Assembly: GCA_963513935.1 (NCBI GenBank)
Contig: OY740777.1
Span: 20,121,271 to 20,185,270 of the forward strand
Length of the DNA stretch: 64,000 bases
Origin: Aphrophora alni
Taxonomy: Eukaryota > Arthropoda > Insecta > Hemiptera > Aphrophoridae
Direction: 5' to 3'
The position numbers and the translations under genes are program-made. Of this stretch, positions 1-64,000 are shown piece after piece (within the stretch, counting starts at the first letter, position 1; each line of letters starts with the position of its first letter). A model generated the notes under the pieces. That model saw nothing but the letters and a program-made list of their open reading frames with translations, searched no databases and was not told the DNA's origin.

Positions 1-116
1 CTTTTTTAGACCTTATTAACCTATATAAAAACCGAACTGCCTTAATGCTCACACTACACAATATATAGGCCACTAGTCTCAGGGCCTCACTATAGTGAGT
101 ACAAACTTGGCCATCA

Positions 117-330
117 AGAACAATCCTAGCTGGATCTATTTCTTTTTCACGTAGTATTGGGTTAGATATCTCTCTCTCTCTCTCTCTCTCTCGTCATTTC
201 TATCTTAATCAATTCTTGTTCTCTTCTGAGACCCTGATGCTACAGTAATCATAAACTAAGGGTCTCCATTTTATCTTTATCCCCCTTTTTTTAGAAGGTA
301 ATGATGACAGAAATGTATTTCACGTTCAAA
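117..330 (+). repeat. Dispersed repeat family A, copy 1
   Basis: This stretch shares an ordered series of motifs with at least seven other places in the window: a CCTAGCTGGATCTA start, a pyrimidine-rich segment, a TTCTTGTTCTCT block, an ACCCTGACGCT-like block and an AAGGTAATGATGACAGA-like block near the end. I call it family A. No open frame and no clear pol III A/B box were seen, so it is SINE-sized but not shown to be a SINE. Confidence 0.6.
169..194. repeat. (CT)n microsatellite
   Basis: About thirteen uninterrupted TC dinucleotides lie inside family A copy 1. The other family A copies have a shorter CTCTCT run at the same place, so this looks like local slippage. Confidence 0.95.
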
Positions 331-408
331 ACAAACAAAAAATGTACATATATGTATGTGTATATATGTACGTATATATATGTACATTTTTTGTTTGTTT
401 TGAACGTG
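321..408. repeat. Inverted repeat, ~28-bp arms
   Basis: The arm at 321-350 (CACGTTCAAAACAAACAAAA...) is the reverse complement of the arm at 379-408, around a 28-bp TA-rich centre. The near-perfect arms would form a hairpin. It abuts the 3' end of family A copy 1 and may be a rearranged end of that element. Confidence 0.85.
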
Positions 409-434
409 TGTGTGTGTGTATATATATATATATA
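405..434. repeat. (TG)n(TA)n microsatellite
   Basis: A run of TG followed by TA dinucleotides directly follows the inverted repeat at 321-408. Confidence 0.9.
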
Positions 435-1084
435 ACTGATTAGTTATTTTTACCAAATTGTATACAGTTTCGTTGGAATAACTGAATGTCCAAAATGGTT
501 AACTGGTAAAACAAAACCAAATGATTTGACACAGAGATCAATTCAGTGTCATCTGAAAGTTTTATAGCTATGTCTACTTCTTGGGATTAACATCAATGAA
601 ACTATTCAACTGGCTAAACCTGAACCTGATCTGATGACCTGTTTATGACCTTGACCTTATTATACTCCTCCTTCATTCTTCATTCTACAGCTAGGCCTAT
701 TTCATAAGATAAATATATTTCCTTTGTTGTATTAGTAATCACGAATTTGTTCATGAAAGTGTTTTAAAAATGAGATTGATCAAAAAAATTCTTACTGTTA
801 AATTTAGTTTCATTAGAACACAATTGCCTTTTTACTGAGCAATACCCTAAATCAGTTGTTGTTTAAAGGAGAAAAAACCTCTCGGTCATCATTGCCTTAT
901 AAGGAAAGAACATAAAATAAAGACATGCCTAGCATCAGAGTCAGAAAAGAACATAAAGGTGGTAAAGAGAGATGTTAAGAATTATGGTAACATTAATATT
1001 TAATTTTTATTCCAAGTCAAAAGACAATGCACAGGAAGTAAAGCATCATTGCAAAAGAACTCAAAAATTGATTCAATTGCTGAC
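435..1084. other. Non-coding AT-rich DNA with a reversed family A fragment
   Basis: No gene is supported here. Bases about 845-975 match family A in reverse orientation, with the AAAACCTCTCGGTCATCATT, CATAAAATAAAG and AGAAAAGAACA blocks in order. The rest is AT-rich with no recognisable feature. Confidence 0.5.
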
Positions 1085-2840
1085 TTACAAGCAATATTCT
1101 CATCACTCAGATACGACGGCAGCAACAGGGAGACCAGCCACCATTGACCAGAGATAGCCTTTCTTTGAAAGATTTCATGGATTGGATTTTGTAGGTTTAC
1201 TCAAGCGATATTCTCATCACACAGATACGATGGCAGCAACAGGGAGACCAGCCACCATTGACCAGAGATAGCCTTTCTTTGAAAGATTTCATGGATTGGA
1301 CTTTGTAGGTTTACTCGAGCAATATTCTCATCACTCAGATACGACAGCAGCAACAGGGAGACCAGCCACCATTGACCAGAGATAGCCTTTCTTTGAAAGA
1401 TTTCATGGATTGGACTTTGGCGGCAGCAACAGAGAGACCAGCCACCATTGACCAGAGATAGCCTTTCTTTGAAAGATTTCATGGATTGGACTTTGGCGGC
1501 AGCAACAGGGAGACCAGCCACCATTGACCAGAAATAGCCTTTCTTTGAAAGATTTCATGGATTGGATTTTGTAGGTTTACTCAAGCGATATTCTCATCAC
1601 ACAGATACGATGGCAGCAACAGGGAGACCAGCCACCATTGACCAGAGATAGCCTTTCTTTGAAAGATTTCATGGATTGGACTTTGTAGGTTTACTCGAGC
1701 AATATTCTCATCACTCAGATACGACAGCAGCAACAGGGAGACCAGCCACCATTGACCAGAGATAGCCTTTCTTTGAAAGATTTCATGGATTGGACTTTGG
1801 CGGCAGCAACAGAGAGACCAGCCACCATTGACCAGAGATAGCCTTTCTTTGAAAGATTTCATGGATTGGACTTTGGCGGCAGCAACAGGGAGACCAGCCA
1901 CCATTGACCAGAAATAGCCTTTCTTTGAAAGATTTCATGGATTGGACTTTGTAGGTTTACTCAAGAAATATTCTCATCACACAGATACGATGACAGCAAC
2001 AGGGAGACCAGCCACCATTGATCAGAGATAGCCTTTCTTTGAAAGATTTCATGGATTGTACTTTGACGGCAGCAACAAGGAGACCAGCCACCATTGACCA
2101 GAGATAGATTTTCTTTGAAAGATTTCATGGATTGGACTTTGTAGGTTTACTCAAGCAATATTCTCATCACTCAGATACGACAGCAGCAACAGGGAGACCA
2201 GCCACCATTGACCAGAGTTAGCCTTTCTTTGAAAGATTTCATGGATTGGACTTTGACGGCAGCAACAGGGAGACCAGCCACCATTGACCAGAAATAGCCT
2301 TTCTTTGAAAGATTTCATGGATTGGACTTTGTAGGTTTACTCAAGCAATATTCTCATCACACAGATACGACGGCAGCAACAGGGAGACCAGCCACCATTG
2401 ACCAGAGATAGCCTTTCTTTGAAAGATTTCATGGATTGGACTTTGTAGGTTTACTCGAGCAATATTCTCATCACTCAGATACGACGGCAGCAACAGGGAG
2501 ACCAATCACCATTGACCAGAGATAGCCTTTCTTTGAAAGATTTCATGGATTGGACTTTGACGGCAGCAACAGGGAGACCAGCCACCATTGACCAGAGATA
2601 GCCTTTCTTTGAAAGTTTTCATGGATTGAACTTTGACGGCAGTAACAGGGAGACCAGCCACCATTGACCAGAGATAGCCTTTCTTCAAGAGATTTCATGG
2701 GGTGGACTTTGTAGGTTTACTCAAGCAATATTCTCAACACACAGATACATAAGCGGCAACAGGGAGGCCAGCCCCACCTTTGACCAGCGATAGCCTTTCT
2801 TCAAGAGATTTCATGGATTGGATTTTGTAGGTTTACTCAA
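1085..2840. repeat. 76/114-bp minisatellite with 380-bp higher-order repeat
   Basis: About 18 units carry the core GGGAGACCAGCCACCATTG. Short units are 76 bp. Long units are 114 bp because of a 38-bp insert containing TTTACTCAAGCAATATTC. The order long-short-short-long makes a 380-bp block that is repeated almost exactly (1231-1610 and 1611-1990), so recent block duplication is visible. Minus-strand frames stay open for 107 codons per block, but they are repeats of repeats with no start context, so I do not call a gene. Units decay towards the right end (about 2600-2840), the usual edge of an array. Confidence 0.95.
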
Positions 2841-4140
2841 TCACTGGCTTAAAGTGTGAGCAAATCAAATGTGAATTCCATTCTGGGTGTTTTGAATATA
2901 AACAGTAGAGTATTTGGCTTTCCCAATGATACTTAGCTCGCTCTGAATTATATTGTTTTAGGAACATATAATTAAGTTATATTAAATGAAATATTCAATA
3001 GTATTGTTGAAATATTAGAACATAATGTTGAAGTATGTATGTACAAAAGAGTGAAGATTGTGGAACTTTTATATTAGGGTATCAGAGAATTTATATAAAT
3101 CAATATTATAACAAATATTTCTATAAGTGTAAAATATATGTGAAAACTGAACCATTAATTAATTAGCTTATTCATGACCAGAAAGGGCACCAGAGTATCA
3201 AACCTGATGGGAAATAAAAATAATAAAATCTAACCCAAGACTACATGAAAAAAGCATAGAGCCAAACCCACATTCACTAAAATCAACCCCTTGAGTGTCA
3301 ACAGCCTCAACGATTTGCACGTTAAAATTCTATAGGCTATAAGATTAATTTCTGAATAATTCCGGACCTATTTTTTTCATGTTTTATTAAAATAAAATAA
3401 ACTGATTGACATCTCACTAGAGATACTGGGTCAGATCTCATCAGTTAGTAAATATTAATGCGGTTTTAAGAGTCAAATATTTTAAAATCAGTATTTCTTC
3501 TTAATACGGTATTGATAGCATAATGTATCTTGTATACCTGTACAGCTAAGATCAGCAGCGTCTTGCTTTTCAATAACATATTATAATAGTTTAAAGATGA
3601 AAAATGTGTAAAGAAAAAACATCTTTGGGGTGAATATCAGGGTTGGAAGAGAATTAACAAGTGTTGGACAAGAGATACCTGATAGCCTAGATGAAAGAAA
3701 GGGATCTAACTCAAGACTACATAAAAAAGTTTAGATCCAACCAAGCTTCCTAAGAATTACAACCCCTGTATTCACATGCAAGTCGCCCAAGTGCCCTTTC
3801 ATAGTAAAATACTGGGAAAACTTTTTTTTTAGGGTAAAGTAGATATGATTTTTAGGGTCATAGACTTTGATGGGGGGGGGAACTATTTAAATATCTCTGG
3901 GCAATTATAAAATATTCAACCTTCTAAAAAAGCTATATGATTTTTTTCAATTTTTTACTAATACTTCTAGACTGAATGTTTTGGATACACTGATGACTTA
4001 TGTTTGGTTTAGCTTTAAGACTCTGTAGAAACAACTGCCACCCTAAATTTAATGTCCATAAAGTACAATACTAAATAATATAATCTAATCATTCAAATAA
4101 TAAATATTGAAAAATTATATGCAATATATCATTTTAACTA
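2841..4140. other. Non-coding AT-rich DNA with family A fragments
   Basis: There is no gene signal. Reverse-oriented family A pieces lie at about 3215-3300 and 3640-3775; both carry an AACTCAAGACTACAT-like block followed by TAGATCCAACC-like sequence. The remainder is unremarkable AT-rich DNA. Confidence 0.45.
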
Positions 4141-4474
4141 TCTATATATCAAAGGCAAAACCCACTGACTGATCACGAAATCTCTGGATCCAAGAAGCCT
4201 AAAGCTATAAATTTTTTAACATGGTTTGGGGTAGGTCTGTAAAAGTGTACAAAAAAAGAGTTTTGAAAATGTTCCACTTCAAGGGTGTTTTTACCCCTAA
4301 AACAAGATCACATCTTTGTTATTTATGGGTTGATTTTGATCAAAATTGGTGTTGCTGTATTTGGGTATACAGTAATTTATTTCCATAGCACCACCATTAG
4401 GGTTGTGCTAAAAAAATTATTTCTTCATAAAACTATATCAAATATCCCCAGGTGGAACTGGGGCCATCAGCTAG
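4141..4474 (+). mobile_element. Short non-autonomous Helitron
   Basis: The element starts with TCTATATATC and ends with CTAG, and is inserted between an A (4140) and a T (4475), as Helitrons do. Just before the end lies a GC hairpin, CCCCAGGTGGAACTGGGG, 9 bp upstream of CTAG. Near the 5' end is ACTGACTGATCA, a block common in animal Helitrons. It is 334 bp long with no coding capacity; the 67-codon frame inside is incidental. The same element, hugely expanded, lies at 33327-37102. Family features are established knowledge; the ends are seen directly. Confidence 0.85.
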
Positions 4475-6365
4475 TAAAAGACATGTGAATGTAGTCTGCA
4501 TTTTTTTTTTTTTATTGGATCATGATGGATTGTTCCTAGTATTAATATAGTTTAATTGAACAATTGATATTATTTGTGAATATACAAATTAATAGACAAT
4601 GTTTCGAGAATATGAACCAACTCCCATTATCGAGTGACAAACCTAGAACTTGAGAAGTGTAAAACACAATGGATGTCCTCCTTTTGTGTAGTTCTGTGAG
4701 TTGTGGTTTTCCGGATTACATTTGTATACAGTCTCAATTTGACTGCTCGGGCTTCACTTTAGTCCTGGGTTTTGATCTTAGAATACTAGTTTTAATTTTC
4801 AACATAGCTAAAGCTCGCGTTTTCTAGATTCTAGGTTTATCACTTGATAAACAGTTTTTACATATACAAATGATGACAAACATCTGATTAAACTTTATCA
4901 ACAATATGAATGTGGTAATCTTTTAGATTTTAAAGATTTTGTGGTTTATTTTTGATATCTTAAAATTTAAAACAATTTACAATTCTTTGTACATTTTAAA
5001 TATTGGAGATATTAAACATATAAAAAAACCACCACACACAGAATTTAATTAGTTTCAACAAGTTCAGTTAGAACATAGAGAGACAAAATCCACCTTAAGT
5101 CCGTATGAAATTTGGACACAATTTTAAGTGAGGGAGATTTCGAAATTTGAATTTTTTTTTAATGTTGTTTAAAGGTAAAAACAATTCGATCATTATCGCC
5201 TTCTAAAAAAAGGGGGCATAAAATAAAGCCCCCCACCCACCCCTCGAATACTCTAACAGCGTCATCAGTCAGAAGAGAACAAAAGAGTCCCGATGGGAAA
5301 GATGAAAGAGAGGGATCCAAACCAAGATTACATGAAGATAAGTGTAGATCCAGCTAGAATCCACAGGCCCACCACAGCAGGAGTCACTATGATGAACGAG
5401 CCCCTGAGGGTATCAGATTATTTGCGCTGGTTCACTCCATCAAACTTTGGAAGTGATATGTGTACCTTTTCTTAGTGAAAGTCTCATGGCAGACATTTTT
5501 TTTATGCATTAACAAATAATAAACAAACATAACTATACATAGTATAAAACTCGAACACAAGTGCTCACAAAAAATACGTTTACATTTATAAACATAATAA
5601 CTATAATTTATTTCGATCAGATAATTCTAAATAAATATGAATTACACTAAAGTGGAGTTTTTAAATTTAAAAAAAAAAGAAAAAGCACTATAATACAGTC
5701 ATTGAATTTAGAAGTCTTACATCGAATAACAAATTAACCCCAGTTTGATAAACTAAATTACAAGAATTTCATTGAATAATTTCAAATAACCTTAGAATAC
5801 TAGCATCTTGCCTTCTGGAACAATCCACAAATTGGGATCAACTTCAAGCAGCTACAACCATAAGGGAGGACTCAGGATACACTATTGTCAAAGTCATGTT
5901 ATGTCAAACAACAATAAAAGATATATTACATTTCTTGAACGTTTTGTGCACAATGTACAATTTTTGAGAAATTAATAAAACAAATTCTTTTTCAAATTAA
6001 AAAACACCAAACAAATCTCATAAAATTAATTCACATTCAGTTATAGAGAAATTTAATTTTAGAAGATTGATAATAATTAAAATGGCAATTTATCAAAATA
6101 CGACCTATGTACAAATTTTAAAAAAACAATTTGAAACTAGACATCTCACATATAAATTTTTATCAAATTGAACCAGTCTTCCCGTCATATTTACTAGTGC
6201 GTAAAATACATAAGGATGGTTTACACACATCGTAATACTATGTCACATCACATCTAGGTGAAGGAAAGATTACATGAGAAAAATTTCCCACTCTACGTGA
6301 GAATAATTCTGGACCATTTTTTTTTTTTCATTATCCTACAAATATCATTCAATGATGTGCCTTAC
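4475..6365. other. Non-coding DNA with family A and foldback fragments
   Basis: Bases about 5165-5365 are a reverse copy of family A (TCGATCATTATCGCCTTCTA near one end, TAGATCCAGCTAGAATCC near the other). Bases about 5540-5580 match the arm of the foldback family seen at 38950-39240 (ACTCGAACACAAGTGCTCAC). The 60-codon frame at 5293-5475 is inside the repeat and is not a gene. If the Ig exon is real, this is intron 3' of it on the minus strand. Confidence 0.5.
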
Positions 6366-6565
6366 CTTTTTAAAGTGTAGTGTACCATTTGTAAGTATTG
6401 TAATGCGGTTGTCGTTGTTGACTAGAGGAAGAGGCTTGTGATCGACAGTCCAATTAAATGTTACATTAGGAGATGTGGAGGAGCATGGAAGGAAAGCTGG
6501 TTTGTTACGGCCCACCACAGTGTCCTGTGGCTGCTCGCTGAACTCTATCCCCAGTTCCAGACCTG
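6366..6565 (-). CDS. Immunoglobulin-domain exon (internal exon of a host gene)
   Basis: On the minus strand a 200-nt open segment is bounded by acceptor TTTTGTTGCAG and donor AAAAAG|GTAAGG. It reads 66 residues, starting GLELGIEFSEQPQDTVVG and ending TLHFKK. It has the hallmarks of the first half of an I-set Ig domain: the E-x-P-x-D-x-x-V strand-A pattern, the first Ig cysteine (residue 27, FLPC), the core tryptophan 11 residues later (FNW, residue 38), and a NGTLHF strand-E-like segment. Three N-glycosylation sequons (N33, N37, N59) fit an extracellular domain. The entry intron is phase 1, usual for Ig domains, and the exit is phase 0. The second cysteine must lie in the next exon, probably at lower coordinates and outside the window or not found by me. 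It could belong to a receptor such as a PTK7/off-track-like or other cell-adhesion protein; I cannot decide which. It is the only convincing host coding sequence here. Confidence 0.8.
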
Positions 6566-6570
6566 CTGCA
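6562..6570 (-). promoter_or_regulatory. Tandem NAGNAG splice acceptor
   Basis: Read on the minus strand, the acceptor is TGCAGCAG|GT: two AG sites 3 nt apart. Using the first gives a 200-nt exon, using the second a 197-nt exon; the frame is kept and the proteins differ by one residue at the junction. Confidence 0.6.
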
Positions 6571-7599
6571 ACAAAACATAATACTTAATATATAATATTC
6601 TATAAATAATATTATTTAAATAGTGTAATCGGTGAGAATACCAAGAGAATATATCTGTTGAAGTTATAATATGACAAAAAAAACAGTGAACTTCCACGTA
6701 TGTGTGACATTACTTTCCAATAGAATCATATTACAAAGGTAAACCGGTGACAAAGATCAAGGTTAGTATTCAAACATAGTTTATTTTCAAAATGCCCATA
6801 CTGAAGAAAAGCGATGTAATGAAATGCTATTAGAAAATATCACCATCAAAGAGGAGGATAAATTAAAACACGGGTAAAACTGTTTTATATATAATGGTCA
6901 AAAAATTGATAGTAAATTCCTTCCTAATACGCCCACAATAAGTTCTAATGAACATGGCAAATTTTCCTTCCCCCAAAAAACTTCTCGTAACAAAATAAGT
7001 TCAGATTTTAATGTAGAAATATGGTAACAAATCATTTCAGTACTTTTATAAAACTCTACCTGAAAATTTCTATAAAAATTAATGACAAAACTTAATGCAG
7101 TAAACTGATACTTTCCAATCAAAGTTATGAAAAACTAAAATTGGTTTATTCGTTCTCAAATTCCAACAAAACTTAAAACTGTTAATTTATAAAAATCTAC
7201 TATTTTTCTTGAACTGTTTATGGGTCAGGACCTGAATTTAAATGTATGTTTAAAAAGTAGCTTTTTCATTTTTTACAGCAAGAATAATAAACATGAAAGA
7301 GACTTTGACATTATTATCTTACCCCTCCAAAATATTATCTTAGAGATTCTGGTTGACAAGTAGTTTGTTTATGTTCATTACTGCCAGCAGAAAGATTACT
7401 GTTATTCATTTCATTGTATGTGTGATTTAGTAGTTTCTTAATAAATTGTGTAAAACAGTTAACAGCGACCATGCTATACACATTACAGGAGAGAAGAGAA
7501 ATAATTCTCATGTACGAGTCCCTCAAATAGTGTGTCTGTGGAACAGCGAGGAATTTTAATGAAAAGTACCCCAGTAATAACTTATCTCTTACTTATGTA
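6566..7599. other. Probable intron, no feature
   Basis: AT-rich sequence upstream (minus strand) of the Ig exon. Short open frames such as 6898-7122 and 7335-7526 (minus) have no recognisable motif, splice context or composition change. Confidence 0.5.
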
Positions 7600-8565
7600 A
7601 TAAAACTTGTATCAAAATGCCTTGGAACTGGTTCTGTAGTAAATAAAAAACTAATTGGAAATAGTGTTGTGGATGACTTAACTCAAATTGAAGTAATAGG
7701 TCAAGTAGCAGAAAACCCTAGTACAGTACTTTGATTAGAAATCTATCGGCACCTACTGGATTGTCGTATAGCTCCATACAAAAAATGATGAAGTTTCACA
7801 AAATTCACCCGTAAAAAATGAAGATACTCCATGAATTAAATAAGGATAACTCTGACAGAAGAACACAATTTGTGAAGATGACAGTCCTTTTAATAAAAAT
7901 GAATCAGATGAATTCACTTTTTTTGTAAACGAATCTGTTAACAAACACAACGTTCATTACTGGAGTGACAAAAACCCTCATACATTTGTGGAAGGCGGAA
8001 AAACCTTCAATGGCCAGAAAAAAAAAAAAATAATAATATATATATTAGCATATAATATATAATATATATATATGGGCAGGCATCCTTGGTGACAAAATTG
8101 TAGGGCCACTGTTCATAGAAGGAAATATGAGTGGTGAGGTTTATCTAAGTTTACTTTAATTGTATGTGAACCCTCTAATAACAGAAGTAATTGAAAATCC
8201 CAGAGATGAACACGGAGATATGTTACATGATGAAAACCTCGTCCGTTTCGAGCAAGATGGGGCACCTCCCCAATACAATATTACTATACATAACTGGCTG
8301 AAACTTTCCACAAAGGTGGATAGGAAGGAAAGAGTAGTCAACAAGATCATCAGATCTAACCCTGCTAAAATTCTTTCTCTGGGAACACTTGAAATCTCTC
8401 GTTTATAATTAATAAAACATTTCCAACCAATATGGCAGAGCTTAAAAACAGAATGAGCCATGCATGTAGTGTTATTCCTCGTAAAGTTTTTCAAAAATAT
8501 AGTTCGAAAACAGATTCTTAGAAAGGAATGGAAAACATTTTGAACAGTTCCTGTAACTTGAATAC
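7600..8565 (+). pseudogene. Decayed mariner-like (DDE) transposase
   Basis: Fragments read in different frames line up in the order of an IS630/Tc1/mariner transposase. An N-terminal piece is at about 7610-7730 (GTGSV... and QVAENPSTVL). At about 7895-7995 comes NKNESDEFTFFVNESVNKHN followed by YWSDKNPH. At 8085-8157 is AGILGDKIVGPLFIEGNMSG. FEQDGAPPQYN, around the second catalytic Asp, is at about 8250. HACSVIPRKVFQ is close to the C-terminus at about 8460. Stop codons, frameshifts and an AT-rich insertion (about 8018-8078) break it, and the catalytic centre after the QDGAPP block is unrecognisable. It is certainly inactive. The family call rests on motif order that I recognise, not on a search. 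Confidence 0.8.
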
Positions 8566-8594
8566 AAATAAACAAATATCAGTTTCATTGGTGG

Positions 8595-9085
8595 CAAAAT
8601 GTTTCTTTTCTTATGCCCTTTTATTTGATATATCACAAGCCATAGGTACCCATTTTTTTAAGTTAGGGGCTGGGGAGGAAAAAGGGGTAATTTCAGATTT
8701 TGTACACATGGCTTTTAAGGTTCCCTCTAAAGCTAAATAGCTTTCTTGTAAACATAATTTAAATACCTATCTCTGTATTTTCAATAATAAGAGGTGATAA
8801 TGCAATTCTACAAAATTGTGTTTGTCATCGTAGTGAACAAATGCATGGGCCGATTTTTATTATCTTACCACCGAAACTCATCATTTTTAATAGGCTTTCA
8901 TTTGATATATCACAACCCATAGGTACTCATTAAAGATTTTTGAGTTGGGGGTTGGGGATGGGATAGGGGTGATTTTGATTTTGTACAAATAGTTTTTAAG
9001 GTTCCCTTTAAGGGTTAATATCTTTCCTGTAAACATAATTTGAATATCTATCTACGTATTTTCAATAAAAAAAATGCACAATTTT
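8595..9085. repeat. Imperfect direct repeat, ~280-bp spacing
   Basis: Two copies of a ~210-bp segment (about 8600-8800 and 8880-9080) share TTTGATATATCACAA, CATAGGTACCCATT / CATAGGTACTCATT, TTTTAAGGTTCCCT and GTAAACATAATTT in order. They lie just after the mariner-like pseudogene and may be duplicated 3' sequence of it or a separate element. Confidence 0.75.
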
Positions 9086-9554
9086 TAAAAAATCACTTGG
9101 TATACATAGAAGCTATACATGCAAGGGACCAAACAGAACAACTTATGACACACAGAAAAATCGAACCTCATAAAGATCAAATTATTAATACAAATTCTTT
9201 CTTTTTTTTAAATTAAAATAAGAACCATCGAAATTAAAATTATCTCAATTTTGACAGTAGGAAAAAAAAATGTCAGCTACACAAAATTAGTTAGCCTACT
9301 GTAAGATGCTGTACGAGCTACAGGTGGAAATTTATTGTCAAAAACTTCTTTTTTTTTTTTTTTTAAATCGGCACACATTTTTTAATTAGTTTTTTGTGGG
9401 TTAACAAACATTCGTAAAATGGAGGACCTATAATTCAAAATTATCCACAAATTTTTTTCGAAATTTTAAAATCTGCCGCCATTGTGAAATTTAAAAATGA
9501 AGTTCTGGTTGACAAATGTATCCGTCGATTCATAAAACAAATTCATATTAAATT

Positions 9555-9770
9555 TTGAGCTTGACTTATGAGAAAAACTATACAGTATAACAAACACACA
9601 GAACACAATTCTCATAAAAAAAAAAATACGCCTAAGTATCAGACGCATTTCAACGACAAGGTCGTCCTTTTCAGTAATACACTAGCTACACCAACCAAAC
9701 CACAACTAGTTAGTGTATTTTTTTTTTTTTTATGAGAATTGTGTTCTGTGTGTTTGTTATACTGTATAAA
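9555..9770. mobile_element. Foldback element, family F copy 1
   Basis: The arm at 9581-9629 (TACAGTATAACAAACACACA...) is the reverse complement of the arm at 9714-9767, with a loop containing ACGCATTTCAACGACAAGGT. The left flank TTGAGCTTGACTTATGAGA is shared with the foldbacks at 38950 and 52140, so these are one family. No coding capacity. Confidence 0.85.
9644..9674 (-). other. Hammerhead-like hairpin motif (degenerate)
   Basis: The minus strand reads CTGAAAAG, then a GACGAC/GTCGTT stem with a CTT loop, then GAAATGCG. It matches the better-preserved CTGARGA-stem-GAAAC motifs at 39052, 39130 and 52183, but both core boxes are altered here. Confidence 0.3.
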
Positions 9771-9939
9771 ACAAATTATTGTTAAGACCTCCTGAAAAAT
9801 TAATTATTGTAATTTTAAAATAGCCTCCATCTTGAAATTTACAAAATGATTTTTCTGGTTAAGGAACATGACCAAGCATTCGTAAAGCCAATCTTAGGTA
9901 CTAATTTATTTAAGGAATAGTTTAGGGTATATAAATAAA

Positions 9940-9941
<2 letters not shown>

Positions 9942-9980
<39 letters not shown>
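9942..9980. repeat. (AT)n microsatellite
   Basis: About 39 bp of uninterrupted AT dinucleotides. Confidence 0.95.
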
Positions 9981-9982
<2 letters not shown>

Positions 9983-11279
9983 TTAAAAAAAAGTTTTTGA
10001 AAATTAAGATAGGGCGCCATTTTGAAACACTTTTTTATGATTAAATCATTAATATGCCCATACGTAAAACCTAGTCTAAATACCAAATTAATTGTGGAAC
10101 ATTGGGGCTCTTTGTTATACTCCAAAACGTCTTTTTATTTGAAAATCTAATAAATGAAGTTTTACATACTTATTTTGTTGGTTAATAAACTTTTCCAATT
10201 GATAAAATTAAATAAAATAAAAGTTAATAGATTTTTGAAAAACTGAGTCAAATTTCGGCAAAACCGGAATAAAACTTCCAGCGTGTTAAGCAACTCGCAT
10301 ACGTTGTAGAGCCTGTAAATACAAAATTATTCTTGGAAAAACAAATTTTTTTAAATTTGAAAATTGGTTGCCCAATTTAAAAATGTACAAACCAATTTTT
10401 CAAGTTAAAGAACTTTTTCAGACACCAAATTTGACCAAAATCGCGATCTCTACTAAATTAACCAACACACAGAGCTAATAATCGTGTCAAAACAAATTAC
10501 TCCTGTGGATAGGGTCAGTAGACATTATTGTAAAGTCTCAACACGTGTTGGGAAACTGTAGTAAATACGTCATGTTATAGTAAAGCTAAGGGTGGAGTCC
10601 TAACTACCGATCAATACTAGTGCCCCCCCTCACCCCCCCCGCTACTCGCTCACTACTTCCATGATCAATACAAAGTATTCAATGGGTGCGCGCGACAATC
10701 CGGGTGTGGCCCCCTCCATACTCCATAGCTTTCAAAATTGTTTTACTTCAAATACAACTAAGTGTCGTCTACACAAGTGATGCGCCAAGTACGTGCTACG
10801 AAGCACAACAGTCGTATGTAGATGGTGCACAATATTGTATAAATAATTATCTCTTATACAGAGTGACGAATAAAATATGTTATAATACTCAAAGTATAAA
10901 TTATAATTTATTTTGGGGTTTTTTTTTATATATATAACCTTGGTTTGCACATCGCCAAGCATACTGAAGAAGAAATATCAAAAAACACAATGTCATACGG
11001 CATTTTCAAATGTAAAGACTTTTTCAATCATATCAAAATTTAACGAAAGTTTAAATGCAAAAGTTATTTTTGCCTACTTTTTTCTAATGTTGTGGGTACA
11101 GTTTTGACCTATGCCTACATCAAATGACGCAATGAGATACAAACATAATAATACAATATGACACAAGCTGAAATAATAATAGTTTAAATTTCGAAGGTCA
11201 GAGTTCAATTTTCCCCTAAGATCTTAAATATAACCCTTATTATTATATAACCAACTAATTTGAGTTATATAAAAGAAAA
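9981..11279. other. Non-coding stretch, nothing recognised
   Basis: AT-rich, apart from a slightly GC-richer island at 10610-10830 that includes C-runs (10622-10640) and a CGCGCG. Short frames on both strands at 10686-10962 overlap each other and carry no motif. I see no promoter or exon I could defend. Confidence 0.4.
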
Positions 11280-12970
11280 GTACAAAATTAAAGCACTAAC
11301 TTTCTCACACAAGTCCAAACACATTTCCCCTAACTTTCTCACAAAAGTGCAAATACATTACCTTAACTTTGTCACACAAAGTTCAAAAGGAACCCACAAG
11401 TGCAAAAAAAATTCCCTATTTTTTTCACACAAGTACAAAACAATCCCCTAACTTTCTCACAAAAGTGCAAATACATTACCTTAACTTTGTCACACAAAGT
11501 TCAAAAGGAACCCACAAGTGCAAAAAAAATTCCCTATTTTTTTCACACAAGTACAAAACAATCCCCTAACTTTCTCACAAAAGTGCAAATACATTACCTT
11601 AACTTTGTCACACAAAGTTCAAAAGGAACCCACAAGTGCAAAAAAAATCCCTATTTTTTTCACACAAGTACAGCACAATCCCCTAACTTTCTCACAAAAG
11701 TGCAAATACATTACCTTAACTTTGTCACACAAAGTTCAAAAGGAACCCACAAGTGCAAAAAAAATTCCCTATTTTTTTCACACAAGTACAAAACAATCCC
11801 CTAACTTTCTCACAAAAGTGCAAATACATTACCTTAACTTTGTCACACAAAGTTCAAAAGGAACCCACAAGTGCAAAAAAAATTCCCTATTTTTTTCACA
11901 CAAGTACAAAACAATCCCCTAACTTTCTCACAAAAGTGCAAATACATTACCTTAACTTTGTCACACAAAGTTCAAAAGGAACCCACAAGTGCAAAAAAAA
12001 TTCCCTATTTTTTTCACACAAGTACAAAACAATCCCCTAACTTTCTCACAAAAGTGCAAATACATTACCTTAACTTTGTCACACAAAGTTCAAAAGGAAC
12101 CCACAAGTGCAAAAAAATTCCCTATTTTTTTCACACAAGTACAAAACAATCCCCTAACTTTCTCACAAAAGTGCAAATACATTACCTTAACTTTGTCACA
12201 CAAAGTTCAAAAGGAACCCACAAGTGCAAAAAATTTCCCTATTTTTTTCACACAAGTACAAAACAATTCTCTAACTTTCTCACAAAAGTGCAAATACATT
12301 ACCTTAACTTTGTCACACAAAGTTCAAAAGGAACCCACAAGTGCAAAAAAATTCCCTATTTTTTTCACACAAGTACAAAACAATCCCCTAACTTTCTCAC
12401 AAAAGTGCAAATACATTACCTTAACTTTGTCACACAAAGTTCAAAAGAAACCCACAAGTACAAAAAATTCCCTATTTTTTTCACACAAGTACAAAACATA
12501 TCTCTAACTTTCTCACAAAAGTGCAAAACGTTTCTATAATTTACTCCAAGACGTGGAAAAACAGTTTTCTCTAAACTTTCTCACTCAAATGGAAAAATAT
12601 TCCACTAACTTTCTTACAAAAATTTCCCTAACTTTTTCATGAAGTACAAAAACGTTTTCCTATCTTTCTCTCACAAGTACAAAACATTCCTTCATTTTCT
12701 GACATGAGTAATAAACATTTCTCTTCTCGTAAAAGTGCAAAAAAACATTCCCTTCAACTTTCTCACAAAAGTGCAAAATACATTCCCTTTAACTTTCACA
12801 TAAAGGTGCAGAAACATTTCCCTGACTGTCACAAAGTGTAAAAAACTATTCTCTAACTCTCTCGCAAAACATTTCGTTATCTCTCTCACAAAAATGCAAA
12901 AACATTTCTATAACATTCTCAATTATTTCCCTAACTTTCTTTCAAAACATTCGTGAAAACGTCCATAGAC
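11280..12970. repeat. 118-bp minisatellite built from ~29-bp subrepeats
   Basis: About ten near-identical 117-118-bp units (11310-12510) contain CTAACTTTCTCACAAAAGTG, CCTTAACTTTGTCACACAAA and CCCTATTTTTTTCACACAAG. These are variants of one ~29-bp theme (TTTCTCACAAAAGTGCAAA plus a spacer). Beyond 12510 the same theme goes on in degenerate form to about 12970, which looks like the ancestral short-period array. All three plus-strand frames stay open across long stretches, because 118 is not a multiple of 3 and the unit lacks plus-strand stops. The 222-codon frame at 11871-12539 follows from this and is not evidence for a gene. Confidence 0.95.
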
Positions 12971-13749
12971 TAATAAAATAGACCATAAAAAAATATTTCC
13001 ATAACTTTCTCACGAGATATGAAGAAATAAACTGTTAAAAATGGCCGCCATTTTTAACAGTTTCAATTCGATTTTTTTAATCTCAATAGGATACTACTAT
13101 ATGAGCACACTATAGAAGTCCCCCTACATTTAATATCGTAACTGATATCGTCTTTACTTAAAATCTACATGACCATAGACGAGACGAACATTACTTTTTA
13201 GGTTTCCAGAAGTCATGAAACCTGACAAAAAATTAGAGGTTGAAATTTTATACGATTACGAAATTAAATTATTCTTTACCGGGTAATTTTACAACTATTT
13301 ATAAAACCGAACCCAGTTTTGTAAATATTTCATAAAATCAGTTCAAAACGAAATCTCTGCAAAGAGAACCTAGCTGGATCTATACCTATTTTCACAAGCC
13401 TTGGATGAGATCTTTTTCATCTTTCCTAACAGAACAGCTCTTGCTCTTTTCCGACCCTAGCGCTAGAGTATTCGATGACTGGGATTTTTATTTTACGTTC
13501 CGTACTCTCTCTTTTTTATAAGATGATGATGATGACAAAGATGTTTCTGACCATTAAACAACAAGGAAAACAAAACACACCTAAGTGCAGTATTCCTGGA
13601 CATGCCATACTCTCTTGTATAATTGATTCGCTAATAAGTTGTAAAGAATCGATTCCCCGTAAAATTCTAATTTGACTGTACTCTATTCTAGTAGGGTGAA
13701 ACCACAGCTCTACCCCCAACACGAACCTAACTTTTAACTTGTGCATTAA
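12971..13749. other. Non-coding DNA with family A copy
   Basis: Family A copy in plus orientation at about 13366-13575: GAACCTAGCTGGATCTATAC, CAGCTCTTGCTCTTTTCCGA, CGCTAGAGTATTCGATGACT and AAGATGATGATGATGACAAA in order. The short overlapping frames at 13475-13746 are inside it. A 15-bp palindrome-like GGCCGCCATTTTTAACAGTT block at about 13042 has no further context. Confidence 0.55.
13746..13749. other. TTAA target-site duplication, left
   Basis: TTAA immediately precedes the left terminal inverted repeat; the matching TTAA is at 16391-16394. Confidence 0.85.
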
Positions 13750-13764
13750 GGGGACCTTGTAGTC
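13750..13764 (+). repeat. Left terminal inverted repeat of the TTAA element
   Basis: GGGGACCTTGTAGTC, perfectly inverted at 16376-16390. Confidence 0.85.
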
Positions 13765-13930
13765 AACAAATTAAAAAATTTGCAATTTTTTGTTTAGTGT
13801 TTTTTTTAAATTCTACATTTCTTTCCAAGAATTTTGATATACAACACATTAACATTTACAACTTATTTTCCTCAGTAAAAATTTGTTTAAAGAGACACTG
13901 CCGACCTGGTTTTATTTTTTTCGCTCAAAT

Positions 13931-13960
13931 AACACTAATATATATATATATATTAGTGTT
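13931..13960. repeat. Perfect 30-bp palindrome
   Basis: AACACTAATATATAT is followed immediately by its reverse complement. It lies in the 5' leader of the TTAA transposon, upstream of the transposase, and could be a hairpin or cruciform in the promoter/leader; function unknown. Confidence 0.8.
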
Positions 13961-14192
13961 ATATAAATTAGTTCACATTTATATATAGTACTTATACTGT
14001 AAGTGTTTCTGTTTTTCTTTACACTTTGTAATTGCTTCCTTATTCTTTTTCTTCTTTGTCACAACACATATGGTATTCACTCACATAATATGGTATTGTT
14101 TATACTTTTGTTTTGTGGAGTTTGGTTTTTGGTTATGTTTTCCTCAACCTTTTGAGAATCTAGTGTTTTGTTTGTGTGAGTTTTGTGACATA

Positions 14193-15977
14193 ATGCCTAG
14201 AATAAAGAAATTTGGCAAGAACAAATTCAAAGGAAACCGGTATAGTGTTGGAAAAGTGGCTACTGATAATAACTCAAGTGCAGTTGACATTTTAGGTTGT
14301 GAGAGTAGGCCTAGTACTAGCCAAAGTCTACCTAAGGAAACCTCAATTTCTGAGCCTGACAATTCAGCTTCTAAATCTAAATTGATATATTTACCTAGGT
14401 GTGGTGATGACAGTGAGTACCTATCAAGTAAAAACACAAAAGGAAACTATATTATAAATTTAGAAATTTTAAACGAGATTTTACTCTCCTCGGCAAAATG
14501 TGTAGACTGTGATAGCGTTGGATTGCAAATTATTGAAATCCCTGAAAACCGCAAGGGACTTGCTGTAAATCTAGGTATAGTTTGTAATGAATGTGGTTTT
14601 GAAAACTATTTTTACAGTAGTAGAAAAACTGAAAAGAGCTTTTTTGATGTCAATTTACGCTGTGTATATGGATTCCGCTCTATAGGAAAAGGCAAGTCTG
14701 CAGCGGATACGCTGTGTGCAGTTATGGATCTTCCAAAGCCACCCAGTAGGTTTCAACTATACAATGAAATTATTCATGAAGCTACTGAGGAGATAGCTGA
14801 AGCTACAATGACTCAAGCGGCGCGTGAAGCTGTTACAGAAAATGATGGCGAGAAGGATATCGCAGGTGTATTTGATGGTACGTGGCAAAAACGCGGCCAC
14901 ACATCATTGAATGGAGTATTTTCCGTTACAAGTATGGATACTGGTAAGGTTTTAGATGCAGTTGTTCTATCAAAACATTGTTCATGTAGTAAGATGACAA
15001 AATTAAGTAAATCGCATGCGGAAAAATGTGCCAAGAACTATGAGGGATCAAGTAGAGGTATGGAGGTAGCAGCGGCAAAGGAAGTTTTCAAGCGGTCAGA
15101 ACTAAAACGGGGTGTTAGATATGTAAAATATTTAGGTGATGGTGACAGCTCTGCTTTTTCATCAGTCCAACAGTCTAAGCCTTATGGTGATAGTGTCCAA
15201 ATTACTAAGTTGGAGTGTGTTGGACACATCCAAAAAAGGATGGGGAGTCGTTTACGCAGGTTGAAAGCCAAACTGCGTGGCTCAAAATTATCTGACGACA
15301 AACCTATTTCAGGACGTGGTAGGCTTACTGATGCATTAATTGATAATATTCAAACTTATTATGGGAAAGCAATCCGAGACAACCTTGAAGATGTTGATAA
15401 AATGAGAAGGGCAGTGTGGGCGACTTACTTTCATCTGCTTTTAACAGATAACTTTCCTCGGCACGAACTTTGCCCGAAAGGTGAATTGTCATGGTGCAAA
15501 TACCAAAGATCCCTAATTTCAGGTGAGAAGTATACTCACAAACATTCAGTACCTGAACCTGTCATGTGTGAAATAAAACCTATTTTTAGGGACCTCTCGA
15601 ACATTGACTTACTACGAAAGTGCCTTCACGGGCGAACACAAAACCCCAATGAGTCATTTAATAATGTCATTTAGACAAGAATCCCCAAGAACACTTTTGT
15701 TGGGATAAAAACATTGAAAGTTGGAGTGTTAGATGCCATCATTTCATTCAACTGTGGTGCTCTGGGTAAGGTGCAAATAATTCAAAAACTGTGCGGTGAC
15801 GCTGGAGGCAACTGTGTAGTAGGCCTAAAACAAATCGACCAGAATAGGGTTTTAGATGCCAATAAAGCAGCTTTAGAATGTGCAAAGAATAAAAGAAAAC
15901 AGAAAAGAAATATTAAAAGAAAAAGAGAAGATAAGGAAGAAGAATCAACAGCTAAGTATGGTGCTGGACTATTTTAG
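14193..15977 (+). pseudogene. Mutator-like/Kolobok-type DDE transposase with one nonsense codon
   Basis: Intronless frame of 594 codons from ATG 14193 (MPRIKKFGKNKFKGNR) to TAG at 15975, interrupted only by TAG at 15672-15674 (codon 494). It resembles the arthropod proteins annotated as Mutator-like transposase domain. A zinc-ribbon-like C103/C106 and C131/C134 pair comes first. The probable catalytic acidic residues are D228 (FDGTWQKRGH), D316 or D318 (YLGDGDS) and E487 (NPNESFNNV). A C-x2-H (CVGH, 342-345) lies between the second and third, and a Lys/Arg-rich tail (about 560-580) could act as a nuclear signal. An upstream in-frame ATG at 14070 adds a hydrophobic 41-residue extension that looks like leader, so I prefer 14193. 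The stop falls where family members have Trp (TGG to TAG), seven codons after the presumed catalytic Glu. The rest is uncorrupted, so inactivation looks recent, unless the stop is read through or is a sequencing error. Confidence 0.88.
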
Positions 15978-16375
15978 AGTTACAACAGGACATGTTCGCA
16001 GTTTTTTGTGCCTACTGAAAAATCACTTTTCCTGACACTCAGGTACATTTTTTTTCTAAACCTCTTAGGCTATTAGCATGAACTTTTTTTCTGTTGTGTA
16101 TAGCTGCATAAAGAACAATATTAACTAACTTATTTTATTATAAATTCCATTAAAAAAGTTTTAAAAATGTTTATTTGTGTCAAAAATTTAATATTTTTAG
16201 CATTTTAGGTTTTATTTTTATTTTTTCAATTCTAATTATTGTAAATGCCTAGCAATAAGTAAACATTGTTCCAAAAGACATCAATAAACAATGTGTAAAG
16301 ATTTAGTTATATAAACTTAACAGATTTTCTTTTAAGTGTACCTAAAGTTTGCAGTTTTACCATGGGCGGTATAGG

Positions 16376-16390
16376 GACTACAAGGTCCCC
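16376..16390 (-). repeat. Right terminal inverted repeat of the TTAA element
   Basis: GACTACAAGGTCCCC, reverse complement of 13750-13764, followed by TTAA at 16391-16394. Confidence 0.85.
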
Positions 16391-16394
16391 TTAA

Positions 16395-18265
16395 CAATTA
16401 GATCTCAGAGTTAGGTACTTGCTTCCTAAAGACTTCAATCAATCATACAGGAATGGTTTAAAACCTATTTTTTACGTGTAATTCACTTACTGGACCTTAA
16501 TCTAGAAAACTTGAAATGTTATAAAAGTGTGGTAAATATGCATTTCTCTTCCATAATTTCAACTGTAAACGTGTCTTTATAATAATCAAGAAAAAAAAAA
16601 TGTTGTGGGTATTTTTTTTTTTAATGCACCCCTCACGAAGTATGGGCTCAAAAATGATTGTAGGTTGAAAATAACATTTAATGTTACTTCACAAAATGGA
16701 ATCAAATTGTTTTTCCCCCTTGAAACTAAAATTTTTGTGAATTTACTTAAGGCTATTTTTATTTTGACGGTATTTTAAATCACAATTTTAAAAACGTATT
16801 AAAAAAAAAAAAAAACGTTCCTGTGCTAAAACCAACTAAAGCCTGTAGGGACAGTTATTTTTATAAAGTTGAAGTCCTTTAAGCTCCAGTTTAAAATGTA
16901 AAATTAAACCATGAAAGTGGCAATACAAATGATTAGACATTACAACTATCAGAACTATGTTCAAAATGTCAATAGAACTGATAATATATTAGAACAATCT
17001 AAAGCATGAAACATATATTATACATGTTATCATATATTATAACATTAATTTTTTCCGTTAAATAAACATATAAATTCGTAATCAGAATAATTTCTAGTTT
17101 TATTTGATACCACATAGCCTATACATATTTCCAAAAAACTCGGTTGTGTTTTGTCTCTTAATTACCCTAAGGTCATTTTGTTTGCCGCTATGTGGGACAA
17201 TATAAAGAATATAAATGCAAAGTTTGAAATTTATATGATTTATTGTCTTGTCTGTATAGACTTTTTTGATATCTAAGGACCCTAAAGACATGATAGACTT
17301 TGACGAGTCGCCATTTTGAAACTTGTAATTGCTAGTTAACTTATTTCACTTCGTTTATGTCAAGCTGGAAAGTTTTTCGAGAAGCTGATGAGAAATCTTC
17401 GCTCAATACTCTTCATGTTTCAATAATATTACTTAAATCTGTGCAGTAGATTTTGAGAAATTAGGTCATTCATAACCAAAGTTTTTTTTTTTTTACCGAT
17501 AACTACAAAATATATTTTTGGGGAGACGGGCAAAGCGTTCTGTTTTCTTTAAAGCTCATTTTGATGAAATCATAATTTTGAGTTGGGGTCTTTACGTCAG
17601 CTACTCCAAAACTTAAGTTTGAATAATTGGATGATGGAAGAAGAAAAAAAAAAAGAAAAAAAAAAAAGAAAGAAAAAAAAAAAAGAAAAAAAAACTACTG
17701 TAAAGAGATATACTGTACGTGTCAAAATATATGCACCTGTCAAATATGATCAAAATCGTCTCTCTAACAGCTTCACAAAGCTGATATTTCCGCTAAATAA
17801 TACAAGACCAATTTACTCTTCAGATACACGTGATATAGATTGGTTAATGAAATTGATGTCAAGATTACTGCTGATAAATCCGAGGTTTTAGGAATTGTTG
17901 TCTGTCGTCTGTGGCGTGGACCGATTTAAACAAATTTGGTAATTGGGCTTGTTATGGGACTTTTTCTAACTCGTCATTTTTTTTTCCATTTTTTCGATAA
18001 CACAAAATTTAGGAGTTGCAGAAATATGGAAGAAAAAAATTACTGGTTTTTTTTTTCTTTTTTCAAATCTTCTATAACGATTTTGATCAACTTTTACTCA
18101 AGTGCGGCGTCTAAGGACCAGTTCAATTTTAATAGTGAAGATTATTTATCCTAAACCGCATAAAAATTAATAAAAAACCAAGCTCAGTTTTACACTGATG
18201 GCGCTTTTTATAGAACAAGCGAAGAAATTGTATATATTTTCAAATATAATCCTCTTATTTAAATA
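16395..18265. other. Non-coding DNA; dispersed repeat B copy 1 inside
   Basis: Bases about 17055-17300 match 57580-57850 (TAAACATATAAATTCGTAATC, AGAATATAAATGCAAAGTTT, GTCTTGTCTGTATAGAC) and define dispersed repeat B. Bases about 17440-17560 (ACCGATAACTACAAAATATA region) resemble 26430-26530. No gene is seen; the 102-codon frame at 17583 is driven by a purine tract. Confidence 0.5.
17637..17697. repeat. A-rich purine tract
   Basis: About 60 bp of A-runs broken by single Gs. Low complexity. Confidence 0.9.
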
Positions 18266-18267
18266 TA

Positions 18268-19480
18268 CAGGGTGTTGCCGAATTCCCCTTACAAACTTCA
18301 GGGTAGCCTATTGTTCTTTGAATAAAAAGGAGCCAAAAATTTAAATACAACAACGTGTATATCTCGATTCATTGTCCGTTTGTGTTTTTTTTAAAAGCTT
18401 TTGAACAGAATTGAACCAAATTTGGGTGCATTGTTGATATTATAAGTTGCTCAGTTTATTATTATAAACCCAATAATAAAACAACTACAATAACTTTTTT
18501 GTAAATTTTATTTAAAATTGAGTATAAAGTAAACGAGATTTGGAATTCCTTGTACGGCTGAGAATGGCCATGTTCTTGTCCTCTTCAGAATAGGCTAATG
18601 GAAACAAAATGAAGTTATTTTTTAGGTACAAATAAGTCGTCCAAAAATGACTTATGAAAGTAAATAAATATAAGCATAGATGTAGTTGCTTACTGATAGT
18701 AGAAATTCAACAAATCAGCTGTTATATTAGAAATAATAGAACAGCTGACCAATCTACTGTTAATGCACCAACAACGAAAATTCTATGATAAATCCATAGT
18801 TGCTTATTTTTTTTTAAATTGAGTATAAAATAAACAAGATTTGGAATTTATTATCCAGCCGTGCGTGGTTATGTTCTTGTCCTGCATTCAAACTGTTGAT
18901 TGTTGTACTACAAAAACATCTACTTTCATTGTTGATACATTAACAGCAGATTGATCACCTGATCTATTGTTTCTAATTAATAACACCTGATTGTTGAATT
19001 TCTACTATCAATAAGCAACTACATCAATTTTCATGTTTATTTTCTTCATAAAAGATATTATTGTACAATTAAAAGAATAATTTCAGTTGATAAACCTTTA
19101 CTGTAAAAACATAAATGTGACTAAAACTCCAAATAAAATTTACACCTAAAAAACAACTTCATTTATTCATCCCATTGTTGTTCAATTAGCCCATTCTGAA
19201 GAGGACAAGGAATTTCTGAAGAATTCCTTCATTTTTTCACCCAATTTTTAAAACAAAAGCAACTATGGATTTGTCATAAAATTTAGTAATAAAAAAATTA
19301 TCTTATTTTTTTTAATGACTTCTTTTTTACAAGTATTTTAATTAAAAATTTTTTAATGGCAGCCATTTTAAAACTAGTTGGTTTACAATATAAAACTCAA
19401 CTGAGACTAACAATGCACTATGGCTCCTTTTTTAAAAAAGGAATTATTAATACCCTGAAGTTTATATTAGAAATACCCTG
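18268..19480. mobile_element. Foldback MITE with TA target duplication
   Basis: The left end TACAGGGTGTTGCC and right end (reverse complement) TACAGGGTATTTC are both followed inward by ACTTCAGGGTA and a AAAAAGGAGCCA block, giving ~70-bp imperfect terminal inverted repeats flanked by TA. Inside is a second inverted repeat (about 18655-18780 against 18925-19040, sharing AGTAGAAATTCAACAA). A direct duplication is also present (about 18490-18585 and 18800-18885, TTGAGTATAAA...TGTTCTTGTCCT). It is 1213 bp with no transposase; probably a non-autonomous Tc1/mariner-type or similar TA-specific element. Confidence 0.75.
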
Positions 19481-19499
19481 TACAATTTATTTAAATTTT

Positions 19500-19675
19500 C
19501 CGGAACGAATCTACACTTTTTTGTACGATTCCTATCCGGTCTTTTTTGACCAACATTTGTTCTCTTCCGACCCTAACGCTATTTGAGTATTCGATGGCTA
19601 GGGGTCTTTAAATTATGTTTTTTTCTTCCTTGTTTATAAGGCGATTATGAGCGCACGTTTATCCTTTAAAACAGG
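19500..19675 (+). repeat. Dispersed repeat family A copy
   Basis: Contains GAACGAATCTACAC, GACCAACATTTGTTCTCTTC, CCCTAACGCT, GTATTCGATGGCTAGGGGTC and the AAGGCGATTATGA block in family A order. It abuts the right end of the foldback MITE. Confidence 0.7.
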
Positions 19676-22029
19676 GGGAGAGGGGGGTAATTTGTTTAGC
19701 TTTTATTTGTTTTTGGGGATAGGTTTTCGCAAGCGATTGTAACACATCACACAGTCTATTGTGTATGTCCAAGTAAAAAAGAATATAACGTTCAGGCCCA
19801 AAAAAATACTATTTTAGGAAATTAATTTAACGAACGTCTAAATTCGTTCAAACTGTCCATCTCACAAGAACTCTCGTCTAGTAAATCACGGATAAATTAT
19901 AAACATAAAGATGAGCAGTCTATTAGTCGTGAGTAGAGGAAGATACAATTGCCGTAATATAATTAATATTGAATTTGGAGGTCAATAATGCGTCACGCAG
20001 GCGTGGAGGGGGGTGGTGGGGGGTTTATCCCAAATCGGGCCCCCTCAGAGGTCCATGAACTGAGCCAATACCGGGGGCAAATCTACGGGTAGAAAGAGCT
20101 GGAATTTTTTTTTCCTTCTTCTTTTCTTCACAGCCGGTATAATATTAAAACTTTGGGATGTTCAAAGTGTTCTTTGTTTAAGATGCTTTATTGGTTCTAA
20201 ACTTGTTGATAGTTTGTTGTTATATGCTTTGCTATGCGCTCTCTCTCACACAGTTACACATACCAACAACTGCCAAACAGAGGTAATACATGAAAAGACG
20301 AAAATTATATTTGTTTTATTTTCCAGCAAATATGGTATATAAGTAAAGTTAAAGGGTCAAAATATAAGAGTAAAAAAAAAAAGTTGTCTTCGGAATGATG
20401 TCCATTTGTATGTCGTATGTGCAGTGATGTACCGATTTTGGTATGTGAACACATTTTGGCCGCATCTCCGGACAATTTTTTGTAATTCAAAATTAAGATT
20501 TTTTTTAAATTGGCTACAAGATTTTAACCTCTAATGATTTTAACAAAACGTATCTCTGCAAAAATTTCTGATCGTAAGTTGTTTTTTTTTAAATTTTAAT
20601 GAAATATGAAGATGAATGACTCAAACCAATGTGCAAAATAAAAATAGCAAAACAATACAACGAATAATGAATAACTAGTAAACTATGCGGCCTTGTCCAC
20701 ACATGCAATACAACAATAAATGACAAAATAATGATTATGATTTTGGCAATTAAACTTTTACTTAATTTTCAAGAAAACCTTTGTCGTCTGGTTTTTGCTC
20801 ATCAACAACTGTCTTTGTTATTAACTAATTGGTTTATCAGTATCAGATACGATACATGTCATGCTATTTATAGGTTTGGGCTTGATTCATTCATTAAATC
20901 AAGAAAATCATATTTAGGCCAAACCTTTTTTTTCAAATACAATACAGTACTGCCAATTTGTCCAGTCTAGGCCTAATCTAATTATAAGACTACTTTCATT
21001 ATTGACAATGATGAACCCAATCAGCTGTTTAATCTGTTATTTTATGCAAATGGTTGCTATGGTAATATCACTTCAGATTAAACCTAAGCTAAAATTATCA
21101 AAATATGTATTGTTAGAATATCTCCAGGTTCTGCACAAGTTCGTATAATATTAAAGATGTTTTAATATAAAAACACCCAATTATCTTTGCTTTTTTTCTG
21201 AAATTGAGCTCACAATTTAGTAATAATAATATAGATTAAACAATAATACAATATTGTTTATCAGCTGTAATATACCCGGCTGTGATAATACCATAAATTA
21301 ATATTATATTATAAATTAATATTTGGAAATATAAAGCAAGGAAAAATTAAACTTTAAGAGCGATATTCTGACCTTTGATGACTATCTAGCAAAATAATGA
21401 AGAATTTAGGAAACCTATGCCTCTAGACCTTTTTATTTAGAACTTCATGAATAAAAATCGGTCCTGTAGTTTCTAAGAACTCAGCGTTATAAAACCCTAC
21501 TTGTTAGTCCAGGCGGTTTAGAAAAAACAACTAGTTTTTCATGAAGTCGAGCTTTTTTAATTGTTATTTTTACGTAGAATGCGATAAAAATAATGCACAC
21601 ACATTTCCGATCCCGCGCGCTATGGTCAAAAATTGGAAAAACTGGCTATTTTCCTCCATTTTAATGGTTTTGTGCGTATATCTTGGCTTCTTTTTGACAG
21701 ATGTTAATGTTTTTGGTCTCATTTTATTGACAAAAATTAGACGAAAATTTTGAGGAGATGTAGAACATTTATTGGATATTTTTGTTCAACTTTTGCGAGT
21801 TTTCAAAAAAAATCGTTATTTTTTAAACAAATTACAGTAGTGCTATTTTCAACAGAAATAATATTTTTTTCCCCACTATGAGGGAAAATCTTTTATTTTG
21901 TATATCGTTTTAAGGACCAACCCTATATGTTTGATATATTCTTTAGATCCAAAGTTAGGGCGTCATTAAAAGCTTGATTATTATTACAGTATTTACGCTG
22001 AAGAAACGTCTACGGCACAAGTGGCTCAC
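19676..22029. other. Non-coding stretch, no gene recognised
   Basis: Mostly AT-rich. A GC-rich patch at 20000-20100 (GGCGTGGAGGGGGG... and CCCCCTCAGAGGTCC) has no frame I recognise. TGGTTGCTATGGTAATA at 21052-21068 resembles an RFX X-box but lies in repeat-like sequence. Short frames (20731-20970, 21541-21753) lack motifs. Confidence 0.4.
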
Positions 22030-22235
22030 TTCATTGAGTACACCCTTCCTTCATGTAGTCTTGGGTTAGCTCCCTCTCTTTCATCTTTCCTAATCGGGTC
22101 TTTCTTACCAACTCTTGTCCTTTTACCAACCCTAACGCTGTATAGAGTATTCGCGGGCTAGGGTACTTTATTTTATGCTCTTTCCTTCTTTTATATAGGG
22201 CGATAATGAGTGGTATCTCGGCTTTAAAAATGTTT
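22030..22235 (+). repeat. Dispersed repeat family A copy
   Basis: Carries ACCAACTCTTGTCCTTTTAC, CCAACCCTAACGCTG, GAGTATTCGCGGGCTAGGGT, TTTTATGCTCTTTCCTTCTT and GGGCGATAATGA in family A order. The 118-codon minus frame 22031-22387 runs through it and is not a gene. Confidence 0.75.
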
Positions 22236-22414
22236 TGACAACTACCGTACGAATAGTTTTGGCGATAGACGAGCCAGATAGGGCGCAAAACGTCAAATCG
22301 CCGTAACACTTTCCTTAATACGTAACGGCCAACACCGTGACTTAGAGACGGGTTTGCGTGATATGTATCAACATTTCCTCTATGCATGCAACACGATTTA
22401 AGCTTTGCAACATA

Positions 22415-23467
22415 CGAGGGGCAGTCAAAAAGTAAGTTGCATATGTTTCTATTGTTCTTTGTTAAAGGTAAATTTTAGATTACATGTTGGTAACATTGTT
22501 TACTGTAAAATCAGCTGTACAATTCGTATGATCTCATTGTTGACAAATACGAGTAATAATGACGTCACTTGGAAGTAACTTCCCCCACTGAAATTCATCA
22601 GATGTGAACTTCTGCAGTGAAAAAGTTTCGTCTCGGCAAGCCATTCCAAAATGGCGCGAGTTACTTGAAAATGGCCGGAAGGAAATTGAGGATGAGTGTA
22701 GGCAAGGAATACCATCTATTTCGTTCACGGGCAGCAATGTTCCAACAGAAGGATCACGGCGGACGAAATAGCAACCGAGATAAATATTTCTCAAGAAAGT
22801 GTGCACAGTATCATCTCTGAGCATCTGCAGTTTCGACAAGTGTGCGCTCGTTGAAGAGAACTGTTATCAGTTCTTGGTTCGTTGTGATAAAATGCATTGA
22901 ACTTTTGTATAGAATTGTGACTCCGGATTTCACTCTTGAAACAAAAAAAAAGTTTCGACAGAGTCCATCAGCAGGGAAAGTGATGTTGACTCTATCTTCG
23001 ACAATTAAGATGTGCATGCCAAGAGGAACAACAATTAATGCAACAGCTAACTGTGAAACCTTGAACAGACTAAGAAAGGCAGTTAAAGATTCCTCCCCCC
23101 CCCCCGAAAAACTGTCAAAAGGTGTTGTGACACTCATCACATGAAGTCTCGTAAGGCAGAAGTTCAAATGACACGAGTGGGAACATCCTCGGTATAACCC
23201 AAACCATACATCTTGTGATTTCCACGTCTCGCCAAACAGAGATTTGGAAATGACGAAGGAGTGAAAAATGCAGTGTCGTCATAAGTTGGACGCAATTATT
23301 TTAATAGGAGTTGAAAAACTTGTCACTCGATATGATTGCCTGAAATGATATGTCAATTATGTAGAAAAGTAGTTTTATTTCTATTTTCAAAATAAATAAA
23401 AATTGTCTTGATTTTTACAACTTGTCATTTTATTTAAGCTAGTAAAACACATTTTGACTGCTCTTCG
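22415..23467 (+). mobile_element. Decayed mariner transposon with both ends
   Basis: Termini CGAGGGGCAGTCAAAAAG and (reverse complement of the right end) CGAAGAGCAGTCAAAATG form inverted repeats directly flanked by TA at 22413-22414 and 23468-23469. About 1.05 kb long. The interior holds a disrupted mariner transposase, listed separately. Confidence 0.85.
22610..23370 (+). pseudogene. Mariner transposase pseudogene
   Basis: Shifting frames give the family landmarks in order. First, an N-terminal helix-turn-helix piece (WREVLENGRKEIEDECRQG). Then ADEIATEINISQESV, SEHLQFRQVCARW (about 22822-22850), FRQSPSAGKVMLT (about 22945-22990), PRGTTINATANCETLNRLRK (about 23018-23075) and a C-terminal EKLVTRYD (about 23310-23332). 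The catalytic segment between the second helix and SAGKVM is deleted, as is most of the HDNARPH-SPDLAPSD region, and a C-run (23094-23105) sits in a frameshift. The element is inactive. These motifs are family knowledge and no search was run. Confidence 0.85.
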
Positions 23468-23469
23468 TA

Positions 23470-25439
23470 TAATCGTATGTACATAATTGCCACTTAACAC
23501 ATCTATCAATAACGTACAAACTTTCTCAAAACAAACGTACAAAATTTACCTAAAAAAATATTCCGGAGAAAAAACGATTTTTCGAGTTTGTTTAAAAACA
23601 TTTTGGCCCACTTTTGGACATGGCAACATGCAGATTCGTTAAAAGGGAACCATTTCGAGTAAGATTCTGCAAAAAAAACTGGATCAGAATATTTTTCCGA
23701 ACGGAGGCGAAGATACAACCAGGACTAATAGGAACCGAGCAAGTTTGCCAACTAGTTTCCCCGCTGCGACAGCGCTTGGTGCGGCGTTTCTTCTGATTTT
23801 ACCTTCATTAAGGCGCTTGGAAAAATCATAGAAACTGCAATTTATTTTGCATCATTTTTGTAAAAAGCATAATTTAACGAACAATTTATAAAAAAAAATA
23901 CATTCGAAGCTGCTTTTCATCCTTCATGATGTAAACAAAACATCATCCTTACTTTTTTTTCGGCTAAAATTAATGTAAGTTTGGAAAATTTCAATTAAAA
24001 ACTAATATTAATTTTTGTTGGGTTATTAATATTATTACAGGGGAAATAATTATTACCGTTAAAACAAAAAATGTTTTTAAAAAATAAGTAACACTGATTC
24101 GATGGTAAATATTACCACAGACAAGCGGTATACTCTCTGTGTAAACAAACTACACACTTTGTGCATTTTAAATCAATCAGCATTATAAGCAAGAATGAAA
24201 TGTCTTTGTAGTACTAATGTTAATACTGAGAAATTTGAGAATTAAAAGAAAATAACAAATAATGTGAAAATAATCAATGCCTGAACTGTTTGTTCGCCTC
24301 TTTCTTTACTTCCAGACTATGAGTCACGTTAATTTCCTCAAACTATTATCGCTGTCCTTTCTGGGAAGGTATGAAATATTATCTCTCCCGCTTCTGGAAG
24401 CTGATAAACAACATCAGTGAATCCTTGGACGACCATGTAACTTCGATGTGCTGATTTTATAGTTAGTTTCATTCACCTTTATCGTTCTTATTAATTAATA
24501 ATAGGGCTTAATATTTTATCTTAAACAAGAGAATAATTTATATTATTGAGAAAATGTATTAGATTTCAAAGCGGTATATTCATCCAAACAGAAATGAGGT
24601 AAGTTTATTATATTCAACCAAATTTGTTATACATTTATTTTATAGGTTCATAGTCTAAGTTACACTGAACAAGTTTAAATTATGAAAACCTACGCAAACA
24701 TTATAAAACTACTTTTAAGCAACTCTATTATCATTGCAAGAAGTCGGTAGCCTCGATCCTAGGTGTAGGGTGTTGTTCGAATTGCTCCCCTATTGGCTAT
24801 TCCCCAACACCGCCCCAATGGACTACATTGTATATTGATATCAAAAACGTTTTTATTATATATTTGAGAAAAATAAAAGTGTGGTGTTCAAAGTTACCCC
24901 GGGTTTGGCTAACTTTGATACACTCATTTCAATATGGGACAAGACCAAGATCACTTATGGATTTACTATTTAGTATGTGTATTTAAAACACGCTGGGTGC
25001 TCGCGCAGACTTTAGTCGGGGTCGCTAGCGCTGCATGAGGTGCGCGCCGACAAAAGTCGGCGCCAGACCAACTGAAATGATTTAACATTAAAAAATTTAG
25101 CCATAAGTGATGGTATACTTATTTTTCAGCAGTGAACGTGTTAAAAACTGGGGTTACAAAGAACAGTTTGGTAAATTTGGTAGGGTATACCTTAATATTT
25201 GTGAATATAAGTGTATATTTTTTATAGAACCATGCAACGAAATTTTTGAACTTAACAATTTTTATCTACAATTAACTCCTCGAGAAAATGAAGACATGTG
25301 GAATATATAATGATTGTACATAGAGAACCTGAATTTAAAGGAAAACTTTGTAAATATACCTTTTTCACACCCGAAGTAAATTCGTTCTATTTAATACGGG
25401 TCGCGACTCCCTTCAGACCTATTGTCAGCTGTAGCCGGA
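23470..25439. other. Non-coding stretch, no gene recognised
   Basis: AT-rich DNA. A GC-rich segment at 24990-25070 includes a perfect 8-bp stem with AAAA loop (GCGCCGAC at 25044-25051, GTCGGCGC at 25056-25063). Small open segments at 24316-24370 (plus; acceptor-like CTTCCAG and donor-like AAGGTATGA) and 25107-25310 (plus) have no recognisable domain. Confidence 0.4.
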
Positions 25440-26090
25440 GTATGTTTAACTCATGAAATAAGGTATTGAAGCACAATAGCCTTCTTCTGTCTAAATCAGA
25501 CTCTTGAATAACTAATGTCTTTAATAGGAACTTGTGGATCCTCATCAACTTTGTCTGGTCAATTAAAAAATTTCATTGAATTCGGTACTTTTCGAACAAA
25601 TCGAATCATACAATTGTAACTGCTCAGATTAATTGGCCAACAAAGTGCTTCAAAGAATTTTCTTTGATTGGTACTTCACATCACCCAGACTCCCATTTTG
25701 ATTTCATTGGGTTCATACGCTGGTTCTTTGTCTTGTTCGAGTGATTCAGCGAACTGTTAAAAGTCGCCAATAAATCTTGTGCGATTCAAAACTTTCAAGA
25801 TCCGATTCTTCTTCTGACAGTGGTTCTTTGTCTAGTTCGATTGCTTCAGTGAACTGTTGAAAATCGTCAATAAATCATGGGCGATTCAAAACTTTCAAGA
25901 TCCGATTCTTCTTCTGACAGTGGTTCTTTGTCTTGTTCGAGTGCTTCAGCGAACTGTTGAAGTCGTCAATAAATCTTGTGCGATTCAAAACTTTAAGATC
26001 CGATTCTTCTTCTGACAGTGGTTCTTTTTTCCTTGGGTGTTGAGGATTTTTTATTAGAATTGTAGCATGTTTCGCCACCTGTACTTGTGC
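25440..26090 (-). pseudogene. Decayed coding relic, probably from a transposable element
   Basis: The minus strand from about 25700 to 25510 reads, with stops and shifts, FVRKVPNSMKFFN and PDKVDEDPQVPIKDI. This recalls a small C-terminal domain found in hemipteran TE-derived proteins. Upstream on that strand, an acidic serine-rich piece (PLSEEESDL) is encoded by the tandem repeat at 25721-26030. Multiple stops rule out function. The family is uncertain and I name none. Confidence 0.35.
25721..26030. repeat. 100-bp tandem repeat, ~3 copies
   Basis: TGGTTCTTTGTCTTGTTCGA recurs at 25721, 25821 (one variant), 25921 and partly at 26019, giving a period of 100, 100 and 98 bp with about 90% identity by eye. 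It lies within, and seems to have expanded from, the coding relic on the minus strand. Confidence 0.9.
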
Positions 26091-26525
26091 TAGAGTTGCT
26101 TAATTTTCAACCACAAAATCTTTCATAGTCATTCTTCCCCCGGGTTGTATACAAATCTTCTTTTCCCCTCTTTTTTGCTACTTTCAACCTATACTTCGTA
26201 TTCTGGATAAGAAATAAGTTTTACAAATACTTATACGTGGTTCGACCCACATATGCATAGAATTACGACAAATATAACTGTAGTCAGATTAGTACTTGAA
26301 AGACACTGTATATTGTAATATGTAATGCAATGGTCGTGAGTTTAAGCTTTTAATGTTTAGGCCTACCCCCAATTTTGAACACTGTTTTTTCGGTCATTAA
26401 TTTTCACAATTCGGTAGAGGCGATATTGAGAAATTAAGTTTTTAACAGCCCCATAACCAATTTTTTTACCGATAATTTAGGAACCAGTATATTAGGAGAG
26501 ATGGCAAGCAATAAGTTTTGTTTGG
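26091..26525. other. Non-coding DNA between relic and Foldback element
   Basis: No gene. Bases about 26400-26530 (GAGAAATTAAGTTTTTAACA, TTTTTTTACCGATAATTTAG) resemble 17455-17540. A GTGGTTCGACCCACA at about 26239 looks like a tRNA T-arm, but no acceptor or anticodon arms fit around it. Confidence 0.4.
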
Positions 26526-26534
26526 GTCCTTAGA
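26526..26534. other. 9-bp target-site duplication, left (GTCCTTAGA)
   Basis: Exact match to 31997-32005 on the other side of the Foldback-like element. Nine bp is the usual MULE target-duplication length. Confidence 0.88.
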
Positions 26535-27345
26535 AAGTCTGTGAAGTTGGCCCAACCATGGTAGCCCAACCGCTTCAAAATAGTGCCAATCGTTAGTTTT
26601 GCATTAGTTTCGGTTAGTTCTCCTAAATTAAACGTTAGTTTCGCCTTGGTAGTCGTCTAAAACGGATATGTTAATTATGGTTGGGCCAACTTCACACGAG
26701 CCCAACCAAAATTAAAAATTGAATTTTTTATTAGGTACGTGAATCAGTTCCTTTACGTTAGTTTCTAATAGTTCCGACAAAGAAATCGTTAGCTTCGCAT
26801 TCCAAACGAGTTGTATATGAGACAAAAGGGTTGGGCTAACTTCACGCTTTTTGAGAATTGCACGGAAACAAATTAAAACCATGCCAATCGTTAGTGTTGC
26901 GTTAGTTTCGGTTAGTTCTCCTAAATTAAACGTTAGTTTCGCCTTGGTAGTCGTCTAAAACGGATATTAATTATGGTTGGGCCAACTTCACACGAGCCCA
27001 ACCAAAATTAAATAGGATTTTTTTATTACGTGAATCAGTTCCTTTACGTTAGTTTCGAATAGTTCTGACAATGAAATCGTTAGTTTCGCATTCCTAACGA
27101 GTTTCATATGAGACAAAAGGGTTGGGCTAACTTCACGCTTTTTGAGAATTGCACGGAAACAAATTAAAACCATGCCAATCGTTAGTTTTGGGTTAGTTTC
27201 GGTTAGTTTTGTTAAAATAAACGTTAGTTTCACATTCCTGATGAGTTTTATATGAGACAAAATGTTTGGGCTAACTTCACGCTTTTTGAGAATTGCACGG
27301 AAACAAATTAAAACCATGCCAAATGTTAGTTTTACGTTATAACTA
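26535..27345 (+). repeat. Left tandem-array inverted repeat of the Foldback-like element
   Basis: About 2.6 units of ~296 bp (TTGGGCCAACTTCAC at 26681 and 26977). The outermost part has a 14-bp local duplication (ATGGTAGCCCAACC) absent from the right end. Units contain several GTTAGTTTCG-like subrepeats and a GGTTGGGC...GCCCAACC self-complementary block. The 109-codon minus frame at 26988-27317 is repeat translation only. Confidence 0.9.
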
Positions 27346-28027
27346 TCTCACACAACTATAGATCTTAAAACTATTGTTTAATGTAATAATAATATTGCAC
27401 TAACTTTTACATACATACATAGTAAAACTATTAATAGATTCCAAAATATTACTTTAACATTGCACACTTATACATTGTAAAACTAATATTTAGTGGGAAA
27501 ATATTTTACTAACTTTCTCACACACATATACATAGTAAAACTATTATTCCGTCCAAAAATATTGGTGGAAATCCCAGTTAAAATCAAAGTAAATTAAATA
27601 ACTACAAAAGGAATTGCCTAAGTGTGACACAGTGTTCGGACCCGATTCTAATGTGTTGAAGACAATAAACTGCCTAATGTAAATCTAAACTGGTAAAAGG
27701 AAATAGAACAGTAAGCAACTGTGCACTATTATTTTTTTGTCTTCCGAGATAATAAGAGAGGAAGTGTTGACAAATCCATCATTCTTATCATGATTTGTTA
27801 TTGGAAGTGTATTTAATACTGGCATCCATTACGGGGGAAATGCTTTGTTAGTAAACAGGAGTTAAATAATAAATCAATCTGTCATACCTACGTTTTAAAT
27901 TTTACGACTACTCCTATCTTCGGAGCATTACGTGGAGATTCGATGGAAGTATTATCCGTTGATCATCAGTTTTTTATCACAGTGTTTTAATATTTTTCGA
28001 AGAAGGTAGACGACTAAAACTACAAGA
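27346..28027. other. Foldback interior, 5' of the transposase
   Basis: Bases 27350-27560 hold a degenerate ~60-bp repeat (CATAGTAAAACTATTA-like). A splice-donor-like GAG|GTAAGT lies at 28029-28037, just where the open frame begins, so the real start may lie in an upstream exon. No ATG start was identified. Confidence 0.4.
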
Positions 28028-28035
28028 GGAGGTAA

Positions 28036-29524
28036 GTGATATCAAGTTTGTCTTATATTCCTGTAGAATTGAATACATCCACTATACGAAAGTCTTATTG
28101 CAATAATTTTCCGATACAATGTAATGATAGCAGAAACGTTCCTCATACCAAAAAACACCCACTGAAAGAAAAACTGAGAGAGTTTGTTGGAGGAACCGAA
28201 TTAAAAAATGTCTCAGCCACAATTTACAGACGGCACAAAGCTTCCTCTTTGATGGATCTAGGTGATCTGGAGCCACCAAATCTCTATGAAGCGTTTGTTC
28301 TTCGTAAAGCAAAACAAGAACAAAGAGATAATTTATTAAAAATAGTTCATGGTGCTCACCCAATCACCAGCCTCAGTATTATGAAACACTCTCAACCATA
28401 CGCTGGAAGTATTCATGATATTTCATTTGACAAACTTATCGTGCATTATTTCACACCAAGCCAGTTAGTTGTTCTTGTATAAAGTTTACAGCAAAGAAAT
28501 GTACATAAAACTATCACTAGATGCAACAGGAAGCTTAGAACAAAAACTTCAGAGACTGCACAATTTGTCAGGAAATATGTTCTTGTACGAACTTGTGCTC
28601 CACACTGGCAAGGGACAACTACCGATGCTGCAAATGTTATCTGAAAAACACGATGCTAACGAAATATTATATTGGCTTAACGAGTGGGAGAGGCAGGGAG
28701 CCATATGTCCAAAAGAAGTTGTCGTCGACAACTCAGTTGCTCTAAAAAGTGCCCTAGCAAAATCATTTGGCAGATCAGGTGATCTAAATCACTACCTGCA
28801 ACGTTTTGTGTTGCAGTCGGAGAAAGCGATACTTTGCCACCATGCTTCATAAGATTAGACGTTGCACATTTTTTACAAAACGCAAATAAGTGGAAAGTTT
28901 GGGACGACAAAGAAAGACGTAGATTAAAGGATTTTTATCTCAGATGTCTTGGAGTGCAGATCAAAGCTACTTCTCTTAATGAGTTTAAATTTCATCTTAA
29001 GCATGCCCTGTGCATGGCACTTTCGTCTCAAGAAGGTGAATCCCCTTCTCCAATCGAGGATAGTCTGAACATACTATCAAGCAAAATTAGAGGAATTTGA
29101 ATTACATTGAAAATTGGCGTGGTTTGGCCAAATGAGGGCAGCGGAAAAGAGCAAAATACCAAACATCTCTTCCGCATTTTGAAGCAGCAGTAAAAGGGAA
29201 TAGATTAAAACAGCCAAAGAACAGACTCTTGGTAATGGCAACGTGAGTATTTTCATTAAAACCAGTGATGGGAGAAAAGTTTTAATAAAAAATACATGTC
29301 CTTTTGACGCAACTTGTCAAGTTCTAGCAGAAATGTACATACAGAGTCAAGAATGTAGGTTGTATTTTGACACATCTAAAAACGGTTTTGTTTCTGCAGC
29401 AAAAATGTTGGCGCTAGATGGTGCTTGCAAAAGTGTCTACAAGATGCGAACCGAATTACTGGCCGGTATTTTGGATCCCGTTTCAACGCTGCAGTGCCCC
29501 ACAACAAAAACAATCATATATTAA
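28036..29524 (+). pseudogene. NOF-like MULE transposase, frameshifted and internally deleted
   Basis: Four open segments in succession: 28036-28482, 28469-28852, 28834-29100 and 29243-29524. The first has the basic LKEKLREFV and GDLEPPNLYEAFVLRKAKQE region. The second has SLDATGS (first catalytic Asp, codon at 28520) and VVDNSVALKSA (second Asp, codon at 28727), 69 residues apart. The third has LPPCFIRLDVAHFLQ, carrying the C/H pair expected between the second Asp and the Glu. The fourth has KNTCPFDATCQVLAEMY, a C-terminal block I associate with NOF-type proteins. Two frameshifts (about 28470 and 28840) and a deletion between about 29100 and 29240 would remove the third catalytic residue. The first two frames begin at GTG or TTG and so have no eukaryotic start. 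Inactive, but little diverged otherwise. Confidence 0.85.
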
Positions 29525-30788
29525 AAATATAAATGTTTAAATATCACTTGAACAAAAAATGTTTCACGGTGTTTTAAAATAAATGAATTTTTACTCATCT
29601 TCAGTCCCAACACATTACACATTTTAGGTAAAAAGTAAGCAAATACATTCTTGCTGTACCTCATGTAGTTGTTAAGTTTGTTAAGTTATCTTAGTGTTGT
29701 TTTTGTGTTTTTACTACAATTATTTGTATTTTAACGTTGCTATTGTTATTCTGGGTTTGTTGTTAAGTTTAACTTTGTTACTGTGTTGAATATTATACGT
29801 TATTTCAGTAAGTTTGTATTTTAAAGACTTACTATTGTAATTATTGCTGTAGCTAATGTAGTTGTTAGTTTTACCCACCTTAAGACTATACTGCATTTAT
29901 TTCCTGTTGCTGCATTTAGTTTGTATTACGTGTTGTTGTAATTCTTGAAAAATCTCATTAAGTTGTCAAGTTTTACCCACTTCTGATGTTTACTATTTAT
30001 ATTTTTCAGTTAGTTTCTTATCTATGGTTTTTTATTTACATTACAAATGTAACAACACTATGATTTTTTATCCTCAATAATAATACTCTTTCTTTTGTAA
30101 TAATTTTAGGGCGTTGTGTTTTTTAAATAAGTTTTAAATGTGCTAAACAAATCTAGTGTTCAAAAAACTCATTGCGTTGTTGGGTTAATCCCAAATACTA
30201 TGTAGGCTATTTATGTAACAATAATGTATGGAATCATTTTTGTAAACAGTAACAGTACCTATTATGAGTTAAAATTTTCAATAAAATGTAAATAGGTAGG
30301 CCTACGTGATGTGTTTATTTGTGTGTTTACAAACAGCTTTCATTACTATACCAATGCTTCATTGAGAGTAAAATATCAATAATGTTTTTGTTATTTTAAG
30401 ACTGTCTAAATAATTATAAACCGTGTTGTTATTAGTCACGGTTGTAATTTAGTAAGTTGTAATATTAGTAGTTGTAATTTTCACGCTATTTAAATTTGTT
30501 TGCACGTGTTTATTTCAGTTTTCTAATGATAATTACATTAGCCTATTCAATCTGTTTATTATTATTATTATTTTACAAACACCTTGTACTACAATAACTG
30601 TAAATAAATTATCTATACACCTATCTATTTTGTACCTAAATCAGTATCGAGGACAATTGTTACATAGGGGGGCACTGCGCCTTATCCTTCGTAATGTTAA
30701 CTCATGTTTTTTTTTTCTCAGAAATGGCTGAAGATAACTTTTTGGAAATATTTTTATTATTCAAAGTAGGTCTTTGGACATAACTGTA

Positions 30789-30847
<59 letters not shown>

Positions 30848-31029
30848 GTTTAGATTTATGGTAAAATTTAAAAAATATTATTTTTTTATCAAGAAACTTT
30901 TTTTTTTATATATATACCTATTAGGTTGACAACAAATATTATTATTACCACGAAAAGAGTTCTTACCCTGAACTATTAAAAAATATCATTAAGATATCTT
31001 ATTCCTTTCCTGAGAAAAAGGTACATAAG
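29525..31029. other. Foldback interior, 3' of the transposase
   Basis: Very AT-rich, with recurring TTGTTAAGTTT and GTAGTTGTTA-like words (29660-29980) suggesting a highly degenerate short-period repeat. No gene. An (AT)n tract lies at 30790-30845. Confidence 0.5.
30790..30845. repeat. (AT)n microsatellite
   Basis: About 55 bp of AT dinucleotides inside the Foldback-like element. Confidence 0.95.
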
Positions 31030-31996
31030 CTTAAAAAAAACTAACTTTCGGAAAGCGAAACTAACGTTTATTTTAACAAAACTAACTTAAAGTAACCCAA
31101 AACTAACGATTGGCATAGTTTTAATTTGTTTCCGTGCAATTCTCAAAAAGCGTGAAGTTAGCCCAACCCTTTTGTCTCACATAAAACTCGTTAGGAATGC
31201 GAAACTAACGATTTCTCTGTCAGAACTATTAGAAACTAACGTAAAGGAACTGATTCACGTAATAAAAAATTCAATTTTTAATTTTGGTTGGGCTCGTGTG
31301 AAGTTGGCCCAACCATAATTAACATCCGTTTTAGACGACTACCAAGGCGAAACTAACGTTTAATTTAGGAGAACTAATACAAAACTAATGATTGGCATTG
31401 TTTTAATTTGTTTCCGTGCAATTCTCAAAAAGCGTGAATTAGCCCAACCCATATAAAACTTGTTAGGAATGCGAAACTAACGATTTCTCTGTCAGAACTA
31501 TTCGAAACTAACGTAAAGGAACTGATTCACGTAATAAAACATTCATTTTTTAATTTTGGTTGGGCTCGCGTGAAGTTGGCCCAACCATAATTAACATCCG
31601 TTTTAGACGACTACCAAGGCGAAACTAACGTTTAATTTAGGAGAACTAACCGAAACTAACGCAAAAACTAACGATTGGCATGGTTTTAATTTATTTCCTT
31701 GCAATTCTCTAAAAGCGTGAAGTTAGCCCAAAATTTTTGTCTCATATAAAACTCGTTAGGAATGCGAAACTAACGATTTCTTTGTCAGAACTATTCGAAA
31801 CTAACGTAAAGGAATTGATTCATGTAATAAAAAATTCAATTGTTAATTTTGTTTGGGCTCGTGTGAAGTTGGCCCAACCATAATTAACATCCGTTTTAGA
31901 CGACTACCAAGGCGAAACTAACGTTTAATTTAGGAGAACTAACCGAAACTAACGATTGACACTATTTTGAAGCGGTTGGGCCAACTTCACAGACAT
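31030..31996 (-). repeat. Right tandem-array inverted repeat of the Foldback-like element
   Basis: About 3.3 units, with AAGTTGGCCCAACCATAATT at about 31301, 31573 and 31866 (periods 272 and 293 bp), inverted relative to the left array. Sequence conservation between the two arms is high by eye. Confidence 0.9.
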
Positions 31997-32005
31997 GTCC
32001 TTAGA
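31997..32005. other. 9-bp target-site duplication, right (GTCCTTAGA)
   Basis: Pairs with 26526-26534. Confidence 0.88.
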
Positions 32006-32039
32006 GGCGACATTTGAGCTCACTTGAATGATTACAATC

Positions 32040-32225
32040 TCGAGGGAACCTAGCCGGATCTACAACTCAATCCTTGACTTGCACGTAGAGGTTAGGTACA
32101 TCTTTCTTATCCGGTCTCTCTTGACCATGTCTTATTCTTTACAGATCTTAACACTATTACAATATTCTTACTTTTTTGTAAGGTAATGATGACCAAGAAG
32201 TTTTATCTTTAAACAAAACAAAAAA
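32040..32225 (+). repeat. Dispersed repeat family A copy
   Basis: CGAGGGAACCTAGCCGGATC start, GGTCTCTCTTGACCATGTC, then GTAAGGTAATGATGACCAAG in family A order. Compare 53769-53975, which shares the CGAGGGAACCTAG left end. Confidence 0.75.
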
Positions 32226-32782
32226 AGAAAAACAAACATTGAGCAAAATGTATTCATAAAATCGTGGTGTTTTTGAGAAAATCGTAATTTTGTGTTGTTT
32301 TTTATGACAACTACGTACGGTACGTCAAATCTTGAGTTCTGTCATCCTTCGTTTAAAAGTTGACCTTCGTTATATGACAATTCATGGACTCCGGAAACCA
32401 AAAAGTGTATTTCGACGTGACGTCGCCCGTCGTTGTCTGTACAGTACGTAACCACGATAGTCGCCACAAAAAATTAAAATAGTAACGTTAAATCTGTGCA
32501 TGCCGGACTAACAGTGTGCTCATATAGAATAACTATAAATAAATTCACAAAAATCGAATTAAAATGGCGTAAATTAAAATCGAATTAAAGAGTAATTTAG
32601 AACCATCATCTCCCAAGAACAAACTCGTTACGATATCCAGCACGGCAGAGTCGACATACGCGTACCGGGTGAAGGTTTCTTCGCTTATGGAATAGCTTCG
32701 AATCCTGTCAGGGCCGAGACACATCTACGAGCTCCGTAAGGACCCTTAGCCGACGTCAAGAAAATACTGATATACACAATCA
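32226..32782. other. Non-coding DNA with a GC-rich island
   Basis: Bases about 32595-32750 are clearly GC-richer than the surroundings and contain an open plus-strand stretch (YDIQHGRVDIRVPGEGFF...). I do not recognise it and see no good splice pair, apart from a donor-like CC|GTAAGG at 32735. An unrecognised exon or TE fragment is possible. Confidence 0.3.
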
Positions 32783-33315
32783 CTAAGCTCAGAAACTCTA
32801 CTGGACAAGACCGCTTGTCAATAAACATTTTCTACAAAGCCCAAGAAACAAACTGCATTAGGGCACTGCATTTAGAGGATCTACTTTTATTAAGTTATAT
32901 GATGGAGCTGGGTAAGTACCACGATGGCTCATCAACTTGTCATTACAGGAGAAATAGTGGGATTTTGGTTTTGTGGATTAGTATTTACACTCTTGGAGTA
33001 ATCAATGACAAGGCCCTGGTGTGAATGAAACCAAAGCACGGCGCAGTGGACAGAATAGTCTTGCGACTAAACGCACAAAGATTGTTTGCATGGAATCCGG
33101 TTGTGACCTGTTCCAGTTGCATTCCTTTAGCTCTGTCTCACTCACTCCAATTACGTAGCATTTGGCTGTCACAGGAACACAGCCATATTTTGATAGATAA
33201 CCGACAAGATGATGGACGTCATCCCATCATACAAGCAGATCCTCTAAATTTAATGCCTAAAAGTTGGTTCCTTGGACTTTGTAGGAAATGTTAAATTGTG
33301 TTGGTAGATCAAGTA
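32783..33315. mobile_element. Inverted-repeat element, family C copy 1
   Basis: The segment 32783-32945 (TTTCTACAAAGCCCAAGAAA, CATTTAGAGGATCTACTTTT, TATATGATGGAGCTGG) is matched in reverse by 33205-33310 (TACAAGCAGATCCTCTAAAT, TTGGACTTTGTAGGAAATGT). Single-sided copies lie at 39510-39680, 50190-50350 and 52360-52470. The small plus frames 32815-33294 are inside it and are not genes. Confidence 0.7.
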
Positions 33316-33326
33316 TTTTTAATTTG

Positions 33327-36300
33327 TGTATATACAAGTCAAAACCCACTGACTGATCAAGAAATCTCTAGATCCAAGAAGCCTAGAGCTATGAATTTTT
33401 TAACATGGATTCGGATATGTCTGTAGACGCGTACTAAGAAAGGGTTTTCAAAATGTTCCACTTCAAGGATGTTTTCTACCCCTAAAGCATATCTCTGGAT
33501 CCAAGAAGCCTAGCGCTATGAATTTTTTAACATGGATTCGGATATGTCTGTAGACGCGTACTAAGAAAGAGTTTTCAAAATGTTCCACTTCAAGGATGTT
33601 TTCTACCCCTAAAGCATATCTCTAGATCCAAGAAGCCTAGAGCTATGAATTTTTTAACATGGATTCGGATATGTCTGTAGACGCGTACTAAGAAAGGGTT
33701 TTCAAAATGTTCCACTTCAAGGATGTTTTCTACCCCTAAAGCATATCTCTGGATCCAAGAAGCCTAGCGCTATGAATTTTTTAACATGGATTCGGATATG
33801 TCTGTAGACGCGTACTAAGAAAGAGTTTTCAAAATGTTCCACTTCAAGGATGTTTTCTACCCCTAAAGCATATCTCTGGATCCAAGAAGCCTAGAGCTAT
33901 GAATTTTTTAACATGGATTCGGATATGTCTGTAGACGCGTACTAAGAAAGGGTTTTCAAAATGTTCCACTTCAAGGATGTTTTCTACCCCTAAAGCATAT
34001 CTCTGGATCCAAGAAGCCTAGCGCTATGAATTTTTTTAACATGGATTCGGATAGGTCTGTAGACGCGTACTAAGAAAGAGTTTTCAAAATGTTCCACTTC
34101 AAGGATGTTTTCTACCCCTAAAGCATATCTCTGGATCCAAGAAGCCTAGCGCTATGAATTTTTTTAACATGGATTCGGATAGGTCTGTAGACGCGTACTA
34201 AGAAAGAGTTTTCAAAATGTTCCACTTCAAGGGTGTTTTCTACTCCTAAAGCATATCTCTGGATCCAAGAAGCCTAGAGCTATAAATTTTTTAACATGGA
34301 TTCGGATAGGTCTGTAGACGCGTACTAAGAAAGGGTTTTCAAAATGTTCCACTTCAAGGATGTTTTCTACCCCTAAAGCATATCTCTGGATCCAAGAAGC
34401 CTAGCGCTATGAATTTTTTTAACATGGATTCGGATATGTCTGTAGACGCGTACTAAGAAAGAGTTTTCAAAATGTTCCACTTCAAGGATGTTTTCTACCC
34501 CTAAAGCATATCTCTGGATCCAAGAAGCCTAGCGCTATGAATTTTTTTAACATGGATTCGGATAGGTCTGTAGACGCGTACTAAGAAAGAGTTTTCAAAA
34601 TGTTCCACTTCAAGGATGTTTTCTACCCCTAAAGCATATCTCTGGATCCAAGAAGCCTAGCGCTATGAATTTTTTAACATGGATTCGGATATGTCTGTAG
34701 ACGCGTACTAAGAAAGGGTTTTCAAAATGTTCCACTTCAAGGATGTTTTCTACCCCTAAAGCATATCTCTGGATCCAAGAAGCCTAGCGCTATGAATTTT
34801 TTTAACATGGATTCGGATAGGTCTGTAGACGCGTACTAAGAAAGAGTTTTCAAAATGTTCCACTTCAAGGATGTTTTCTACCCCTAAAGCATATCTCTGG
34901 ATCCAAGAAGCCTAGCGCTATGAATTTTTTAACATGGATTCGGATATGTCTGTAGACGCGTACTAAGAAAGGGTTTTCAAAATGTTCCACTTCAAGGATG
35001 TTTTCTACCCCTAAAGCATATCTCTGGATCCAAGAAGCCTAGCGCTATGAATTTTTTTAACATGGATTCGGATAGGTCTGTAGACGCGTACTAAGAAAGG
35101 GTTTTCAAAATGTTCCACTTCAAGGATGTTTTCTACCCCTAAAGCATATCTCTGGATCCAAGAAGCCTAGCGCTATGAATTTTTTTAACATGGATTCGGA
35201 TATGTCTGTAGACGCGTACTAAGAAAGAGTTTTCAAAATGTTCCACTTCAAGGATGTTTTCTACCCCTAAAGCATATCTCTGGATCCAAGAAGCCTAGCG
35301 CTATGAATTTTTTTAACATGGATTCGGATAGGTCTGTAGACGCGTACTAAGAAAGGGTTTTCAAAATGTTCCACTTCAAGGATGTTTTCTACCCCTAAAG
35401 CATATCTCTGGATCCAAGAAGCCTAGCGCTATGAATTTTTTTAACATGGATTCGGATATGTCTGTAGACGCGTACTAAGAAAGAGTTTTCAAAATGTTCC
35501 ACTTCAAGGATGTTTTCTACCCCTAAAGCATATCTCTGGATCCAAGAAGCCTAGCGCTATGAATTTTTTTAACATGGATTCGGATAGGTCTGTAGACGCG
35601 TACTAAGAAAGAGTTTTCAAAATGTTCCACTTCAAGGATGTTTTCTACCCCTAAAGCATATCTCTGGATCCAAGAAGCCTAGCGCTATGAATTTTTTTAA
35701 CATGGATTCGGATATGTCTGTAGACGCGTACTAAGAAAGAGTTTTCAAAATGTTCCACTTCAAGGATGTTTTCTACCCCTAAAGCATATCTCTGGATCCA
35801 AGAAGCCTAGAGCTATGAATTTTTTAACATGGATTCGGATAGGTCTGTAGACGCGTACTAAGAAAGAGTTTTCAAAATGTTCCACTTCAAGGGTGTTTTC
35901 TACCCCTAAAGCATATCTCTGGATCCAAGAAGCCTAGCGCTATGAATTTTTTTAACATGGATTCGGATAGGTCTGTAGACGCGTACTAAGAAAGAGTTTT
36001 CAAAATGTTCCACTTCAAGGATGTTTTCTACCCCTAAAGCATATCTCTGGATCCAAGAAGCCTAGCGCTATGAATTTTTTTAACATGGATTCGGATATGT
36101 CTGTAGACGCGTACTAAGAAAGAGTTTTCAAAATGTTCCACTTCAAGGATGTTTTCTACCCCTAAAGCATATCTCTGGATCCAAGAAGCCTAGAGCTATG
36201 AATTTTTTAACATGGATTCGGATAGGTCTGTAGACGCGTACTAAGAAAGGGTTTTCAAAATGTTCCACTTCAAGGATGTTTTCTACCCCTAAAGCATATC

Positions 36301-37102
36301 TCTGGATCCAAGAAGCCTAGCGCTATGAATTTTTTTAACATGGATTCGGATAGGTCTGTAGACGCGTACTAAGAAAGAGTTTTCAAAATGTTCCACTTCA
36401 AGGATGTTTTCTACCCCTAAAGCATATCTCTGGATCCAAGAAGCCTAGCGCTATGAATTTTTTTAACATGGATTCGGATAGGTCTGTAGACGCGTACTAA
36501 GAAAGAGTTTTCAAAATGTTCCACTTCAAGGATGTTTTCTACCCCTAAAGCATATCTCTGGATCCAAGAAGCCTAGCGCTATGAATTTTTTTAACATGGA
36601 TTCGGATAGGTCTGTAGACGCGTACTAAGAAAGGGTTTTCAAAATGTTCCACTTCAAGGGTGTTTTCTACTCCTAAAGCATATCTCTGGATCCAAGAAGC
36701 CTAGAGCTATAAATTTTTTAACATGGTTTGGGGTAAGTCAATAGACGCGTACTAAGAAAGGGTTTAGAAATGTTCCACTCCAAGGGTGTTTTTACCCCTA
36801 AAGCATATTTCTGAATCCAAGAAGACTAGAGCTATGAATATTTAAACATGGTTTGGGGTAGGTCTCTAGACGCGTACTAAGAAAGGGTTTTGAAAATGTT
36901 CCACTCCAAGGGTGTTTTTTACCCCTAAAACATATACCATATCTTTGTTATTTATGGAGCGATTTTGATCAAAATTGGTGTGTTGCTATATTTGGGCATA
37001 ATTCATTTCCATAATACCACCATTAATGTTGTGTTAAAAAAATATAATTTCTTTATAAAACTATCTCAACTATCCCCAGGTGAAACTGGGGCTATCAGCT
37101 AT
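33327..37102 (+). mobile_element. Helitron inflated by an internal satellite array
   Basis: The left end (TGTATATACAAGTC, then AAAACCCACTGACTGATCA) and the right end (CCCCAGGTGAAACTGGGG hairpin, then CTATCAGCTAT|T) match the 334-bp Helitron at 4141-4474 end to end. Here the terminal CTAG has become CTAT. Between them the ~127-bp internal segment, single at 4180-4310, is repeated about 28 times. The element is ~3.78 kb and without coding capacity. Confidence 0.85.
33364..36930 (+). repeat. 127-128-bp satellite array, ~28 units
   Basis: Units start ATCTCTGGATCCAAGAAGCC and end ACCCCTAAAGCAT. Unit starts at 33364, 33491, 33618 and 33745 show a 127-bp period; one extra T in a T-run gives 128 bp. 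Variants alternate (CTAGAGCTATG/CTAGCGCTATG, AAAGGGTTTT/AAAGAGTTTT, GGATATGTCTG/GGATAGGTCTG), and at the left end they alternate strictly, giving a 254-bp higher-order period. The last two units (from about 36690) are more like the single unit at 4180-4310, so the ancestral form survives at the edge. Confidence 0.95.
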
Positions 37103-37848
37103 TATTTTATAATTTAAATGAGATAAAATATTTAATACTTTAAGTAAATTGTATTGGGGCTTATCCTATTTGGTAAGATTCATTAAAACAGTTGTTTCAC
37201 AAGCTTTTAGAAACTTGTAATTGTTTATATTATATCACTACTTTCCATAAGTTAAGCAATAACGAGCCGTCTAGATTTGTATATATCAAAGCGTCTTAAC
37301 TTGCTACACTCGTGTCAGTGTCTCGGCACTGCGGGCCTCGAATCTATACATACGAGAAAGACCTTCCACTCCCTACGCTCAAGTCGGTGACGCGGCCTTC
37401 GTACCAAATACAAAACCACATTTTTTCGGGAAGTCAGGATTCTAAATTACATTTTTGCCGATATCTTCCCTATTTGTCGTCGTAGAGAGGTGGCGTTGGT
37501 ACAATTACATACAGAATTGAAATCTATACATTTATATAGAATTTAATGTACAAATAATACATGGGATAAGAAGGAAAAACGTTTTCATCACACTGCACCG
37601 AAAGCAGCTGTTCTCTATAACAGCTGAGAGCAACGAAAATAATAGAGTTTCCTAATCTCAAATTTAGAGCAAGGGGAAAACGATCAGCTGACTTTCCATT
37701 GCTCTAATTTAGTCTCGTCTTTGTCCACCAGGAGCGCACTTATGTTTCTTTCCAATGCATTTGTGCGTTTGAAATTAGCTGATCTTATACAATTAACAAT
37801 TAGAACTGTCAAAACAAATAGTCAAATTTTACTGTTGTATTTACGTGT
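37103..37848. other. Non-coding DNA with dispersed repeat E
   Basis: Bases about 37440-37560 (CTATTTGTCGTCGTAGAGAG, ACAGAATTGAAATCTATACA) match 53225-53340 and, inverted, 47955-48050. This is a third small dispersed family, E. A GC-richer segment at 37290-37420 precedes it. No gene is seen. Confidence 0.5.
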
Positions 37849-38945
37849 TTGAAAATGACTGTTGCAAATGTTTCTAACATAGCAAATAAGTTATTGAAAA
37901 CAAGCTTCAGACATATCACTAAACCTACTATCAGTGAAATCTCGTATGAAGAGGAATATAGTAAGTTTTCTGAGTGGTGCACAGTTAAAAATTTTAAACC
38001 AAAACAAATGAGAGACTTGGTTTTATTTGTCTGATAAATCAAAAAACCTGAAACCTTATGGAGTAGATTTTCGATGATTAAGAATTGTTTACAAATAATA
38101 GTACACAGATGATTCTAATTTTCCATCATTTCTGAAATGCCAATCTATTGGTTATCAATTTAAAACATCTAAATTATTCAATGCTGATGAAGGAAAGTTC
38201 ATGGTCAACGCATTTGATAATGAGTATTTATTAACCAGTTATTTTGGTGTCTATGGTGGATGTCAAAACGATGACCTGTAATATTTGAATGTAGATGATG
38301 TTAGACACAATGGCAATTGCTTTGTTGTTTTCCTTAATGATGGTAAAACAGACAAAAAACGAAGTTTCGTGGCATATAGGGTATTTAATTTGTTAATACT
38401 TGTCATTGCGCCCTAAACACACTGAGAGTAAAAATATTTGATTGCCTACAGGAAAGGTAAGTGTGTTTCACAAAATGTTGCTCCTTGTCACACATTAAGT
38501 TCAGTGCCAAAAATAGTGAATAGCTAAAGTTAGGAAAAAAAGAAAAAAGAAGAAAAAAAACAACAACAACAATGAGAGCTACACAGGACCCGCCCTAACC
38601 TCGGCTACCATGTTAAGTGGAGGGAGGAGGGGATTTTTACACGCCCTAAAAACTCACTGAGGATGGAAATCGTCAACTGTTGCTGAAGGATATATGGAGG
38701 ATTCAGATTGTAGAAAAGTACAGTTATCAAGAAAACTGTTCTGTAGGCCTAATGTAAACAGTTCAGCTACCGAGAGAACACAGCAAAACTGTTGAAAATC
38801 GGAAAACTGTAGACAGCGAAACTGATTTTTGTAAACTCAGATATGATGTTAGTGGAACAACAAAAGTCCAAAATATGGATAATATAAACATGACCACTAT
38901 AAACGTGGCAACATTACAGGGACTTAAGAAAAAACTTTTCAATGT
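37849..38945 (+). pseudogene. Crypton-like tyrosine recombinase pseudogene
   Basis: Starts at ATG 37855 (MTVANVSNIANKLL). Pieces in order: a core-binding-like N-terminus (ISYEEEYSKFSEWCTVKN, PKQMRDLVLF); after a frameshift at about 38030, SDKSKNLKPYGVDFR; then YQFKTSKLFNADEGKFM and SYFGVYGGCQNDDL (38235-38280); and finally GWKSSTVAEGYMEDS (38663-38707) with the candidate nucleophile Tyr at 38691-38693. In related insect proteins the GGCRCDEL-like box carries the catalytic Arg; here it reads GGCQNDDL, so that Arg is gone. The H-x-x-R region lies in a gap at about 38480-38640, replaced by low-complexity and unrelated sequence. Multiple stops. Clearly dead; the Crypton assignment is by recognition of these boxes. 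Confidence 0.75.
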
Positions 38946-39051
38946 TACCAATAAATAAACATTGAGCTTGACTTGTGAATAAATATTAGATAAAAAAAAA
39001 TTAAAAAACTCGAACACAAGATCTCACCAAAATTACGTTTACTTAATCAAA

Positions 39052-39082
39052 CGCGTTTCAACGACAAAGTCGTCACCCTCAG
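39052..39082 (-). other. Hammerhead-like hairpin motif
   Basis: The minus strand reads CTGAGGGT, then stem GACGAC / GTCGTT with TTT loop (six pairs, one G-U), then GAAACGCG. The CTGANGA box is CTGAGGG here, with one core base off. Confidence 0.4.
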
Positions 39083-39129
39083 TGATATATGAGCTACAAT
39101 AAATAAACTATATTGTAGCTAATGTATGA

Positions 39130-39160
39130 CTGAGGATGGCAACTTCGTCGTTGAAACGCG
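39130..39160 (+). other. Hammerhead-like hairpin motif
   Basis: CTGAGGAT, stem GGCAAC / GTCGTT (imperfect) with TTC loop, then GAAACGCG. The CTGANGA and GAAAC boxes are both intact. Confidence 0.4.
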
Positions 39161-39240
39161 TTTGATTAAGTAAACGTAATTTTGGTGAGATCTTGTGTTC
39201 GAATTTTTTTTTTCTTCTATCTAATGTTACCAATAATCAA

Positions 39241-39895
39241 AATTGTACCATAAACATCAATCTGAACTTTTAAATTGTAAGTTTCTTATGTTGTTTGTTG
39301 AGAATTTTGTTTGTAATAAATATTAAAATTATTTATGACGTAATAGTTTTTAATTTGCTTAGGCCAATTGTGTGTTTTTCTTGCATCATGATGAAAATCA
39401 TCGTTCATAACTTGTATCGAAAGTACTTTTCCAGTGATTGATCGAATTTCCGTTCTCGGTAAAGGTCTACTTACGGTACTACTAATGAAATATACTTAAA
39501 CAAACTTACCCTAATAGATAAGATCCTCCGATCTACCAATACAATACAATATAACATTTTCTACAAGGCTCAAGAGACAATTATTGAGCGTTACATTTAG
39601 ACGATCTGTTTGTATTATATTATATTTTCGAACTTACAGCTTCAGATATAGTAATGATGGCTAACTTAGCCTCAAACTCATGAACGAAGTATAAATTCCT
39701 CTTCCATCACGTCAACGTAAAGCAACATTACGAGGAGTTTGTTGTATAATAACATACAGCAGTCACATGTCGGTATGACTCATGCACACGGCGGAAATGA
39801 GCACGTCGCAAACAATTTAACAATGAATGGAACACCGGAAGTTTTAGTTGTACAACTGCCGATTGTTGAATAATTGTTGATAACTCGTGCTTCTA
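39241..39895. other. Non-coding DNA with family C fragment
   Basis: A family C fragment lies at about 39510-39680 (GATCTACCAATACAATAC, TTTTCTACAAGGCTCAAGAG, ACATTTAGACGATCTGTTTG). Nothing else recognised. Confidence 0.45.
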
Positions 39896-40329
39896 ACGGG
39901 TGTTTCAAAAAGGACGCAACCCTATTTTTGATGACGTGGAATTTATTAATTAAAAAATTTATATAACATTATATAAGTATACGACATTCAAATTACCTTT
40001 AATTTTTTATAATAAATGTTAGAAATGACTTCCTTCGTTTACAATGCAGGTTCGGGTACTTTTCGTAGCGTTTGCTCAGTAATGTTTGAAATCTCACTTT
40101 CAATGTTATCCTTCAATTCGTCAAGTGTATGAGGATTTTTGAAAAACTTTACTTTTTAAATATCCCCAAAGGCCACAGTCCTTTTGATATCACACGATGG
40201 CCTAAAAAATAGTTTTTATACGCGCAATAAGTCTCAATAATAAACACACGTTCGTACTTGGAAAAAGACAGTTTAAAATATACATACAAATACAAATCCA
40301 TACTAGAATAGCACTAGGGCATTACAATA

Positions 40330-40718
40330 ACACATGATGAGTCAACAAAGGTATCTTCGCCGTATCATGAACATTCATTGGCCTGAGATCATTACAAACG
40401 AGGATTTATGGAGAGAAACAGGTCAAATTCGGGCCAAACTGCAGATTCGGGAGAGGAAGTGGAGGTGGTTAGGACATACACTGAGGAAGCCAGACGGAAC
40501 CATTGAGAAAGAGGCCCTAGATTGGAACCCGCAAGGTGTCAGAAGAAGAGGTCGACCCCGAGAAACCTGGAAGAGGACCATTATTAAAGAAGCAAAAGAG
40601 GCCAACAAGACTTGGGGAGAAGTAAAGGCACTTGCTGGAGACAGGGACAGATGGAGAGCTCTACTGGACGTCCTATGCTCCAATAGGAGATAAAAGGAAA
40701 TAAGTCAAGTCAAGTCAA
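40330..40718 (+). mobile_element. 5'-truncated RTE-like LINE 3' end
   Basis: The insertion includes the C-terminal 119 codons of the reverse transcriptase protein, a stop at 40691, and a 3' tail of AAGTC pentamers (40702-40718). Short tandem repeats instead of poly(A) at the 3' end fit RTE-type elements. It lies inside the mariner-like element, so it is the younger insertion. Confidence 0.75.
40334..40693 (+). pseudogene. Reverse-transcriptase C-terminal fragment
   Basis: Uninterrupted 119-residue frame with LRRIMNIHWPEIITNEDLW, the basic KWRWLGHTLRKPDG block, DWNPQGVRRRGRPRETWKR and a WRALLDVLCSNRR end. This is the distal domain after the RT palm in RTE-type endonuclease/reverse transcriptases. 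Palm and endonuclease domains are absent through 5' truncation. The lack of stops suggests a fairly recent insertion. Confidence 0.85.
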
Positions 40719-40820
40719 AATGAGAACAGTTATGCCAAATGATATTTGGGGAAGAAAAATTTACCTATGCGTAACGTATACCTTCTTAATATCCGGGTTT
40801 CGTCCTTTTTGAAACACGCG

Positions 40821-41779
40821 TTACTTTGGTTAATAGTAATAATACGCATGCGACGGACAAATACAAAATAAATGGTGAGAAAACGCTGCACAAACTTTCT
40901 CTACACATAACCGAACATTTTTCACGGAATTATCCCTATTATGACAACTGCAATGGCCTCAGTAAATCGAAATGATTTTCGACGAGCCTTACTCTATCAT
41001 CTCTCTCTCCTGGCTGTGGAGATCTGGATATACGATAGGCGACAAACATCTTTACAATAACAACTTTATTGGACTCGGATGGAACCATTTATGTTTTGTA
41101 CTATTCATATAATTTTTTTCTATAGTACGTATTGTTATTACGTAAAAGATAAAGCTTTCCAGGTTTCCTTTTTACCAACTCTTGTTCTCTACCGCTCCTG
41201 ACGCTGGGTATTCGAGAGCTAATGGTTTTCATTTTATGTTCTTCCTTTTTTCAGAAGATGATGATGATGACCGAGATGTTTTTGCCTTTAAACGAGAAAA
41301 ATATTTATTGCCTATTACGTATATATATGAGAAAGTAAACATATAAGCCTAACCTAACCTTACTTTCATGCTGTCACTATAGTCTTCTAGCCTTCAATGA
41401 AACTGCACACTTACCTGTAAAACAAATACATGTATTAGAATAAAATAACAAAAACATTACAATAAATAGCAAAAACATTAATTTAAACACTTCCTAACGT
41501 GTAGGCCTATATTGTTAACTCAACAAATTATCACAAAAACCAAATTAATTATAAAATAAAGTAGTGCGACAACAAATGAAAATTTCAAAAAAAGAAATAC
41601 GGCAAAATTTGATTACATCAAATGTTACTAAAAAATTTTACAAAATAACATATTAACCTTATGTCGGAACCGGAACTGGTTGGGAATTGGACTGATTACT
41701 ATTGTTTAGGTATCAGAAGGGCTTCGACAATATGCCTATTCAGTAGGAAATGACATGGTAGGAGTTTAGAAAGGAGTTC
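40821..41779. other. Non-coding DNA with family A copy
   Basis: Family A copy at about 41160-41300 (TTACCAACTCTTGTTCTCTA, CCTGACGCTGGGTATTCGAG, GAAGATGATGATGATGACCG). A CCTAACCTAACC telomere-like patch lies at 41349-41361. The rest shows nothing. Confidence 0.5.
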
Positions 41780-44700
41780 CTCCCAAGGGGATCAGCCCTC
41801 GGAGTGCCGTCGGGATCACCCTTCAGACAACGAACGGGGAAGTCCGTGCTGCCGGGATCAGCCTAGAGACAACGAACGGGGAAGTCCGTGCTGCCGGATC
41901 AGCTGACAGACCACTCGGAGGGTGGAACGTTCATCCTGGAGGGATCAGACTTCAGACAACGAACGGGGAAGTCCGTGCTGCCGGATCAGATGAGAGACCA
42001 CTCGGAGGGTGGAACGTTCATCCTGGAGGGATCAGACTTCAGACAACGAACGGGGAAGTCCGTGCTGCCGGGATCAGCCTAGAGACAACGAACGGGGAAG
42101 TCCGTGCTGCCGGATCAGCTGACAGACCACTCGGAGGGTGGAACGTTCATCCTGGAGGGATCAGACTTCAGACAACGAACGGGGAAGTCCGTGCTGCCGG
42201 ATCAGATGAGAGACCACTCGGAGGGTGGAACGTTCATCCTGGAGGGATCAGACTTCAGACAACGAACGGGGAAGTCCGTGCTGCCGGGATCAGCTGAGAG
42301 ACCACTCGGAGGGTGGAACGTTCATCCTGGAGGGATCAGACTTCAGACAACGAACGGGGAAGTCCGTGATGCCGGATCAGCTGACAGACCACTCGGAGGG
42401 TGGAACGTTCATCCTGGAGGGATCACCTTTCAAACAACGATCGGGGAAGTCCGTGCTGCCGGATCAGCTGACAGACCACTCGGAGGGTGGAACGTTCATC
42501 CTGGAGGGATCAGACTTCAGACAACGAACGGGGAAGTCCGTGCTGCCGGATCAGATGAGAGACCACTCGGAGGGTGGAACGTTCATCCTGGAGGGATCAG
42601 ACTTCAGACAACGAACGGGGAAGTCCGTGCTGCCGGGATCAGCCTAGAGACAACGAACGGGGAAGTCCGTGCTGCCGGATCAGCTGACAGACCACTCGGA
42701 GGGTGGAACGTTCATCCTGGAGGGATCAGACTTCAGACAACGAACGGGGAAGTCCGTGCTGCCGGATCAGATGAGAGACCACTCGGAGGGTGGAACGTTC
42801 ATCCTGGAGGGATCAGACTTCAGACAACGAACGGGGAAGTCCGTGCTGCCGGGATCAGCTGAGAGACCACTCGGAGGGTGGAACGTTCATCCTGGAGGGA
42901 TCAGACTTCAGACAACGAACGGGGAAGTCCGTGATGCCGGATCAGCTGACAGACCACTCGGAGGGTGGAACGTTCATCCTGGAGGGATCACCTTTCAAAC
43001 AACGAACGGGGAAGTCCGTGCTGCCGGATCAGCTGACAGACCACTCGGAGGGTGGAACGTTCATCATGGAGGGATCAGACTTCAAACAACGAACGGGGAA
43101 GTCCGTGCTGCCGGATCAGCTGACAGACCACTCGGAGGGTGGAACGTTCATCCTGGAGGGATCAGACTTCAGACAACGAACGGGGAAGTCCGTGATGCCG
43201 GATCAGCTGACAGACCACTCGGAGGGTGGAACGTTCATCCTGGAGGGATCAGCCTAGAGACAACGAACGGGGAAGTCCGTGCTGCCGGGATCAGCTGACA
43301 GACCACTCGGAGGGTGGAACGTTCATCCTGGAGGGATCATCTTTCAGACAACGAACGGGGAAGTCCGTGCTGCCGGGATCAGCTGAGAGACCACTCGGAG
43401 GGTGGAACGTTCATCCTGGAGGGATCACCTTTCAGACAACGAACGGGGAAGTCCGTGCTGCCGGGATCAGCTGACAGACCACTCGGAGGGTGGAACGTTC
43501 ATCCTGGAGGGATCATCTTTCAGACAACGAACGGGGAAGTCCGTGCTGCCGGGATCAGCTGAGAGACCACTCGGAGGGTGGAACGTTCATCCTGGAGGGA
43601 TCACCTTTCAGACAACGAACGGGGAAGTCCGTGCTGCCGGGATCAGCTGAGAGACCACTCGGAGGGTGGAACGTTCATCCTGGAGGGATCAAACTTCAGA
43701 CAACGAACGGGGAAGTCCGTGCTGCCGGATCAGCTGACAGACCACTCGGAGGGTGGAACGTTCATCCTGGAGGGATCAGCCTAGAGACAACGAACGGGGA
43801 AGTCCGTGCTGCCGGGATCAGCTGACAGACCACTCGGAGGGTGGAACGTTCATCCTGGAGGGATCATCTTTCAGACAACGAACGGGGAAGTCCGTGCTGC
43901 CGGGATCAGCTGAGAGACCACTCGGAGGGTGGAACGTTCATCCTGGAGGGATCACCTTTCAGACAACGAACGGGGAAGTCCGTGCTGCCGGGATCAGCTG
44001 ACAGACCACTCGGAGGGTGGAACGTTCATCCTGGAGGGATCATCTTTCAGACAACGAACGGGGAAGTCCGTGCTGCCGGGATCAGCTGAGAGACCACTCG
44101 GAGGGTGGAACGTTCATCCTGGAGGGATCACCTTTCAGACAACGAACGGGGAAGTCCGTGCTGCCGGGATCAGCTGAGAGACCACTCGGAGGGTGGAACG
44201 TTCATCCTGGAGGGATCAAACTTCAGACAACGAACGGGGAAGTCCGTGCTGCCGGATCAGCTGACAGACCACTCGGAGGGTGGAACGTTCATCCTGGAGG
44301 GATCAGCCTTCAGACAACGAACGGGGAAGTCCGTGCTGCCGGGATCAGCTGACAGACCACTCGGAGGGTGGAACGTTCATCCTGGAGGGATCAGCCTAGA
44401 GACAACGAACGGGGAAGTCCGTGCTGCCGGATCAGCTGACAGACCACTCGGAGGGTGGAACGTTCATCCTGGAGGGATCAGCCTTCAGACAACGAACGGG
44501 GAAGTCCGTGCTGCCGGGATCAGCTGACAGACCACTCGGAGGGTGGAACGTTCATCCTGGAGGGATCATCTTTCAGACAACGAACGGGGAAGTCCGTGCT
44601 GCCGGATCAGCTGACAGACCACTCGGAGGGTGGAACGTTCATCCTGGAGGGATCAGCCTTCAGACAACGAACGGGGAAGTCCGTGCTGCCGGGATCAGCT

Positions 44701-45415
44701 GACAGACCACTCGGAGGGTGGAACGTTCATCCTGGAGGGATCAGACTTCAGACAACGAACGGGAAAGTCCGTGCTGCCGGGATCAGCTGAGAGACCACTC
44801 GGAGGGTGGAACGTTCATCCTGGAGGGATCAGCCTAGAGACAACGAACGGGGAAGTCCGTGCTGCCGGATCAGCTGACAGACCACTCGGAGGGTGGAACG
44901 TTCATCCTGGAGGGATCAGCCTAGAGACAACGAACGGGGAAGTCCGTGCTGCCGGATCAGCTGACAGACCACTCGGAGGGTGGAACGTTCATCCTGGAGG
45001 GATCAGCCTTCAGACAACGAACGGGGAAGTCCGTGCTGCCGGATCAGATGACAGACCACTCGGAGGGTGGAACGTTCATCCTGGAGGGATCAGCCTAGAG
45101 ACAACGAACGGGGAAGTCCGTGCTGCCGGATCAGCTGACAGACCACTCGGAGGGTGGAACGTTCATCCTGGAGGGATCAGCCTTCAGACAACGAACGGGG
45201 AAGTCCGTGCTGCCGGATCAGCTGACAGACCACTCGGAGGGTGGAACGTTCATCCTGGAGGGATCAGCCTAGAGACAACGAACGGGGAAGTCCGTGCTGC
45301 CGGATCAGCTGACAGACCACTCGTAGGGTGGAACGTTCATCCTGGAGGGATCAGCCTTCAGACAACGAACGGGGAAGTCCGTGCTGCCGGGATCAGCTGA
45401 CAGACCACGGAGGTA
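41780..45415. repeat. GC-rich 87/88-bp minisatellite, ~42 units
   Basis: Units read ATCAGCTGACAGACCACTCG, GAGGGTGGAACGTTCATCCT, GGAGGGATCA, then a variable CAGACTTCAGA / CCTTTCAGA / GCCTAGAGA block, then CAACGAACGGGGAAGTCCGT. By my count one unit is about 59% GC, far above its flanks. Lengths of 87 and 88 bp differ by GG versus GGG in CCGGATC/CCGGGATC, and some units are truncated to ~43 bp. Higher-order blocks are visible: 43226-43752 recurs at 43753-44279 (527 bp), and 42104 recurs at 42669 (565 bp). Plus-strand frames of up to 256 codons reflect the low stop content. There is no flanking exon or domain, so I do not call a gene. Confidence 0.95.
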
Positions 45416-46924
45416 ATGCTCGTCCCGAGGGGATCAACCCTCAGACAAAGAACGGAGTTGTCGATTGTTTTTAATTCCTCGATATACGCCGAAAGACCCA
45501 TACACCAAATACGATAAAATACCGTACACTCATTTAGGCTATAGACACTGGAAAGAGGTCCCTCCAAAACCTATATTTACCCAAATAATTCATCGTGAAA
45601 ATACCCAAGATGGAGAGAAAAAAAAAAAAAAAAAAAAAAAAAAAAGATGTCTCTTTTTTTTTACAGCCAAGGGAGCGAATTTGATCGATTTAATATGTGT
45701 GTATATTTTGATCACAATATTGGTCGCTATTTCTCCAAAATTGCCTGTTGAGGAGTTATAATATTGCTAAAACAAAATTGTCCCATGGAAGTATTTGTTA
45801 TAAAAGATATTTTCTTAATCGGTGCTACCGATTTAATTGAAATTTTCGTTAAATAAATGTAAAATTCAATTATACGGATCATTGAGCAAAAGCGGGCGGA
45901 AAAGACCATTACGGTTCCGGAATAACTCGAAAAAAAAAAAACGGAAATCAAGCTTGACCGCCGACATTAAAAATTCTATTTCTATCAAATGTAATTTACG
46001 CTGTCTATGAATTTATCACGAAATGTTCATCGATCCTATCCTTCAGAATACTGTACTCAATAGAAAATATTCTTTAGTAAACCTAACCTAACCTAAATTT
46101 ATTTACCACGAAGAAACTTCCAGAACGTGTCCTACTTGGTTGGACATTTCAAATTTCGTAAACTTCACTCCCGAAGTTTGTTAAAATATTCCAAAAAACA
46201 TCCTGTATATTTCCCTTCTTATAAACAGCACAGACAAATACATGTGTGGGAGAATGTTAGTGTACAATTGAATTAAAACTGAAAAAAAAAATCAGCTGTT
46301 TAACACGTTCCTATAGAACTGAAAAAATCCACACCACCCGATGTTTCTAGAACTCCCAAGATCTTCAAGGGGGAAAAGTAGGTCAGAAAGACTCGTTTGA
46401 AAAATAAAAGATGTTTTTATTTTCCGAGGGTGGGCTGCGTCTGGTCATTGAGATGCAAATGTTAGGGGGTCTACAACCTAAAGCAATCAGAGACCCGGAA
46501 CACCAGTTTACATTAATACCGATTTTTTTGTCCGTTAAGTTTTGAAATACAGATAAGTTGTCTGAACGTCGTCGCTCTGTGGATGTTTTAATACATTCGA
46601 TAAATAAAGCACATAGCAATCTCAGGGGTCCAATAAAAATTGACTTCCCATTATTTGACTGATTTTTACGTTTCACGAACTGTGAAAAAAATAAACAAAT
46701 TATTTTCAACATGACGTCCTTCCATCTACGTAGACACAATAGCGGCCACAAAAATTAAGATAGGAACAATAAATTTGTTATAGGGGACTCGAAATTCAGA
46801 GAAATCAAATTAAATAGCTATTTGTGTTATAAGTATACATTGTTCATTGTCGCATTGTGAGAAGACGTCACACTATCGATTGCGATAAAGACACTGCACT
46901 CGAATTACACACGAGATGGGTAAT
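45416..46924. other. Non-coding stretch
   Basis: Holds an A-run (45618-45645), a CCTAACCTAACCTAA patch (46081-46095) and a segment at 45990-46150 (TCACGAAATGTTCATCGATC, GAAACTTCCAGAACGTGTCC) that recurs at 61695-61770. No gene recognised; the 122-codon minus frame at 46383-46751 has no motif. Confidence 0.45.
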
Positions 46925-47140
46925 TATATAGCAGAGTAGCCTCACTTCAAAATCATTTTTTATGGGTTTTATTCGTCAAATAAATGTTGGAAAAATATTT
47001 TATTATCAAAAAAAAATGTCGGAAAGATGATTACATAATATAATTATACAAGTTGTTTTTTCGTGAAAAAATTAACTCTGTGTTATCTTTCATACTCATG
47101 ACATTCACTTCAATAAATGTACGGAAGGTTTGGCCAGGTG

Positions 47141-47203
<63 letters not shown>

Positions 47204-47458
47204 CAACCTGGCCAAACCTTTCGTGACATATAATAATACAGCCCTACATATTTACAGCAAAGAAAACATTATTTATTCTTATGAAGTAAGGTATGTAGTA
47301 GAGGATAAAAAAACTCTGATTAAGATTTTCTTGTGTAATTATATTATGTAATCATCTTTCCGACACTTTTTTTCGATAATAAAATATTTTTCCTACATTT
47401 ATTTGACGAATAAAACCCATAAAAATTGATTTTGAAGTGAGGCTACTCTGCTATATAT
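46925..47458. mobile_element. Foldback element with (AT)n centre
   Basis: The left arm 46925-47140 (TATAGCAGAGTAGCCTCACT, TTATTCGTCAAATAAATGT, GGAAAGATGATTACATAAT, GGTTTGGCCAGGT) is inverted at 47205-47458 in the same order. The centre is an AT tract (47145-47202). No coding capacity; a non-autonomous foldback or MITE. Confidence 0.88.
47145..47202. repeat. (TA)n microsatellite
   Basis: About 58 bp of TA dinucleotides at the centre of the foldback element. Confidence 0.95.
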
Positions 47459-48384
47459 TTACCACGAGATGTTCTCCCTACACCTGCACTTAATAGAAAA
47501 CAAATTATAACACTACTCACTTCACACACTAGTGAAAAACGGAAAATTTAGTTGAAGTTACGTTTAGATTACTGGTTCTCATACAGTTTATTGTTACTAC
47601 AGCTGCGATTAAAATATTGACAGTTTAGTGACGACAATTTATTATTTATAAAAATATTAAAAAATAACCCTACAAACTAAATATTTGTTGCACATTGTCA
47701 AAGATAATAACTATTAGACATTGAAAATCCAGTAATTGTTAAAATGAATATAACATCATGTAAGATATAAAATTACTAGGTTTTTACTAATAATTGATTG
47801 TCACTAATGATTGTGAAACAGGGCTCTGTGGGAATCTTTTTGTCCATCAACGTTGGCTTACGCAAAATACGTTTACTTTACACACTCAGGGCGGAAAGTT
47901 AAGACAGTTTTTGACGAAATAATAGGCTTGTGTACGAATATTCAACTTATAACACACTAAATTAGATAAAGATTTCAATTCTGTACCAACCCTGCATCTC
48001 TAATGTGACAAATAAAGAAGTTATTGTCAAAAATTTAATTTCGAACCCATGTGAACGTCAAACCCACGAGCGTCGCGAGCACTCATTCACATATGTACAC
48101 ATATTCGAGGCCCACTAGGGCTAAAGACACCGGCACAACTACTGTACACTTGAGCAAAACACCACCCACAGGTGGAATTAGTACAAGTTAAATGCTTTAT
48201 GAGTGGTTTGTTTCTTGCATTATGATTGTGTAAATATTATACTGTACCAATCGATAAATACTATTATAACTCCAGAAATTGTGACTGCCTCGCCTGAAAA
48301 ATGATCCTTGGGCATGTATATCCGAAACCCGGTTCATTGTAAGCGTAAAAAGAACCGAATATTATCTAATTTTATTTTAATCTA
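47459..48384. other. Non-coding DNA with dispersed repeat E (inverted)
   Basis: Bases about 47955-48055 match repeat E at 37440 and 53225 in reverse. Otherwise AT-rich with no feature. Confidence 0.45.
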
Positions 48385-49110
48385 TCTATACTAGAAACCT
48401 GTATGAGGGGTCTATCTTTGTCCCCTCAGCTTTTATAAACTATTAAACCGATTTTAATGAAAATTGGTAACATATTAGTTTCCGCTAAGCAGTTGAGTTA
48501 TTTCAATATCTCAATTAGAGGTTAGTTATGACAATAAAAAGATTTTCCTATGTATTTTTGCCATATGGAAATGGCAGCCGTAAAGGTCGATCCTTGTTCG
48601 CGGTCTAATCACAGCATCCACTGGACCGATATCAATGAAACTTTGCAAGCTTAAAATAGTATTTTAAAGAAGGTTGCATAGTGATATCTTAAAAAGTAAC
48701 CGAATTATTACAAAAAATATAAACCTGTAACAGTGAAGTTCGCGTATGTTCAGTATGAATCAGTCGGTAACTACCCTGTGATTCTGTGCCAAAGAAAAAT
48801 TTTATCTTTAAAATTCAGTACAAGAGTTCTTCTAATCTTCACCGCTATTTCAAACTGAACAGATTTTTAATTCTATACTAATAAATCTATAAGCCTGTTT
48901 TATTGTTTGTGATATTCACTTATAACAGCTGATTACGTCCATCAACTTCAATACTTCAACACAACGATAGGTTAGGCGTAACCTAGGTCAGTGTAATGGT
49001 TTTACTTATAACAGGTGATTAGGTCCTTCAGCTAAGATAATTAAACACAAAGATAGACTTAGTTTGGACTAGTGTGTTGAAGTGTTATTAACTAAATTTA
49101 CGTATCATTA
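48385..49110 (+). repeat. Dispersed repeat D, copy 1 (possible Helitron derivative)
   Basis: Colinear with 58880-59660: GGGGTCTATCTTTGTCC, AACTATTAAACCGATTTTAA, GCAGCCGTAAAGGTCGAT, TTGTTCGCGG, GATATCTTAAAAAGTAAC, AACAGCTGATTACGTCCATC. It starts TCTATCTATACTAG, and the ACCGATTTTAATGAAA phrase is common in Helitron-like repeats, but I see no clear CTRR end, so the class is uncertain. Confidence 0.65.
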
Positions 49111-49232
49111 TATATTTTACCGTATATGTGTATAAAATTTGTGTATATATCAATAAATTTTGTATAAATATCTGTATAATTTGTATATATACAAAATTTA
49201 TACAGATCTACGGTAAAATATATGATGATACA
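49102..49232. repeat. AT-rich inverted repeat
   Basis: GTATCATTATATATTTTACC at 49102 pairs with GGTAAAATATATGATGATAC at 49213-49232, with further pairing inside (AAATTTTGTATA / TATACAAAATTT). Confidence 0.8.
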
Positions 49233-49258
49233 TAAATTTAATTAATAACGCTAAATAT

Positions 49259-49260
<2 letters not shown>

Positions 49261-49325
<65 letters not shown>

Positions 49326-49327
49326 AT
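49261..49327. repeat. (AT)n(TG)n microsatellite
   Basis: About 50 bp of AT followed by about 16 bp of TG. Confidence 0.95.
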
Positions 49328-49649
49328 GTATATAAATATATCAAAAACTATATTTATTGACGAGCTAATTTCTATTCCCATAATCAATGTTGAAACTGCA
49401 ATATTCGTGTACGGAGCCGAGAGTTTCATTTTTTTATGGTAAAAAAAAATGGCGGAATAACAAAATAATGGTACGTTTTCACAAATAATTTTATTTCCAT
49501 AATCATTACAAATTGTCGATTTGCAGATTAACATGAAAATGTGTAAAACTTAATAAAGAAAAATAACAGTAATAAATTATTAATGATCCGAATTATTTGA
49601 CCTTTATCCGAATACAAGTTCATCAATATCTATACACTGATAGCAACGA

Positions 49650-50115
49650 AATAAAAGTTGAAAAATTGCCGAGGTATCAACACTAATTCCTCTTCAATCA
49701 GCCTCATTAATTCATCATCTGTTGCTATAGGGTGAGCCTCCATAGGGAAAATTCGCAAACATTCAAGTCTGGGGATCTTGGAGGCCAGTCCATAAAACTG
49801 CCGTCACGATGTAAAGCTGCTTTAGCCACATTTGCATAATAAGGAGGAGCTCCAACCTGTTGGGGAAAAAACGTCCCTCATCTCCGGCCGAGTGAGATGA
49901 GGGACTATGTGATCAGTTAATAGTAATACGTATCTGTCATTGTCTGATGGGGATATATCATACGATTAAAACACCATTCTTGATGATGGCAGCCCAAACA
50001 ATTATAATCTTTGATTTCAGTCTCTTCGAGTAAGGTTTTGTGTTATAAATAACAATCCAAAAACGTAGCTTCAATACCACTCTGGACGGGATGCCACCTG
50101 TGGGAAAAATAAAAT
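49650..50115 (-). pseudogene. Mariner-like transposase relic
   Basis: The minus strand reads IIVWAAIIKNGVL (about 50015-49975) and then, from about 49865 to 49740, QQVGAPPYYANVAKAALHRD and SFMDWPPRSPDLNVCEFSLW. These are the second-Asp block (Asp replaced by Val in QQVGAPP) and the WPPRSPDLN block of a DDE mariner-like transposase. Stops and shifts surround them. No inverted-repeat ends were located. Confidence 0.8.
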
Positions 50116-50189
50116 GATCACATTGTATACACATCTACGATGCCCGTTAGAGCCTAACCAACTTCATGTAAGTAGTTATATAGATAATT

Positions 50190-50350
50190 TTACGATGTTG
50201 GTGAAACCTGTGTAACAACTTTTTTAAACAAGCTTATCTTGCAAATATTAGACGTTACGTTTATTAGAAGATCTGCTTGTATGATGAAGCTGGTTGACTA
50301 CCATGATGATTCCAACAACTTGTCTTTATAATGCGATAGTGGTTTGGTTA
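50190..50350 (-). repeat. Dispersed repeat family C fragment
   Basis: TTAGAAGATCTGCTTGTATG, ATGAAGCTGGTTGACTACCA and CCAACAACTTGTC match family C at 32860-32945. Confidence 0.55.
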
Positions 50351-51725
50351 GGTTGGGTTCGGTTTGGTTAGGTTAGGTTTGGCGTACTAATACATTTGAG
50401 CTAGCACTCGTGTTTTGTGTCCTGATTGGCGCTCGTTTAATAGTCTTCAGTCTGAAGTTCACCACTAGAGCGGCTTACAATTGCTATATTTTCAAAATAA
50501 ATTCAATACTGTATAAACAAATGAAATTAAATGATAACCAAAAAAGGAAAGGTTAGGTTGGGTTGGGTTTGGTTGGGTTTGGTTAGGTTAGGTTTGGCGT
50601 ACTAATACATTTGAGCTAGCACTCGTGTTTTGTGTCCTGATTGGCGCTCGTTTAATAGTCTTCAGTCTGAAGTTCACCACTAGAGCGGCTTACAATTGCT
50701 ATATTTTCAAAATAAATTCAATAAAAACAAATGAAATTAAATGAAAACAAACAAAGGAAAGGTTAGGTTGGGTTTGGTTAGGTTAGGTTTGGCGTACTAA
50801 TACATTTGAGCTAGCACTAGTGTTTTGTGTCCTGATTGGTACTCATTTAAGTCTTCAGTCTGAAGTTCACCACTAGAGCGGCTTACAATTGCTATATTTT
50901 CAAAATAAATTCAATAAAAACAAATGAAATTAAATGAAAACAAACAAAGGAAAGGTTAGGTTGGGTTGGGTTTGGTTAGGTTAGGTTTGGCGTACCAATA
51001 CATTTGAGCTAGCACTAGTGTTTTGTGTCCTGATTGGTACTCATTTAAGTCTTCAGTCTGAAGTTCACCACTAGAGCGGCTTACAATTGCTATATTTTCA
51101 AAATAAATTCAATAAAAACAAATGAAATTAAATGAAAATCAAAAAAGGAAAGGTTGGGTTAGGTTTGGTTAGGTTAGGTTTGGCGTACTAATACATTTGA
51201 GCTAGCACTCGTGTTTTGTGTCCTGATTGGCACTCATTTAAGTCTTGAGTCTGAAATTCACCACCAGAGCGGCTTACAATTGCTATGTTTACAAAATAAA
51301 TTCAATAAAAACAAATTAAATGAAAACAAAAAAAGGAAAGGTTGGGTTGGGTTTGGTTAGGTTAGGTTTGGCGTACTAATACATTTGAGCTAGCACTCGA
51401 GTTTTGTGTCCTGATTGACACTCATTTAAGTCTTCAGTCTGAAGTTCACCACCAGAGCAGGTTACAATTAATTGCTATGTTTACAAAATAAATTCAATAA
51501 AAACAAATTAAATGAAAACAAAAAAAGGAAAGGTTGGGTTTGGTTAGGTTAGGTTAGGTTTGGCGTACTAATACATTTAAGCTAGCACTCGTGTTTTGTG
51601 TCCTGATTGGCACTCATTTAAGTTTTCAGTCTGAAGTTCACCACCAGAGCGGCTTACAATTGCTATATTTTCAAAATAAATTCAATAAAAACAAATGAAA
51701 TTAAATGAAAACCAAAAAAAAAAGG
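50336..51725. repeat. ~195-bp tandem array with TTAGG-like linkers
   Basis: Seven units, with GGCGTACTAATACATTTGAG at 50381, 50596, 50791, 50989, 51182, 51370 and 51562 (periods 188-215 bp). Each unit has an AGTCTTCAGTCTGAAGTTCA self-complementary block, then AAAATAAATTCAATAAAAAC, then a GGTTAGGTTGGGTTTGGTTA linker of variable length. Length differences sit mainly in that linker. Confidence 0.93.
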
Positions 51726-51745
51726 AAAGATGAAACCCAGTGATA

Positions 51746-51753
51746 TGACGTCA
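51746..51753. promoter_or_regulatory. CRE-like palindrome TGACGTCA
   Basis: A perfect 8-bp CRE (CREB/ATF consensus) lies 30 bp from an X-box-like site in a CG-containing, repeat-free segment (51726-51960). No adjacent transcript is visible, so function is unproven. Confidence 0.35.
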
Positions 51754-51783
51754 GACGAACGCATTGCGACGCTTCATCCATAG

Positions 51784-51797
51784 GTTGCCATAGTAAC
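51784..51797. promoter_or_regulatory. RFX X-box-like site GTTGCCATAGTAAC
   Basis: Fits the GTNRCC-N2-RGYAAC X-box bound by RFX factors. A similar 14-mer, GTTACCATAGCAAC, is at 59505-59518 inside repeat D copy 2, and GTTGCTATGGTAAT is at 21053-21066. Repeats can therefore carry such sites, and this one may be coincidental. Confidence 0.35.
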
Positions 51798-52139
51798 CCA
51801 CCCTCGTCCTCGCGTAGGGTAGGTCGGGACTCAAAACAATTCGTGAAACTTAATTGGAGCATTAACCTCTGCAAGCCTCCTCCACCCTCCCCCAATCCAT
51901 CCTAGTACTAATTTCAATTCCATGAATGCGCTTTACGTGGAATATTACACAAGGCAAGCCGAGTACAATAGTAAACACACATTCCAGTAACAAACCCCAA
52001 CGACGCGATTATTCTGATAGGCGTTACACAGCTATTATTATTATTTTGCTATTAGGCTAATCTTACTAGTTCTTTCCTTCAGAAATTTTTTCCTTTAAAT
52101 AGCTTTTTTTTCCTAGTTGTTTAAATGAGATAGAATAAA

Positions 52140-52310
52140 ACTCGAACAGAAGATCTCACAAAAATAACGTTTATTAATCAAACGCGTTTCAACGACAAAG
52201 TCGCCATCCTCAGCATCGTTAAAACGCGTTTGATAAACGTAAATTTTTGTGATATCTTGCGTTCGAATTTTATTCTATCTAATACTATCTCACAAGTCAA
52301 GCTCAACATT
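52140..52310. mobile_element. Foldback element, family F copy 3
   Basis: The arm ACTCGAACAGAAGATCTCAC...TTAATCAAACGCGTTT (52139-52190) is inverted at 52218-52272, and the end carries TCACAAGTCAAGCTCAA, the flank seen at 9555 and 38950. Compared with copy 2 the centre is deleted to a few bases. Confidence 0.85.
52183..52213 (-). other. Hammerhead-like hairpin motif
   Basis: The minus strand reads CTGAGGAT, stem GGCGAC / GTCGTT (six pairs including two G-U) with TTT loop, then GAAACGCG. Both conserved boxes are intact. Confidence 0.4.
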
Positions 52311-52623
52311 TATTCGCAAACAACCTCTCGGTAATCGACGCTTTATAAAACAAATAGATGGGCACCATCGTGGTACTTACCCACTCCCCTCTAAATGTAA
52401 CTCCTAAAAGTAGGTTTCTTGGAAGAATGAAGGTAATAGTGAGGTACCTCAACTAGACCCTAACAGACTTTGTAGATATGTATAAATTAAACATATCGCT
52501 CTTGTCTAGGCTCTATCGGGCCCCAAAAATCTGTACATATGTACGGGAAATTCTCCATGTTACATGAGTGCCGGTGACTTGACTCTGGATTTCATAATTA
52601 TACGAATATCAAATTTCTTTGGT
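52311..52623. other. Non-coding DNA with family C fragment
   Basis: A family C fragment lies at 52360-52470 (CACCATCGTGGTACTTACCC, CTCTAAATGTAACTCCTAAA, AGGTTTCTTGG), reverse oriented. No gene. Confidence 0.5.
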
Positions 52624-53219
52624 GGTTAGGTTAGGTTAGGTTTGGTTAAGGTTGTTAGGTTAGGCTAGATAAGGTTAGGTTAGAATAGGTTAGGTTCGGT
52701 TAGAATAGGTTAAGCTAGGTTAGGTTAGGCAAGGTTAGGTTAGAATACGTTAGGTTAGGTTAGGCTAGGTTAGGAAAGGTTAGGTTAGGTTAGGTCAGGT
52801 TAGGTTAGGTTAGAATAGGTTAGGTTAGGTTAGAATAGGTTAAGCTAGGTTAGGTTAGGCAAGATTAGGTTAGAATACGTTAGGTTAGGTTAGGTCAGGT
52901 TAGGTTAGGCTAGATAAGGTTAGGTTAGAATAGGTTAGGTTAGGTTAGAATAGGTTAAGCTAGGTTAGGTTAGGCAAGATTAGGTTAGAATACGTTAGGT
53001 TAGGTTAGGCTAGGTTAGGCTAGGCTAGGTTAGGCTAGGTTAGGTTAGATTAGGTTAGGTTAGGCTAGGCTAGGCTAGGTTAGGTCAGGTTAGGCTAGGT
53101 TAGGCAAGGCTAGGTTAGGCAAGGTTAGGTTAGGTTAGGTTAGAATAGGTTAGGTTAGGTTAGATTAGATTAGGTTAGGCTAGGCTAGGCTAGGCTAGGT
53201 TAGGTTAGGTTAGGTTAGA
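52624..53219. repeat. Interstitial TTAGG-like (insect telomere motif) tract
   Basis: Nearly 600 bp made almost wholly of GGTTA pentamers, with variants GGCTA, AGAATA, GGCAA and GATTA. Runs such as TTAGGTTAGGTTAGG are exact insect telomere repeats. Longer blocks recur (TAGAATAGGTTAAGCTAGG three times), so block duplication has taken place. Such tracts occur internally in many insect genomes and do not by themselves show a chromosome end. Confidence 0.9.
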
Positions 53220-53764
53220 AGTTACGTATTTGACAATAACTTCGCTATTTGTCGTCGTTGGGAGGTCCGATTGATACCATCGCATGCAGAATTGTAATCT
53301 GCACACTGATATCTAATTTCATCTGTTAAGAGTTGAATAACATACGAGATATAGGTAAATAAAAAACTACTTTAAAATCCCCCCCCTTTATGTCGTTTTC
53401 AATTCAATTCGTCCGAATCGTGAGCAGATTCGTCTGAATGAATCGTTCTCGAAAAGTTGGTGTACACCTGTCGCGCATTTGAGTGTTATTTGTTTATTGT
53501 ATGTGATGTGTACGTTTTAATGTTTTAACGACCTCTCAGGAGCGAGTCTGAAGATGGAACACACGTTCTGAAACGCGTAACTAATGTTACAAAATATGTC
53601 ACAAGACGGAGTAAGTATTAAACATTTTTTTTAAGCATCAATTATTATTTCACACGTGAATTTGTAACAGGAAATCACAATTATGTGTACAGTAATTGAC
53701 GAGTGTAACAGTGACTTAAAGCTATAATCACACTGTGATTGTTTAGCACAAACATTAGGCTTGA
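53220..53764. other. Non-coding DNA with dispersed repeat E and a hairpin motif
   Basis: Repeat E lies at 53225-53340 (CTATTTGTCGTCGTTGGGAG, GCAGAATTGTAATCTGCACA). The segment 53400-53600 holds the hairpin motif at 53548-53577. No gene. Confidence 0.5.
53548..53577 (+). other. Hammerhead-like hairpin motif, different stem
   Basis: CTGAAGAT, stem GGAAC / GTTCT with ACAC loop, then GAAACGCG. The two boxes and their spacing match the family F motifs, but the stem bases differ while still pairing. The flanks do not match family F. Confidence 0.4.
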
Positions 53765-53768
53765 CAAT

Positions 53769-53975
53769 CCCGAGGGAACCTAGTTGAATCTACACTTTTT
53801 TTTCACGTAAACTTCTTTTAAACCCCTCTCTTTCGTCTTTCCTATCAGGTCTCTCTTGACCAACTCTTGTTCTCTTCCGTTATTTCAAGTATTTATTTAT
53901 GTTCTTTTCTTCCTTTTTTTTATAGCGCGATAATGATGGAGATGTTTTTCGCCTTAAAACCACAAGGGAAACGTA
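53769..53975 (+). repeat. Dispersed repeat family A copy
   Basis: CCGAGGGAACCTAGTTGAAT, CCTCTCTTTCGTCTTTCCTA, GACCAACTCTTGTTCTCTTC and GCGATAATGATGGAGATGTT in family A order; one of the most complete copies. The 83-codon frame 53867-54118 is incidental. Confidence 0.8.
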
Positions 53976-54197
53976 CTGTATATATCCCACCAAGCAGTTT
54001 AGCGCCTACACCAGAGAACAAAACATTTATATCAAATAAAGGCCAAGCAGCTGGACCAATTTCCCATGTTGCTTTTAGTCGCTTAAACATTTCCCCCCTC
54101 CTTCATTCCTCTTCATAATTATTGTATAGATTGTTTACTCTAGATTAAACGTTCAGAGACAATATTCTCTTGTCATATTTGTGTTTCTATATTGCGT

Positions 54198-54696
54198 AGA
54201 GATAATTTAGGGGGTGGTAATATGGGTTAAAATAAAGAAGAAAAAAGTTCTTATAAACACTTGTCCGGAAACGTTTTTAAAATTTAAAAAAAAATTAATC
54301 TCTAGAACGGTTTAACCGATTGTGTTGAAATTTTGTAAGGTAGGCTACTCATCAATGTAAGGACCTAGTTTGAAAAAATAAACTTTTTCCAATAATCCGT
54401 TTCATAACGGTCCCCATTAATTATTTTAAATTAACTCATTAAAATTATTTTCTTTAAAAAATTCTAAATGGCCGCCATTAAAATCGATTAAGAAAAATTA
54501 TTATTTTTCTTTCAAACTCGGTCTTTATGTTGTTGAGTAGTAAATTTCAACTCAAACGGTTAGGGCGTTCTAGAGATGTAAATTATTTAGAAAAAAAAAT
54601 AGCGGATAGATAGGAAATGAAGGGTTTCCGGATATATGTTTATAGGAACTTTTTTTCTTTATTTTTACCCATATAACCACCCCTTGAATTATCTCT
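54198..54696. mobile_element. MITE with ~75-bp terminal inverted repeats
   Basis: The left end AGAGATAATTTAGGGGGTGG and the inverted right end AGAGATAATTCAAGGGGTGG continue into TATATGGGTTAAAATAAAG and GTTCTTATAAACA-like sequence on both sides. 499 bp, no coding. Target duplication unclear, possibly TA. Confidence 0.8.
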
Positions 54697-56228
54697 GTCC
54701 ATTAGAGAAACATCCTATATACATACGTATTATAATCCTCGTATATCTCACCAGTGTGGACATCCAATTTATTTCTTAACGAAATTCTTTCACGAGCGCG
54801 AAATACTAACGATTTTGACAAAACTAGGTTCAAAATACTCCTAAGTTTAAGGGAAAGAAGGTGAATCAATATAAAATAAAAAACTGCACAAACTTTCTCG
54901 CACGCCCACTCACAATCGAAATACTTATTAAACACAAATTTAAAAATTTAATACACCACAATTTCGTAGATTATGTTATAATAGTTGAGTTGAACGCCAT
55001 CAAACTGTTTGAACAGCACGACGAACTGTGAAGTTAATAAATCATTAATTCCTCTCCGAGATTTATTGTCATCGTAATTAATATTAAACGTTCAGTTACA
55101 AATACTAACAACTAAAAACGAATGATGTAAAGAAATTAAATATTACGTTTTGAATAGAACTGGTTTTTTTTCTCTCCACTAGATGGCTGTCCTTATCGCT
55201 GAGTTCTTTACTATTTAGCACTATTTACTGTAACTATTATTTTACAGATTAAATTTAATTAGCTTTGTATTTCTGTAAGTATTATAAATTTTGAGGAAGG
55301 GGAAAAAAAAGAAAAAAAGGGGAAAAAACTTTATTAGAAAATATGACTAATTTTACACTACCATAAAAGTAAAATTATGAGTATTTTGATTTCAAAAATA
55401 TATAGTAAATGTTTTTTTTGTTAATTGTAAAATAAACATAATAATGGAAAACTTTATACAAACATGACAACACAACAAAAGAGGATTTTTTTTAATCACT
55501 ACAAACGTAGCAAAGAGTTACTGAACGCAAATCATACTTTTTACTAGTTATAATGCAGAAAATAATAGATTTTTTCCCCCACAAGATGGCTCTCCTTATC
55601 TCTGATTGTTCGTCATCTCCTTCGTACCATTGTAGATTTAACTATTATTTTTTAGATTAAATTACCATTAACTTTGTATTTCTTTAATTTTTTTATTTAA
55701 TTCAATGAACTTAATTTTGAAAAATGAAAGCAAGTTAATCTTAACAAATTAATAATACTCCTAGCGGGATAAATGTTTTTGAAAAGATTTCAAAAAAAAT
55801 TGTCTATGTTTTTACCCAAATCATATCCTTCTTAATATTTATAATGGGGAAAACTATGTTCTTACATCCCGTTTTGCTCTGTATGTAGAAAGATCTAGTT
55901 ACGCTACTGGCGCCTTCAATGTATCGATGCAACACCCGCTTGACACAGTAATGCTTTTACGATATTAATCACTATCTCCCGTTCTCGTATGACATACTGA
56001 AAGGTGGACATGAAACCGAGAGTAGGCTAATCTAGTGAGTTCAGTAAATGCCTTAATTATAATGATAATAAAATACACATAATCGTCTATAAAATAATGA
56101 CATATTGTGTATAGTACTTTATGGTCTCAAAACATTAAATGTTAACTTTGTTGTTCCTCAACACTTCACTGTGACATCTCTGCGACAATGTTTGGAATGA
56201 TCATATTAAAATGGTGATTATACGTATA
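54697..56228. other. Non-coding DNA with a direct repeat pair
   Basis: Two ~110-bp copies (about 55170-55280 and 55575-55690) share AGATGGCTGTCCTTATCGCT / AGATGGCTCTCCTTATCTCT and TTAACTTTGTATTTCT-like sequence. Otherwise AT-rich, with no gene. Confidence 0.5.
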
Positions 56229-57149
56229 CCGGGTGTTTCAGACCACATGGACACTATCTGTAGCGCCTAAACGAAACCAGATAAAAATTTCCTTCCAATT
56301 AGAACCCCCCTTTTCGACCCCGAAGAATTCAGGAAAATTATATTCGACGCTCCTCAATGACCCAAAAGGGCACTTTGAGGGGGGGGCAGTGTAGTGTTTT
56401 TGGAAAATTTTCAAATAGAAACATAGGTCGTGTGATACCTCATTTTAAAGGTCTTTCTTTTCTGAACATTTTGGAGCAAAACAAAATTGTTATCTTTTCA
56501 TTACTGTACAGGGTGTGACGAAATTTCTTTTTTTTTAGTGGGGAAATGTGACTGCCAGCTCCCAAACAAAGATAAGGGAACCAATTTTTTCCCCTAGTTT
56601 TACAAGAACACACCCTTTCAGGAGATATGGGGTAGTATGGACTTCTATGTAGTTTTCAAATTATTTTAATAAATTTCAAACTTTAATAACTTTTATAGAG
56701 CTAAAAGTAAAAAAATTCAAATAGCAACCTAGATTGAAAATTGTACCATTTGAGAGACGTTTTGAAAACAAAATTTTTTTTTATTGAAAGTTTGGTTCTA
56801 TCTTGCACCATTGAATAATTGTAAAAAAATGGTGCAAGATAAAAAAAAAATTTTCGTCACCCTGTACAGTAATGAAAAGATAACAAATTTTTTGTTGCTC
56901 CAAAATGTTCAGAAAAGAGAGACCTTTAAAATGAGGTATCACACGACCTATGTTTCTATTTGAAAATTTTCCAAAAACCATCCTGCTCCCAAAAAGTGCC
57001 CTTTTGGGTCATTGAGGAACGTCGAAAATAATTTTCCTGAATTCTTTGGGGTCGAAAAGGGGGGGGTTCTAGGCCCTAATTGGAAGGAAATTTTTATCTG
57101 GTTTCGTTTAGGCGCTACAGATAGTGTCCATGTGGTCTGAAACACCCGG
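56229..57149. mobile_element. Long-arm inverted-repeat MITE with TA target duplication
   Basis: CCGGGTGTTTCAGACCACAT (56229) is repeated inverted at 57130-57149, with TA on both sides (56227-56228 and 57150-57151). Complementarity extends inward for some 300 bp: TAGCGCCTAAACGAAACC, AATGACCCAAAAGGGCACTT, CATTTTAAAGGTCTTTCTTT, CATTACTGTACAGGGTG, all inverted on the right. It is 921 bp and mostly arms, with no transposase. The minus frames 56781-57145 are within the right arm and are not genes. Confidence 0.9.
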
Positions 57150-57151
57150 TA

Positions 57152-58879
57152 AAAAAAAAAATAATATATAAAAAATGCGTGTATAGATAAATAAATAAAA
57201 AACTTTATAAATACCGTATAATAAATAGGAATCGTTTGCTAAAGGGACAGATATGTTTATAAAGTTAAATTGTACAGACAGACACGCTCATGAAATTATA
57301 CAGTTCCTTGGTTTTACCTACGGACCCTAAAAAAAAAATCAATGAAAATGCAATCCATATTTTAATGGCTATTACATCGTTTGTCTCACTCCCATCTCAC
57401 AAAAACTGCCTTTAAAACTTATACGCCAACCATTTCTCATTGTGTGGTTAAATTAAGTTATATTCCTCCTACAAAATGTTCGGATTTGTAACTCACAAGT
57501 CACGCTATGTTAAAGGGAGGGAGAGAGATATGGTATCTAATACTTTAAATTTTCCCTGGTGCCAAAATATTAATTTTGTCGTCAAATAAACATATAAATT
57601 CGTAATCAGAATAACTTATAGTTTTATTTGAAAGCTCACACATATTCAACAACATTTTACCTCCATAAATTTTTGCACCTTAACAACCCCCAGGATTTTC
57701 TTATTTTTATTGCCGCTATATTTTTCCTATATGTGTGACAACACAAAGAATATAAATACAAAATTTGAAATAATAGGATTAATAGTCTTGTCTGTGTAGA
57801 CTGGTTCGCGCGTGAAATTATAACGGTTTTGGACTTTACGGACTCTAAAAATGAGGTAACGAAAGCATATTTGAGGTACAAAATGTGGCCAAGAGTGTTC
57901 AAATCTTTTAAAAATACTCTTGTTATGCTATTTGGTAAATAGGCAGTAGCTTGAAAGTGGAAGATATGAACCACCCCAACAACCAAGTCCTCACCCTATT
58001 GGAGAGTTCAGACGAGTTGCAATATGGTGATAAAATCGATTTTGAAAAATTAACAATTTTTGTTTCGCTGAAAATCCGGAATTTGGTGAGATGACAGCCA
58101 ACATGTTAGTTTGTGAAATACGTTTAGATCTCTTGTGAAATAAGATTTTTTGTTGAAAATAAGCATTTTAACAGATAGGTCAAAAAATCGATTAATGTTC
58201 CCCTAATTAACAAAATTATGTCAGTGTGTATATGTGGAGTATCACAAACGCGTCGACCGATTTTAATCAAATTTTATATTTGGGCACACTTTGGCCATCT
58301 CGGGACTTTTTTATTCATTTTATCCTGTTTACTCAAAATTTGTGGATCTGTATTTTTTATTTTATTTTTTTTTTTTTAATCAAATTTATCTGCAAGCACC
58401 AATGAGAAATGAAATAAGGCACCTGAGACCAATTCCTAAAATTCTAATTAAATAAAACACAAAATTTTCAATTAAAAATTAAATTAAATGCTCATAATTT
58501 TTCAAAAGAGATCTATTACTCACATTGGTCTAAATGTTTTAAAATATCATAGTTATATTATATATATATATATAAAGTTAAAGTATTAAATAAATTGAAA
58601 ACATATCGAATATTTTATGTATTTTGTTGTTTGTTAAAAAAGATATTATAATTTCAAATTCTATACAAACCTGTTGAGTAAATTATTTATTTTTTAGTCT
58701 GTCCCAATCTATTCTACTCTAAGAAATATATATTGGTTGTTTAAAAAAAATAATAATAATATACAGTTAAAAAATAAACAAAGTAATAATAACAATTCCT
58801 CCAAATGGGAAGCCCTAGAGAAATTTTCAGGGAATTAAATAAACTAATAATTAGTTTAAGAAACTTAATTATAATAAAT
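57152..58879. other. Non-coding DNA with dispersed repeat B copy 2
   Basis: Repeat B at about 57580-57850 matches 17055-17300 (CATATAAATTCGTAATCAGA, AGAATATAAATACAAAATTT, GTCTTGTCTGTGTAGAC). A Helitron-like phrase, ACGCGTCGACCGATTTTAAT, lies at 58249-58268. No gene recognised. Confidence 0.5.
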
Positions 58880-59660
58880 AAACTGTAGAGGGGGGGTCTA
58901 TGTTTGTCCTCTTAAGATCTTAAAAAACTATTAAACCGATTTTAATAAGAATTGGTAACATAATAGTTTCTACTCAGAAGAATGTTTTAAAGTTGAGTTT
59001 TTTTTTCCATTCTAATTAGAAGTTGAGTGGTGACAAAAAAGGGTTTTCCCGTGTATTTTTCCCATAAGGAGATCGCAGCCGTAAAGATCGATCTTAGTTC
59101 GCGGGAATCGGAGCATCTGCTGGACCGATTTTAATGAAACTTTACAAGCAAATTACTAGTATTATTGAAGAAAGTTTTAGACACTGATACATGTTGATAT
59201 CTTAAAAAGCAACTGAGTTACAGTATTACAAAAAATATATAAATTTGCAGCTATCAACGTTCGTGCATGCGCAGTAAATAAATCACAAATTACTGTTCTC
59301 TGCAACTATTCTATGTTTGAACAACCTAATATGTGTCAAAGAAACATTTTAGCTTTAAAATTCTGTATTAATAATAAACAACAGCTGATTACCTCCATCA
59401 GATATAATAATTAAACACAGTTAGGTTAGGCTTAAAAATCTAGACCAGTGTGAAACATTTAGGAAAGTGTTTTAAACTTTATTTTATTTTTACAAACAAA
59501 TTTAGTTACCATAGCAACCAATAAATAATACACACTTTAATCAGCTGATTAGGTCCATCAGTTTATTATTCAACACAAAGCCTAACCTAAATGTCTAAGT
59601 TTCGAAAAGTTATTAACTTGATTTCACCAGATGTACCAATATATATTTTAATATAGTTTT
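58880..59660 (+). repeat. Dispersed repeat D, copy 2
   Basis: Colinear with 48385-49110 in the same orientation, with many substitutions and small indels. Includes GGGGGTCTATGTTTGTCC, AACTATTAAACCGATTTTAA, GCAGCCGTAAAGATCGAT and CAACAGCTGATTACCTCCAT. Confidence 0.65.
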
Positions 59661-62600
59661 GTACAAAATTTATATTAAAAAGGAAAAAAAAACTATAATT
59701 GTCTTGAGTTGCTTTCGATCCCATAATAAGTATTATGTAACCAATTTAAGAATCTATGCTGAATTTGAAATTATCACATGCAAGCAGCAGGTGTTTATGG
59801 CACAATTTAAAATAATCTATAAAATCTAAAACTGTAAGGTGAATAGGTATGTGAGAAAGTTTGTGCAATATTTTTTCACAATTTACTAAGCACATGTGGA
59901 ATGAGAAAATACGTCCCGGTTAATGTATCAATTATTCGCGTGCGGATACATCAAGTTTTGCCAGTACATCGTTCATTATGACTTACCACCAAAACTATGA
60001 GATTCAACCTAAATAATCATTTAAACTAAGCCTAAATCTACTTCAGGCAATACATCAAAACCGACACCGTTTAAATCAAAACCCTTCCAATCCTATTTAC
60101 AACACCCCCCCCCCCCCCACTTGCGCTATTTGTGTGTTGTTTATTCCAAACAAACGTATAAATGATTCCTTTAACCTCAAAACTGACAGATGACAAATCA
60201 AAACTCTCAAATTTGGACATCTACCATTTCCAATTTTTTGCCAAAATTAAGCGGACACCCGTTTTGATGGATTACAGTCTGGGTCAGTGTTGTTTAAAAT
60301 ATTCTGAATACATTTAAAGATGGTCATAATGCAAAACAGAATGTCTAGACGGAATTTTAAACCGATTCGGATGAAGGTATGGTAAGTTACACAACTGTTT
60401 ACTACCTCAGTTATTGAGAATAAACCCACAAAGGTAATGAAAAAACAAAGCCGCACTATTTTGTACCGCATCAGGCCGTTTTTAAGGAAACCAGCCGAAA
60501 TCGTGGGTCAAAATAATCTAAGAAAAACCCCCATCGCATATTATCATAATTCGTTTACAACTTTTAAAGTTTCCTTTTAAAACGCGATTAAAAAATACTA
60601 ATTGTAATTAACGCCCTAAACTTTGTTAATTAACATGATTAGAGCAATGAAATAACTTTAAAAAAGTGAGCAACTTCAAACTGAAAAACAAGTTTGTATG
60701 TTTGTTATTTAAATTCAAAACAGTTATTAACAAAAATAAAAAGTACTAAGAAGAAGAAAATAACTTATTTCCAAGTGAAATCACTTTAAAAAAAAAAAAA
60801 AAAATTTCTTTGATTATTTTGACCCACGATTTTGCATTTTCCCTTATTTGACTTACCTAAGGCGACGCCCGTTATTCACCTATATGGGATAGGGTAGTCT
60901 GTCCCCCGGTTTTAGGGGGCCAACACCGTGAGGTACACTGCTGACCCAGTTCCAGTCGGGGTTTTACTTATGTAACTTTAAACCGTCGCCATTTTGTATA
61001 GGATGAACCTTTGAGATCGGATTTGCGGCATTGTATTCTGCTAACAGAGACCTTTAAATATGATGTAAAACTCGACCTATGCTCTCATTATAGATTTTCT
61101 TCCGACTCCATGTGGGCCATAAGGTGATAAAAATTGATAGTGGCTTCAAAAAGTGGATTTCAAGGTATAATATTGATATGGCAAGATTTATTGTTTAATC
61201 TCAATGGTTAAAAAATACAACGCCGATACTTTTTGGACACTGTATTTTAAATTGAATTTTTTCAACTCATTTTTCTATTCAACTTACGTGAAAACGTATA
61301 TATTTTCTAAACGTTGAACATTTTCCCACGGCATGAACATCTTAAAAATGTACTGTCGAAAATCTTTGTAGGTACAAAACCGCTGCTACACAATAATTAA
61401 AAAAAAATAACGTAAAAGCAATTAAATAAATAAAAACGTTCCCATGGTGACAAACAACTGATACTATTTCCCACAACCAATTTGATTCTCTTATAGTTTG
61501 TTTTACAGTTTATACAAACTGATATTGAACGTTGCACCCCCCCTTCCCCTACTGTCGCACCCCCGTATCTTTGTAATGCAATTTAGATTTTCATAAGCGT
61601 ACAATGAACTAATGGACCTAGTGGATGCTTGATTTTGAAGTGGATCGTTTCTGAAATACCATTACTGTGACACCCTCGTCTCAACTCGGACACTCATCAT
61701 GAAATGTTCATCGATCCTATCCTTTCGCTAGAGTAATTCACGAAGACATTTTCAGGACGTGTTCAACTGGTAAAAATACTTTTAAAAAAGTACATATAAA
61801 CATAATTCCGATAACGCTTATAATTTCCCCGTTAATCCGAATTTTTTTTTTTTTTTTTAAACAACTTTGTGAATAAAATATATTGAGTTCAGATTTGGTG
61901 CAAGTCTACCTACTAATCGTTTTGAGACTTATGTTTACATACTTTTTCTTTATTGTTACCAGTAGGTCACGTGCTGAAACATTCTTCGTGAACCACCCTG
62001 TATATTTATAAAAAATAACCTAGTTTCTTAACGATCTCAAAAATCGTTCTCATCTTTTACCGACCTCAGCACCTACTTCAAAGCGTCCTAGTCACTCTCT
62101 CTCTGGTTTTTATCGATATAGACACTTGCTTTAGTATTTTACCGACCTAGGGACTAGCTGTGATCTTTGCCGACTTGGACACTTGCTTTGATTTTTTACC
62201 GACCTGGCTACTAACTGTAGTCTTTTATCATGTTAGAAAGTTTCATTTTAAAAAATTCAATGCACACAAACCAACATCGCGGAGATTCAGTTACAACTGA
62301 TCATTTCTAATAATCAAAGAGGGATGTTTTTTTGACATTGTGACAATTAATGATGGGGTTTTCCCATTATTACACTTAAGGGTTGTAAAATCTCTGCAAT
62401 ATAACTGATGACTGCTTTGCAGGACACACGTCCTTAATGCGTATCGCGATTTAATGCAGAGTTTTATTATAATATTGTATAAAAGCCTCCGAGTGGACAC
62501 AACTTAATTCATGATGGTCCGATCTAAAAAGAGTCGGTTCTAATTTCCTTTCCTTGTGTGTGTAAGGAGGAAAGCAGGAACTCATTCCTAATCGCCTTCC

Positions 62601-62981
62601 TTATTTGAACAATATATAGTATATTACCCAAACAACATCTCCTTTTACACTAAAACTTTCGTTTAAGCTTTAAACTGTGCCACCAACCACCGACTCCCAC
62701 GACCAACAATGAGGGTAAAGGTTGTTTTCTAGTTGAAACCATCTTCCTCCCATGGTTTTATATATCACATCATTGCGTTTTATTCACTACCACCTATACT
62801 AACAACGAATGTTAAATCACAATCATAATGCATGGAGCAAACCACTTGTATTATTTCTCCCTGTGATATGTGTTTTGTTCAGGTGTACACAAGTTGTGGT
62901 AATATTTACTGTTAATTCTGTTGTGGGTCGCGTTGAGGGCTAAGCAGGAGCCATAAGAACGATTTGATCATGTACTAAAAC
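59661..62981. other. Non-coding stretch, no gene recognised
   Basis: Contains a C14 run (60105-60118), T and A runs, a copy at 61695-61770 of the segment seen at 46010-46150 (ATGAAATGTTCATCGATCCT), and a loose ~60-bp repeat at 62050-62230 (TTTTACCGACCT recurring). Bases 60890-60960 are GC-richer (CCCCCGGTTTTAGGGGGCC), with no recognised meaning. Confidence 0.4.
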
Positions 62982-63890
62982 TGAGATCTATTGTTCACAA
63001 CACATAACTAGTACAAGATTCTTTCAAACTAAGGAGCTAGGTCTATTGTTCACAACACAACTTGTATAAGATTCTTTCAAACTAAGGAGCTAGGTCTATT
63101 GTTCACAACACAACTTTTATAAGGTTCTTTCAAACTATGGAGCTAGGTCTATTGTTCACAACACAACTTTTATAAGATTCTTTCAAACTAAGGAGCTAGG
63201 TCTATTGTTCACAACACAACTTTTATAAGATTCTTTCAAACTAAGGAGCTACCTAGGTCTATTGTTCACAACACAACTTGTATAAGATTCTTTCAAACTA
63301 AGGAGCTAGGTCTATTGTTCACAACACAACTTTTATAAGATTCTTTCAAACTAAGGAGCTAGGTCTATTGTTCACAACTTGGATAAGATTCATTCAATCT
63401 AAGGAGCTATGTCTATTGTTCACAACACAACTTGTACAAGATTCCTCCAAACTAAGGAGCTAGGTCTATTGTTCACAACTTGGATAAGATTCATTCAAAC
63501 TAAGGAGCTAGGTCTATTGTTCACAACACAACTTGTACAAGATTCTTTCAAACTAAGGAGCTAGGTCTATTGTTCACAACACAACTTGTACAAGATTCTT
63601 TCAAACTAAGGAGCTAGGTTTATTGTTCACAACACAACTTGTATAAGATTCTTTCAAACTAAGGAGCTATTTCTATTGTTCACAACACAACTTGTATAAG
63701 ATTCTTTCAACTAAGGAGCTAGGTCTATTGTTCACAACTTCGATAAGATTCATTCAAACTAAGGAGCTAGGTCTATTGTTCACAACACAACTTGTACAAG
63801 ATTCCTCCAAACTAAGGAGCTAGGTCTATTGTTCACAACTAGTACAAGATTCCTCCAAACTAAAGAGCGAGGCCAATTGTTCACAACACA
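62982..63890. repeat. 53-bp tandem array, ~17 units
   Basis: GGAGCTAGGTCTATTGTTCA recurs at 63033, 63086, 63139, 63192 and 63245, with a 53-bp period. Some units lack a few bases after CACAAC (46-47 bp). Each unit ends AAGATTCTTTCAAACTAA. Nothing coding; the array ends about 110 bp before the window end. Confidence 0.95.
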
Positions 63891-64000
63891 ACAAATTACA
63901 AACTAATTTCATTTCCATTTTTCAATCCAAAGTTTAGTTTATTCAGTATAACAAGCCTAGGCAATTGAAATAGTTTTAAAGCCTAAGGGCCAAACTGCGG
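63891..64000. other. Window end, no feature
   Basis: Short AT-rich flank of the 53-bp array. Confidence 0.5.

Follow-up and report, generated by a model that had tools for sequence, protein, structure and literature searches.

A decayed Foldback-type transposon, probably a NOF-branch Mutator-like element, with its end motif iterated in long tandem-repeat arms

Results

The 64-kb stretch of DNA analysed here (the window) carries at 26535-31996 what is very probably a Foldback-type DNA transposon from the NOF branch of the Mutator-like elements (MULEs), decayed and non-autonomous in this copy. We assign this reading a probability of roughly 0.88 and take the host to be an animal, probably an arthropod. 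The element is flanked by two exact copies of the 9-bp sequence GTCCTTAGA, at 26526..26534 and 31997..32005, identified as a target site duplication (TSD) by 9-mer matching and a chance control, and no third site was found on the + strand of the window. The terminal inverted repeat tips, at 26535..26557 (+) and 31974..31996 (-), agreed at 22 of 23 bases when compared in inverted orientation, with a single mismatch. A 14-bp stretch lies directly after the left tip, and the right end has no such stretch. For the control, all identical 9-mer pairs 300-10,000 bp apart in the whole window (n=106,161) were scored by the mismatches across the 23 inverted bases immediately inside each pair. Two pairs had six mismatches or fewer: the TSD pair of the element (one mismatch) and a TA-rich 9-mer at 9928/13960 (five mismatches). 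The exact duplication and near-identical ends of the original prediction were thus confirmed, and the TSD length lies within the 8-11 bp that a passage of PMC6446971 gives for MULEs. From this one insertion we infer that the element was mobile.

Examination of the arms revealed the long inverted arrays of direct repeats that define the Foldback architecture, as had been predicted. In the left arm (26535..27339, +), the tip is joined by two units, 298 and 291 bp long, and a partial unit of 144 bp; in the right arm (31040..31996, -) it is joined by three units, 281, 283 and 282 bp long, and a partial unit of 76 bp. Unit lengths were measured from an anchor common to all units. Their lengths of about 0.8 kb and 0.96 kb agree with the 0.8-1.0 kb expected of opposite-facing arms; the predicted unit of about 295 bp is slightly high for the right arm. 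TRF reported 2.2 copies of a 291-bp period at 26584-27231 and 3.1 copies of a 293-bp period at 31055-31953, and the best inverted pair between the arms spanned 242 nt at 92% identity. With a unit of 281-298 bp and a half unit of about 147 bp, the arms do not have the short period of Drosophila FB. The five full units were 94-96% identical in all ten pairwise comparisons (gaps left out) and did not cluster by arm. Identity was lower for the partial unit at the inner end of each arm: these two were 74-88% identical to the full units and 89% identical to each other over 74 bp. A structured RNA search of 26300-32300 gave no Rfam match at the gathering score.

It could be argued that a local satellite was duplicated in inverted orientation, or misassembled, with a fortuitous 9-mer at its edges, since tandem arrays abound in the window (TRF gave 87 rows, counting those that overlap). 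We consider this extremely improbable: the arms matched nothing in the window outside the element at E<=1e-3, inverted ends with at most one mismatch in 23 occurred in one of the 106,161 control pairs, the sole other pair within six mismatches is TA-rich, and a transposase gene sits between the arms. The same absence of arm matches elsewhere in the 64 kb means that the suggestion of transposon ends seeding satellites was not borne out here.

The tip of the element is itself iterated in the arms. Allowing up to four mismatches, the tip 18-mer was found 12 times inside the element, in nearly every half unit of both arms, and not once in the remaining 58,538 bp of the window. The left-arm copies (26540..27281) begin at 26540 (+, the tip) and at 26679, 26829, 26975, 27120 and 27264 (all -), spaced by about 147 bp; those of the right arm (31151..31991) begin at 31151, 31297, 31569, 31716 and 31862 (all +) and at 31974 (-, the tip). 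The count of 12 leaves out an additional right-arm copy near 31433 that has lost one base. The core of the tip motif, GTTGGSCCAAC, is near-palindromic. The sequence CGTTAGTTT occurs 23 times within the element and nowhere else in the window, recurring without a regular short period. In IMG/VR the 18-mer had one exact match, on one contig, which we take as chance.

Between the arms lie the remains of a transposase gene. The four open segments of the original prediction are present (148, 127, 105 and 106 codons, stop to stop) and do not form an intact gene. Five pieces could be traced on the + strand. Piece 1 (28036..28479) precedes the catalytic core, with homology detectable from about 28114. 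Piece 2 (28481..28792), in a different frame from piece 1, holds both predicted boxes: SLDATGS, with the first Asp, begins at 28514, and VVVDNS supplies the second Asp, the box VVVDNSVALKSA having its Asp at 28727. Piece 3 (28795..29097) carries an RLDVAH motif, and its match to the relative P0033 ends at 29037. Piece 4 (29100..29242) has an internal stop and an ENWRGLAK motif, and the interval between it and piece 3 lacks about 200 residues of P0033. Piece 5 (29246..29521) holds the start of a USP-like domain, with a Cys box, NTCPFDATCQVL, at 29291-29326, and then a stop; the remainder of that domain was not detected after the stop. For ~237 residues at the start of P0033, ~200 in its middle and ~190 at its end, no match could be detected in the window gene. 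Both Asp residues are present, and the Glu region has gone with the middle loss, the residue lost there being presumably the catalytic Glu.

We considered a complete, possibly active element and rejected it. The gene is broken by frame changes and stops, internally deleted and truncated, so that the predicted "complete" element is a non-autonomous relic.

The pieces are followed by an AT-rich interior (29525..31039, 25% G+C) in which no homology to the transposase family was detected. That the gene is a fragment adjoining such DNA would suit a composite Foldback element, its arms derived from another transposon family and the NOF-like gene carried inside as an unrelated insert; in Drosophila, NOF sits inside some FB elements only. 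We regard such an origin as improbable, because TSD length, long arms and transposase are all consistent with one superfamily and no second ends were found around the gene among the 25 longest of 58 inverted pairs.

The family of the transposase was then assigned from its relatives. The window gene had 21 homologs at E<=1e-3 (best 3.4e-79), among them P0044, named at its source "NOF-FB transposable element, partial [Clarias magur]" (42% identity, E 2.4e-57), and P0062, named "Similar to NOF" (28% identity, E 8.9e-27). Clarias magur is a catfish, and the organism name of the second record, cut at "Cot", probably denotes the wasp Cotesia. These names are those of annotators and the records are not Drosophila NOF itself; the homology to them supports the predicted NOF-like gene and places it, as far as sequence comparison goes, in the NOF branch. 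The same two records take away the novelty claimed for a distinct lineage outside flies. In A3, an alignment of 20 relatives picked for length that includes P0035 and P0033, the closest long relatives of the window transposase, D357 and D426 were conserved in 20 of 20 sequences and E645 in 19 of 20, suggesting that these are the catalytic residues.

Structural models of relatives were used to examine the fold. The best PDB match of the P0004 model was the ISCth4 transposase (E 9.6e-5), an IS256-family enzyme, and for the P0022 model, too, ISCth4 ranked first among transposases (E 2.0e-4). TM-scores to ISCth4 were low, at 0.13-0.17 when normalised by query length and 0.31-0.35 by target, and the P element and Transib transposases matched the P0004 model nearly as well (6.8e-4 and 7.9e-4). 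The models thus suggest the IS256-related DDE enzyme with RNase H-like fold expected of MULEs; the matches are weak, yet in line with the Mutator reading. The Pfam MULE family (PF10551) matched none of four window pieces and two of 20 relatives, weakly (best E 0.027), which leaves fold, TSD length and naming as the basis for MULE membership. No solved structure matched piece 2 by sequence at E<=1. A profile search of IMG/VR returned eight pattern matches and no confirmed relatives; records of the same or a near genome were possibly excluded from it.

Domain content bears on whether the element is instead a Rehavkus element proper (a Repbase group of arthropods and annelids) and not NOF, although both may be one family. 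The inverted termini of Rehavkus-1_TC contain tandem units of 164 bp (PMC10218199 and PMC6446971, in part), and 9-bp TSDs and a PHD finger are described for Rehavkus (PMC6446971, in part). A Znf_SCAND3 finger was found by Pfam in three of eight homologs scanned (E 9.1e-7, 4e-9 and 1.4e-10), including P0011 of the beetle Phaedon cochleariae, which aligns with the window transposase (36% identity, E 3.8e-44). However, this finger is not among the 13 Pfam families listed at E<=1 for the 20 A3 relatives, P0035 and P0033 included, and the window copy lacks the region expected to hold it. On this evidence we judge Rehavkus proper rather unlikely. FLYWCH, the N-terminal zinc finger of Phantom transposases, is also absent from the 13 families, and the window copy is without the N-terminus.

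In longer NOF relatives, the C-terminal end was observed to be a USP-like deubiquitinase domain. The listed VIA-align matches of the P0022 model were filled by USP-fold chains and are therefore uninformative on the DDE part; Pfam UCH had no match in P0022, which speaks against the USP reading. Also against it, a strict text pattern applied to 85 homologs, many of them fragments, recovered the Cys box in 29 homologs and the His box in 20; only 16 had both, and all of these fall in the length-picked A3. Outside A3, the five homologs of at least 960 residues comprised P0024, P0032 and P0062 (Cys box without His box), P0040 (His box only) and P0029 (neither). A narrow literature search found no earlier report of a USP domain in NOF/Foldback transposases, which is weak evidence of absence.

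Discussion

For the NOF-type Foldback element proposed here, a DDE transposase supplied by another copy would bind the tip motif and its iterations in the arms, excise the element and insert it with a 9-bp stagger, which would explain the exact TSD. The arms may have grown from the end sequence itself through unequal exchange, and exchange between left and right arms would keep the full units similar. The gene may have lost its frame and catalytic Glu after insertion, or the element may have been mobilised in trans already broken.

A tentative extension, which we hold to be possible though not favoured, takes enzyme and arms together. NOF-type Foldback transposases would be two-headed, joining an IS256-like DDE enzyme to a USP-family isopeptidase with Cys/His/Asp and a zinc finger retained, and the arms would be arrays of additional transposase sites, derived by copying the tip in the opposite orientation. 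If so, the isopeptidase would protect the transposase or transpososome from ubiquitin- or SUMO-dependent removal, and the tip could pair with any internal copy as ends, releasing short nested elements. Of greater interest would be the USP-like domain of the longer relatives, since it would link a transposase to the ubiquitin system. The element also provides a clean example of end iteration, and Foldback arm growth becomes testable because the 18-base tip recurs in nearly every half unit and the full units are equally alike between and within arms.

Among known systems, FB/NOF of Drosophila melanogaster shares the Foldback arms, the NOF-type protein and a 9-bp TSD, but its arm repeats are of short period. 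Long arm units are already published for Rehavkus-1_TC and Tetris (PMC10218199, PMC6446971 and PMC4079207, in part). Rehavkus-1_TC of Tribolium castaneum resembles the element in its tandem units and the 9-bp TSD of its group, and differs in its 9.5-kb size, unit length and PHD finger; its unit also occurs as the satellite TCsat23 (passages of PMC10218199 and PMC6446971). Passages of PMC6446971 place a minisatellite in Rehavkus before the 3' TIR only, give TIRs of 26-400 bp and use the group as an outgroup to MULEs. Tetris of Drosophila virilis has a Foldback structure with tandem arm units of about 220 bp, in which part of the flanking end domain is repeated (37 bp, ~80%), an 8-10-bp TSD and a Mutator assignment by its authors; in the passages concerned, no transposase was found in Tetris, and its arm units had already been shown to seed satellites, expanding into arrays of which none was seen in this window (PMC4079207). 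Tm1 of root-knot nematodes shares Foldback-like composite TIRs, a 9-bp TSD, a Mutator-type transposase and mostly non-autonomous copies, but has a ~14-bp arm motif and a Phantom-type transposase with a FLYWCH domain (PMC3169594, in part). The term MULE-NOF occurs in nine papers, including genome papers on a wasp, fishes and Hydra, and the element described here is a good example of such transposons, not a new class.

The boundaries of the element

The sequence GTCCTTAGA was found on both flanks (26526–26534 and 31997–32005) of the decayed Foldback-type NOF transposon copy that occupies 26535–31996, and this 9-mer occurs nowhere else on the + strand of the 64-kb window. When the terminal 23 bases of the element were compared in inverted orientation, one mismatch was observed. 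As a control for the ends, we compared the 23 inverted inner bases of pairs of identical 9-mers lying 300–10,000 bp apart (n=106,161). A single further pair, which was TA-rich and had 5 mismatches, reached ≤6/23 mismatches. The left tip contains 14 additional bases that the right tip does not have. Outside the element, an inverted repeat was located at 38996–39216, with arms of 106 bp, 90% complementarity and a spacer of 9 bp.

Arm units and copies of the tip

The left arm (26535–27339, + strand) consists of units of 298 and 291 bp followed by a partial unit of 144 bp, and the right arm (31040–31996, − strand) consists of units of 281, 283 and 282 bp with a partial unit of 76 bp. The arm unit is itself a degenerate dimer, its halves measuring about 147 bp each. 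With gaps left out, the five full units were 94–96% identical in all ten pairs, within as well as between arms. The innermost partial units were 74–88% identical to the full units and 89% identical to each other over 74 bp. From this pattern of identity within and between arms, we read the inner partial units as old remnants and the full units as younger copies that were exchanged between the arms, with other histories possible.

When up to 4 mismatches were allowed, the tip 18-mer, TGTGAAGTTGGCCCAACC, had 12 copies within the element, comprising the two tips and ten internal copies, and none in the remaining 58,538 bp of the window. A further copy with a 1-base deletion lies near 31433, outside the count of 12. 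Every internal copy (10/10) is oriented opposite to the tip of its own arm; as a tandem array forces its internal tip copies into equal orientation, this amounts to one observation and not ten. Since the core of the tip motif, GTTGGSCCAAC, is a near-palindrome, the orientation of the copies may be of little weight for putative binding to it.

Several other tandem arrays are present in the window. The array at 33364–36935, which begins 1.4 kb past the element, is homogeneous (128-bp unit, 28 copies, 97% matches), and no similarity between it and the arms of the element was detected at E≤1e-3. An array at 11301–12527 has 10.4 copies of a 118-bp unit with 97% matches and subunits of about 32 bp, and 87-bp arrays with open frames of 160–261 codons extend over 41854–45408, the longest having about 32 copies. 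About 119 copies of GGTTA (77% matches), the arthropod-type telomere repeat, were found at 52624–53218, near a 193-bp array at 50346–51720 that has GGTTA stretches within its consensus.

The transposase gene and its homologs

The gene of the element was recovered as five pieces in different frames between 28036 and 29521, one of which has an internal stop. The five pieces were read through, with X at the joints, and used as a query against 4,105 candidates. At E≤1e-3 this yielded 21 homologs, the best of them at 3.4e-79. A profile built from 13 of these 21, for which scoring was confined to the 7,991 candidates with the most words in common, matched 70 proteins. Among the profile matches were two proteins with NOF in their source names, P0044 (NOF-FB transposable element, partial; Clarias magur) and P0062 (Similar to NOF), and direct comparison with the window gave 42% identity for the former (E 2.4e-57) and 28% for the latter (E 8.9e-27). 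A hypothetical protein of the leafhopper Homalodisca vitripennis, P0015, was 36% identical to the window (E 2.0e-38). Taken together with the GGTTA array, this match points to a probable arthropod host.

Parts of the gene have been lost. Using tblastn at E≤1e-3, we found that the window matched residues 238–354, 354–465, 467–543 and 748–888 of P0033, a homolog of 1077 residues; at the same threshold, residues 1–237, about 544–747 and 889–1077 had no match in the window. The motif SSAxVExxF falls inside the middle loss. In an aligned set of 20 relatives chosen for length, E645 of this motif (numbering of the homolog P0022) was kept in 19, and D357 and D426 were present in all 20, and by inference these three residues constitute the catalytic triad. 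On that reading the copy in the window is unable to encode a working transposase, as the E of the triad lies in the missing middle part.

Some 11 kb upstream of the element is a second, different Mutator-type gene (13989–15674, + strand), a 561-codon open frame whose match to PF20700, the Mutator-like transposase model of Pfam, runs over the model's entire length (E 4.7e-74).

Placement of the element and comparison with known Foldback transposons

The Pfam MULE model matched 2 of the 20 relatives (best E 0.027) and none of four pieces of the window. AlphaFold models were used of two homologs, P0004 (mean pLDDT 62.6) and P0022 (mean pLDDT 79.2). The top transposase match of both was ISCth4, a member of the IS256 family, with E values of 9.6e-5 and 2.0e-4, respectively, and low TM-scores; for the P0004 model, the P element and Transib were nearly as good. 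PMC3169594 refers to an IS256/MULE family of transposons. The length of the target-site duplication, the arms, the naming and the fold all agree with a NOF/Foldback MULE, and placement among NOF, Rehavkus and Phantom is by names and published features.

The original prediction had proposed a distinct lineage of Foldback elements outside flies. This is not new as such, since both long-unit and non-fly elements have been published. A Foldback-like Mutator element is described from nematodes (PMC3169594), and the authors of Tetris list foldback elements in rye, Arabidopsis, sea urchin and Chironomus (PMC4079207). Tetris is a Foldback element with arm units of about 220 bp and is the source of a satellite (PMC4079207), and Rehavkus-1_TC of Tribolium has a 164-bp arm unit in common with the satellite TCsat23 (PMC10218199). 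Compared with these units of about 220 and 164 bp, that of the present element measures about 290 bp, and on present evidence it is a length variant.
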